From Actinomycetes bacterium (GTDB lineage: Bacteria; Actinomycetota; Coriobacteriia; Anaerosomatales; Anaerosomataceae), in NCBI GenBank assembly GCA_021373175.1, contig JAJFTE010000038.1, positions 1-39,417 of the forward strand: 39,417 bases of DNA, written 5' to 3'. Shown here piece after piece: positions 1 through 39,417 of this stretch. A program made the position numbers and the translations under genes. The notes below the pieces were generated by a model. It was not told where the DNA came from, ran no database searches, and worked only from the letters and a program-made list of their open reading frames with translations. Numbering within the stretch: position 1 is the first letter of the stretch; each line of letters begins with the position of its first letter.

Positions 1-393
1 GTTCACTTCTTCCGGCACACGATCGTCATAGCAGCGGTTCCCGGCCTCCATGTGGCACACGCGGATGCCCATTCGCTTGGCCACGAATGCCGCAAGGCCG
101 GTGTTGGTATCGCCGAGGACAAGAACCGTGTCGGGCTGCTCGGCGGCGAAGAGCTCCTCCGCCTTCACCAGGATCTGACCGATCTGGTCCGCAAAGCCGG
201 TGCCCCGCACTCCCATGTAGACGTCCGGGTCGCGGACGCCGAGCTCGCGGAAGAACATGCCCGAGAGGCGATCATCGTAGTTCTGACCGGTGTGCACCAG
301 CAGGTGGTCGCACGTCTCGTCGAGCACCTCGATGACCCGCGACAGGCGGATGATCTCCGGGCGTGTGCCGAGCAGGGTGATGACCTTGGGCAT
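1..393 (-). CDS. wecB: UDP-N-acetylglucosamine 2-epimerase family protein (3' end outside window)
   Basis: Minus-strand reading frame with its ATG at 393-391, open to the window edge; 131 codons of a protein usually about 370-380 residues. Visible are the N-terminal LLGTRPEIIRLS motif, HTGQNYDDRLSGMFF, VLVLGDTNTGLAAFVAKRMG and HMEAGNRCYDDRVPEEVN, hallmarks of the WecB/Cap5G group of nonhydrolysing epimerases that interconvert C2 epimers of UDP-HexNAc in the cytoplasm. The HMEAGNRC variant and the neighbouring dehydratase favour the Cap5G/WbjD type (UDP-L-FucNAc synthesis) over plain UDP-ManNAc formation; this is inference. The start codon follows the stop codon of the upstream dehydratase directly, so the two are translationally coupled. 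Confidence 0.9.
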   Translation of the reverse strand, partial: MPKVITLLGTRPEIIRLSRVIEVLDETCDHLLVHTGQNYDDRLSGMFFRELGVRDPDVYMGVRGTGFADQIGQILVKAEELFAAEQPDTVLVLGDTNTGLAAFVAKRMGIRVCHMEAGNRCYDDRVPEEVN

Positions 394-1449
394 CTACGCC
401 TCCAGGTAGCTCGCACCGACGATGTCCGGGATCTTCTCGGCCAGGAACTTCGCGAGCGCTCCCGGGCTCATGAGCGCACCAGCCGAGCTGTAGTCGCCAA
501 CCAGGGCGGGCTGGGCGACCGGGCCCGCGAGCTCGGGCAGCATCGGCCGCAGCGCGAAGTAGCCCTCGTGGCCGGCGATGGTGCGCGTCGCCTCCTCCTC
601 GGAGAGCAGGATCTCGTGGATCTTCTCGCCGGGGCGGATGCCGGTGATGACCGTCTTGATGTCCCGGTCACCGATCAGAATCGACGCCAGGTCGGTCATC
701 TTCGCGCTGGGGCACTTGGGGATGTACGTCTCGCCCGGCGCTGCCGAGCGCACCGCCGCGAAGATGGTGTCGACGGCGTCTTCGAGGGTGAGCAGGAAGC
801 GCGTCATCTCGGCAGTCGTGATTGTGACGGGTCCTCCGGCCGCGATCTGACCGAGAAAGAGCGGCACGACCGATCCGCGCGACGCGAGGACGTTTCCGTA
901 CCGGGCCGCGATAAACCGCGTGTTCGGCGCCCGCAGGTTACCCTCGATGTAGACGCGCTCCTGGATGGCCTTCGTCATGCCCATGACGTTGACCGGCTTG
1001 CACGCCTTGTCCGTCGAGATGCCCACGACGGTTTCCACCGGCAGGTCGTTCTCGGCGATCGCGCGCACGAGGTTCTCGGCGCCACCGATGTTCGTGCGGA
1101 CTGCTTCCCACGGGTAGTACTCGCAGCTTGGCACCTGCTTGAGCGCCGCGGCGGCGAACACGATGTCGGCATGCTGTGCCACGCGCACGACGCTTGCGTA
1201 GTCGCGCACGTCACCGATGATGAATCTGAGCCGCTGACGCGAGTTCTCGAAGATGACCTCGTCAGTGGCCATGCACCGCTGCATGAAGTCGAGACGCATG
1301 TAGTGCTGCTTCGCTTCATCCCGCGAAAAGACGGTCACGCTCTCGGGCAGTCCTTCGGATCCCGAGAGCAACCGTCGTATGAGCACCTGGCCGAGCGAAC
1401 CCGTGCCGCCGGTGACAAGAACCTTCTTGCCTTCGAACAGTAAAGACAC
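394..1449 (-). CDS. UDP-GlcNAc 4,6-dehydratase (CapE/WbjB-like, extended SDR)
   Basis: 351 residues, GTG start at 1449 behind GGAGG with 7-nt spacing. The N-terminal Rossmann motif TGGTGSLG binds NAD(P); GDVRDY, AAALKQVPSCEYYPWEA and STDKACKPVNVMGMTK follow the polysaccharide biosynthesis dehydratase pattern, with the catalytic Lys in MxxxK (Met in place of the usual Tyr, typical of this family). The size matches soluble Cap5E/WbjB rather than the membrane-anchored 600-residue CapD. The family converts UDP-GlcNAc to a 4-keto-6-deoxy sugar nucleotide, the first step to deoxy-amino sugars in capsule or O-antigen. It sits between galU and the epimerase gene; the reductase (Cap5F/WbjC) expected between 4-keto formation and 2-epimerisation is not in the window. 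Confidence 0.9.
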   Translation of the reverse strand: MSLLFEGKKVLVTGGTGSLGQVLIRRLLSGSEGLPESVTVFSRDEAKQHYMRLDFMQRCMATDEVIFENSRQRLRFIIGDVRDYASVVRVAQHADIVFAAAALKQVPSCEYYPWEAVRTNIGGAENLVRAIAENDLPVETVVGISTDKACKPVNVMGMTKAIQERVYIEGNLRAPNTRFIAARYGNVLASRGSVVPLFLGQIAAGGPVTITTAEMTRFLLTLEDAVDTIFAAVRSAAPGETYIPKCPSAKMTDLASILIGDRDIKTVITGIRPGEKIHEILLSEEEATRTIAGHEGYFALRPMLPELAGPVAQPALVGDYSSAGALMSPGALAKFLAEKIPDIVGASYLEA

Positions 1450-1496
1450 GTCCTACCTCCGGAGATCGCACGTTCAGAAGAGTGCGGCGTCTCTTC

Positions 1497-2348
1497 CTAC
1501 CCCAGCATCCTCTCCAGCGCCTCTCGCAGCGCGGGCCCGTACTCCTGGCTCTGAAGCGCGAGCGTGACGTTCGTCTCGAGCCACGATAGCACGTTGCCGG
1601 TGTCGTAGCCGCTGCACTCCATCGTCACCGCGTAGACGTCCTCCTGCCTGAGGAGCTCGCGGAGCGCGTCGGTGAGCTGGATCTCCTCACCCCGCCCGGG
1701 CTCGATGGTCGGCAGGATCTTCATGATGAGCGGCGTCAACAGATACCTGCCGAAGATGGCGAGGTTACTGGGGGCATCGTTCACCGGCGGCTTCTCGACG
1801 AGGTCGGTGAGTTTCCAGACGCCCGGCTCGACTTCGACCCCGGCGATGACGCCGTAACGGCTCACCAGGTTCTGCTCCACCGGCGTGACCGTCAGAACCG
1901 AGGCGCCGTACGTCTCATAGACTTGCCGCAACCGGCCCAGGCACGAGTTGTCCGGAACGATCACATCACCGAGCAGCACGAAGAACGGCTCATCGCCGGT
2001 GTGGGCGGCACCGCGAAGCACCGCATGGCCAAGTCCCCGCGGCCGCTTCTGGCGGACGTAGAACACCTCAGCCAAATCCGAGATGGCCCGCACCTGCCGC
2101 AGCATCTCCACTGCACCGGAACGCTCGAGAAGGTCCTCAAGCTCGAGGGAGCGATCGAAGTGGTCCTCGATCGCCCGCTTGCCACGGCCGGTGATGAGCA
2201 GTATGTCATCGACACCAGCGGCGACGGCCTCCTCGACCACGTACTGGATGACCGGCTTGCCGAGCACCGGGAGCATCTCCTTGGGCTGTGCCTTCGTGGC
2301 GGGCAGGAAGCGCGTACCAAGGCCAGCGGCCGGAATGATGGCTTTCAT
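1497..2348 (-). CDS. galU: UTP-glucose-1-phosphate uridylyltransferase
   Basis: 283 residues, the normal GalU length. The N-terminus carries the nucleotidyltransferase signature PAAGLGTRFLPATKA followed by PKEMLPVLGKP; VLLGDVI, LTDLVEKP and GRGEEIQLTDAL match the GalU substrate-binding segments. It makes UDP-glucose in the cytoplasm for glycan synthesis. It lies 47 nt downstream of hemL and 47 nt upstream of the dehydratase, all on the minus strand, so it may be read through from the haem genes or from an unseen promoter in the short gap. The start at the ATG 2348-2346 gives the canonical MKAIIPAAG beginning. Confidence 0.95.
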   Translation of the reverse strand: MKAIIPAAGLGTRFLPATKAQPKEMLPVLGKPVIQYVVEEAVAAGVDDILLITGRGKRAIEDHFDRSLELEDLLERSGAVEMLRQVRAISDLAEVFYVRQKRPRGLGHAVLRGAAHTGDEPFFVLLGDVIVPDNSCLGRLRQVYETYGASVLTVTPVEQNLVSRYGVIAGVEVEPGVWKLTDLVEKPPVNDAPSNLAIFGRYLLTPLIMKILPTIEPGRGEEIQLTDALRELLRQEDVYAVTMECSGYDTGNVLSWLETNVTLALQSQEYGPALREALERMLG

Positions 2349-2395
2349 GACATGTCCTTTACGATCGTCGTATACAGAAAGGGTGCCGCTGTGAG

Positions 2396-3694
2396 CTATG
2401 CTCGCCTATCGTACAGCGTCGCGAGCACTTCGGCGGCCGCGTCTGTCATCGCGATGATGTCGGCGTCGCTGTGCGCAAGCCCCACGAACGTTGCCTCGAA
2501 CTGGCTCGGCGCGATGGTGATGCCGTGGTCGAGCATGCCCGTGAAGTAGCGCGCGTAGCGCTCGGTGTCGCAGGTGGAGGCGCTCTTCCAGTCGCGGACC
2601 GTCTCGGCGGTGAAGAACATGCACGCCATCGAGCCCACGCGCGTGAGGTACGCGTCGATGCCGGCCGAGCGAACTGCCGAGCGGAGCCCGGACTCCAGCA
2701 GCGCGCCCTTGCGCTCGAGCTCGTCGTAGACGCCCGGCTGGCTGAGCGCGTCCACGAGCGCGAGTCCCGCGATCATCGCGACCGGGTTGCCCGAGAGCGT
2801 GCCGGCCTGATACACGGGGCCGATGGGCGCCAGGTGCTCCATGATCTCGCGCTTGCCGCCAAAGGCGCCCACGGGGAAGCCGCCGCCGATGATCTTGCCG
2901 AGCGTGGTGAGATCCGGCATGACACCGTAGCGCTCCTGCGCGCCGCCGAGCGCCACGCGGAAACCGGTGATGACCTCGTCGAAGATGAGCAGCACGCCAT
3001 ACTCGTCGCAGAGCGCGCGCAACCCGGCAAGGTATTCCTCGGCAGGCGGGACGACGCCCATGTTGCCGGCGACCGGCTCCAGGATGATCGCCGCCACCTT
3101 CTCGCCGACCTCGGCAAGCACCGCCGAGACGGCGCCGAGGTCGTTGTACGGCAGCACGATGGTGTCGGCGATGGCGCTGGCGGTGACGCCGGGCGTACCG
3201 GGGATGCCGAGGGTCACCAGGCCGCTGCCCGCCGCGCACAGAAGCGCGTCGGAGTGGCCGTGGTAGTTGCCGTCGAACTTGATGAACTTCTCGCGTCCGG
3301 TGTAGCCGCGCGCCAGACGGATCGCGCTCATCGTCGCCTCGGTGCCCGAGGAGACCATGCGCACCATCTCCACCGACGGAACGGCGCTCACGACCGCCTC
3401 GGCCATCCGCACCTCGACCTCGGTGGGCGCTCCGTAGCTCGTGCCGCGCTCCAGCTGCTCGCGGACGGCGTCGAGCACCTCATCGGGGGCATGGCCGAGG
3501 ATCATCGGACCCCAGGAGGCGACGAAATCGATGTACTCGTTGCCGTCAACGTCCCAGACACGCGAGCCCTTCGCGCGATCGTAGAAGACCGGCTCGAGCC
3601 CGACGCTCTTAAACGCGCGGACCGGCGAGTTCACGCCGCCTGGGATAACGCGGCAAGCCTCGGCAAAAAGACGTGAAGAGTTCGTGTGCCGCAT
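2396..3694 (-). CDS. hemL: Glutamate-1-semialdehyde 2,1-aminomutase
   Basis: 432 residues. HemL converts glutamate-1-semialdehyde into 5-aminolevulinate, the second step of the C5 route to tetrapyrroles. Visible motifs are the N-terminal [25 protein letters not shown], the PLP-binding aspartate in [12 protein letters not shown] and the Schiff-base lysine near residue 267 in [15 protein letters not shown]. The ATG at 3694 is separated by a single base from the stop codon of ahbAB, showing operon membership. Length and motifs are complete, with no sign of damage. Confidence 0.97.
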
Positions 3695-3695
3695 G

Positions 3696-4715
3696 TCAGT
3701 CTCCCTCGGCGAAGTACTTCATCGACGTCTTCTTGAACTCCCGGACAGAGTACAGTAGGCGCGGCGCCTCCAGGCCGGTCGCTTCGCGGATCCGCTCGGC
3801 CACGGCCTCGACCTCCTCGCGCGTCCTGCCGTGAATCATCGTGTACAGGTTCGCCGGCCACGTCGGCGCCGAAGGGCGCTGGTAGCAGTGGCTCACTTCG
3901 GGGAAGGACGCCATGATGCGGCCCACTTCTTCGACGCGCTCTTCCGGCGCGTGCCACACGCCCATCGCGTTGGCCGAGAAACCCGTGCGATGGTGCCGGA
4001 TAGCCGCACCGAAGCGGCGGACGACGCGCGTGTCGACCCACTGGCGCGTGCGCTCGAGGACCCACGCTTCATCGACGTCGTACCCGCACTCCGCGAGCGT
4101 CCTCGCGAGTTCGAGGAACGGCCGCTCGGTGACGTGCAGGTCGGCCTGGAGCAGCCGGGCGAGCGCCTTCTCCTCGCGAGAGAACTCGACGGCCTCGGTC
4201 TCGGCCGGCTTGCTCACGAGCGGCGCTTCGGCAGGCTCGTCACGCTCGCCCGTGAAGTCGAAGTCGACCTTGATCTTGAAGAGCCGGATCGCAGGCAGGT
4301 CGAGGACATCGTCGATGCCGGTGCGCTCGCCGATCTCGTCAAGGATCGCCTGTACGCGCGCCGGCGAATGCGCGATGATCGTGAACCACACGTTGTAGCG
4401 GTCTTCGCGCTCGTAGTTATGCGTGACGTTCGGATACTCCGAGATGAGCGCGGCGACCTCCTCCACGCGCTCGTCAGGCACCGCGATCGCGCAGAGCGTG
4501 CTCGTGTAGCCGAGGCGGTGCGAATCGAAGATCGCGCCGGTGCGGCGGATGACGCCTGAGGCTTTCAGCCCGCGAACGCTCGCAAGCACGTCGGCCTCGG
4601 TCACGCCAAGGTCCCTGGCGAGCGTCTCGAACGGCCGCGAGGCAACGGGGAACGCCGTCTGGATGCGGTCGAGCACCCGGCGATCGAGGTCGCTGAGTTC
4701 GACTGTCGGCATCAT
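3696..4715 (-). CDS. ahbAB: Fused siroheme decarboxylase (AhbA-AhbB)
   Basis: 339 residues made of two Lrp/AsnC-like halves of about 160 residues each. The first half (residues about 5-155) has an HTH segment, [20 protein letters not shown] and [15 protein letters not shown], the AhbA pattern. The second half (about 178-335) has [20 protein letters not shown] and [20 protein letters not shown], the AhbB pattern. In characterised systems AhbA and AhbB are separate polypeptides forming a heterodimer that decarboxylates siroheme to 12,18-didecarboxysiroheme; here both are in one chain. The gene overlaps the ahbD stop by the ATGA at 4715-4712 and abuts hemL. Two consecutive ATG codons occur at the start; either could be used. 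Confidence 0.93.
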
Positions 4716-6052
4716 GCGGGCTCCTCATACTCGGCACGCATGGACGCGGGGACGTACACGCAGTAGGGCTCCTCGGCAAGGTAGTCGCCGGTGACGGAGA
4801 GCGCGCGGGCGCGGCACCCGCCGCAGACGGCTTTGTACTCGCAGGCGCCGCACTTGCCCTTGAGGAGCGAATAGTCGCGCAGCTCGTTGAAGACCTTGGA
4901 CTCCGTCCAGATCTGTGAGAACGGCTGCTCTTTCACGTTGCCGAGCTGCATGTCGAAGTACCCGCACGGCTGGATGTCGCCGGTGTGACTGATGAAGCAA
5001 AACGTGATGCCGCCGAGACACCCGCGCGTCATCGCGTCGAGGCCGTACTCCTCGCGCGTGACTTTCTTGCCCTCTGCCTTCGCCTTCTGGCGGATGATGC
5101 GGTAGTAGTGCGGCGCGTCGGTGGGCTTGAAGTGCAGCGACGACGTCTTCTGGCGCTCGTACGCCCACTCCAGAACCTTCTCGTACTCCTCGGGAGGCAG
5201 TTCCTTGTCGAGCAGGTCCTCACCGCGGCCGGTCGGCACGAGCATGAAGATGTGGAAGGCGTCCACGCCGAGCGACTCGGCGAGCGTGTGCATCTCTTCC
5301 ATACGGTCCGCGTTCATGGTGGTGACCGTCATGTTGATCTGCACGCCCACGCCGTGGCGCTTCGCGATCTTGATGCCCTCGATCGTCTTGTCGAAGCACC
5401 CGACCTGCCCGCGGAACGCGTCGTGCTCCTCGGCTGTTGGGAAGTCGACACTGACCGAGATGCGCGTGATCTTGTGCTCGGCCATCTTGGCGGCGATCGC
5501 TTCGGTGATGAGCGTGGCGTTGGTGCCGATGACCGGCATGGCGCCCTTGTCCTGCGCGTAATCGACGATCTCCCAGATGTCCGGCCGCATGAGCGGCTCG
5601 CCGCCCGTGAGGATGATGATCGGGTTCGTGATGGTCACGATGTCGTCGATGGTGCTCTTGATCTGATCGAGCGAGAGCTCGCCTTCGTAGGCGCCGAACT
5701 CGGCGGCCGCGCGGCAGTGCGCGCATGAGAGGTTGCAGGAGCGTGTGATCTCCCAGGCGATGATGCGCGGCGCCTTGATCCCGGTGCGCGCCTCGTACGC
5801 TGCGGCCGCCTCGCCGCCGCCGGGCCGGAAGCCCATCGACCGCGCGCCGCCGTGCCGCTGCGTGCCGCCCGGATGTCCGCCAGGGTGACTGCCCGGATGC
5901 CCCGTCGGCATCGGGATTCCCACCGCGGTCTGGCCGCAGCCCTTCTCGGCGTCGGCCATAGCTTGCTCGTCTATCGTCGGACGCGTGTCCCCGAACTCCT
6001 CGTCCAGCTCCAGGTCGGGACGTGCGTCGGCGTTGCCTACATTCTCAGCCAT
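4712..6052 (-). CDS. ahbD: Haem b synthase, radical SAM (AhbD)
   Basis: 446 residues. AhbD oxidatively decarboxylates two propionates of Fe-coproporphyrin III to vinyl groups, the last step of the siroheme-dependent haem route. A radical SAM cluster motif CNLSCAHC lies near residues 106-113, with LTGGEPLMRPD and the C-terminal SPASM-like cysteines (CGYFDMQLGNV, then CGACEYKAVCGGCRARAL) for an auxiliary cluster. The GIKAPRIIAWEITRSCN context is typical of AhbD rather than AhbC. The N-terminal 85 residues form an acidic then Gly/Pro/His-rich extension (GHPGSHPGGHPGG near residues 51-63). It starts 6 nt after the hemB stop and overlaps ahbAB by 4 nt. Confidence 0.92.
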   Translation of the reverse strand: MAENVGNADARPDLELDEEFGDTRPTIDEQAMADAEKGCGQTAVGIPMPTGHPGSHPGGHPGGTQRHGGARSMGFRPGGGEAAAAYEARTGIKAPRIIAWEITRSCNLSCAHCRAAAEFGAYEGELSLDQIKSTIDDIVTITNPIIILTGGEPLMRPDIWEIVDYAQDKGAMPVIGTNATLITEAIAAKMAEHKITRISVSVDFPTAEEHDAFRGQVGCFDKTIEGIKIAKRHGVGVQINMTVTTMNADRMEEMHTLAESLGVDAFHIFMLVPTGRGEDLLDKELPPEEYEKVLEWAYERQKTSSLHFKPTDAPHYYRIIRQKAKAEGKKVTREEYGLDAMTRGCLGGITFCFISHTGDIQPCGYFDMQLGNVKEQPFSQIWTESKVFNELRDYSLLKGKCGACEYKAVCGGCRARALSVTGDYLAEEPYCVYVPASMRAEYEEPA

Positions 6053-6058
6053 GCGTAC

Positions 6059-7039
6059 CTAGCCTTCCTTGAGCCAGCGCGCGGCATCCTTCGCGTGATA
6101 CGTGATGATGAGGTCCGCGCCCGCGCGCTTGAAGCCGAGAAGCGTCTCGAGCACGACGCGCTTCTCGTCGATCCAGCCATTGGCGGCGGCAGCCTTCACC
6201 ATCGCGTACTCGCCGCTCACGTTGTACGCACAGGTGGGGTAGCCGAACTCGTCCTTCACGCGGCGGATGATGTCCATGTACGCGAGGGCGGGTTTCACCA
6301 TCACGATATCGGCGCCCTCGTCGATGTCGAGCGCGGTCTCGCGAAGCGCCTCCTCGCCATTGGCGGGGTCCATCTGGTAGCCGCGACGGTCGCCGAACGC
6401 CGGAGTGCTGTCGGCGGCATCGCGGAACGGACCGTAGTACGCGCTCGCGTATTTGGCCGAGTAGGCCATGATCGGCACGTCGCTGAAACCCTCGGCGTCG
6501 AGCGCGGCGCGAATGGCGGCCACGCGGCCGTCCATCATGTCGCTCGGTGCCACCATGTCGGCGCCTGCCTCGGCATGCGAGACGGCGGTCTGCGCGAGCA
6601 GCTCGAGCGTGACGTCGTTGATGACGCAACCGTCGTCATCGAGCGCGCCGCAATGGCCGTGAGAGGTGTACTCGCACATGCAGACGTCGGTGATCACATA
6701 GAACTCGGGAGCGTGCGCCTTGATGGCGCGAATCGCCTGCTGCACGATGCCGTCCTCGGCATACGCGCCTGTTCCGGCCTCGTCTTTCGTCTCCGGGATG
6801 CCGAACAGGATGACCGCCGGAATGCCGAGCGACTTGAGCTCGTCGATCTCGGCGGGCAGCTGGTCGAGCGAGATGTTGAACACACCGGGCATCGAGGAGA
6901 CCTCGCGGCGGACACCGGTGCCAAACTCCACGAACATGGGATAGATGAGGTCGTTCGCGTCAAGCGACGTCTCGCGCACCATCGCGCGTATCGTCTCGGT
7001 CCGCCGCAAACGGCGCGGCCGGTAGGTGGGGAAGTGCAT
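6059..7039 (-). CDS. hemB: Delta-aminolevulinic acid dehydratase (porphobilinogen synthase)
   Basis: 326 residues from the ATG at 7039, which has a GGAGG site 5 nt upstream; longer upstream readings lack a sensible start. HemB condenses two 5-aminolevulinate molecules into porphobilinogen. The zinc-type active-site loop [27 protein letters not shown], the Lys in [15 protein letters not shown] and the Schiff-base Lys in [10 protein letters not shown] are all present, so the enzyme should be a catalytically intact zinc-dependent form. It is followed closely by ahbD, ahbAB and hemL. Confidence 0.97.
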
Positions 7040-7085
7040 GATAACCTCCAGCTGATTGGCGCGGACGCTGTGGCCCGCGGCCCTG

Positions 7086-7310
7086 TTAATCGACGAACTC
7101 GTCGATGTTGATGGTCGTTTGCGCGGGCGGTGCGGGCGGTGCAACCTTCGGCGTAGCGCCCGTCTTATAGTCGACGAGCCGCTTGTACGCCAGCGCGCCG
7201 TAGACGGCGGCGAATCCTACGGCGGCCCAGAACAGCATCTGAGCGACAACGAAGACGACGTTTCCCCACGACTGGAACCAGCTCAAGAACGCTCCGGTGG
7301 AACCTGTCAT
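7086..7310 (-). CDS. Small membrane protein of unknown function
   Basis: 74 residues from the ATG at 7310, preceded by a purine-rich GAGGGGAG about 8 nt upstream. A hydrophobic segment at roughly residues 16-42 ([21 protein letters not shown]) predicts one membrane span, followed by a basic stretch, a Pro/Ala-rich linker and an acidic tail. I do not recognise the family. It lies between the tRNA-Ala gene and hemB, 46 nt upstream of the hemB start, so it is probably cotranscribed with hemB-ahbD-ahbAB-hemL. A role in anchoring pathway enzymes is conceivable but unsupported. Confidence 0.6.
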
Positions 7311-7391
7311 CGAACGACTCCCCTCGTTTCGGGCGGCTGGACGCCGCGCTGCGCCTGCACGATCACGCCGACGCACGGCCGTTGAACCAGC

Positions 7392-7420
7392 CGAGGCGAC
7401 CTGCACTGCAGGCCGCCTCG
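7392..7420 (-). terminator. 13-bp hairpin just downstream of tRNA-Ala
   Basis: Arms 392-404 and 408-420 (plus numbering 7392-7404 and 7408-7420) pair over 13 positions with a 3-nt loop. One pair (7399 with 7413) is a G-U wobble only in minus-strand RNA and a mismatch in plus-strand RNA, which favours a minus-transcript structure. It begins 14 nt after the tRNA 3' end. There is no T-run, so it may act as a processing or pausing element rather than a classic intrinsic terminator. Confidence 0.5.
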
Positions 7421-7433
7421 ACATCGCATCCGT

Positions 7434-7509
7434 TGGTGGAGATGAGCGGACTCGAACCGCCGACCCCTGCGTTGCGAACGCAGTGCTCTCCCAGCTGAGC
7501 TACATCCCC
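7434..7509 (-). tRNA. tRNA-Ala (anticodon CGC)
   Basis: 76 nt including an encoded CCA. The acceptor arm GGGGATG pairs with CATCTCC and contains the G3-U70 wobble that identifies alanine tRNAs. The D arm (GCTC...GAGC), the anticodon stem CTGCG/CGCAG with loop TTCGCAA (anticodon CGC at positions 34-36) and the T arm with TTCGAGT are all intact. It reads GCG codons, common in this GC-rich genome. It sits inside the haem gene cluster between ahbC and the small membrane protein gene, same strand, with its own candidate promoter. Confidence 0.96.
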
Positions 7510-7540
7510 ATGCGCACAACGCCAAGGCGCTCAGCGCAAA

Positions 7541-7574
7541 TGTATACAATGCCGAGCGAATCGCTCTTTGTCAA
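7541..7574 (-). promoter_or_regulatory. Candidate promoter of tRNA-Ala
   Basis: A perfect TTGACA lies at 7574-7569 and an AT-rich stretch containing TATACA at 7546-7541, about 30 nt upstream of the tRNA 5' end. The spacing between these two boxes (22 nt) is longer than usual, so the exact -10 hexamer is uncertain (CATTGT at the 17-nt spacing is poor). The region between ahbC and the tRNA has no other function that I can see. Confidence 0.4.
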
Positions 7575-7581
7575 CGCTTAC

Positions 7582-7601
7582 AGCGGCCGTTTCGGGCCGC
7601 T
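7582..7601 (-). terminator. Stem-loop after ahbC
   Basis: AGCGGCC and GGCCGCT form a 7-bp GC-rich stem with a 6-nt loop, beginning 9 nt after the ahbC stop codon. There is no T-run, so termination here is plausible but unproven. It separates ahbC from the tRNA promoter. Confidence 0.4.
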
Positions 7602-7610
7602 CGTGTGGTG

Positions 7611-8885
7611 CTAATCGACTTCGCAGCCCACGGGCGCGTCGCCGACGAGGACGTCTGCCTCGGCACGGTCAGCCAGATCCGCGATGTCTGCCAGCCCTAT
7701 CTCCTCATCGGTGAGATAACAAGCAGGGTCCGGCGCCCACAGGTCTCCGGTTGCTGCCTCGGCGCGCACGCGGAAGTTGCCGCCACAGATCTGCAGCCAC
7801 CTGCATTCGGCGCATCGGCCGGTCACGTAGGGGCGCTTGTCCTTGAGACGCTTCATGAGCTCGCTTTGCTCGGTGTCGCCCGACACGTCGGTCCAGATCT
7901 GTGAGAACGGACGCTCGCGCACGTTGCCCAGTGAGAAGTGACGCCAGAACTGGTCGGCGTAGACCTCGCCGTTCCAGCTCACGCAGCCGATGCCGTTGCC
8001 GGTGGAGTTACCCTGGTTCCACTGGAGCAGCTGCAAGACCTCCTCGGCACGCTCGGGGTCTTCCTTCACAAGCTCCATGTACAGGAACGGGCCATCAGCG
8101 TGGTTGTCGACGGTGAGGACCTCTGGCTCCAGGCCCTTGTCGAACATCGCCCTGGTGCTGTCCATGATCAGGCGCACTGCCTTACGCGTCTCCTCATGAT
8201 CGAGATCTTCCTTCATGAGCGCAGAGCCCCGCCCGGTGTAGACGAGGTGGTAGAAGCACGCGCGCGGGATGCCCTCTTCCTCCATGACCCTGAAGACCTC
8301 GGGGATGTCTTGCCAGTTGCGCTTGTTGATGGTCATGCGCAGCCCGACTTTGATGCCGGCGGCCATCGAATTGCGGATGCCGGCGATCGCCTTGTCGAAA
8401 GAACCCGGGATGCCGCGGAACTTGTCGTGGGTCTCTCGGCCACCGTCGAGCGATACGCCCACGTACGACAGGCCGACCTCGGCGAACTGCCGCGCCTTCT
8501 CGGCGGTGATGAGCGTGCCGTTCGTGGAGATGACCACGCGCATGCCCTTGGACTTGGCGTAGTGCATGAGCTCGAGCAGGTCCTTGCGGATGGTCGGCTC
8601 ACCACCCGAGAAGAGCAGCACCGGAGCGCCGAATGCGGCCAGGTCGTCAATCATCGCCTTACCCTCTTCAGTGCTCATCTCACCCGCGTAGTCGCGGTCC
8701 TCGGACTGTGCGTAGCAGTGCACGCACTTCAGGTTGCAGCGCTGCGTGCAGTTCCACACCACGACCGGCTTCTTGTCGCGCGAGAACTGCAGAAGCTCGC
8801 TCGGAAGCTTGGACGAGTCGCGATCGTAGCGCAGGACGTCCCCGGGTTCGACAGCGCCGCAGTACAGTTTGGAGATACCGATCAT
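7611..8885 (-). CDS. ahbC: 12,18-didecarboxysiroheme deacetylase, radical SAM (AhbC)
   Basis: 424 residues. The start MIGISKLYCG and the segment KKPVVVWNCTQRCNLKCVHC are characteristic of AhbC, the NirJ-like radical SAM enzyme that removes the two acetate side chains from 12,18-didecarboxysiroheme to give Fe-coproporphyrin III. The cluster motif CNLKCVHC lies near residues 49-56, followed by LLFSGGEPTIRKD. C-terminal SPASM cysteines are seen in GIGCVSWNGEVY and CAECRWLQICGGNFR. NirJ (haem d1) is an alternative in the same superfamily, but the presence of ahbAB, ahbD and all upstream steps favours AhbC. It follows cobA/hemD by 36 nt. Confidence 0.92.
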   Translation of the reverse strand: MIGISKLYCGAVEPGDVLRYDRDSSKLPSELLQFSRDKKPVVVWNCTQRCNLKCVHCYAQSEDRDYAGEMSTEEGKAMIDDLAAFGAPVLLFSGGEPTIRKDLLELMHYAKSKGMRVVISTNGTLITAEKARQFAEVGLSYVGVSLDGGRETHDKFRGIPGSFDKAIAGIRNSMAAGIKVGLRMTINKRNWQDIPEVFRVMEEEGIPRACFYHLVYTGRGSALMKEDLDHEETRKAVRLIMDSTRAMFDKGLEPEVLTVDNHADGPFLYMELVKEDPERAEEVLQLLQWNQGNSTGNGIGCVSWNGEVYADQFWRHFSLGNVRERPFSQIWTDVSGDTEQSELMKRLKDKRPYVTGRCAECRWLQICGGNFRVRAEAATGDLWAPDPACYLTDEEIGLADIADLADRAEADVLVGDAPVGCEVD

Positions 8886-8921
8886 GATCGTGTGGTCCTT
8901 TCGCTCTCGCCGAATCCGGCG

Positions 8922-10466
8922 CTATTGTTCCTTGTCCATATCCACTCCGTAGTGCTTCGCCACAGCGGCGACAAGACCCGGGATCGTATAGTCCTCGGCT
9001 TCGACGCCGACGGTCAGACCGGCAGCTCGCGCCGTGTCCGAGGTGACCGGGCCGATTGATGCCACGAGCGCATCTTTCAGGGCGGCAGCAAGGTCGATGC
9101 CGTTCGCCAGCGCGACGAAGTTCGTCACGGTGGAGCTCGACGTGAACGTCACGGCGTGGACCTCGCCCGCGCGCAGGCGCTCGAGCACGCCCGGCTCGCC
9201 CTCCCCCAGGACGGTGCGGTACACCGGGACGACATCAACGCGCGCACCGCGCTTGCGGAGCTGCTCGGGCAGCACCTCGCGTGCCTCAAGCGCACGGGCA
9301 AGGAGCACGTTGCTGTCCCGACCAACGCCGCGCTCGCAAAGGCCCTCGAGCACAGCCTCGGCGCGGTACTCGTCCGGCACGTAATCGGGACGCACGCCGC
9401 GCGCGATACAGGCAGCCGCGGTCGCGGGCCCGATGGCCGCGACGCGCAGGCCCGCAAGCGCACGGGCGTCCTTGTCGGCACACTCCAGCCGGTCGAAGAA
9501 CCGATCGACGCCGTTCACCGAGGTGAGCACCAGCCACGAGTACAGGTCGAGGTTGCGGATCGCCCCGTCGACCGGCTCCCAGGTCTCGGGGTCCACGACC
9601 TTGATCGCGGGGCACTCGAGGACCTCGGCGCCGAGGTCCTCGAGCGCGTCGGTGAGCGCCGAGGCCTGAGCGCGTGAGCGCGTCACGACAATGGTCTTGC
9701 CGAAGAGCGGCCGCGTGTCAAACCACGCAAGCTTCGTGCGCAGGTTCACGACCTCGCCCACGACCGTGATCGCCGGTGCCTTGAAGCCGACGGCTTCGGC
9801 CTTCTCGGCGATATCGCCAAGCGTGCCGACGAGGACCTCCTGCCGGGCCGTTGTGCCCCATCTCACGAGCGCGACCGGCGTTGTTGCCGGACGACCGTAC
9901 CTGGTGAGGTTCTCGGCGATGTTCGGGAGGTTCTTGATGCCCATGAAGAAGCAGATGGTGCCCACGCCTTTGGCGAGATGCTCCCAGTCGATGCCGCTTC
10001 CGTCCTTGGTGGGGTCCTCGTGACCAGTGACGAACGCCATCTCCGTGGTGATGCCGCGGTGCGTCACGGGGATGCCCGCATACGCCGGCGCGGCGTAGCC
10101 GGCGCTTATGCCCGGCACGACCTCGTAGCGGATGCCGGCGTCCACGAGCGCGAGGGCCTCCTCGCCGCCGCGACCGAAGATGAACGGGTCGCCCCCTTTG
10201 AGGCGGGCGACCGTCTTGCCGCCGTCTTCAAGCGCCTTCTCGACGATGACCGCGTTGATCTCGTCCTGCGTCACGTGCTGCGTGAAGCCCTTCTTGCCCA
10301 CGTAGATGACCTCGGCATCTTCGCGTGCGTGAGCGAGCAAGCGCGAGTTCGCGAGGTAGTCGTACACGATGACGTCGGCTTCTTCGATGCACTTGAGGCC
10401 CTTGACAGTCATGAGCCCGGGATCGCCGGGACCGGCGCCGATGAGATATACGAGCGGACGACCCAT
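8922..10466 (-). CDS. cobA/hemD: Uroporphyrinogen-III C-methyltransferase / uroporphyrinogen-III synthase fusion
   Basis: 514 residues from the ATG at 10466, which has a GGAGGAGG site 6 nt upstream; the in-frame GTG at 10484 would lie across that ribosome site and is rejected. Residues about 1-245 are the SAM uroporphyrinogen III methyltransferase (VYLIGAGPGDPGLMTVKG, LKGGDPFIFGRGGEEA, VPGISAGYAAPAYAGIPVTHR), making precorrin-2. Residues about 255-510 are uroporphyrinogen-III synthase (GKTIVVTRSRAQASALTDAL, FTSSSTVTNFV, SIGPVTSDTARAAGL), which closes the ring from hydroxymethylbilane. Both activities are consecutive steps, and the gene lies between hemC and ahbC. Confidence 0.96.
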   Translation of the reverse strand: MGRPLVYLIGAGPGDPGLMTVKGLKCIEEADVIVYDYLANSRLLAHAREDAEVIYVGKKGFTQHVTQDEINAVIVEKALEDGGKTVARLKGGDPFIFGRGGEEALALVDAGIRYEVVPGISAGYAAPAYAGIPVTHRGITTEMAFVTGHEDPTKDGSGIDWEHLAKGVGTICFFMGIKNLPNIAENLTRYGRPATTPVALVRWGTTARQEVLVGTLGDIAEKAEAVGFKAPAITVVGEVVNLRTKLAWFDTRPLFGKTIVVTRSRAQASALTDALEDLGAEVLECPAIKVVDPETWEPVDGAIRNLDLYSWLVLTSVNGVDRFFDRLECADKDARALAGLRVAAIGPATAAACIARGVRPDYVPDEYRAEAVLEGLCERGVGRDSNVLLARALEAREVLPEQLRKRGARVDVVPVYRTVLGEGEPGVLERLRAGEVHAVTFTSSSTVTNFVALANGIDLAAALKDALVASIGPVTSDTARAAGLTVGVEAEDYTIPGLVAAVAKHYGVDMDKEQ

Positions 10467-10514
10467 CCGTCCTCCTCCTTCCACAATCGAACGGCGCTCC
10501 CGCCGCGGTGCCTG

Positions 10515-11483
10515 TCAGGTTTCGAGCAGTGCGCTCACACCGGCGTCACCGGCGGCGCGAATCTTGGCAAGAATGTCGTCGGCGCCCATCTCGAGCATCC
10601 GCTCGACCATCGCTGAGCCGAGCGCCTCGGGCTGGGTCATGGTGCCCTCGAGCGTGCGGCGCAGAAGCGTCACGCCGTCGAGCGAGCCCACGAAGGCGTC
10701 CATCCGCAGGCGGCCGTCGCCCTGGGGGGTGGCGTAGGCGCCGATGGGCACCTGGCAACCGCCCTCGAGCGAGCACATGACGACCCGCTCGGCACTCACG
10801 CATGTGAAGGTCTCCGCGTCATTGATCGCGTCGCAGACCTGCCGCATGAACCCGTCGTCCTCGCGGATCTCGATGCCGATAGCGCCCTGCCCAACCGCTG
10901 GCGTCATCTGCGAGGGTTCGATGTAGTGCGTGATGCGATCGGCCCAGCCCATGCGCGTGATGCCCGCGCTCGCGAGGATCACCGCGTCGACCTCTCCTGT
11001 CTCGGCCTTGCGCATGCGAGTATCCAGATTGCCGCGAACATCCACGATCTCAAGGTCGGGGCGCAGCGCCATGACCTGCGAGCGGCGCCGCAGCGACGAC
11101 GTGCCAAGACGCGCACCGTGAGGCAGCGAGTCGAGGTCGTAGCCAGCGCCCGACACGATCACGTCGCGCGCGTCCACGCGCGTCGGCGTCGCGGCGATCA
11201 CGAGGCCTTCGGGCAGCTCGGTGGGGACGTCCTTCATCGAGTGCACGCACAGATCGACGTTGCCTGCCAGCAGCTCCACTTCAAGTTCCTTGGTGAACAG
11301 GCCCTTGCCGCCGACCTTGGCCAGCGGCACATCGAGGATCCTGTCGCCGGTGGTCTTGATGATCTCAAGGCACACGGGTAGCCCAGTGACCTCCTCGACT
11401 TTCGCCTTGATGTACTCCGACTGCCAGAGCGCGAGTTTGCTGCCCCGCGTCCCGATCGTCAGCTTCAAGCGCTCAGCAACCAA
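10515..11483 (-). CDS. hemC: Porphobilinogen deaminase (hydroxymethylbilane synthase)
   Basis: 322 residues starting at a TTG (11483-11481) that overlaps the hemA 3' end by 11 bp. HemC polymerises four porphobilinogens. IGTRGSKLALWQS, KGLFTKELE, the catalytic aspartate in HSMKDVPTE (near residue 85), GTSSLRRRSQ and the dipyrromethane cofactor cysteine in EGGCQVPIGAY (near residue 243) are all present. A second TTG at 11468 would remove only five residues; the first is chosen because a G-rich site lies before it. Translational coupling to hemA is likely. Confidence 0.96.
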   Translation of the reverse strand: MVAERLKLTIGTRGSKLALWQSEYIKAKVEEVTGLPVCLEIIKTTGDRILDVPLAKVGGKGLFTKELEVELLAGNVDLCVHSMKDVPTELPEGLVIAATPTRVDARDVIVSGAGYDLDSLPHGARLGTSSLRRRSQVMALRPDLEIVDVRGNLDTRMRKAETGEVDAVILASAGITRMGWADRITHYIEPSQMTPAVGQGAIGIEIREDDGFMRQVCDAINDAETFTCVSAERVVMCSLEGGCQVPIGAYATPQGDGRLRMDAFVGSLDGVTLLRRTLEGTMTQPEALGSAMVERMLEMGADDILAKIRAAGDAGVSALLET

Positions 11484-12849
11484 GCGAATCCCCCGCTTCG
11501 CCGCTCGTGATCTCCGTGATCTCCGTGATCTCCTTGGCGCGCCGGTTCAGCATGTCGCGCAGCCTGCCGTGGCCACGTCCTTCGCTCTCATCGAGCCCAT
11601 ACAGGTGCCGGGCGGTCTCGATGTACTCGTAGCCGTCCTTCGCCTCCGCCGCTTGCTTGAGGCGCTGCGTCGGGCCGTGGAGCATCTTGTTCACAATGGC
11701 GGACGTAAGGGCATCGACGGTCTGCCGATCCTTGTCCGAGAGATCGCCAAGCCGCCGGTACGCCTTCTCGAGCTCGCCTTCGCGGATCACCTCGGCACGC
11801 GCGCGGATCGCCGCGATCGTCGGTTGCACTTCGAGCGACTCGCGCCAGCGCATGAAGGCAGCAAACTCTTCGTCGATGATCGCCTCGGCGCGCCTCGCCT
11901 CACGCATGCGCTCCTCCAGGTTCGACTCGACCACACCGGTGAGTTCGTCGATGTCGTACAGGAAGACGTTTCCGAGCTCGTTCACCGCGGGCTCGATATC
12001 GCGCGGCACGGCGATGTCGATGAGGAAGAGCGGGCGTCCGCCCCGGCCGCGCATCGACTGTGCCACCTGCTCCTTGGTGATCACGTAGTGGGTGGCCGAC
12101 GTCGACGAGATCACGACGTCGGCATCGCGCATACGCGTGTAGAGATCGTCGTAGCGAACCGCCTCGCCGTTGAAGCGCGACGCCAGGTCCTGCGCGCGCT
12201 CGAAGGTGCGGTTGGCCACGAGCACGGTCTTCACGCCGTTGCTGACAAGGTGTTTCGCCGTGAGTTCGCTCATCTTGCCCGCGCCAAGGATGAGGATCGT
12301 GCGACCCTGAAGCGTGTCGAAGACCTTCTTGGCGAGCTCGATGGCGGCGTAGCTGATGGAGACGGCGTTCTCGCCGATCTCGGTCTCGGTGCGCACGCGC
12401 TTGCCGACCTCGAAGCTCTGCCGGAAGAGCTTGTTGAAGACCTTGCCGGTCGCCCCGTTGCCAAGCGCGTGCTCGTACCCTTCCTTCACCTGGCCGAGGA
12501 TCTGCGCCTCGCCGATCACCATCGAGTCAAGGGACGAGACCACCCGGAACAGGTGCCGCACGACGTCCTCGCTCCGGTGCATGTAAAGCGAACGGACGAG
12601 CTCGTGACGGTCAAGTGAGTGGTACGTAGCCATGAAGTCGATAACGGCGTCCACGCCTTCGTCGTCGCCGGATGCTACCGCGTAGATCTCGGTGCGGTTG
12701 CATGTGGAGATGATGACTGCCTCGGCGATCCTGTCGTCCGAGGTCAGCAGCGACAGCGCTTCCGCCTGCTTGTGCGCGGGAAAGGTCAGCCGCTCCCGTA
12801 TCTCGATGGGCGCGGTCTTATGGCTGAGGCCGACGATGATCAGGTGCAT
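11473..12849 (-). CDS. hemA: Glutamyl-tRNA reductase
   Basis: 458 residues from the ATG at 12849 (MHLIIVGLSHKTAP is the canonical beginning; sequence upstream in frame is non-homologous). HemA reduces glutamyl-tRNA-Glu to glutamate-1-semialdehyde with NADPH and is the usual control point of tetrapyrrole synthesis. The nucleophilic Cys50 is in ISTCNRTEIY; GEAQILGQVKEGYEHA and the nucleotide-binding GAGKMSELTAKHL follow, then the C-terminal dimerisation helices. The ribosome site is weak (GCGAG), and an out-of-frame seven-codon minigene (ATG at 12865-12863) overlaps the start, so translation may be limited. It is the first gene of a transcript with its own promoter and a structured leader. Confidence 0.97.
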   Translation of the reverse strand: MHLIIVGLSHKTAPIEIRERLTFPAHKQAEALSLLTSDDRIAEAVIISTCNRTEIYAVASGDDEGVDAVIDFMATYHSLDRHELVRSLYMHRSEDVVRHLFRVVSSLDSMVIGEAQILGQVKEGYEHALGNGATGKVFNKLFRQSFEVGKRVRTETEIGENAVSISYAAIELAKKVFDTLQGRTILILGAGKMSELTAKHLVSNGVKTVLVANRTFERAQDLASRFNGEAVRYDDLYTRMRDADVVISSTSATHYVITKEQVAQSMRGRGGRPLFLIDIAVPRDIEPAVNELGNVFLYDIDELTGVVESNLEERMREARRAEAIIDEEFAAFMRWRESLEVQPTIAAIRARAEVIREGELEKAYRRLGDLSDKDRQTVDALTSAIVNKMLHGPTQRLKQAAEAKDGYEYIETARHLYGLDESEGRGHGRLRDMLNRRAKEITEITEITSGEAGDSLGC

Positions 12850-12996
12850 GAGACTCGCTTCATTGCTTCGCGACGATCGGTCGCGTCCCGGGACGTGGGT
12901 CGCCCCCACCGGTGCGGTGCATTGTTGTTCAGGCAAGCAGGCCCGGCGGGGGCGGTGTGAAACGCTATGGAACGCACCATCTGCACTTGCCTGAAC
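12850..12996 (-). promoter_or_regulatory. Structured 5' leader of hemA with inverted GTTCAGGCAAG arms
   Basis: The predicted transcript begins near GTTCAGGCAAG (12996-12986). The complementary arm CCTGCTTGCCTGAACA occurs 45 nt downstream in the transcript (12941-12926 on the minus strand), allowing an 11-bp stem that can be extended by CAG/CTG across a 2-nt bulge and closes a loop of roughly 40 nt. The downstream arm is the exact 16-nt reverse complement of the first bases of the ccmE leader (20660-20645). It may be an RNA switch, a protein operator or a site for trans pairing; no known riboswitch class was recognised. Confidence 0.45.
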
Positions 12997-13002
12997 GAGT
13001 TC

Positions 13003-13032
13003 ATCGTAGCATTTCGGGAGGCACGCAGACAA
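13003..13032 (-). promoter_or_regulatory. Candidate hemA promoter (extended -10)
   Basis: TTGTCT at 13032-13027, an 18-nt spacer ending in TGC, and TACGAT at 13008-13003 form an extended -10 promoter. The likely start site falls on the GTTCAGGCAAG leader element 6 nt after the -10. It lies just after the SDR stop codon, separating hemA from the ccm operon. Confidence 0.5.
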
Positions 13033-13047
13033 CGCGCTTGAACGCGA

Positions 13048-13893
13048 TCAGCGGACATCTCGGCGCACCTGCCCGTTCCTGCGTACCGAGGCGATATCGT
13101 GATCGAACACGGCGAAGAACAACTCGGGCCACACTCCTTTGAGACGGTACAGCGCGGCATTCGTGAACCCCGGCATGTAGAGGTACTTCGTGCCGGCCGC
13201 AGCTTTGAGGATCCACCCGGCTATAAAATCCGGCGACACCGCTTTCACGGTCCCGGCGATCTTCTCGGTCTCGGGTGGACGAAGCGTCCGTTCAACAGCC
13301 AGCCCGGGTGTATCGACGTCGGGCGGGCATACGACGCTCACGACCACTCCATGCGGCTTGAGTTCGCTTCGCAGCACCTCCGAGAATCCCATCACACCGA
13401 ACTTCGCCGCGCTGTACGACGTGTAGCCGAAGACCCCCACGTACCCGGCCATCGACGAGATATTGATGATGTGGCCCGAACCACGCTCGATCATCGGACC
13501 AGCTACTGCCCGCGTGAGATACACCATGCCGAGGAGATCGATGTCGATCGTGGCGCGGAAGCTCTCCAGCGGCAGGTCCATGAAGTCACCGGGGATGTAG
13601 ATGCCCGCGTTGTTGACGAGGATGTCGATCGGCCCGCATTCCTCGGCGGCACGTTTCGCCGCGTCGAGCACCTGCTCGAGGTCGGCGACGTCCGCCGCAA
13701 GTCCGCTCACCACCTGCTGTGGGGTACGGCGAGCCGCCTCCACGCGCGCCACGGCGTCCTCAAGCCGGCCCGGATGCCGCGCGACGACCGCGACGTTGGC
13801 GCCCTGCGCAGCGAACGCCTCGGCGGTGGCCAGGCCGATGCCGCTCGAACCGCCGGTGATAAGAACCGACATACCCGCGAAACGATCGCTCAT
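13048..13893 (-). CDS. SDR-family oxidoreductase, 3-ketodihydrosphingosine-reductase-like
   Basis: 281 residues from the ATG at 13893, overlapping the stop of the upstream dehydrogenase gene by ATGA. Classical SDR features: LITGGSSGIGLATAEAF, NNAGIYIPGDF, ISSMAG and the catalytic YSAAK. The segment PPDVDTPGL followed by RPPETEKI is the pattern found in 3-dehydrosphinganine reductases (PPDTDTPG, KPPET), which reduce 3-ketosphinganine in sphingolipid synthesis. The C-terminal part is hydrophobic and ends in a basic tail. Its position as the last gene of the ccm/siroheme operon is unexpected; the substrate cannot be fixed from sequence and a generic SDR role remains possible. Confidence 0.8.
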   Translation of the reverse strand: MSDRFAGMSVLITGGSSGIGLATAEAFAAQGANVAVVARHPGRLEDAVARVEAARRTPQQVVSGLAADVADLEQVLDAAKRAAEECGPIDILVNNAGIYIPGDFMDLPLESFRATIDIDLLGMVYLTRAVAGPMIERGSGHIINISSMAGYVGVFGYTSYSAAKFGVMGFSEVLRSELKPHGVVVSVVCPPDVDTPGLAVERTLRPPETEKIAGTVKAVSPDFIAGWILKAAAGTKYLYMPGFTNAALYRLKGVWPELFFAVFDHDIASVRRNGQVRRDVR

Positions 13894-14543
13894 GCGTGGC
13901 CTCCAACGAACTCGGCGTACACGTCCTCGGCACTCGGCGCCGCACCCTCGCGCAGCCGATCGAGCAGGTCCGAATCGGCAATCGCTTCGAAGATGGGTTT
14001 GCGCTCGGCTTCGCCGCCGGGCACGCGCTCCATCACGAGCGAGCGCACCTCGCCGAGGAGCGCCGTGTACGGCTCCCATTCCGGGCCAAGATACTCCTGA
14101 AGGTGTTTGCGGAGGCGCTTGGCCACCGTCGGGGCGGCGCCGCCGGTGGAGATGGCCACCGTGAGAGCTCCGCGGCGCACCATCGACGGCACGATGAAGG
14201 AGCACAGCTCGGGCACATCGACCACGTTCACAAGACAGCCGCGCTCCTCGGCCTCGGCATGGACAGCGCGGTTCGCCTCACCAGACGAGGTGGCACCGAC
14301 CACGATGAAGGCGCCCTCGAGGTCACCGCGCACGTACCCGCGACGCTCAAGCGCGATGACGCCGGACGCGGCAAGCTCCTCGATGGCGGGCGTGACCTCT
14401 GGCGAGATGACCCGCACCCGCGGACCGTACTCCAGAAGCGTCACGATCTTGCGCTCGGCAACACTGCCGCCGCCGACGACTACGGCGAGGCGCCCGCCCA
14501 GATCAAGGAACACGGGGTAATACGGTTTGGCGTAGTCAGGCAT
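13890..14543 (-). CDS. Precorrin-2 dehydrogenase (Met8/SirC/CysG N-terminal type)
   Basis: 217 residues from the ATG at 14543, 8 nt after the stop of the HemX-like gene. YYPVFLDLGGRLAVVVGGGSVAERK is the NAD-binding beginning of the siroheme synthase N-terminal family; FIVVGATSS, VNVVDVPELCSFIVPS and AISTGGAAPTVAKRLR follow. It oxidises precorrin-2 to sirohydrochlorin; Met8 and CysG also insert iron, while SirC does not. Whether this protein does both cannot be decided here, and no separate chelatase (SirB/CbiK) is in the window. It supplies siroheme to AhbAB. Confidence 0.92.
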   Translation of the reverse strand: MPDYAKPYYPVFLDLGGRLAVVVGGGSVAERKIVTLLEYGPRVRVISPEVTPAIEELAASGVIALERRGYVRGDLEGAFIVVGATSSGEANRAVHAEAEERGCLVNVVDVPELCSFIVPSMVRRGALTVAISTGGAAPTVAKRLRKHLQEYLGPEWEPYTALLGEVRSLVMERVPGGEAERKPIFEAIADSDLLDRLREGAAPSAEDVYAEFVGGHA

Positions 14544-14551
14544 CAGCGTCC

Positions 14552-15376
14552 CTAGAGCCCGAAGACGTGAAAGCCGGCTGGCACGGTGCGCGCGGTGACC
14601 GCGACGACCGCGACGATGAACACACCCGCGAGCGTGATCCACGCGGTGGTCCGGGCCGAGGCGCGCTGCGTGTAGTGCAGAACCAGGTACGTGCCGAAAA
14701 CGGCCCACACGACGCCCGCAAGCATCACACGCGGGTCGGCCCACCAACCCGGCGGATCGGTCTCGATGGCGCGGAACACTCCCAGGAGCAGACCCGCGGT
14801 GTATGCGGGGAACGCGAACGCGACGGCGCGCCGCTCGATCAGGTCGATGTTGGCGAGCGACGGCAGGCGCTTGAAGAGCACGTTGGTCCGATGACGCTTC
14901 AGCTGCGACTCCTGAATGAGATAGGCGAGCGCGCCCACGCCAGCGATGAAGAATCCCGCGTTCGCGAAGACGATGAGCGCCACGTGGATGCCGATCTTCC
15001 AGTTCTCCACAAGCGGCGAGGCCGCTCCCACCCGGACGCTCATGAGCTGAGAGATCACCATGAGCACGAGGGAGAGCGGCACCAGGAGCGTGCCGTAGAC
15101 CTTCACGCGAATAAGGTGCTCCATGACGAAGTACGCGAGCACCAGCGCCCATGCCGAGAGTATCAGCGTGTTCGGACCGCTCAGATCCGTGCCATGCTCG
15201 GCCACGGACCGTAGCCCGACCGACGCGGTGTGACACAGGAAGCCGGCGCCGGTCAGAAAGGTCGCGTACCACGAATACGCGGCACGCTTGCTCAGGAAGA
15301 AGTACGCGTAGAGCACCGTCGCTGCCACGTACATGACGGTCGCGAACCAGAACAGTATGACGGCGGTTTGTGCCAA
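14552..15376 (-). CDS. hemX: Cytochrome c assembly membrane protein, HemX/CcsA-like
   Basis: 274 residues if started at the TTG 15376-15374, which has GGAGG 7 nt upstream; the longer in-frame reading lacks hydrophobic character and a ribosome site. About eight membrane segments are visible, with a WWAD element in DPPGWWADPRV resembling the tryptophan-rich haem-handling motif of the CcsA/CcmC family and a conserved-looking His in WKIGIHVALIVFANAGFF. Position between ccmCD and the siroheme gene, upstream of hemA, favours HemX (a membrane effector of HemA levels in Bacillus) over a system II synthase, since no CcsB partner is seen. This assignment is partly contextual. Confidence 0.75.
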   Translation of the reverse strand: MAQTAVILFWFATVMYVAATVLYAYFFLSKRAAYSWYATFLTGAGFLCHTASVGLRSVAEHGTDLSGPNTLILSAWALVLAYFVMEHLIRVKVYGTLLVPLSLVLMVISQLMSVRVGAASPLVENWKIGIHVALIVFANAGFFIAGVGALAYLIQESQLKRHRTNVLFKRLPSLANIDLIERRAVAFAFPAYTAGLLLGVFRAIETDPPGWWADPRVMLAGVVWAVFGTYLVLHYTQRASARTTAWITLAGVFIVAVVAVTARTVPAGFHVFGL

Positions 15377-15398
15377 CGCGGTGCCTCCGACGCTCGAA

Positions 15399-15572
15399 CT
15401 ACGACTGCGCGCGGCGCTTGACGGACTCCTCGAGCACGCGGAGCTCCTTCTCAAGCCGTCCGATGCGACCGAACACCAGGTACACAAAGCCGAGCAGGCC
15501 GAGCCAGATGAGACCGTAGGCGCCGATGACATACGGCGCCTGCGGGATGACTGCAGCGTAGAGGTCGCCCAT
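15399..15572 (-). CDS. ccmD: Small CcmD-like haem exporter subunit
   Basis: 57 residues, starting at the ATG 15572-15570, 2 nt after the ccmC stop. One membrane span lies at about residues 16-35 (IGAYGLIWLGLLGFVYLVFG), followed by a charged amphipathic helix (RIGRLEKELRVLEESVKRR). This size, topology and location directly after ccmC are those of CcmD, which couples CcmABC to holo-CcmE release. Sequence conservation in this family is low, so the call rests on architecture and context. Confidence 0.75.
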   Translation of the reverse strand: MGDLYAAVIPQAPYVIGAYGLIWLGLLGFVYLVFGRIGRLEKELRVLEESVKRRAQS

Positions 15573-15574
15573 GG

Positions 15575-16267
15575 CTAGTCTCCAATCTCGATCTTGAGCG
15601 CCTCAAGGCGCTCTTTGAGCTCTTCTTCACGTAGGCGGAGCTGATAGAACGCATAGCCGAGCATGAGCATGCCGACCTGCGCGATGATGAAGGTGATGAG
15701 CATTGGTGGCTCGAGTCCCGAGCTGTTCCCAGCGCCGAAGACGACAGGGTGGATCGAGTTCAGCCAGCGGGTGATGAAGAACGAGATAGGCGCGTCGATG
15801 AACGCCAGGATGCCGAACGCCGAGGCGTAGACAGCGCGCTTCTCCTCGTCCTCCACCGAGTTGCGCAGTACAAAGTATGCGATGACCAGGAGCGTCAAAA
15901 TGAAGTATGTGGTGAGCCGCGGCTCCCACTGCCACCACACGCCCCACTCCACCTTCGTCCACAGGATGCCGGTGGCCATGGTCAGCAGCACGAAGAAGAG
16001 CGTGACCTCGGTGGCAATGCGCGCCTTGGTGTCGTAGATCCGCTCGCGGGTCGTGAGGAACTTGATCCCGTAGAACGCTGTGAAGATGAAGACGAGGAAC
16101 GACGCTTCGGCGACCGGCACGTGAAAGTAGAAGATCTTCTGAGCGAAGTCCACGCGCCCGTCCGGATACGAACTCGGCGCCGCCCAGAAGAACGTCATGA
16201 AGAACGCTGCCGAGGTCAGCAGCCCTCCCAGGCCGAGCATGATCTCGGCGAGCAGGTTTCGCTTCAT
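15575..16267 (-). CDS. ccmC: Haem exporter/ligation protein CcmC
   Basis: 230 residues from the ATG at 16267, which has AAGGGAG upstream. Six membrane segments are visible. The tryptophan-rich motif WGVWWQWEPRLT and the flanking histidines in FYFHVPVAEAS and LNSIHPVV are the haem-binding features of CcmC, which loads haem onto CcmE at the outer face of the membrane. The order ccmA-ccmB-ccmC-ccmD is the classical system I order. WEPR matches the CcmC form of the WWD domain rather than the CcmF form (WDPVE), supporting this assignment. Confidence 0.95.
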   Translation of the reverse strand: MKRNLLAEIMLGLGGLLTSAAFFMTFFWAAPSSYPDGRVDFAQKIFYFHVPVAEASFLVFIFTAFYGIKFLTTRERIYDTKARIATEVTLFFVLLTMATGILWTKVEWGVWWQWEPRLTTYFILTLLVIAYFVLRNSVEDEEKRAVYASAFGILAFIDAPISFFITRWLNSIHPVVFGAGNSSGLEPPMLITFIIAQVGMLMLGYAFYQLRLREEELKERLEALKIEIGD

Positions 16268-16290
16268 CGGCCCACTCCCTTCTAGCTCGC

Positions 16291-16998
16291 TCACACGCCC
16301 ACAACAAACTCGTAGAGGCCGTATGCGACGAGAACCATTATGACATCGAAGCCGGCAACCCACGCCATGAACAGCCAGAACGTCTGCACCGTACCCGGAC
16401 CGCCGATCACTGCGGCGAAGGTAGCACCTACGGCGGCGCGCAGGAGCGGGTACATGAGCGGCACGAACAGCACCGAGAGCATCACGTCCTTGCCCTTGGT
16501 GTTCACCGTCATCGTAGCCAGCAGCGTGCCGACTCCCGAGATGCCGATCGACGCACCCAAGAGCACGACACCGAGCAGCCAGATCGGATTGCCGATGCCC
16601 GCGCGTCCCTGCAGGAACAGAAAGGAGAACACCGGTAACGAAAGGAGTTCGACCACCATCAGGAAGAGCAGGTTGCCGGCGAACTTAGCGAAGAAGATCA
16701 CCGGCCGGTCGACCGGCGAGAGCAGCAAAGCGTCCATGCAACCTTGGTCCTTCTCGTGGACGAAGGACCGGTTGAGGCCCAGCATCGACATGAAGATGAA
16801 GGCGACCCAGATAAGGCCGGGCATCACCAGACGCACATCGAAGGTATCGCCAGCCTCGGCCAGCGCAATCTGATAAACGACCATCGTGAGCAGCGCGTAC
16901 AGGCCCATGGAGGTGACCATCTCTTTGGTTCTGAGCTCCATGACGAGGTCTTTGCGCAGAATGGCCTTGAACTGGCGCCAGCTGTTGGATCTCTCCAT
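16291..16998 (-). CDS. ccmB: Haem exporter permease CcmB
   Basis: 235 residues, six predicted membrane segments. The N-terminal FKAILRKDLVMELRTKEM, LNRSFVHEKDQGCMDALLLSPVDR and the downstream FAKFAGNLLFLMVVE follow the CcmB pattern. CcmB is the membrane half of the CcmAB ABC transporter that drives release of holo-CcmE. The start codon comes directly after the ccmA stop with no intervening base, so ccmA and ccmB are tightly coupled. A 23-nt gap precedes ccmC. Confidence 0.95.
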   Translation of the reverse strand: MERSNSWRQFKAILRKDLVMELRTKEMVTSMGLYALLTMVVYQIALAEAGDTFDVRLVMPGLIWVAFIFMSMLGLNRSFVHEKDQGCMDALLLSPVDRPVIFFAKFAGNLLFLMVVELLSLPVFSFLFLQGRAGIGNPIWLLGVVLLGASIGISGVGTLLATMTVNTKGKDVMLSVLFVPLMYPLLRAAVGATFAAVIGGPGTVQTFWLFMAWVAGFDVIMVLVAYGLYEFVVGV

Positions 16999-17730
16999 TT
17001 ACGCCACCCCCGTGCCCACGGTGGCGCGATAGGTCTCGCGAAACGTCCGGACGTCGATGTTCTGGCGCTCTTCGAACAGCACGACCTTACCGCTCGCGAG
17101 AATGAGGGCGTGAGAACACAGCTCAAGGCCCTTGTCGAGGTCATGACTGATCATCACGAACGTGTGCTCACCGCGAATCTGCGCGATGAGACCATCGAGT
17201 ATGTCCATCGCGTGAGGGTCGAGGCCCGAGTACGGCTCATCGAGGAAGAGCACGTCGGGCTTGTGCAGCAGCGCTCTGGCGATTGAAAGCCGTTGCAGCA
17301 TGCCGCGTGAGAACGTGCCCGTCACGTCGAGACGCCGGTGATCGAGCTCCACGTCGGCGAGCAGCTTGTTCACGCGCCCCTTCGGGTCCTTAAGCCCGTA
17401 CATCTCTGCGAAGAAGAGCAGGTTCTCCTCAGCGGTCAGATCGGGATACAGCAGCGGATTGTGGCTGATGAGGCCGATATGGTGCCGAAGTTCCACCGCG
17501 TCGTTCACAACGTCGTACCCGGAGACCCGCGCGGTGCCGCTGCTGGGGTTGAGCAGCGTGGTCAGCACCTTCACAAGCGTCGTCTTGCCGGCGCCGTTCG
17601 GGCCGAAGATGCTCAGGAACGCGCCTTCCGGCAGCTCGAAGGTGATGTTGTTCAACGCTTTGCGCACGCCAAAAGACCGCGTAAGCTCCCGGGTCTCAAC
17701 GGCGAGTCCGTTCCTGGCAGTCTCTTCCAT
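16999..17730 (-). CDS. ccmA: Haem exporter ATP-binding subunit CcmA
   Basis: 243 residues. Walker A is GPNGAGKTT (near residues 44-52), the ABC signature is FSRGMLQRLSIARAL, Walker B and D-loop are VLFLDEPYSGLD, and the switch histidine is in VMISHDL. The signature is FSRGM rather than LSGGQ, as is common in CcmA. It lies 7 nt after ccmF and abuts ccmB, which identifies it as CcmA rather than an unrelated ABC exporter ATPase. Confidence 0.94.
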   Translation of the reverse strand: MEETARNGLAVETRELTRSFGVRKALNNITFELPEGAFLSIFGPNGAGKTTLVKVLTTLLNPSSGTARVSGYDVVNDAVELRHHIGLISHNPLLYPDLTAEENLLFFAEMYGLKDPKGRVNKLLADVELDHRRLDVTGTFSRGMLQRLSIARALLHKPDVLFLDEPYSGLDPHAMDILDGLIAQIRGEHTFVMISHDLDKGLELCSHALILASGKVVLFEERQNIDVRTFRETYRATVGTGVA

Positions 17731-17737
17731 CTATATC

Positions 17738-19795
17738 CTACGCGGCCCGCGGCTGGCGCTTCGGCCACATGGCCAGACCGCTCCCGAGGATCGTCACGAT
17801 GAAGCCAGCCCAGACCCACCACTGCATCGGGAAGAACTTCACGGTGATGACCGCCCGCTGTTGCGCGTCCAGCCCCGAGAAAGACACAAAGATGTCCTTC
17901 AGCGGCTGCTGGATGAGTGCCACCTTCTGGGTGGACTGATTCTGCGACTTCAACTGCACGGGGAAGACCAATCTCGGTGCGATGGAGCGCATCAGCTTCC
18001 CGTTGTTGGAGACATCCATGTGCGCGGTGTAGACCGTATCTCCGTTGGGTGCGATGGAATCCTTTAGCCCGGTGAGCTCGAAGGCGTACGACCCCGCTTC
18101 GAGCTTGGAGCCCGGCTTCTGCTCGAGCGCCACCTCGTACGTCTTCACGTACATGGTCGAGCCGATGAGACCGACCAGGATGATGCCCATCCCCAGATGC
18201 GTGATGTAACCGCCGGACTGACTGCGAGCCTTGGTGAGGACGTTTAAGAACGCGGTGCCATAGCCCTCACCGCGCGCCGCCGCGCGCTTGCGCGTGCCGT
18301 CGATGAACAGGTAGATCGGCAACGCGATGGCAAGCGAGGCTGTGATAAGACCAATGAGCGCGGTCGCGTGATGAAGCGCAGAGACTCCCGTGCCGGGCGT
18401 GTAGTACGGCATCATGCCGAGCGCCCAGATGGTCACGAAGCCGATGCTGATCACCCCGGCACCCGCAACCGGCCACTTGGCCTTGCGCCAGAACGCCGGG
18501 AAACCGGCGCCGCCCCACGAAAGGATCGGGCAAACGGCCATCACCAGGATGTAGAAGATGCCGAGCGGCCTGGCAAGCGCGTTATACGTTGCAGCGCCGA
18601 AGGTAATCTTGCCGCCTGGCATCCAGGCCGGGAGCGCCGATGACACCGTGAGGTACGCGACGAGCACCGCGGCGATCAGCATGATGACGTTGTTGAAATA
18701 GTACGAGCCTTCCTTAGAGAAGATGCGCTCGAACGAATCATTGCCTTTGAGCTTGTCCCAGCGGATGGCGACACCGACCCCGGCTGCCACGAGCGCGGCG
18801 ACCATCATCGACAGAAACAGCCAGAACGAGAGCGCATCTTGCTCGAAAGCGTGCACCGAGCTCACCACGCCGGACCGGGTGATGAACGTGCCAAGCAGCA
18901 CGAAGAAGAACGTGAACGCCGACATGAGGATGGTCCAGGCTCTGAAGCCGCCCCGCTTGCGGTACACCGTCATCGAGTGCAGCAGGCCAACACCTGTGAG
19001 CCATGGCAAAATCGACGCGTTCTCGACCGGATCCCATGCCCAGTAGCCACCGAAGGCGAGCTCGATGTACGCCCAGATGGCGCCAAGCCCGATGCCGACG
19101 CCGAGCATGAGCCACGCGAAGACCGTGATGCGACTCGATATCTCGACCCACCGCTTCGACGTATCGCCCGTGATGAGCGCCGCGATCGCGAAGGCGAACG
19201 GCACCGTGAGTCCCGCATAGCCGAGGAAGAGCGCTGGCGGGTGCGCGACCATCGCCCACGTCTGCAACAGCGGGTTCATCGCTGCTTCCACGAGGAGCTT
19301 GCCGCTCGCGTCGAGGTACTGCGGCGGCAGGAGCCTGAACGGGTTGTTGAGCGGGATGAACAGTGCCGAAAGGAAGAACACCTGCACAAAGTTCAGAACG
19401 CCCAGCGCCGTCGTGGCGATCCGCTCCTTGTTCTTGAGGAAGCGAAACGCGATCCAACCGGAGAAGATCGCAAGCAGCCACTCCCAGAAAAGGAGCGAGC
19501 CTTCGCGTCCGGCCCACACGCCGCTGAGGCGATAGAGCCATGCCCAGGGACCGACGATCGTCGGGTGGTTGTCGGCCACGTACATGAGCTTGAAGTTCTC
19601 TCCGAGGAAAGCCGCGGCAAGCAGCAAAACGGCAAGCGAAGTGAAGACGAGCGTCGCGAAGGTGAGGTAGTGCCCGGCCTTGCGGGTCCCTTCGCTGCCG
19701 TCCGGCTGAGCGCCGAAGGCAATCGCACCGATCGACGCGATAGCTGAGATGCTCGCGAAGATGAGCAGTCCGTTACCGAGCGTCTGCAGATCCAT
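17738..19795 (-). CDS. ccmF: Cytochrome c haem lyase subunit CcmF
   Basis: 685 residues with about 14-15 membrane segments, normal for CcmF. The WWD domain GGYWAWDPVENASILPW is intact, preceded by AHPPALFLGYAG and followed by HSMTVYRKRGGFRAW. A large external domain near residues 560-650 precedes the final membrane segment. CcmF takes haem from CcmE and joins it to apocytochrome c. It follows ccmE by 57 nt. CcmG and CcmH partners are not in the window, as in the reduced system described for Desulfovibrio and archaea with CxxxY-type CcmE. Confidence 0.95.
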   Translation of the reverse strand: MDLQTLGNGLLIFASISAIASIGAIAFGAQPDGSEGTRKAGHYLTFATLVFTSLAVLLLAAAFLGENFKLMYVADNHPTIVGPWAWLYRLSGVWAGREGSLLFWEWLLAIFSGWIAFRFLKNKERIATTALGVLNFVQVFFLSALFIPLNNPFRLLPPQYLDASGKLLVEAAMNPLLQTWAMVAHPPALFLGYAGLTVPFAFAIAALITGDTSKRWVEISSRITVFAWLMLGVGIGLGAIWAYIELAFGGYWAWDPVENASILPWLTGVGLLHSMTVYRKRGGFRAWTILMSAFTFFFVLLGTFITRSGVVSSVHAFEQDALSFWLFLSMMVAALVAAGVGVAIRWDKLKGNDSFERIFSKEGSYYFNNVIMLIAAVLVAYLTVSSALPAWMPGGKITFGAATYNALARPLGIFYILVMAVCPILSWGGAGFPAFWRKAKWPVAGAGVISIGFVTIWALGMMPYYTPGTGVSALHHATALIGLITASLAIALPIYLFIDGTRKRAAARGEGYGTAFLNVLTKARSQSGGYITHLGMGIILVGLIGSTMYVKTYEVALEQKPGSKLEAGSYAFELTGLKDSIAPNGDTVYTAHMDVSNNGKLMRSIAPRLVFPVQLKSQNQSTQKVALIQQPLKDIFVSFSGLDAQQRAVITVKFFPMQWWVWAGFIVTILGSGLAMWPKRQPRAA

Positions 19796-19852
19796 TCTGG
19801 CTCCGTTCGCTTGCGTGCCGCGCTTTCGCGCCGCACCACTGTCAGAGGACTG

Positions 19853-20533
19853 CTACTTCTGTGTGTCGTCGAGTGCCACGTCCGTAGCGTTGAAGACTCC
19901 ACTATCCTCGAGCGACCCCGACAAAACGACCTTTGCGCCATCGGTCACGCCCTGCGGAAGCGCACCGTTGAATGCGACAGGCACGCTCTCCCCACCCGCC
20001 GCGAGCGTCCCGACGGTCAAGCGCTCGGCCGAACCAGCCGGCTTGATGCTGCCGTTCACGACGTAACCGGTGATCTTCACGGTGGCCACACCAAGCGTGC
20101 TCTTGAGCAACGCATCAACGGTGAGCGCGTCGGTCGCCGACGCGTACTTCGACTGGCACTGCGTGATGAGGGTCTTGGCGGTGACCGACTTGTCAGCGTT
20201 CACGATGCCGGTGACGATCGCGATCGTGCCATCGCCGAACGCGCTCGGCACCGGGCGATCCCACACGATCTTGAGGCCCTCGGCGTTGGGGTCGCCCTTG
20301 TCGCCGATCGAAAAAACGAAGGGAGACGCGTTCGGCGTCCAGGACCCCTTCACGACGGGACCATCGACCTGCACCTGCTTGCCCACGAGCGCCGTGTCCG
20401 AGCGGATCTCCGAGATGCTCTTCTTGTAGGCGCCGCCGGCGCCGGTCATGCTCGTGCCGAAAAAGAGCGCACCAACGACGATAAGGATGATCACCGTCAC
20501 GCCGATGAGGCGCTGCCTTGCTCGTTTGTTCAC
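19853..20533 (-). CDS. ccmE: Haem chaperone CcmE, CxxxY type with duplicated OB fold
   Basis: 226 residues from the GTG at 20533, with AAGGAG 8 nt upstream; typical CcmE proteins are about 140-160 residues. A basic N-terminus and one membrane anchor (residues about 9-26) lead into a first OB-fold-like domain (about 37-125) ending in the haem-binding motif C126-QSK-Y130, the Cys variant known from Desulfovibrio-type CcmE instead of HxxxY. A second domain (about 148-224; VKITGYVVNGSIK, VPVAFNGALPQGVTDG, GVFNATDVAL) again follows the CcmE OB pattern but lacks a CxxxY or HxxxY motif. This is the first gene of the ccm operon. Confidence 0.88.
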   Translation of the reverse strand: MNKRARQRLIGVTVIILIVVGALFFGTSMTGAGGAYKKSISEIRSDTALVGKQVQVDGPVVKGSWTPNASPFVFSIGDKGDPNAEGLKIVWDRPVPSAFGDGTIAIVTGIVNADKSVTAKTLITQCQSKYASATDALTVDALLKSTLGVATVKITGYVVNGSIKPAGSAERLTVGTLAAGGESVPVAFNGALPQGVTDGAKVVLSGSLEDSGVFNATDVALDDTQK

Positions 20534-20660
20534 GTCTTCACTCCTTCGCGCGCGAAGGCACGCAGAAACCCGGGCAACAATTCCATTCGCGAGTGAGCGC
20601 CCGAAGGCCACAACGGTCCGAGCGGAAACGTACCGCCTGCGTCACCTGCTTGCCTGAACA
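20534..20660 (-). promoter_or_regulatory. 5' leader of the ccm operon starting with TGTTCAGGCAAGCAGG
   Basis: The predicted transcript starts at or next to TGTTCAGGCAAGCAGG (20660-20645). Near the ribosome site the RNA contains CCTTCGCGCGCGAAGG (20562-20547), which can fold into a 6-bp hairpin covering part of the AAGGAG Shine-Dalgarno. CTGCGTGCCT just before it can pair imperfectly with AGGCAAGCAG at the 5' end (one mismatch). These alternative pairings could give translational control. The structure is hand-drawn, not computed. Confidence 0.4.
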
Positions 20661-20665
20661 GTTGG

Positions 20666-20694
20666 ATAGTACCATGCGCGGGCGATCGAATGAA
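20666..20694 (-). promoter_or_regulatory. Candidate ccm operon promoter (extended -10)
   Basis: TTCATT at 20694-20689 (weak -35), a 17-nt spacer ending in TGG, and TACTAT at 20671-20666. The TGnTACTAT extended -10 is strong. The distance from the -10 to GTTCAGGCAAG is 6 nt, the same as at hemA. Confidence 0.55.
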
Positions 20695-20719
20695 CTCTCG
20701 AACACCAGACAAATGTGAG

Positions 20720-20743
20720 AAAACAGTGTGCCTGGCTCCAGGC
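20720..20743 (-). terminator. Probable intrinsic terminator of coaX
   Basis: On the minus strand GCCTGGAGCCAGGC (20743-20730) can form a 5-bp stem with a 4-nt loop and is followed after six bases by TTTT (20723-20720). It starts 7 nt after the coaX stop codon and lies upstream of the ccm promoter. Confidence 0.5.
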
Positions 20744-20750
20744 GCCCGTC

Positions 20751-21515
20751 CTACGTGTTGCGTCCGTAGATGATAGCGAGGCCAGTCAGCGTGAGATCGG
20801 GCTGGACGTGCGCGATCGTCTCGCACAACGGCGCCATGCGCTCGGCCAGACCGCCAGTGGCAACGACCGTGCACTCGCCTCCAAGCTCAATCCACGCGCG
20901 ACGCACCAGACCGTCAACCATCGCCGCCTCGCCAAGCATCAGTCCTGCTTGCACCGACTCGCGCGTGTTCGTCCCGATGACCTTCGCCGGCGCCTCCAGT
21001 TCGACCTTCGCAAGCCGGGCGGCGCGCGAGAAGAGCGCCTCGGCGCTGGTCTCCACGCCTGGCGCGATCGCACCGCCGAGATACGCTCCGCCAGCATCGA
21101 TGACATCAAGGGTGGTGGCCGTCCCGAAGTCCACGACGATCACAGGACCGCCGTACGCCTCGAACGCGGCCACGCCGTTCACGATGCGGTCGGCGCCGAC
21201 CTCGTGAGGATTGTCGTAGCGGATGGGCATCCCGGTCTTGAGCCCGGGACCGACAACCATCGCCGCGACGCCCGTCGCTCGCAGCGCCATCTCCTCGTAC
21301 TGCGTCGTGAGCGTCGGCACTACCGAAGAAAGCACCACCCGCGCGACAGAGCCCCAGGACAGGCCATCGAGGGCGAGCAACCCGCCGATCTTCACCCGTA
21401 GCTCATCGGCGGTAAGCGTCGCGTCGGTCGCGACGCGCCAGTGTCCGTCAAGCTGTCCGGCCTGAAGCAGGCCGAGCGCCGTCTGTGTGTTTCCCACATC
21501 CACGGCGAGGATCAT
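20751..21515 (-). CDS. coaX: Type III pantothenate kinase
   Basis: 254 residues from the ATG at 21515 (MILAVDVGNTQT, the family's phosphate-binding beginning, with GGAG 7 nt upstream). Other motifs: GADRIVNGVAAFEAYG, VIVVDFGTATTLDVID, GGAIAPGVETSAEALF and the C-terminal VVATGGLA. CoaX phosphorylates pantothenate with ATP, the first step of coenzyme A synthesis. It appears monocistronic, ending in a terminator-like hairpin, and is divergent from the response regulator gene. Confidence 0.96.
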   Translation of the reverse strand: MILAVDVGNTQTALGLLQAGQLDGHWRVATDATLTADELRVKIGGLLALDGLSWGSVARVVLSSVVPTLTTQYEEMALRATGVAAMVVGPGLKTGMPIRYDNPHEVGADRIVNGVAAFEAYGGPVIVVDFGTATTLDVIDAGGAYLGGAIAPGVETSAEALFSRAARLAKVELEAPAKVIGTNTRESVQAGLMLGEAAMVDGLVRRAWIELGGECTVVATGGLAERMAPLCETIAHVQPDLTLTGLAIIYGRNT

Positions 21516-21595
21516 CGTTGGCTCCGTTCTCGTGTCGTGCGCGCCTCGCGGCGCTGACGTCTGGTCAACGCGGGGAAGAACGCCAGGTAACGCGG

Positions 21596-21604
21596 TGCTA
21601 TCAT
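21596..21604 (+). promoter_or_regulatory. Candidate extended -10 of the response regulator operon
   Basis: TGCTATCAT lies 42 nt upstream of the response regulator ATG. No convincing -35 is visible at 17 nt, as expected for extended -10 promoters. It matches the TGnTAnnAT form found upstream of hemA and ccmE. Confidence 0.4.
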
Positions 21605-21645
21605 CGCATCGTTCCTTTGAATCCCTCTGGCACTGGAGGCGACCT

Positions 21646-22341
21646 ATGAGCGCTCCTCGCATCCTCGTCGTGGACGATGAAGACTCGATCTTGCAGTTCG
21701 TATCGTACAACCTTCGCAAAGAGGGCTACGAGGTCACCTGCGCTAAGGACGGTGACGAAGCGCTGGCATTCGCCGCGTCCGAGCCCTTCGACCTCGTCAT
21801 CTTGGACATCATGCTACCGGGCACCGATGGCTACGAAGTGTGCCGGAAGCTCCGCGCCATCGGCGACATGCCGGTGCTGTTCCTCTCGGCCAGAGACACG
21901 GAGCTTGACAAGGTCGTGGGCCTCGAGCTCGGCGGCGACGACTACCTTTCCAAGCCGTTCGGCATCCGAGAGTTGCAGGCGCGTGTCAAGGCGCTGCTGC
22001 GGCGCTCCGTGAACAAGAACGCGGGCGCGTCCGCCGAGGAAACCCCGATCGACGCGGCCGGTATCCACCTCGACGAGGCCGCGCACGAGGCGACGTTCGG
22101 GGGCACGCTCATCGACCTCACGCCGCGCGAGTTCGAGCTTCTGGCCTGCCTCATCCGGCACGCTGGCAAGGTGCTCTCAAGGGAACAGCTGCTGCGCGAG
22201 GCGTGGGGCTGGCAGTACCTCGTAGAGACCAAGACGGTCGACACCCACGTCAAGCGCCTGCGTGACAAGCTCACGCAGGCGGGCGCCGACCCGGCGATCG
22301 TCGAGACCGTTCGCGGGTACGGCTACCGCATCTCGGCGTAG
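21646..22341 (+). CDS. OmpR/PhoB-type response regulator
   Basis: 231 residues from the ATG at 21646 with GGAGG 6 nt upstream. Receiver domain (residues about 4-118): acidic pocket VVDDED, phospho-acceptor D54 in VILDIMLPG, and K103 in LSKPFG. C-terminal winged helix (about 140-231): LTPREFELLACLIRHAGKVL, VDTHVKRLRDKL and ETVRGYGYRI. It is followed 10 nt later by its histidine kinase and then by a CreD-like gene. The target genes are not identifiable from the window; regulation of the adjacent creD-like gene would fit the CreBC analogy. Confidence 0.95.
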   Translation: MSAPRILVVDDEDSILQFVSYNLRKEGYEVTCAKDGDEALAFAASEPFDLVILDIMLPGTDGYEVCRKLRAIGDMPVLFLSARDTELDKVVGLELGGDDYLSKPFGIRELQARVKALLRRSVNKNAGASAEETPIDAAGIHLDEAAHEATFGGTLIDLTPREFELLACLIRHAGKVLSREQLLREAWGWQYLVETKTVDTHVKRLRDKLTQAGADPAIVETVRGYGYRISA

Positions 22342-22351
22342 CGCGGAGACG

Positions 22352-23791
22352 ATGCGAGCTTCCTCGATACGCACGCGGCTGCTTGCCGCGTTTCTCGTCG
22401 TCGCGGTCGTCGCCGCGGCGGGACTGTCCTTCTACTTCCTCAAAGAGCTGGAAGGCTTCGCGCTGCGCAAGCTCGAAGAGCGTCTCTACACGCAGGCGCG
22501 CCTGCTGGCGGCCGTGACGTCCACGACGTACCTGGACAGCAGCGGCGCTTTCTCGGCAAACGACGCGCAGCGACTCCAGGCGGCGCTCGATCAGGCCACG
22601 CCGTACGCGGCGTCGCGGATGCGCGTGCTCGATGTCGAGGGAACTGCGGTCGCGGACACGACGCCGGACGACGTGGGGAGCGCCTACGGCGACCGGCCCG
22701 AGGTGAAGCGCGCGCTGGCCGGTGAGTACGGCGCGGCCACGCGCGTGACCGAGGAAGGACGGGTCGCTCTGTATGTGGCGGTGCCGGTCGAAAACGCCGG
22801 GAAGGTGCGGGGTGCGGCGTATGCGTCGTCCACCACCTTCTCGATCGTCACGTTGCTGCAGACGTACCGCACGAGGTTGCTCATCGCCATCGCGCTCTTT
22901 GTGGTGGTGACCCTCGTGCTCACCGAGCTCCTCGCACGCTGGCTGTCACGACCGCTTCAGAGCCTCTCGGCAACAGCAACGGCGTTCGCCGACGGCGACC
23001 ACGGCGTTCGCGCTACGCCCAGCGGCTCGAGCGAGACGCGCACGCTCGCCGTTGCCTTCAACGCGATGGGCGAGGAAGTCGGTAACGTCGTGACCGAGCT
23101 CAAGGAGGAGGAGCGACGCAAGAGCCGCTTCGTGTCCGACGTGAGCCACGAGCTCCGCACGCCGCTCACGGCGATCCGCGGTGCCGCTGAGACGCTTCTG
23201 GACGGCGATGTGCCCGAGCAAGACGCGCGGCAGTTCCTGGAGACGATCATCCGCGAGGCGGACCGCCTCACACGTCTAGCGAACGACCTTCTCACCCTCC
23301 AGCGCATCGAAGGCGCGACCGGAGAGCTGCCACTGCGCCGCATCAAGCTGCGCGAGACCGCCGAGCAGGCCGTGAGCGCGCTCTCGCCGCTCACCGACGC
23401 GCGGGGCGTCGAGGTGACGATCGAGGGCGAAGCGCCCACCGTGCTCGGCGACACCGACCGTCTGCAACAAGTGATCGCGAACCTTGTGGATAACGCGTCA
23501 CGCATGTCGGGCGCGGGCAGACGTGTGGAGGTGCGCCTCTCGCGGGAGGGCGACTTCGCGGTGCTAAGCGTGCTCGACGAGGGGCCGGGAATTCGGGCCG
23601 ACGCACTGCCCCACCTCTTCGAGCGCTTCTACCGCGCGCAGGCAAGCCGCGACCGCTCGACCGGCGGTGCCGGGCTTGGCCTCGCGATCGTGTCCGCCAT
23701 CGTGCGCGCGCATGCGGGAACGATCGAAGCCGCCAACCGGCCCGAGGGCGGCAGCATCTTCACGATGAAGCTGCCGGTCATCGCGGACTGA
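22352..23791 (+). CDS. Membrane sensor histidine kinase
   Basis: 479 residues from the ATG at 22352 with GGAG just upstream. Membrane segment 1 (about residues 10-30), an extracytoplasmic sensor of about 140 residues (CACHE-like by its VLDVEGTAVADT...VPVENAG pattern), membrane segment 2 (about 175-195), HAMP (about 196-250), HisKA with H266 in SDVSHELRTPLTAIRG, and a HATPase domain with NLVDNAS (N box), DEGPGI (G1) and GGAGLGLAIV (G2). It pairs with the preceding response regulator. PhoR and CreC share this architecture; the signal is unknown. Confidence 0.93.
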   Translation: MRASSIRTRLLAAFLVVAVVAAAGLSFYFLKELEGFALRKLEERLYTQARLLAAVTSTTYLDSSGAFSANDAQRLQAALDQATPYAASRMRVLDVEGTAVADTTPDDVGSAYGDRPEVKRALAGEYGAATRVTEEGRVALYVAVPVENAGKVRGAAYASSTTFSIVTLLQTYRTRLLIAIALFVVVTLVLTELLARWLSRPLQSLSATATAFADGDHGVRATPSGSSETRTLAVAFNAMGEEVGNVVTELKEEERRKSRFVSDVSHELRTPLTAIRGAAETLLDGDVPEQDARQFLETIIREADRLTRLANDLLTLQRIEGATGELPLRRIKLRETAEQAVSALSPLTDARGVEVTIEGEAPTVLGDTDRLQQVIANLVDNASRMSGAGRRVEVRLSREGDFAVLSVLDEGPGIRADALPHLFERFYRAQASRDRSTGGAGLGLAIVSAIVRAHAGTIEAANRPEGGSIFTMKLPVIAD

Positions 23792-23792
23792 C

Positions 23793-23814
23793 CCGGCCGC
23801 CCAGCTGCGGCCGG
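23793..23814 (+). terminator. Stem-loop after the histidine kinase gene
   Basis: CCGGCCGC and GCGGCCGG form a perfect 8-bp stem with loop CCAGCT, beginning 1 nt after the kinase stop codon. There is no T-run, so it may attenuate rather than terminate transcription into the CreD-like gene. Confidence 0.4.
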
Positions 23815-23920
23815 CCGTGCCGCCGCGCTTCGCTTACGTCCCGTCACCGTGCCTCCACCGCGCTGTGAACTCCGACGCGCACACTGAGTATGACAACATC
23901 GATCAGTGGAGGGGGACGTC

Positions 23921-25132
23921 ATGACGGTCAAGCGTCTGATCGCGATCGCGCTCATCTTCGTGCTTGCGGCGGGTGCGTGGTTGGTGCTCGCCGGTACGGT
24001 CGACTACCGCACCAATAACTCGGACGAAGCGCTTGGGGCCCGCGTTGAGGGCCTGTGGGGCGGGCCGCAGGCGCAACCGGCGCCGACATTCTCGGCGGTG
24101 AGCGCGGGAAGAAACGGCGCGCTCGATCTGCTCGGCAGCGACATCACGGCGGACTTCAAGCTGGATCAGCGTCGCAAGGGGCTGCTGTGGTACGCGACGT
24201 ACGCGGTCGACTTCAGCGGCGCATACCGCGTGAAGAATGCTGCTAGCGCGCCGGCTACGGCGACCTTTGCGCTTCAGTTCCCGTCCGCCGAGGGACAGTA
24301 CGACGGCTTCGTGGTGGATGTGGACGGCAAGCCGGTGGCCGTCACGTACGGGAACGGCTCGGCGACAGGGACCTTCCGGCTGCCGGCCGGGGCCACGGCG
24401 CTTGTTGAGACAAGCTACCGCACGCAAGGACTCGACAGCTGGACCTACGTGCCAGTGAGCCAGGGCGTGGGCGCGGTGAAGGACTTCACGCTCATCATGA
24501 CGACCGACTTCACTAAGGTTGACTTCCCCGACGGTGCCGTGTCCCCGACCAGCAGGGGGTCACAGGGCGGCGGCACGACGATGACGTGGCGCTACGAGAA
24601 CCTGGTGAGCGGCCGTCCGATCACGCTCACGATGCCAAAGCCCATGAACCCCGGCCCGCTTGCCGCGCGCATCTCCATGTTCGCGCCGATCTCGCTTCTG
24701 TTCTTCTTCGCCGCGCTCGTGCTCCTCACGGCGACACGCGGGATCCGGCTGCACCCGATGAACTACGGCTTTCTCGCCGCTGGCTTCTTTGCTTTCCACC
24801 TGCTCTTCGCGTACCTGGTAGACCGTGTGGACATCAACGTGTCGTTCCTGATCGCCTCGGTGGCGTCGGTCGCGCTGTGCGTCGGCTACCTGTGGATGGT
24901 ACTTGGCGCCGGCAAAGCACTTGTCGAGATCGCAGTGAGCCAGTTCGTCTTCCTGGTGCTGTTCAGCTACAGCTTCTTCTTCGAAGGACTCACCGGGCTT
25001 GCGGTGACCATCGGCTCGGTCGTCACGCTCGGCTACTTCATGGCCAAGACTGCGCACGTGGACTGGGAGAGCGTGTTTGGCAAGCCGAAGAGCGCAGCGA
25101 TCTCCGAGCCACTCAGCAGCGGTCCAGCGTAA
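23921..25132 (+). CDS. creD: CreD-like inner membrane protein
   Basis: 403 residues from the ATG at 23921; an in-frame GTG at 23906 lies within the ribosome site GGAGGGGG and is rejected. One N-terminal membrane segment (about residues 5-27), a long extracytoplasmic beta-rich region (about 30-240), then about five membrane segments. The C-terminal part has RLHPMNYGFLAAGF and ends with VDWESVF, matching RLHPMxYxL and the terminal DW of CreD. Response regulator, kinase and this gene follow the creBCD order of enterobacteria, which supports the assignment. Its last 20 bases overlap the convergent yhaN gene. Confidence 0.8.
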   Translation: MTVKRLIAIALIFVLAAGAWLVLAGTVDYRTNNSDEALGARVEGLWGGPQAQPAPTFSAVSAGRNGALDLLGSDITADFKLDQRRKGLLWYATYAVDFSGAYRVKNAASAPATATFALQFPSAEGQYDGFVVDVDGKPVAVTYGNGSATGTFRLPAGATALVETSYRTQGLDSWTYVPVSQGVGAVKDFTLIMTTDFTKVDFPDGAVSPTSRGSQGGGTTMTWRYENLVSGRPITLTMPKPMNPGPLAARISMFAPISLLFFFAALVLLTATRGIRLHPMNYGFLAAGFFAFHLLFAYLVDRVDINVSFLIASVASVALCVGYLWMVLGAGKALVEIAVSQFVFLVLFSYSFFFEGLTGLAVTIGSVVTLGYFMAKTAHVDWESVFGKPKSAAISEPLSSGPA

Positions 25133-27791
25133 GCTCGCTGCGATCTGGCGCGATCTTCGCCAGGAGCTCTGCGGTGTCGGGGTGACAGGTGAACAGCACG
25201 ATCTGACGCTCCCGCGCAAGATCGGCCACCGCCGCCGCGGCACCGCGGCGGCGCTCGGGGTCGAGGTTCACGAGCACGTCGTCCATGAGCACCGGCAGCC
25301 CCGGGCCCACATCGTCGAGCTGCGAGATGAGCCCCAGCCTGAGGGCGAGGTACAGCGCCTCGGCGGTACCGCGTGAGAGCTGCGTGCTCGCCTTCGCGGC
25401 GGCGTGCTTGTCGAAGACTTCGAGGCGATTACTCCCGAGCGGGACGCTCAGCCCCACGTAGCGCTCACCCGTGATGGTGCGGAAGATCTCCTCGGCACGC
25501 TTCACAACCTCGGGCTGACGCTCGCGCTCGTAACGCTCCTGCGCGCGCCCGACGATGCGGGCGGCGGTCGCCGTCACAAGATAGCGGTCGACGGCGTCGC
25601 CGAGGCGCTCGCGGACGGACGCCTCCGAGAGCCGCAGCTGGGCGCCACGATCCTCGCCCGCAAGCCTGTCGAGCGCGCCCTGGAGCTGTGAGCGTTCGTC
25701 GGCGATCTGGTCGTAGGCGGCGTCAGCCTCGCGGGACTCGGCCTCGGCAAGCGCCAGGTGCTCGCGAAGCGCAAGAAGCGAGCCGCCGTCTTCCAGCCCA
25801 CGCTCGACGAGGATGGCGCGAGCCTCGGCCTTGCCGCGCGAAACGCGCTCGTCGGCGGCCTTGATGCGCTCGGTAAGGTCCCGGACAGCGTCGGCCTGCT
25901 GCAGGCGGCGCGCGTCCATGTCGCGTGCCGCGGCGAGCGCGTCCTTCAGTCTCCCGACGAGCCCGGCGACGGCGTCGGGTTCAATCTCGCCGGAGGTGCC
26001 TAGCACGCCTTCAGCGAGCGCGGCGACTCGCGCCGAGAACGCCTCGACTCGCGACTGGAGCGCGGCGACGGCATCGCGCTTGGCCTGGAGGTCGTCCGAG
26101 GCACGCCGCGCCTCGCGCACGAGCGTGATCATCTGCGCAGCCGCTGCGGGTGTGGTGGCTGCGGGAAGCCCCGCGTCGGTCATTCGCTTGGCGAAGAGCG
26201 CCTGACGCGTCATGAGCGTGTCGGCCGAGAGCGTGGCGTCGGAGGCTGCCGCGTCGGCGGCATTACGAGCGTCCTCGGCAGCACGCCATGCCGAACGTGC
26301 GGCGTCAAGCGCACGACGCCTCCGGAAGGTATCAGCGCCGTTCGCCGAGCCGGCTGTCTGGACGTGCGGGAGCGCCCGCCCGCGAAGGTAGCCGCGAACC
26401 ACGAACAACGCGCCTGCAAGCGCGAGCACCCCGCCGATGAAGGCCGCCGTCGAATCGCCCAGCAGCAGCCCCGCCACGAGGGAAGCGACACCGGCCACCA
26501 GCATCACGATCGCCGGGACTTCGATACGCGGGCTCGTTGCGCCCCCTGCCCGAGACTCGGCCGCATCGAGTTCAGAGGCGAGCGCGTCGAGCGCACGGCC
26601 CGCCTCAGGCCCCGGCGCGATCCCGAGCGGCTCGAACGCCGGCGTCACGGCGGCCTCGGCCTTCGCAGCTACGGCGCCCAGACGCTGTGCTTCGCGGGCG
26701 CGCACGTCGCGGTCGGCTTCGAGGCGCCGCAGGTCGTCGCGCGCCTCCTCGATTGCCGCGAACAGGTCCGGGGCCGCGTCAAGCGCAAGCGCGCGCTTCG
26801 CCGGCAGCCCCGTCTCAGCAAGCGCCGTTGCAAGCACGCGCTCGGCCTGCGAGCGTTCAGCCTGCGCGGCCCGCAGGTCCGCGAGATTCTGGCCGAACGC
26901 CGAAGCATCGCCGGCGAGCACGTCGATGCCGGGGGCCGCGGCAAGCACGCGCTCGTCGGGCACGGCGCGCGCAAAGGCCTCTTCGGCCGCTCTCAGCTGG
27001 CGCCGCAGGTCGGTGAGCTCGCGTTCGCGCTCCTCCACGGTGGCGATGCGCTCCTCGTAGCCGGAGACGCTGCCTGCCAGCACGGCAAGCGCCGCGCGCT
27101 TCCCGGCACGCGCCTCCTGAGCGGCGGCAAGGCGCGTCTCAAGCGCCGAGAGCCGCTCGCGGTCCTCGGCGAAGGCGGCGCCCTCGTCGCGAACTTCGCG
27201 GATCTGAACCTGGATGTCGTGCAGCTCGTCAAGAAGCCCGTTCACGCGCTTGGAGCGGCCGCGCGGCGCGAAGTACTCCTCGGCCTCCTTCTCGAGGCGC
27301 GCGCGGACGTCCTGCGGGCTCGTGTGCAGCCCGGCACTTGCGGCATAGAGCTTCGCGATGATGTCGTCGCCTGAGCCGCGTTGCGCCTCGATGGCGGAGA
27401 GCTCGTCAAGGCCGAAGCCGAAGACGATCTTGTACGCGAGCGCGCTCACACCGGCCGTGACCTCGGCGTGCAATCCGGGACGCGGGGCTCCGGCGATCGT
27501 GCGGACGGTGAGCGGCCCGCCGTGCGACCCCTCGGTGCGCTCGATAACCCAGCGCCCGTCGGCCTCCTCGAACACGAGACGGCCCGCGCGCCCTCCGCTG
27601 GCAGGCGTGAATTGCGGCTCCTTCTCGCGCGCGGTCGGGAAGCCGTAAAGCACGTAGCGCGCGAGTGCGGTGAACGAGCTCTTCCCGGCTTCGTTCGGGC
27701 CGAGGACGACCGTGAGCCCGTCGCCGAGATCCCCGAGCGCGCGCTTCGACAGCGCGCCGAACGATGCCGCTTCGATCCGCCGGAGCCTCAT
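25113..27791 (-). CDS. yhaN: YhaN-type AAA ATPase (SMC/SbcC-like) with central membrane hairpin
   Basis: 892 residues from the ATG at 27791, overlapping the yhaO stop by ATGA. Walker A is GPNEAGKSS near residues 31-39 (the NEAGKS variant is typical of YhaN), followed by FGFGLDEL. Long coiled coils run through about 200-400 and 490-740, and Walker B is LPVLMDDVLVNLDPE near the C-terminus. Between the coils, near residues 424-467, a strongly hydrophobic pair of segments (IVMLVAGVASLVAGLLLG, FIGGVLALAGALFVV) predicts a membrane hairpin. With the adjacent nuclease it likely forms an Mre11/Rad50-like DNA end-processing complex at the membrane. SbcC is the alternative, but lacks a membrane hairpin. 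Confidence 0.85.
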   Translation of the reverse strand: MRLRRIEAASFGALSKRALGDLGDGLTVVLGPNEAGKSSFTALARYVLYGFPTAREKEPQFTPASGGRAGRLVFEEADGRWVIERTEGSHGGPLTVRTIAGAPRPGLHAEVTAGVSALAYKIVFGFGLDELSAIEAQRGSGDDIIAKLYAASAGLHTSPQDVRARLEKEAEEYFAPRGRSKRVNGLLDELHDIQVQIREVRDEGAAFAEDRERLSALETRLAAAQEARAGKRAALAVLAGSVSGYEERIATVEERERELTDLRRQLRAAEEAFARAVPDERVLAAAPGIDVLAGDASAFGQNLADLRAAQAERSQAERVLATALAETGLPAKRALALDAAPDLFAAIEEARDDLRRLEADRDVRAREAQRLGAVAAKAEAAVTPAFEPLGIAPGPEAGRALDALASELDAAESRAGGATSPRIEVPAIVMLVAGVASLVAGLLLGDSTAAFIGGVLALAGALFVVRGYLRGRALPHVQTAGSANGADTFRRRRALDAARSAWRAAEDARNAADAAASDATLSADTLMTRQALFAKRMTDAGLPAATTPAAAAQMITLVREARRASDDLQAKRDAVAALQSRVEAFSARVAALAEGVLGTSGEIEPDAVAGLVGRLKDALAAARDMDARRLQQADAVRDLTERIKAADERVSRGKAEARAILVERGLEDGGSLLALREHLALAEAESREADAAYDQIADERSQLQGALDRLAGEDRGAQLRLSEASVRERLGDAVDRYLVTATAARIVGRAQERYERERQPEVVKRAEEIFRTITGERYVGLSVPLGSNRLEVFDKHAAAKASTQLSRGTAEALYLALRLGLISQLDDVGPGLPVLMDDVLVNLDPERRRGAAAAVADLARERQIVLFTCHPDTAELLAKIAPDRSELTLDRC

Positions 27792-29038
27792 CGGGCATCG
27801 CCCTCCAGCAGCCGGTCGAGCGCAAGGTCGCGCGCGCGCGCGATCACGTCCGCGATGTCGGGTGCGGGAGCGTCTTTGCCCAAGCGCACAAGCAGCGCGG
27901 CGGCGATCTCGCCGACGAAGGCGGCGCCAGCCGTAGCATCGCCGAGCAGGTCGTCGGCCAGGCGCACAACGTCGCCGGTGAAGTCCTCTGCACCACGCAG
28001 CGTCCCGAGATCGATGGCGGGACGGGTACGGTCGCGGACCCGATCGATCCACGCCCAGGGCTCGAAGCCGAGCGCCTCTTCGCGCGCATCGTCCGTAAGC
28101 GCCGCCAGCGCATCCGGGGCCTGCAGCACAACGTGCGCTTCGGTGCGCCCGGTGAGATCGAGCCGCAGCACGATCGGCACGCTTACCGAGGCGAGTGCAT
28201 CGTCGACGGCCGTGGCGATCGCATCGCGAACGTCATCGAGCCGGAGCGCCGACGTGAGGTCTACCTCAGTCTGACGCCACTCGACGGCGGCAAGTGGCAG
28301 GAACGTGGCCGAGACGAGCCCATCGTCGATGGTGACCTCGTAACAGCCACGCGGGCCCGATTGTGTGGGATCGAGCCCCTGCGGACAGCCTGCGTAGACC
28401 GCGAACGGCGAGCGCGAGAGCACCTCGGGCTTGTGGATGTGCCCGAGCGCCCAGTAGTCCATGCCGCCAGCGCGCAGGTCCTCGAGCGTGCATGGTGCGT
28501 AGTCGTCGTAGCCAGGTCGGCCGCCCACATTCGCGTGCAGCACGCCGATGGCGACCGCGTCGCGCGTCTCCCGCTTGAAGTCCGTGGCGAGATTCGTCGT
28601 CTCGGCCGCGCGCCGGTAACTGCGGCCGTAGAGCGCACCGTACTCCTCGCCGTCGCGCTCGAGCGCGAAGCGCTCCACGCGGTCGTCGGCGAACACGCGC
28701 ACGTTGCCGGGCATGGCGATCCCCGCCGACCAGCCCGAGGCCGGGTCGTGGTTGCCGTGCGTCACGAACACCGGGATGCCGGCGTGCTCGAGCGTGGCGG
28801 CGGCCTTCGCGAACGCCAGCTGCGAACGAATGCCGCGCTCGGCCTGGTTGTAGACGTCGCCCGCGATCACGAGGAAGTCGGCGCCCCGCTCGATGCACGT
28901 CGCAACGAGCGCGTCGAGCGCACGATACGTGGACGCGGCGAGCGCGTCGCGCACGCGCGTGTCCTGTGCATCGATGCCGCCGAAGGGCGCATCGAGGTGC
29001 AGGTCGGCCGCATGTATGAAGCGAACGGGTCTGCCCAT
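27788..29038 (-). CDS. yhaO: YhaO-type metallophosphoesterase, DNA repair exonuclease
   Basis: 416 residues from the ATG at 29038 with GGAGG upstream. Mre11-like metal motifs occur in order: FIHAADLHLD, VIAGDVYN, THGNHD, and the later GVLHAN and ALGHIHKPEV. YhaO family proteins pair with YhaN and resemble SbcD; the gene order yhaO-yhaN with a 4-bp overlap strengthens the assignment. The C-terminal region is unlike E. coli SbcD. It presumably cleaves DNA ends or hairpins with ATP-driven control from YhaN. Confidence 0.88.
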   Translation of the reverse strand: MGRPVRFIHAADLHLDAPFGGIDAQDTRVRDALAASTYRALDALVATCIERGADFLVIAGDVYNQAERGIRSQLAFAKAAATLEHAGIPVFVTHGNHDPASGWSAGIAMPGNVRVFADDRVERFALERDGEEYGALYGRSYRRAAETTNLATDFKRETRDAVAIGVLHANVGGRPGYDDYAPCTLEDLRAGGMDYWALGHIHKPEVLSRSPFAVYAGCPQGLDPTQSGPRGCYEVTIDDGLVSATFLPLAAVEWRQTEVDLTSALRLDDVRDAIATAVDDALASVSVPIVLRLDLTGRTEAHVVLQAPDALAALTDDAREEALGFEPWAWIDRVRDRTRPAIDLGTLRGAEDFTGDVVRLADDLLGDATAGAAFVGEIAAALLVRLGKDAPAPDIADVIARARDLALDRLLEGDAR

Positions 29039-29109
29039 CGGTCCTCCGTCGGTCCCCCGATTTTCCGGCTCCCCTCCATCCTATAGGGAGGGTCTGACAC
29101 GCGAAAGGC

Positions 29110-29655
29110 TCAGAACGGCCGAAGCGCTCCTGTCTTGCGCAGCGAGGTAGCGAATCCGATGGCCGCGGCTGCCTTGATCGCGTCCCACAGCACGAAGGGC
29201 GCCACACCCGCCGCGAACGCCTTCGCGGCGCTCATCCCCGTGACGAGCGCTAGCTGCGGCCACCCCGCTGCGTACGCCGAGACGATCACGCACGCTGCAG
29301 CGAGCACGTCGGCCCCCGGTGCTTTGAGGCGCGTCTCGGCCACCGTGCGTGCCCACGCCCCGAGCGGCGCGCCAAGCACGAAGCCGAGCAGGAAGCCGCC
29401 TGTCGGCCCCGCCAGGACGCCGAGACCGCCCTGCGCGCCGGCGAAGACAGGCAGTCCGATCGCGCCGAGGAGCACGTAGGCGGCCATGGCCGCGAACGCG
29501 CCGGACGGCTGCAGGACGAGCGAGGCAAGCACGACGACCATGACCTGCAGCGTGACAGGCACGGGGCCGACCGGGATACTCACGAGCGCAGACGCCGCCA
29601 TGAGCGCGGCGATGAGCGCGGAGATCGCTATGGTGCGTGTGCGAGTGTACGCCAC
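29110..29655 (-). CDS. bioY: Biotin transporter BioY (S component of ECF transporter)
   Basis: 181 residues from a GTG at 29655. Six membrane segments; SIPVGPVPVTLQVMVVVLASL, YVLLGAIGLPVFAGAQGG and GPTGGFLLGFVLGAPLGAW are BioY signatures. BioY is the biotin-binding membrane subunit of an ECF transporter. No bioM/bioN energising genes are adjacent, so it either uses a shared ECF module or works alone. An inverted repeat overlapping its promoter suggests repression by a biotin regulator. Confidence 0.95.
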   Translation of the reverse strand: MAYTRTRTIAISALIAALMAASALVSIPVGPVPVTLQVMVVVLASLVLQPSGAFAAMAAYVLLGAIGLPVFAGAQGGLGVLAGPTGGFLLGFVLGAPLGAWARTVAETRLKAPGADVLAAACVIVSAYAAGWPQLALVTGMSAAKAFAAGVAPFVLWDAIKAAAAIGFATSLRKTGALRPF

Positions 29656-29687
29656 GACCGGATTCCCCCACTCGCTCGGTACGCTCG

Positions 29688-29714
29688 GTAAACTGTCTCA
29701 ACGGTTAGGTTTAC
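29688..29714 (-). promoter_or_regulatory. Operator-like inverted repeat upstream of bioY
   Basis: GTAAAC at 29688-29693 and GTTTAC at 29709-29714 form an inverted repeat with a 15-nt centre, overlapping the downstream edge of the -10 and the likely start site of the bioY promoter. The half-sites match the GTAAAC/GTTTAC core of BirA operators, although the centre is shorter than in E. coli. Confidence 0.5.
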
Positions 29715-29741
29715 TGTAGAGGTGGCGACCGTCTCGGTCAA
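29713..29741 (-). promoter_or_regulatory. Candidate bioY promoter
   Basis: TTGACC at 29741-29736, a 17-nt spacer and TACAGT at 29718-29713. The same hexamers and spacing occur upstream of cadA. Confidence 0.5.
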
Positions 29742-29757
29742 TGTGCACGGGACGCTA

Positions 29758-30015
29758 GCGGGTGTAGGTGTGCTTCGCGCCGCCGGTGTTGTGGCACGCG
29801 TTGGTGCAGCTGCCGGAGAAGAATCGCCGCCACCCCCTACCCTCGTGCCAGGGCCGGACGCGCGGCGTCTGCTCCCAGGCTGCTACCGACCTCATTCGGT
29901 CATGCGTTGTAGGATTCGACCTTGGTCAAGCGCACAGGTGTGCCGGCGCCTTCCCCGGACCCTTTGTGCCGCTACCGGACGGCCGATCATCGGGGGGCCG
30001 CATAACCTTGCCCTC
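29758..30015 (-). other. Uncharacterised interval with an orphan promoter and a CxxxCH-ending short frame
   Basis: No standard gene fits here. On the minus strand a frame from the ATG at 29895 to the TAG at 29757-29755 encodes about 46 residues ending in SCTNACHNTGGAKHTYTR, which contains a CxxxCH sequence reminiscent of c-type haem sites. There is no ribosome site at this ATG, and the frame is closed upstream by a TGA at 29928-29926. It may be the remnant of a multihaem cytochrome gene, a small peptide gene or non-coding RNA. None of the standard structural RNAs was recognised. Confidence 0.25.
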
Positions 30016-30044
30016 ACAATAGAGAGAGGTCCAAACCATGTCAA
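30016..30044 (-). promoter_or_regulatory. Strong promoter-like sequence without an obvious gene
   Basis: TTGACA at 30044-30039, a 17-nt spacer and TATTGT at 30021-30016: among the best sigma-70-like matches in the window. It points into the roughly 270-bp interval before the bioY promoter, so it may drive a small RNA, a short peptide or a long leader of bioY. Confidence 0.5.
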
Positions 30045-30059
30045 CGAACGGGAAACGGC

Positions 30060-30500
30060 CTACTCCTGCGGCGGGACGATTCCAACGAGCTCGATCTCGA
30101 ACGTCAGCTCCTCGCCCGCGAGCGGATGATTGAAGTCAAGCGTGACATCCATGAGATCCTCACTGATCGCGGTGACCGTCGCCGACATCCGTGAGTCGTC
30201 TTCAGCGATAACGGTGATGATGGCGCCGACCTCCGGCGCGCCCTCGCCGAAGGCGTCGATCGGCACGACTTGCACGGCCTCTTCGTAGCGCGGGCCATAC
30301 GCCTCCTCCGGCGGGATCACAACGGTTGTCTTGTCGCCGACCTCAAGGCCGAGAACCGCAGCCTCGAATCCGGGAATGACGTCTCCAGCACCAAGCGTGA
30401 AGAGCAGCGGCTCTCGGCCTTGGCTTGAATCAAACTCGGAACCGTCGGCAAGCGAACCGCGGTAGTGGACGGTGACGGCATCGCCGGAGATTGCAGGCAT
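30060..30500 (-). CDS. FKBP-type peptidyl-prolyl cis-trans isomerase (SlyD-like)
   Basis: 146 residues from the ATG at 30500 with GGAGG 5 nt upstream. VHYRGSLADGSEFDSS and VIPGFEAAVLGLEVGDK are FKBP motifs; the chaperone-like insert (about residues 67-120, PPEEAYGPRYEEAVQVVP) and DFNHPLAGEELTFEIEL identify the SlyD/insert-in-flap subgroup. The protein should catalyse proline isomerisation and assist folding in the cytoplasm. The metal-binding His/Cys-rich tail of E. coli SlyD is absent. Confidence 0.94.
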   Translation of the reverse strand: MPAISGDAVTVHYRGSLADGSEFDSSQGREPLLFTLGAGDVIPGFEAAVLGLEVGDKTTVVIPPEEAYGPRYEEAVQVVPIDAFGEGAPEVGAIITVIAEDDSRMSATVTAISEDLMDVTLDFNHPLAGEELTFEIELVGIVPPQE

Positions 30501-30553
30501 TGGGACCTCCTCGGTCAGGCGGGCATGGAGTCGCCGGGGGCGACTCGGTAACC

Positions 30554-31291
30554 CTAGACGGCTTCGGTCGGGGCGTCAACGACAGGACGAAGGCCCGCGA
30601 GATCGGCGATACGGCCGGCGATCGTGGGCTCGTCCCACAGACCCGGCTCCTCGCCATACATCGCCAGCACGGCCGCCGCCGCCTGGTAGCGCGCCTCTGG
30701 ACTGAGCCCGGCGCGCCGCTCGAGGTACTCGGCGGTAAGCGAATCGCGGCGCGACTGGGAGCCGCCCTCGAACCGCAGCGCTAGCTCGCCGGTGTCGCGC
30801 ACCACGATCGTGCCCGCGACCATGTCGCCAAGCCGCTTGCTCCTGGCAGACAGCAGCATCGCGACGAGGCCGACGGCGTAGTAGCCGGGCAGCATGTCGA
30901 TGATGCGCATCGCGTTGCGGATGACCGAGTCGAGCGCGCTCACGCGCGAACCGTCGTCGCGCACCACGCGGATGCCGAGATAGCGCTTGCCGGGCGTGCG
31001 ACCGTTGCGGAAGACCTCGCCGAAGACGTAGTAGCCCCAGTACGTCACGAACGCGACGGCGATGACGACGCCGACGATCCAGATGGTGGTCACCTGAAGC
31101 TTCATGGCCGTCAGTGCCATGCTCACGAGGATACCGGCGCCAGCCTCGGCGGCGATGATGAGCGAGACGAAGACGGTGTCGATGAGGATGGCGGCCCCTC
31201 GCGAGCCCGCGCCTGCGAGCTCGTACGCGAACGCGACCGATTCCGGCGTCTCCACTGAGACAAGATCCGGACGTCCGTCGTTGCCAGTCAC
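30554..31291 (-). CDS. RDD-family membrane protein
   Basis: 245 residues from a GTG at 31291 with GGAGG 4 nt upstream. The RDD domain (residues about 18-165) has SRGAAILIDTVFVSL, then RNGRTPGKRYLGIRVVRDDG and a third segment, with SKRLGDMVAGTIVV closing it. The first conserved Arg-Asp pair is present as SRG...ID. The C-terminal 75 residues are soluble and helical. Function of the family is poorly known; some members are linked to ion transport. It is divergent from the SpoIIM-like gene, a pairing frequently seen in actinobacteria. Confidence 0.85.
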   Translation of the reverse strand: MTGNDGRPDLVSVETPESVAFAYELAGAGSRGAAILIDTVFVSLIIAAEAGAGILVSMALTAMKLQVTTIWIVGVVIAVAFVTYWGYYVFGEVFRNGRTPGKRYLGIRVVRDDGSRVSALDSVIRNAMRIIDMLPGYYAVGLVAMLLSARSKRLGDMVAGTIVVRDTGELALRFEGGSQSRRDSLTAEYLERRAGLSPEARYQAAAAVLAMYGEEPGLWDEPTIAGRIADLAGLRPVVDAPTEAV

Positions 31292-31329
31292 AGAGCCTCC
31301 TCGGCGAATCGGCGCTTCTCACACCCGGG

Positions 31330-31338
31330 TGCTAGCAT
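31330..31338 (+). promoter_or_regulatory. Candidate extended -10 of the SpoIIM-like gene
   Basis: TGCTAGCAT lies 33 nt upstream of the GTG start at 31371, with no clear -35. The opposite strand reads TATGCT here, so the short divergent region may serve both genes. Confidence 0.3.
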
Positions 31339-31370
31339 AGTCGAGGAACCACCGAGGCGGAAGGAAGCGC

Positions 31371-32354
31371 GTGGAGGAGCGGGAGTTCGTCGCCGGGTCC
31401 AAGGGTGTGTGGGAGCGACTCGCCGCCGCGGTCGAGGACGCGCGCGAGCACGGCGTGCGTCGCCTGAGCGCCCCGGCGCTCAAGCAGATGCACGAGGACT
31501 ACCGTCACGCCGCCGCCGACCTCGCGTACGCGCAGACGCACTATGCCGGGACCGAGACGGTCGCCTATCTCAACCGGCTGGTCGCGTTCGCGCACGGCGA
31601 GCTCTACGGCACGCCGCCGAGACGGCTTGCCGGTGTGTGGCGGTTCCTCTCGGCCGAGTATCCAGAGCTGGTGCGAAAGAACTGGAAGCCGCTGGCGATA
31701 TCCGCGGGGATCTTGACAGCGGCGGTGATGCTCGGGTTCGCGCTGGCGTTCGTCAACCCGCCAGTCGCGCGGCTGCTCTTGCCGGCGCAGTACCGCGACA
31801 CCGTTGGCGACTCGGTCGCCCGCGGCAACGAAGGCGCGAACGAGCAGATGGTCGGGCTTGCGCCGGTGGTCTCGGCGTACATCACGAGCAACAACATCCA
31901 GGTGTCGCTCATGGCGTTCGCGGGCGGCATCACCTTTGGCGCGCTCACCGCGTACGCGCTCACGATGAACGGGCTCATGCTGGGGGTGCTCGCGGGAATG
32001 TTCACGAAAGGTGGCGGCTCGCTGGGGTTCTGGGCGCTCATCGTGCCGCACGGCGCGCTCGAGCTGCCAGCGATCATGCTGGCGAGCGCGGCCGGCCTCG
32101 TGCTGGCGCGCGCGCTGCTCTTCCCCGGCGACCTCACGCGCGCCGACGCGCTGCGGGCGAACTCCGGCGACGCCGTGCGGCTCGTGATCGGCGCGGTGCC
32201 GCTGCTGATCATCGCCGGCATCATCGAGGCGTTCCTGACGCCGCGCGGCGGAATCGACCCGACCATGAAGCTCGCGTTCGGCGCGGTCGTCTTCCTGCTG
32301 CTGGTGGCGTACCTGGCGCTGCCGGGGCGGAAGAGCGCACGTACTCTGCGATAA
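31371..32354 (+). CDS. Stage II sporulation protein M-like (DUF95) membrane protein
   Basis: 327 residues from a GTG at 31371, GGAAGG 6 nt upstream. A soluble helical N-terminus of about 105 residues (VWERLAAAVEDAR, YRHAAADLAYAQTHY) precedes about five or six membrane segments. SAYITSNNIQVSLMAFAGGI, TFGALTAYALTMNGLMLGVLAG and LIVPHGALELPAIMLASAAGL are the SpoIIM family core; NN-Q, G-P-HG-EL are the conserved polar positions. In endospore formers SpoIIM acts in septal peptidoglycan degradation, but this widespread variant next to an RDD gene is not proof of sporulation. Confidence 0.9.
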   Translation: MEEREFVAGSKGVWERLAAAVEDAREHGVRRLSAPALKQMHEDYRHAAADLAYAQTHYAGTETVAYLNRLVAFAHGELYGTPPRRLAGVWRFLSAEYPELVRKNWKPLAISAGILTAAVMLGFALAFVNPPVARLLLPAQYRDTVGDSVARGNEGANEQMVGLAPVVSAYITSNNIQVSLMAFAGGITFGALTAYALTMNGLMLGVLAGMFTKGGGSLGFWALIVPHGALELPAIMLASAAGLVLARALLFPGDLTRADALRANSGDAVRLVIGAVPLLIIAGIIEAFLTPRGGIDPTMKLAFGAVVFLLLVAYLALPGRKSARTLR

Positions 32355-32724
32355 GCCGCACGTCCGGATAGCTGCCATGCGCGCACGCGCCCGCACTCAC
32401 AAGCGTTGCGCCGAGAAGCGCCGCACACCCCGCGCAAGCGCGTCGCAGAACGAGCGGCGGAGGAACGAGCAAGACCAGTGCCCCGTTTCCGCTGATACCC
32501 GCTACTCATGACGCAGCGGCCTGAAGCCGCGTTCTTCCCGTCTCCGCTCGAACTCGGCCGGATGGTCGTCGCCACCGGCTCGGGGAACGTTGACTCCGCT
32601 GATGTGGTCCGGTTCGAGGTATGTGGGAATACAGAACACACGGGGGGACCGCAAGCATGACCGGTAGGACCTGAGAATCCAGTTAGTCGGGACGTGTCGT
32701 CACGACAAATGGAGGCGATGTACT
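32355..32724. other. Intergenic region, no gene supported
   Basis: Contains two mutually antisense short frames: plus 32508-32660 (50 codons, no ribosome site) and a minus frame ending in a TAG at 32507-32505 whose last 40 residues (ending RREERGFRPLRHE) look protein-like but have no start. One may be a decayed gene end. A 13-bp palindrome TGTCGTCACGACA (32695-32707) lies just upstream of the radical SAM ribosome site and could be an operator. Confidence 0.4.
32695..32707. promoter_or_regulatory. Palindrome upstream of the radical SAM gene
   Basis: TGTCGT-C-ACGACA is a perfect 6-1-6 inverted repeat, 3 nt before the GGAGG ribosome site. It might be a repressor site or a small RNA hairpin. No promoter hexamers were identified with confidence nearby. 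Confidence 0.3.
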
Positions 32725-34140
32725 GTGGGAACAGCAGAGCATTTACGCCAGAGGTCGACCGAGTATGCGGTTAAGGAGGCAATGAGGATCCTCGGAGACC
32801 GGCCCGAGAAACAACTGACGCGACTTATGGACCTGGCGGAACACATAGCGACGGCCGAGGACCACAAGCAGGTGATCGCGAACGTGAGGAAGTACGTCGA
32901 ACCAGGAGAAGACGGTGAGCTGTCGGCTCCGGTGCGCACCCTCCTCCGCGGTCTGCGACAGACGGCGCCCGACTGCCGCGCGCGCCTGTTCACCAATGCG
33001 CTCGTGAACGGTACCTGGAGGGGCCGTACAAAACGGGATGCGGCCCTGCGAGACCAGGGTTTCCTTCCGCCGAGTATCATGCTTCTGAGTCCGACGATGC
33101 GCTGCAACCTGCATTGCACCGGGTGCTATGCAGCCGATTACACAAAGAACGACGACCTGCCTTATGAGGTGATGGATCGCGTTCTCTCAGAGGCGAATGG
33201 CCTCGGTATCAGCAACATTATTCTGTTGGGCGGCGAGCCCTTCGTGCGCCCAGACGTTCTTGACCTTATGGCACAACATGACGACATGGCATTTATGGCA
33301 TTCAGCAACGGCACCCTGTTGACCGAGCCGCTCGCACACCGGCTTGCAGAACTCGGCAACATCTCCGTCTCGGTCAGCATCGATGGCCTGAAAGAAGCGC
33401 ACGACGCCCGACGCGGCGACGGCGTGTTCGATCGTGCGATCGAAGGTCTTCGCAATCTCAAGGCGGCGGGCGTGCCCTTCGGATTCTCCTCCATGATCAC
33501 CTCGGCGAACTGCGAGGATATGATCGCCGATGAGTTCATCGACATGCTGGTGGACGAAGGATGCCTCTGGGGCTGGCACTTCCTGTACATGCCCGTCGGC
33601 GAGGACGCCGATCCCTCACTCATGCCGACGCCGGAGCAGCGGGAGCTTCTGAGGCAACATGGCGCTCAGTGGATCCGCATGAACAAAGAGGTCTTCATCA
33701 TCGACTTCTGGAATGACGCGCCCTATGTAGGCGGGTGCATCGCGGGAGGACGGCACTACTTCCATATCAACGCGAACGGCGATATGGAGCCGTGCATCTT
33801 TGCGCACTTCGCCACGGACAACATCAAGGACGTACCGCTCGCCCAGGCGCTCAACAGCCCGCTCTTCCAGGACATACGCTCGCGTCAGCCCTACAGCGAC
33901 AACCTGCTGCGTCCGTGCATGATCATCGACAACACCGACGTGCTGCGTGACGTGGTCGCTTCGCAGGGCGCCTACCCCACTCATCCGCAAGCAGCCAGGC
34001 TGCTGGGCGAATTCGCCTCCGCGCTCGACGACTATGCCGAGTCGTACCGGCGTATCGCCGATGTCGCATGGGAGGACATCGGTCGACGGTCGTCTCATGC
34101 GCCGGCCAATGTCGCCGACACGAGCCGCGCCCGAGCATGA
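32725..34140 (+). CDS. Radical SAM protein with SPASM-like C-terminus, possibly lipid-modifying
   Basis: 471 residues from a GTG at 32725 with GGAGG 9 nt upstream. A helical N-terminal region of about 115 residues precedes PPSIMLLSPTMRCNLHCTGC, the radical SAM cluster cysteines at about residues 127, 131 and 134; ILLGGEPFVRPDV and SVSIDGLKEAHD follow. C-terminal cysteines near GGCIAGGRHYF, DMEPCIFAHFATDN and LLRPCMIIDN suggest an auxiliary cluster. The next gene overlaps or follows closely and encodes a flippase-like membrane protein, so a lipid substrate is an attractive guess; radical SAM enzymes joining lipid tails are known. The precise reaction cannot be read from sequence. Confidence 0.8.
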   Translation: MGTAEHLRQRSTEYAVKEAMRILGDRPEKQLTRLMDLAEHIATAEDHKQVIANVRKYVEPGEDGELSAPVRTLLRGLRQTAPDCRARLFTNALVNGTWRGRTKRDAALRDQGFLPPSIMLLSPTMRCNLHCTGCYAADYTKNDDLPYEVMDRVLSEANGLGISNIILLGGEPFVRPDVLDLMAQHDDMAFMAFSNGTLLTEPLAHRLAELGNISVSVSIDGLKEAHDARRGDGVFDRAIEGLRNLKAAGVPFGFSSMITSANCEDMIADEFIDMLVDEGCLWGWHFLYMPVGEDADPSLMPTPEQRELLRQHGAQWIRMNKEVFIIDFWNDAPYVGGCIAGGRHYFHINANGDMEPCIFAHFATDNIKDVPLAQALNSPLFQDIRSRQPYSDNLLRPCMIIDNTDVLRDVVASQGAYPTHPQAARLLGEFASALDDYAESYRRIADVAWEDIGRRSSHAPANVADTSRARA

Positions 34141-34144
34141 GACA

Positions 34145-35164
34145 GTGAAACAGCGGTACGACGCGAAGCTCTCCGTCAGTCACCAGCAGCGCGTGGCGCG
34201 AGCCGGACTGCTCACCGTGGTGGCGCTTGCCGCCACGGTGAGTATCGTCCTAGCGGGCCGCGACGGGGTCGTCGACGCTCTGCTCACGATTCCCTGGTGG
34301 GCGGTCGCTGGTGCGGTGATGCTGGGGGCGGTCAGTATGCTGGCCGAAGGCGCCGTGCTTGCGATAATCGCAGACGACCCTCGGCCCCGAACGGTACTGC
34401 GCATGACGCATGCCTACGTCGCTGGCAACTTCGTCGGGGCGGTCACTCCGTATGCGATCGGCGGAGCGCCCGCGTGGGTGTGGGCCCTCACGCGCGAGAA
34501 GGTGTCGATCGAGAACGCTGCCGCTATGATCGTCGCCCGTTCTGTGGTCGCTGCGACCTTCTTCACGGGCATGACGCTGACCGCCGCGCTTGTGCTGCCG
34601 GGTATCTCAGGGCTTCCCCGGGCAGCCGTATTCATCGTCGTGCTACCGGGCATGGCCATCCTCCCGATGATCGCGATCGTACGAAGCCCGGCTCGCTCAG
34701 GTGAGCGTCTCGCGAGTCTGCTGTCCTGGCTCGGCAAACAACGCGGTCTGGGGTGGCTGAGCAAGGCGGCAGACGCCGCGCCGGCGTATATCGGACGATT
34801 CGTTGAGGCGTTCAGTGAGCTTGGACGGCGCCCCGGATCGATGATCGGAGCACTCATAGTCTTCGCTGTCTCGCGCTTCAGTCAGCTCGCGGCCATTCCC
34901 CTGCTGTTCGCAAGCACCGGAGCACCACAACCGGGAACGCTTCTCGCGCGGCTTGTTGCCGTGTGGACCATCTCCTCGATCGCCCCGGCGCCGAGCGGAG
35001 AGGGCGTTGCGCAGGCGGCTATCGTGACGATCTTCGGCCCACTCGTGGGATCGCAGTCGGCCGCGGCGGCAGCACTCGGATGGCGCGCGTGTGTCTACTA
35101 CCCGATGTTCCTCGCCGGGGCGGTGTTGTTTGCGAGACTCGTGCGCTCTCCTGGCGTCCGCTGA
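34145..35164 (+). CDS. Lysylphosphatidylglycerol synthase transmembrane-domain family protein
   Basis: 339 residues if started at the GTG 34145, 4 nt after the radical SAM stop; an upstream in-frame ATG at 34109 would overlap that gene. About eight membrane segments. MTHAYVAGNFVGAVTPYAIGG and the C-terminal SSIAPAPSGEGVAQAAI are the two conserved re-entrant-like motifs of the UPF0104/AglD/MprF N-terminal family. Members flip or bind lipids. The aminoacyl-transferase domain of true MprF is absent. Close linkage to the radical SAM gene suggests a shared lipid role. Confidence 0.85.
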   Translation: MKQRYDAKLSVSHQQRVARAGLLTVVALAATVSIVLAGRDGVVDALLTIPWWAVAGAVMLGAVSMLAEGAVLAIIADDPRPRTVLRMTHAYVAGNFVGAVTPYAIGGAPAWVWALTREKVSIENAAAMIVARSVVAATFFTGMTLTAALVLPGISGLPRAAVFIVVLPGMAILPMIAIVRSPARSGERLASLLSWLGKQRGLGWLSKAADAAPAYIGRFVEAFSELGRRPGSMIGALIVFAVSRFSQLAAIPLLFASTGAPQPGTLLARLVAVWTISSIAPAPSGEGVAQAAIVTIFGPLVGSQSAAAAALGWRACVYYPMFLAGAVLFARLVRSPGVR

Positions 35165-35221
35165 GGACCGCGCCGATCTGCGTGAGCGTGTGTGCAGTGC
35201 GCGGTATGTCTGCGCTGGCGC

Positions 35222-35587
35222 TTATGGCATCTGCGCAGTGAGCACGTATGACGTGATCGCCTCCAGAACGGGGCGCATCCTCTCCTCTGACAGCCGGTAG
35301 TAGACGAGTCTCCCGTCGCGGCGGTAGTCGACGAGTCCCGTGCGGTACAGCAGGCGCAGGTGGTACGAGGCGGCCGCCGTCGTAGCGCCCACGACAGCGG
35401 CGACGTCGCAAACGCAGAGCTCGGATTGACTCTGGGCGTACAGCACTTTGAAGCGGGTATCGTCAGCGAGGTTCGCGACGGCCTCGCCGACACCATTGAG
35501 CCCGCCGACTACCGGGCGCAACGCATCCACCTTGTCGGCATGCACGCACTCGACTTCGCATACGGGCGGGTCGGTCTGTTTGCGCAT
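35222..35587 (-). CDS. cadC: ArsR/SmtB-family metal-responsive repressor CadC
   Basis: 121 residues from the ATG at 35587, GGAGG 4 nt upstream; in-frame sequence further upstream lies over the operator region. CEVECVH (Cys10 and Cys14) and ELCVCD (Cys58 and Cys60) form the alpha3N metal site of CadC that binds Cd, Pb, Bi or Zn. The winged helix contains VVGATTAAASYHLRLLYRTGLV and the DNA-contacting beta wing RRDGRLVYYRL. It should repress cadA and itself through the two TCAAG-type inverted repeats between the genes and release on metal binding. Confidence 0.95.
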   Translation of the reverse strand: MRKQTDPPVCEVECVHADKVDALRPVVGGLNGVGEAVANLADDTRFKVLYAQSQSELCVCDVAAVVGATTAAASYHLRLLYRTGLVDYRRDGRLVYYRLSEERMRPVLEAITSYVLTAQMP

Positions 35588-35603
35588 CGGACCTCCAAGA
35601 TCC

Positions 35604-35619
35604 TCAAGTGAACACTTGA
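35604..35619. promoter_or_regulatory. CadC operator candidate 1
   Basis: TCAAGTG-AA-CACTTGA, a perfect 7-2-7 inverted repeat, overlaps the -35 of the cadA promoter and lies 16 bp from the cadC start codon. The TCAA...TTGA halves resemble the CadC/SmtB operator core. Confidence 0.6.
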
Positions 35620-35644
35620 CCATCGACTGCACGACGTCTACAGT
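35616..35644 (+). promoter_or_regulatory. Candidate cadA promoter
   Basis: TTGACC at 35616-35621, 17-nt spacer, TACAGT at 35639-35644. The -35 overlaps operator 1 and the -10 overlaps operator 2, a layout suited to repression. Confidence 0.55.
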
Positions 35645-35662
35645 CAAGCATACGCTTGACTG
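35641..35662. promoter_or_regulatory. CadC operator candidate 2
   Basis: CAGTCAAGC-ATAC-GCTTGACTG, a perfect 9-4-9 inverted repeat covering the cadA -10 and start-site region. It shares the TCAAG...CTTGA core with operator 1. Confidence 0.65.
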
Positions 35663-35698
35663 TTTGAGTGTATCCCGCCTGCGCCTAGGAGGCAAGCA

Positions 35699-37816
35699 GT
35701 GCCATCGCCCGTCGACACACAAAAGCACACCCTGTTCGTCGAAGGGATCACTTGACTCGACTGTGCGGCCAAGTTCGAGAAGAACGTGGCCAGACTCCCC
35801 GGCGTGACCGGGGCACAGCTCAATCCGGCGGCGGGCAAGCTCGTGATCGAGGGCGCGATGGATCTCGACGCCATCAGAGCTGAAGGTCGTAAGGAGAACT
35901 ACCGGATCCAGAGTGCCGAAGAGCGGGGCGCAGCCCCGCAGACCAAGGAGGGTGTCGATTGGGAGCTGGTTCGAACGATCGCGTCCGGGGTCTTGCTCGC
36001 GGTCGGCGCGGCAGCCCAGAAATCGGGCGCGGCCAGCCCTGTATTCATGACCTTCTACATAGCCGCGATCGCGCTCGGTGGTTGGAGCAATTTCCGCAAG
36101 GCGGCGTTCTCTCTTCCCAAGCTCGACTTCAACATGAGCGTGCTCATGTCAGTGGCCATCCTCGGTGCTGGTGCTATCGGAGCCTGGGAGGAGGCGGCGG
36201 TCGTAGCCTTTTTGTTCTCCGCATCCGAGATGCTCGAGTCCTGGACCATGGAGCGTGCACGGCGCTCCATCGGCGACCTGATGGGCGGGGTCCCCAAGAC
36301 CGCTCGCATCCAACTCCCCGATGGCCACATCACGGAGGTGCCTGTCGAGGGCGTTGCCGTGGGAGACCTGATGGTGGTGCGTCCTGGCGAAAAGCTCGCG
36401 CTTGACGGCCTCATAGAGGCGGGAGCCTCCAGCCTGGACGAGGCGACCATCACCGGCGAGTCGGTCCCCGCCGAGAAGACCGAAGGCGCGGAGGTGTTCG
36501 CCGGCACGCTCAACGGCGAGGGTCTGCTGAGGGTACGCGTGACGCGCCTGGTCCACGATACGACCGTCGCCCGCATCGTGCACATGGTCGAGGAGGCGCA
36601 GGCCAAACGGGCTCCGTCCCAGGCGTTCGTCGACAAGTTCGCCGCAGTCTACACGCCGGTAGTCCTGGCGCTTGCTGCCGGGGTCGTGCTTGTGCCCCCG
36701 CTGCTCTTCGCTCAGGCGTGGGAGCCGTGGATCTACCGTGGGCTCTCCTTGCTCATCGTCTCGTGCCCGTGTGCTCTCGTGGTCTCCACGCCGGTATCCA
36801 TCGTCAGCGCCATTAGTAATGCTGCGGGGCGCGGCGTCCTTATCAAGGGCGGCATCCACCTGGAACAGATGGGTGCGATACGGGCCATCGCCTTCGACAA
36901 GACCGGCACGCTCACCGAGGGTCGGCCGTCGGTCACCGATGTGGTGCCTCTGAGCGGCGCCGATGAGACCAGGTTGCTGCAGCTGGCGGCGTCCCTGGAG
37001 TCCGGTTCGCAACATCCACTTGCGGCCGCGATCGTGCGCGAGGCCGAGGCGCGCTCCATCGCGCTGCTGCCGATCCATGAGATGCGATCCTTCTCGGGGC
37101 TCGGAGTGAAGGCCGCGGTCGACGGACATGAGATGGCGGTCGGCAGCCCCGGGATGCTTGGCGGCAACACGGACTTCGCTCAAGCGGAGCCTGCTCTCAA
37201 TAGGCTGCATGGTGACGGCAAGACCGCCGTGCTCGTCGAGCGGGACGGTATTCTCATCGGGGTCATCGGCATCGCCGATGCGGTCCGCGATACGAGCCGG
37301 GATGCCGTAGCGGCACTGAAGCAGATGGGCATCGAACACACGATCATGTTGACGGGTGACAACCCGGCGGCAGCGGCAGCTATCGCATCCCAGGTTGGCG
37401 TCGATGAGTTCCGGGCCGAATTGCTGCCTGAAGCGAAGCTCGATGCCGTGACGAGTCTGATGGGCGAGTATGGTCAGGTCGCGATGGTCGGCGACGGCGT
37501 GAACGACGCTCCGGCGCTGGCGACCGCGACGGTCGGCATCGCCATGGGGGGAGCAGGAACCGATACCGCGCTTGAAACGGCCGATATCGCCCTCATGGCC
37601 GATGACCTGGTGCAGCTTCCCTTCGCCGTTGGGCTGAGCCGCGCGGCGCTGCGGACGATCAAGGTCAACATCGCGTTCGCGATCGGCATCAAAATGCTCG
37701 CGCTCCTGCTCATGTTCCCCGGCTGGCTCACGCTGTGGATGGCGATCATGGCCGACATGGGCGCATCGATCATAGTCACAGTAAACGGGATTCGGCTCCT
37801 GAAGTGGAGGCGATAG
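35699..37816 (+). CDS. cadA: Selenocysteine-containing Cd/Zn/Pb-translocating P-type ATPase CadA (TGA at 35753-35755 read as Sec)
   Basis: 705 residues if the TGA at codon 19 is read as selenocysteine. The GTG start at 35699 has a perfect AGGAGG 6 nt upstream. The reading gives FVEGIT-U-LDCAAKFEKNV, the CadA-type metal-binding (HMA) domain with U in place of the first Cys of CxxC. A start at the GTG 35786 would cut this domain in half and has no ribosome site. Downstream are eight expected membrane segments, the TGES-type motif TGESVPAEKT, the metal-site CPC (about residues 356-358) in SCPCALVVSTP, phosphorylated Asp400 in DKTGT, SGSQHPLAAAIV, GDGVNDAPAL and the terminal DMGASIIVTVNGIRLLKW typical of the Zn/Cd/Pb group. 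It is divergent from cadC. A genuine premature stop or sequencing error is the alternative. Confidence 0.85.
35767..35791 (+). promoter_or_regulatory. SECIS-like hairpin downstream of the in-frame TGA
   Basis: Starting 11 nt after the TGA: GGCCA pairs with TGGCC, an A-G mismatch follows, GTTC pairs with GAAC, and the loop is GAGAA. This gives nine base pairs, a G at the first loop position, and a loop 22 nt after the TGA, all within the range of bacterial SECIS elements (the fdhF element also has an 11-nt spacer). It lacks the bulged U of the E. coli element. Confidence 0.6.
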
Positions 37817-38167
37817 GCGGTATTCTGGCCGCAGCTGTGGCCGTCGCCGGAGCGCAAGACGAGCCCCCAGGCCAACACCCCGAGGTCGATGCGGGCTATC
37901 ATCGATTGGGCTCCTTTCTCCGTGATGTATCGACAACACCACGAAAGAGGAGCCCACCTGGTCTGTCGAGTAACCCCTAGCCTTGGGATGCAACCTGAGG
38001 CAACGCGGGGTATTGACAAAGCCACGATATTATGCTACGCCGCCCCTGTTGGTAGTTGATCCAAAAGTTTTGCCTTCCGGGAGACCGTACGGCCGAGCTT
38101 GGACGATGGCAGCGAGTGTATCGGTCCGCTGCATCCGTTTGGCGGGCGCGAACGAAGGAGGAAGGAA
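37817..38167. other. Intergenic junction between cadA and aor
   Basis: No complete gene. On the minus strand an ATG at 37902-37900 with AAAGGAG upstream opens a frame beginning MIARIDLGVLAWGLVL that runs into the cadA 3' end, possibly a gene start cut off by recombination. A long inverted repeat lies beside it. On the plus strand TTGACA at 38013-38018 is followed 17 nt later by TACGCC preceded by TGC, a possible aor promoter. The 38041-38150 stretch could fold but matches no RNA class I can name. Confidence 0.4.
37907..37956. repeat. Inverted repeat downstream of cadA
   Basis: TGGGCTCC (37907-37914) pairs with GGAGCCCA (37949-37956); TTTC and GAAA extend the stem by four pairs past a 2-nt bulge, leaving a loop of about 24 nt. 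It could be a cadA terminator in either direction, a regulatory site of a lost minus-strand gene, or a mobile-element end. Confidence 0.45.
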
Positions 38168-39417
38168 ATGATCAAGGGCGGCTACTGTAACAGGGTACTG
38201 CGCGTAAATCTGACCAGTGGCACGTGGGGGGTGGAGCCTCTTCCGGACGAGAGCGTTTTACGTAAGTATGTCGGCTGTTTCGGCCTCGGCCTGTGGTACC
38301 TGATGAGGGAACTGCCCATCGGAGTCGGCCCATTGGAGCCGGAGAACCCTCTCATCTTCATGAACGGCCCCCTCACCGCCGCAAGGGTACCCTCTCCTAC
38401 GAACTGCACGATTACCACTCTGAATGGCGACACCGGATACACCGCCGGTCGCTCCCATGGCCACGGCTGGTTCGGCCCCTATCTGAAGATGGCTGGCCTG
38501 GATGGCATCATCGTGACCGGCGCGTCGGACAGGTGGGTCTACCTCTGGATCAACGACGGAAATATCGAACTGCGCGACGCCTCGCAACTCCTGGGCAAGG
38601 ACACCCACGAAACTGAGGATCTCGTCAAGCAGGAGCTAGGCTATCCCATCGAGTGCGGCAAGGGCATCAGCGTCGCCGCCATCGGGCCGGCGGGCGAGAA
38701 CCTGGTCGCCGGCGCGATCATCGAGCAAGACAAGAACCACTCCTTCGCCCACTCCGGTGTTGGCCAGATAATGGGCTCCAAGCGTTTGAAAGCCATTGCC
38801 GTTAGAGGGACCGGTGAAGTTCCAGTATTTGATGCCAAAAAGCTCTCACCAATAGCCAGAGAATGGACTCAGCTGACGAGCACAGCGGGTTTTTCCAGCT
38901 TTGTTCGTCAGATGGGGGCGCAGGGCCGGGATAATTATCAGATGGTTGACGCCTTCACAGGTCTTTCAGCAAAGAACTTGTTGGCAAATAGCCTTCCTGG
39001 CTTTGGCGCTAGGATGGAGGGTGCGAAGATGACTGCCAGGCCATGTTACCGATGCCCGGTAGCCTGTTCCTATGATGCCGAGGCGGTATCTGGCCCGTAT
39101 AAGGGTTACCGAGCCACCCTATCTGGTGGAGGAGAAGGTATAGAAGGGGCGGCATCAATCGTAGGAGTTAGCGGTAAGGACATGGGCGAATTGTGGTTCC
39201 TGATCGACCTCGACGACCGTCTTGGTTTCGAAGCAAGCTCGATAGGCTGCAGCATGGCCGTCGCCATGGAAGCCTACGAGAAGGGGCTGCTAACCACCAC
39301 GGACACCGATGGTCTGGAACTGACATGGGGAAACGTCAAGGCACTAGAAACACTGGTAAGGAGAATTGCCCACAGAGAAGGGAAATTCGCCCAGATGCTA
39401 GCTGATGGACCCCTAGC
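38168..39417 (+). CDS. aor: Aldehyde:ferredoxin oxidoreductase (tungsten-type), 3' end outside window
   Basis: 416 complete codons from the ATG at 38168 (GGAGG 6 nt upstream), open to the window end; full-length proteins have about 600-700 residues. The N-terminal domain has LRVNLTSGTWGVEPLPDE, FMNGPLTAARVPSPTN and GWFGPYLKMAGLDGIIVTGAS; the Fe-S ligands C293, C296 and C300 lie in PCYRCPVACSYD, and GLLTTTDTDGLELTWGN is the typical family segment. The family uses a tungsten bis-pterin cofactor and a [4Fe-4S] cluster to oxidise aldehydes in strict anaerobes. The second half has visibly more A/T-ending codons than the rest of the window, suggesting horizontal origin. Confidence 0.92.
   Translation, partial: MIKGGYCNRVLRVNLTSGTWGVEPLPDESVLRKYVGCFGLGLWYLMRELPIGVGPLEPENPLIFMNGPLTAARVPSPTNCTITTLNGDTGYTAGRSHGHGWFGPYLKMAGLDGIIVTGASDRWVYLWINDGNIELRDASQLLGKDTHETEDLVKQELGYPIECGKGISVAAIGPAGENLVAGAIIEQDKNHSFAHSGVGQIMGSKRLKAIAVRGTGEVPVFDAKKLSPIAREWTQLTSTAGFSSFVRQMGAQGRDNYQMVDAFTGLSAKNLLANSLPGFGARMEGAKMTARPCYRCPVACSYDAEAVSGPYKGYRATLSGGGEGIEGAASIVGVSGKDMGELWFLIDLDDRLGFEASSIGCSMAVAMEAYEKGLLTTTDTDGLELTWGNVKALETLVRRIAHREGKFAQMLADGPL

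Follow-up and report, generated by a model that had tools for sequence, protein, structure and literature searches.

The ccmE gene of the window (the whole stretch of DNA analysed, 39,417 nucleotides) encodes a CxxxY CcmE that carries a lineage-wide extra module: its haem-binding OB domain is followed, within the same frame, by a second CcmE-type OB domain devoid of the haem motif. The two-domain protein apparently constitutes an undescribed variant of a known machine; in the non-subscription literature searched, no description of a two-domain CcmE, or of the CcmE of Coriobacteriia, was found.

Domain architecture

The gene starts with a GTG codon and its product has the following parts:

19853..20533, minus strand: ccmE, 226 aa, tandem CcmE with a putative transmembrane anchor, haem-binding OB domain 1, and motif-less OB domain 2
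20444..20527, minus strand: N-terminal membrane helix, residues 3-30 (predicted, hydrophobic)
20138..20428, minus strand: domain 1, CcmE OB fold, residues 36-132 (PF03100, 43.9 bits, profile positions 3-98)
20144..20158, minus strand: haem motif C126-QSK-Y130 (CPSKY in nearly all relatives)
19856..20134, minus strand: linker and domain 2, residues 134-226, predicted motif-less CcmE OB fold
19874-20089, minus strand: PF03100 match of domain 2 (41.6 bits, profile positions 19-89, residues approximately 151-220)

By analogy with E. coli CcmE, residues 3-30 probably serve as a membrane anchor. Both PF03100 matches lie in one frame and exceed the curated cut-off of 24.6 bits; the internal repeat is therefore real and far beyond chance. 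The last 78 residues, searched alone against the Pfam CcmE family, give an E-value of 1.1e-10. NCBIfam CcmE models also match the protein, with every score below the curated cut-off. Instead of the usual single OB domain with a flexible tail, the window CcmE thus contains a second OB domain at residues 151-220, and its length compares with 159 aa in E. coli and mostly 130-190 aa in the single-domain CcmE proteins (open frames) of the phylum, which makes the originally predicted excess of 70-80 residues a fair estimate. The reading frame on the minus strand, the C126-QSK-Y130 motif, and the C-terminal stretches VPVAFNGALPQGVTDG and GVFNATDVAL that had been pointed out are all present in the sequence. 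The glutamine of the motif (Q127, position 20156) is unusual, as the residue is proline in 57 of 58 aligned proteins (CPSKY). An assembly or frame-shift artefact was considered as well, and is ruled out by 70 double open reading frames, full-length or nearly so, from other genomes.

Fold and family of the second domain

An AlphaFold2 model of the whole protein, calculated with 58 relatives from the class, has a mean pLDDT of 90.5 and a pTM of 0.62, values which suggest that each domain is well predicted, with an insecure mutual placement and an unproven contact between the domains. Modelled alone, residues 134-226 (pLDDT 89.1, pTM 0.79) form a five-stranded OB fold. The first two Foldseek hits of this isolated model are both E. 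coli CcmE structures (8ce8_E, 3.5e-5, and 1sr3, 3.0e-4). VIA-align also places 1sr3 first (Z 11.8 over 90 residues, 24% identity, E. coli residues 35-133), close to the Z-score of 11.6 obtained for domain 1 with the same structure. With other OB folds trailing by only about one Z unit, the family could not be identified from the fold by itself.

The family is named by sequence profiles. A single-sequence search of the PDB reached an E-value of 0.16 only, and a profile was needed to reach CcmE: the domain 2 profile retrieved the CcmE entries 1sr3, 8ce8, 2kct, and 1j6q at 1.7e-10 to 1.8e-8, with no non-CcmE entry below 0.05. Comparison of the domain 1 and domain 2 profiles with hhalign gave a probability of 99.3% (E 6.7e-21). 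On this profile evidence, domain 2 is a copy of the CcmE OB domain. The two Pfam matches, the hhalign result, and the domain 2 model bear out the original prediction of an internal CcmE duplication with a motif-less second copy. Two findings could have spoken against it, i.e., a different fold of the C-terminal part or a lack of similarity to CcmE in profile searches; the isolated domain is predicted to be an OB fold with E. coli CcmE as its best PDB matches, and the similarity extends to 1.7e-10 in the PDB and, for the C-terminal 78 residues, to the Pfam value given above.

Haem residues and selection

Residues F103, L127, H130, and Y134 of E. coli CcmE presumably constitute its haem patch. 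H130 and Y134 are documented as haem positions (PMC10457321, PMC3884852). In the 70 double proteins aligned to E. coli CcmE (full or nearly full sequences), domain 1 invariably retains Phe at the F103 position, Cys at the H130 position, and Tyr at the Y134 position (70/70 each); the motif reads CPSKY in 66 proteins, CPSRY in two, CPTKY in one, and CQSKY in the window protein. In domain 2, these positions are lost or not conserved. The F103 position is occupied by Met, Val, Phe, Ile, or Ala, the L127 position by Ala or Ser, and the H130 position by mixed, mostly acidic residues, and the domain stops short of Y134. An H/CxxxY motif is absent from domain 2 in all 70 proteins, the set has no conserved Cys, His, or Met as a substitute, and domain 2 of the window protein has no Cys.

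The OB core of domain 2 is conserved: G206 is invariant, and G156, R171, F172, V203, G212, F214, and V219 are nearly so. Pairwise dN/dS is approximately 0.1-0.2 for both domains in most pairs. In 11 of 13 close pairs the domain 2 value lies at about 0.08-0.18, not far from that of domain 1; the two outliers (0.36 and 0.00) come from very close pairs with few changes. Such low values indicate that domain 2 is maintained by purifying selection and is not a decaying remnant.

Distribution and origin of the two-domain form

The sampling covered the family, the order, 396 genomes of the class, and the phylum outside the class; the 70 double proteins were read, and the other class genomes are represented by match counts. 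The genome of the window (2.15 Mb) is 99% complete. A near relative, 81% identical and the sole match in a scan of named genomes, is HGW-Actinobacteria-6, which we take to belong to the class Coriobacteriia. Within the family, two CcmE matches were found in 25 of 26 genomes with CcmE, and in the remaining genome the sequence is truncated where the contig stops. CcmE is encoded by 65 of 69 genomes of the order, and almost all of these show both matches within a single frame. In the class, 219 of 396 genomes have a CcmE match, and all but six have at least two. Among these six, domain 2 was revealed by the sensitive profile A2 in two (G027 and G038), one match ends with its contig (G011), one is partial (G037), one consists of the CcmF insert described below only (G045), and one is a weak match within a repeat protein of 415 aa (L156 in G308), which was set aside as a carrier of an OB-like domain. 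An 82-aa match in L155, abutting a run of N directly before a CcmF-like frame, probably represents the end of a further double ccmE.

Outside the class, the 145 genomes of the phylum with CcmE each have a single match, in a short frame; the two-match cases listed there consist of separate genes or lie on separate contigs. The two-domain CcmE is thus the rule throughout Coriobacteriia, and CcmE is single-domain elsewhere in the phylum. The recurrence of the same form across the class marks it as a real variant. An internal duplication had been called unusual, which is correct in comparison with textbook CcmE but not within the class.

In the phylogenetic tree, the domain 1 copies form one group and the domain 2 copies another, a pattern that fits one origin no later than the base of the class. 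The two domains together form one clade with a support of 85 (89 columns only), and a tree with domain 2 placed beside the first gene of a tandem ccmE pair (f74/f93) is at least as likely (p-AU 0.88). On these 89 columns, domain 1 and a ccmE paralogue are both eligible as the source of domain 2.

Several other CcmE arrangements were encountered. One class genome (G322) encodes two paralogous double CcmE genes, on contigs C27 and C28. Elsewhere in the phylum (L100, L101, L107, and G436/G624), ccmF is preceded by two distinct ccmE genes lying side by side; in L100, L101, and L107 one gene of the pair has CPENY or CPDNY and the other CPSKY. Single-domain CcmE proteins in L087, L090, L096, L097, and L099 have a motif in which Phe replaces Tyr (CPSKF, CSSKF, and CASRF), so that the axial ligand would be lost. 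In family f15, membrane-anchored proteins with a motif-less CcmE-like OB domain (L127:884-2113, plus strand, and L128:2105-2590, plus strand) are encoded next to an ABC ATPase gene; the L127 protein also has a weak PepSY match.

The ccm locus

The window ccmE lies in a cluster of minus-strand genes:

20751..21533, minus strand: coaX, type III pantothenate kinase, upstream neighbour outside the ccm system
17738..19795, minus strand: ccmF, haem lyase, 685 aa, next gene downstream of ccmE, without an OB insert
16999..17730, minus strand: ccmA, ABC ATPase
16291..16998, minus strand: ccmB (PF03379, 82.8 bits)
15575..16270, minus strand: ccmC (PF01578; TIGR01191 below cut-off)
14552..15532, minus strand: CcsA/HemX-like membrane protein, next after ccmC (PF01578)

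Read along the minus strand, the order is coaX, ccmE, ccmF, ccmA, ccmB, ccmC, the CcsA/HemX-like gene, and a siroheme-synthase-like gene. The succession ccmE-ccmF-ccmA-ccmB-ccmC, with ccmE directly before ccmF, recurs in the class loci read. A candidate substrate in the window genome is an open frame with four CXXCH motifs (L133), whose full-length Pfam match falls just below cut-off. In other members of the class, NrfA-like and cytochrome c3-like genes adjoin ccmE (L124).

A domain 2-like insert in CcmF

Two MAGs of one genus from the same order encode a CcmF that contains a domain 2-like OB insert:

L109:1992-4445, plus strand: CcmF with insert (G048)
L111:2034-4199, minus strand: CcmF with insert (G045)

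The insert adds 96 residues between LSPALNxWTPGG and PATFDxLARPxG. Its PF03100 matches are weak and under cut-off (8e-4 and 1.4e-4); the domain 2 profile scores highest (48 bits in G048 and 47 bits in G045), ahead of the profiles of domain 1 (38/25) and single CcmE (26/29). In the tree, the inserts fall inside domain 2 (SH-aLRT 94 for the enclosing group). In MAGs of the same genus that lack the insert, the loop is either plain, reading LSPAVKGPTFS... (L151), or a little longer (L152), which indicates that the insert was gained. The hydrophobicity pattern places the loop after an outward-leading membrane helix, so it should be periplasmic. Divergence is faster in the insert than in the remainder of CcmF (67% versus 85-89% identity; dN/dS 0.36 versus 0.17-0.25 in the flanks), and the insert is present in only two of the 69 genomes of the order. 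As ccmE and ccmF are adjacent, it may be a recombination accident; it nevertheless hints that the receiving partner, too, can benefit from a haem-dead OB module.

Possible role of the second domain

CcmE must dock both CcmC/CcmB and CcmF, and models place H130 near P-His2 of CcmF (PMC8975832, PMC10457321). In the AF2Complex model of the E. coli system, the haem site of CcmE faces that of CcmF, with extra contacts to CcmH (PMC8975832). By these contacts, the CcmH-less class would have an interface that another module might fill, although the existence of single-domain CcmH-less systems indicates that filling it is not obligatory.

The explanation that we favour, with a probability a little better than even, is that domain 2 is a haem-dead protein-binding module which lies over the haem face of domain 1, docks on CcmF for hand-over, or does both. 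Domain 1 would take haem at CcmC and hold it on Cys126, with Tyr130, judging from the family, as the likely axial ligand; the haem Cys of a CxxxY CcmE is essential in Methanosarcina acetivorans (PMC9084895). Since domain 2 starts a few residues past Tyr130, the flexible haem tail of ordinary CcmE would now form a hinge between two barrels. Domain 2 would make no haem contacts and would be retained for protein binding; by covering the haem face, docking CcmF, or both, it might allow haem to be handed over without CcmH. We infer this covering or docking role with moderate confidence. A haem clamp, as the original prediction suggested, is possible and compatible with the evidence.

A more elaborate version appears doubtful, if still worth consideration: the two domains would act as a pseudo-dimer with haem on the hinge, the dead copy would be both lid and CcmF-docking half, and, in one lineage, a copy of the lid would have moved onto the haem lyase. 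Such a hand-over by a lid, if true, is not known in any Ccm system and would suit a CcmH-less one.

Rather unlikely is a purely structural part for domain 2 as a spacer or stabiliser that has no specific partners and, for instance, lifts or shields the haem tail in the Gram-positive envelope. Loss of the haem residues with retention of the fold residues G206, G212, F214, and V219 would be expected of such a spacer, as would its constant presence; purifying selection near the level of domain 1 and the in-frame domain 2-like OB in CcmF suggest instead a specific surface.

That domain 2 replaces a missing CcmH (or CcmI), presenting or reducing the apocytochrome at CcmF, seems improbable. The premise of this original suggestion holds: a profile search for CcmH (PF03918; positive in 4 of 14 control genomes) gave no match in the window genome, and all 25 genomes with CcmE that represent the class in the phylum sample lack CcmH. 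The replacement itself does not follow. Among the 145 genomes with CcmE in the rest of the phylum, 35 also lack CcmH, and none of these 35 has two CcmE matches in one frame. In the 11 CcmH-less loci read from outside the class (eight CPSKY and three CPSKF/CASRF), CcmE is single-domain throughout. In the phylum loci read, every HxxxY CcmE co-occurs with CcmH, and all eight single-domain CPSKY proteins without a neighbouring second ccmE lack it. The loss of CcmH thus tracks the Cys motif, in single-domain CcmE as well, and domain 2 is not required for it. CxxxY systems of Desulfovibrio and archaea also function without CcmH (PMC9084895, PMC3884852). Moreover, CcmH is a three-helix bundle with a CXXC motif, whereas domain 2 is predicted to be a β-barrel; it lacks both a conserved Cys and a helical domain bearing a CXXC of the CcmH type.

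A second haem site in domain 2, forming a two-haem relay without a C/HxxxY motif, would agree with the homologous fold and is very improbable given that the four haem-patch positions are lost or unconserved in 70 of 70 proteins and that no conserved Cys, His, or Met takes their place. Equally remote is the possibility that domain 2 persists as a neutral remnant of an ancient duplication or of a gene fusion: the adjacent ccmE pairs of L100, L101, and L107 show that duplications happen, and the tree allows domain 2 to descend either from such a paralogue or from domain 1, but domain 2 occurs in essentially every CcmE of the class, in many families, with a dN/dS of about 0.1.

Significance and comparison with known systems

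How CcmE recognizes CcmC and CcmF, and how haem is protected in between, is an open question in cytochrome c maturation. The two-domain CcmE would split haem carrying and docking or covering into separable domains, and it is fixed in a whole class of actinobacteria, most of them anaerobes, whose multihaem cytochromes are made in the absence of CcmH. The CcmF with a domain 2-like insert gives additional, evolutionary access to the hand-over interface. Database entries named CcmE from Coriobacteriia should not be taken for ordinary one-domain CcmE.

The CxxxY CcmE proteins of Desulfovibrio and archaea (2KCT; D. desulfuricans and M. acetivorans) share with the window protein the N-terminal anchor, the OB fold, the conserved Tyr, and the CcmH-less setting (PMC3884852, PMC9084895); they have been described with one OB fold, whereas the window CcmE has a motif-less OB domain after the motif. 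Single-domain CPSKY proteins of the same phylum (e.g., L093, L095, L098, and L104) are similar in the type of motif, in the gene order ccmE-ccmF-ccmA-ccmB-ccmC, and in the absence of CcmH, but their frames of 130-157 aa end soon past the motif. E. coli CcmE (HxxxY; 1SR3 and 8CE8) has the fold common to both window domains and differs in having His for Cys, a single domain, a flexible tail in place of domain 2, and CcmH as a partner in its system.
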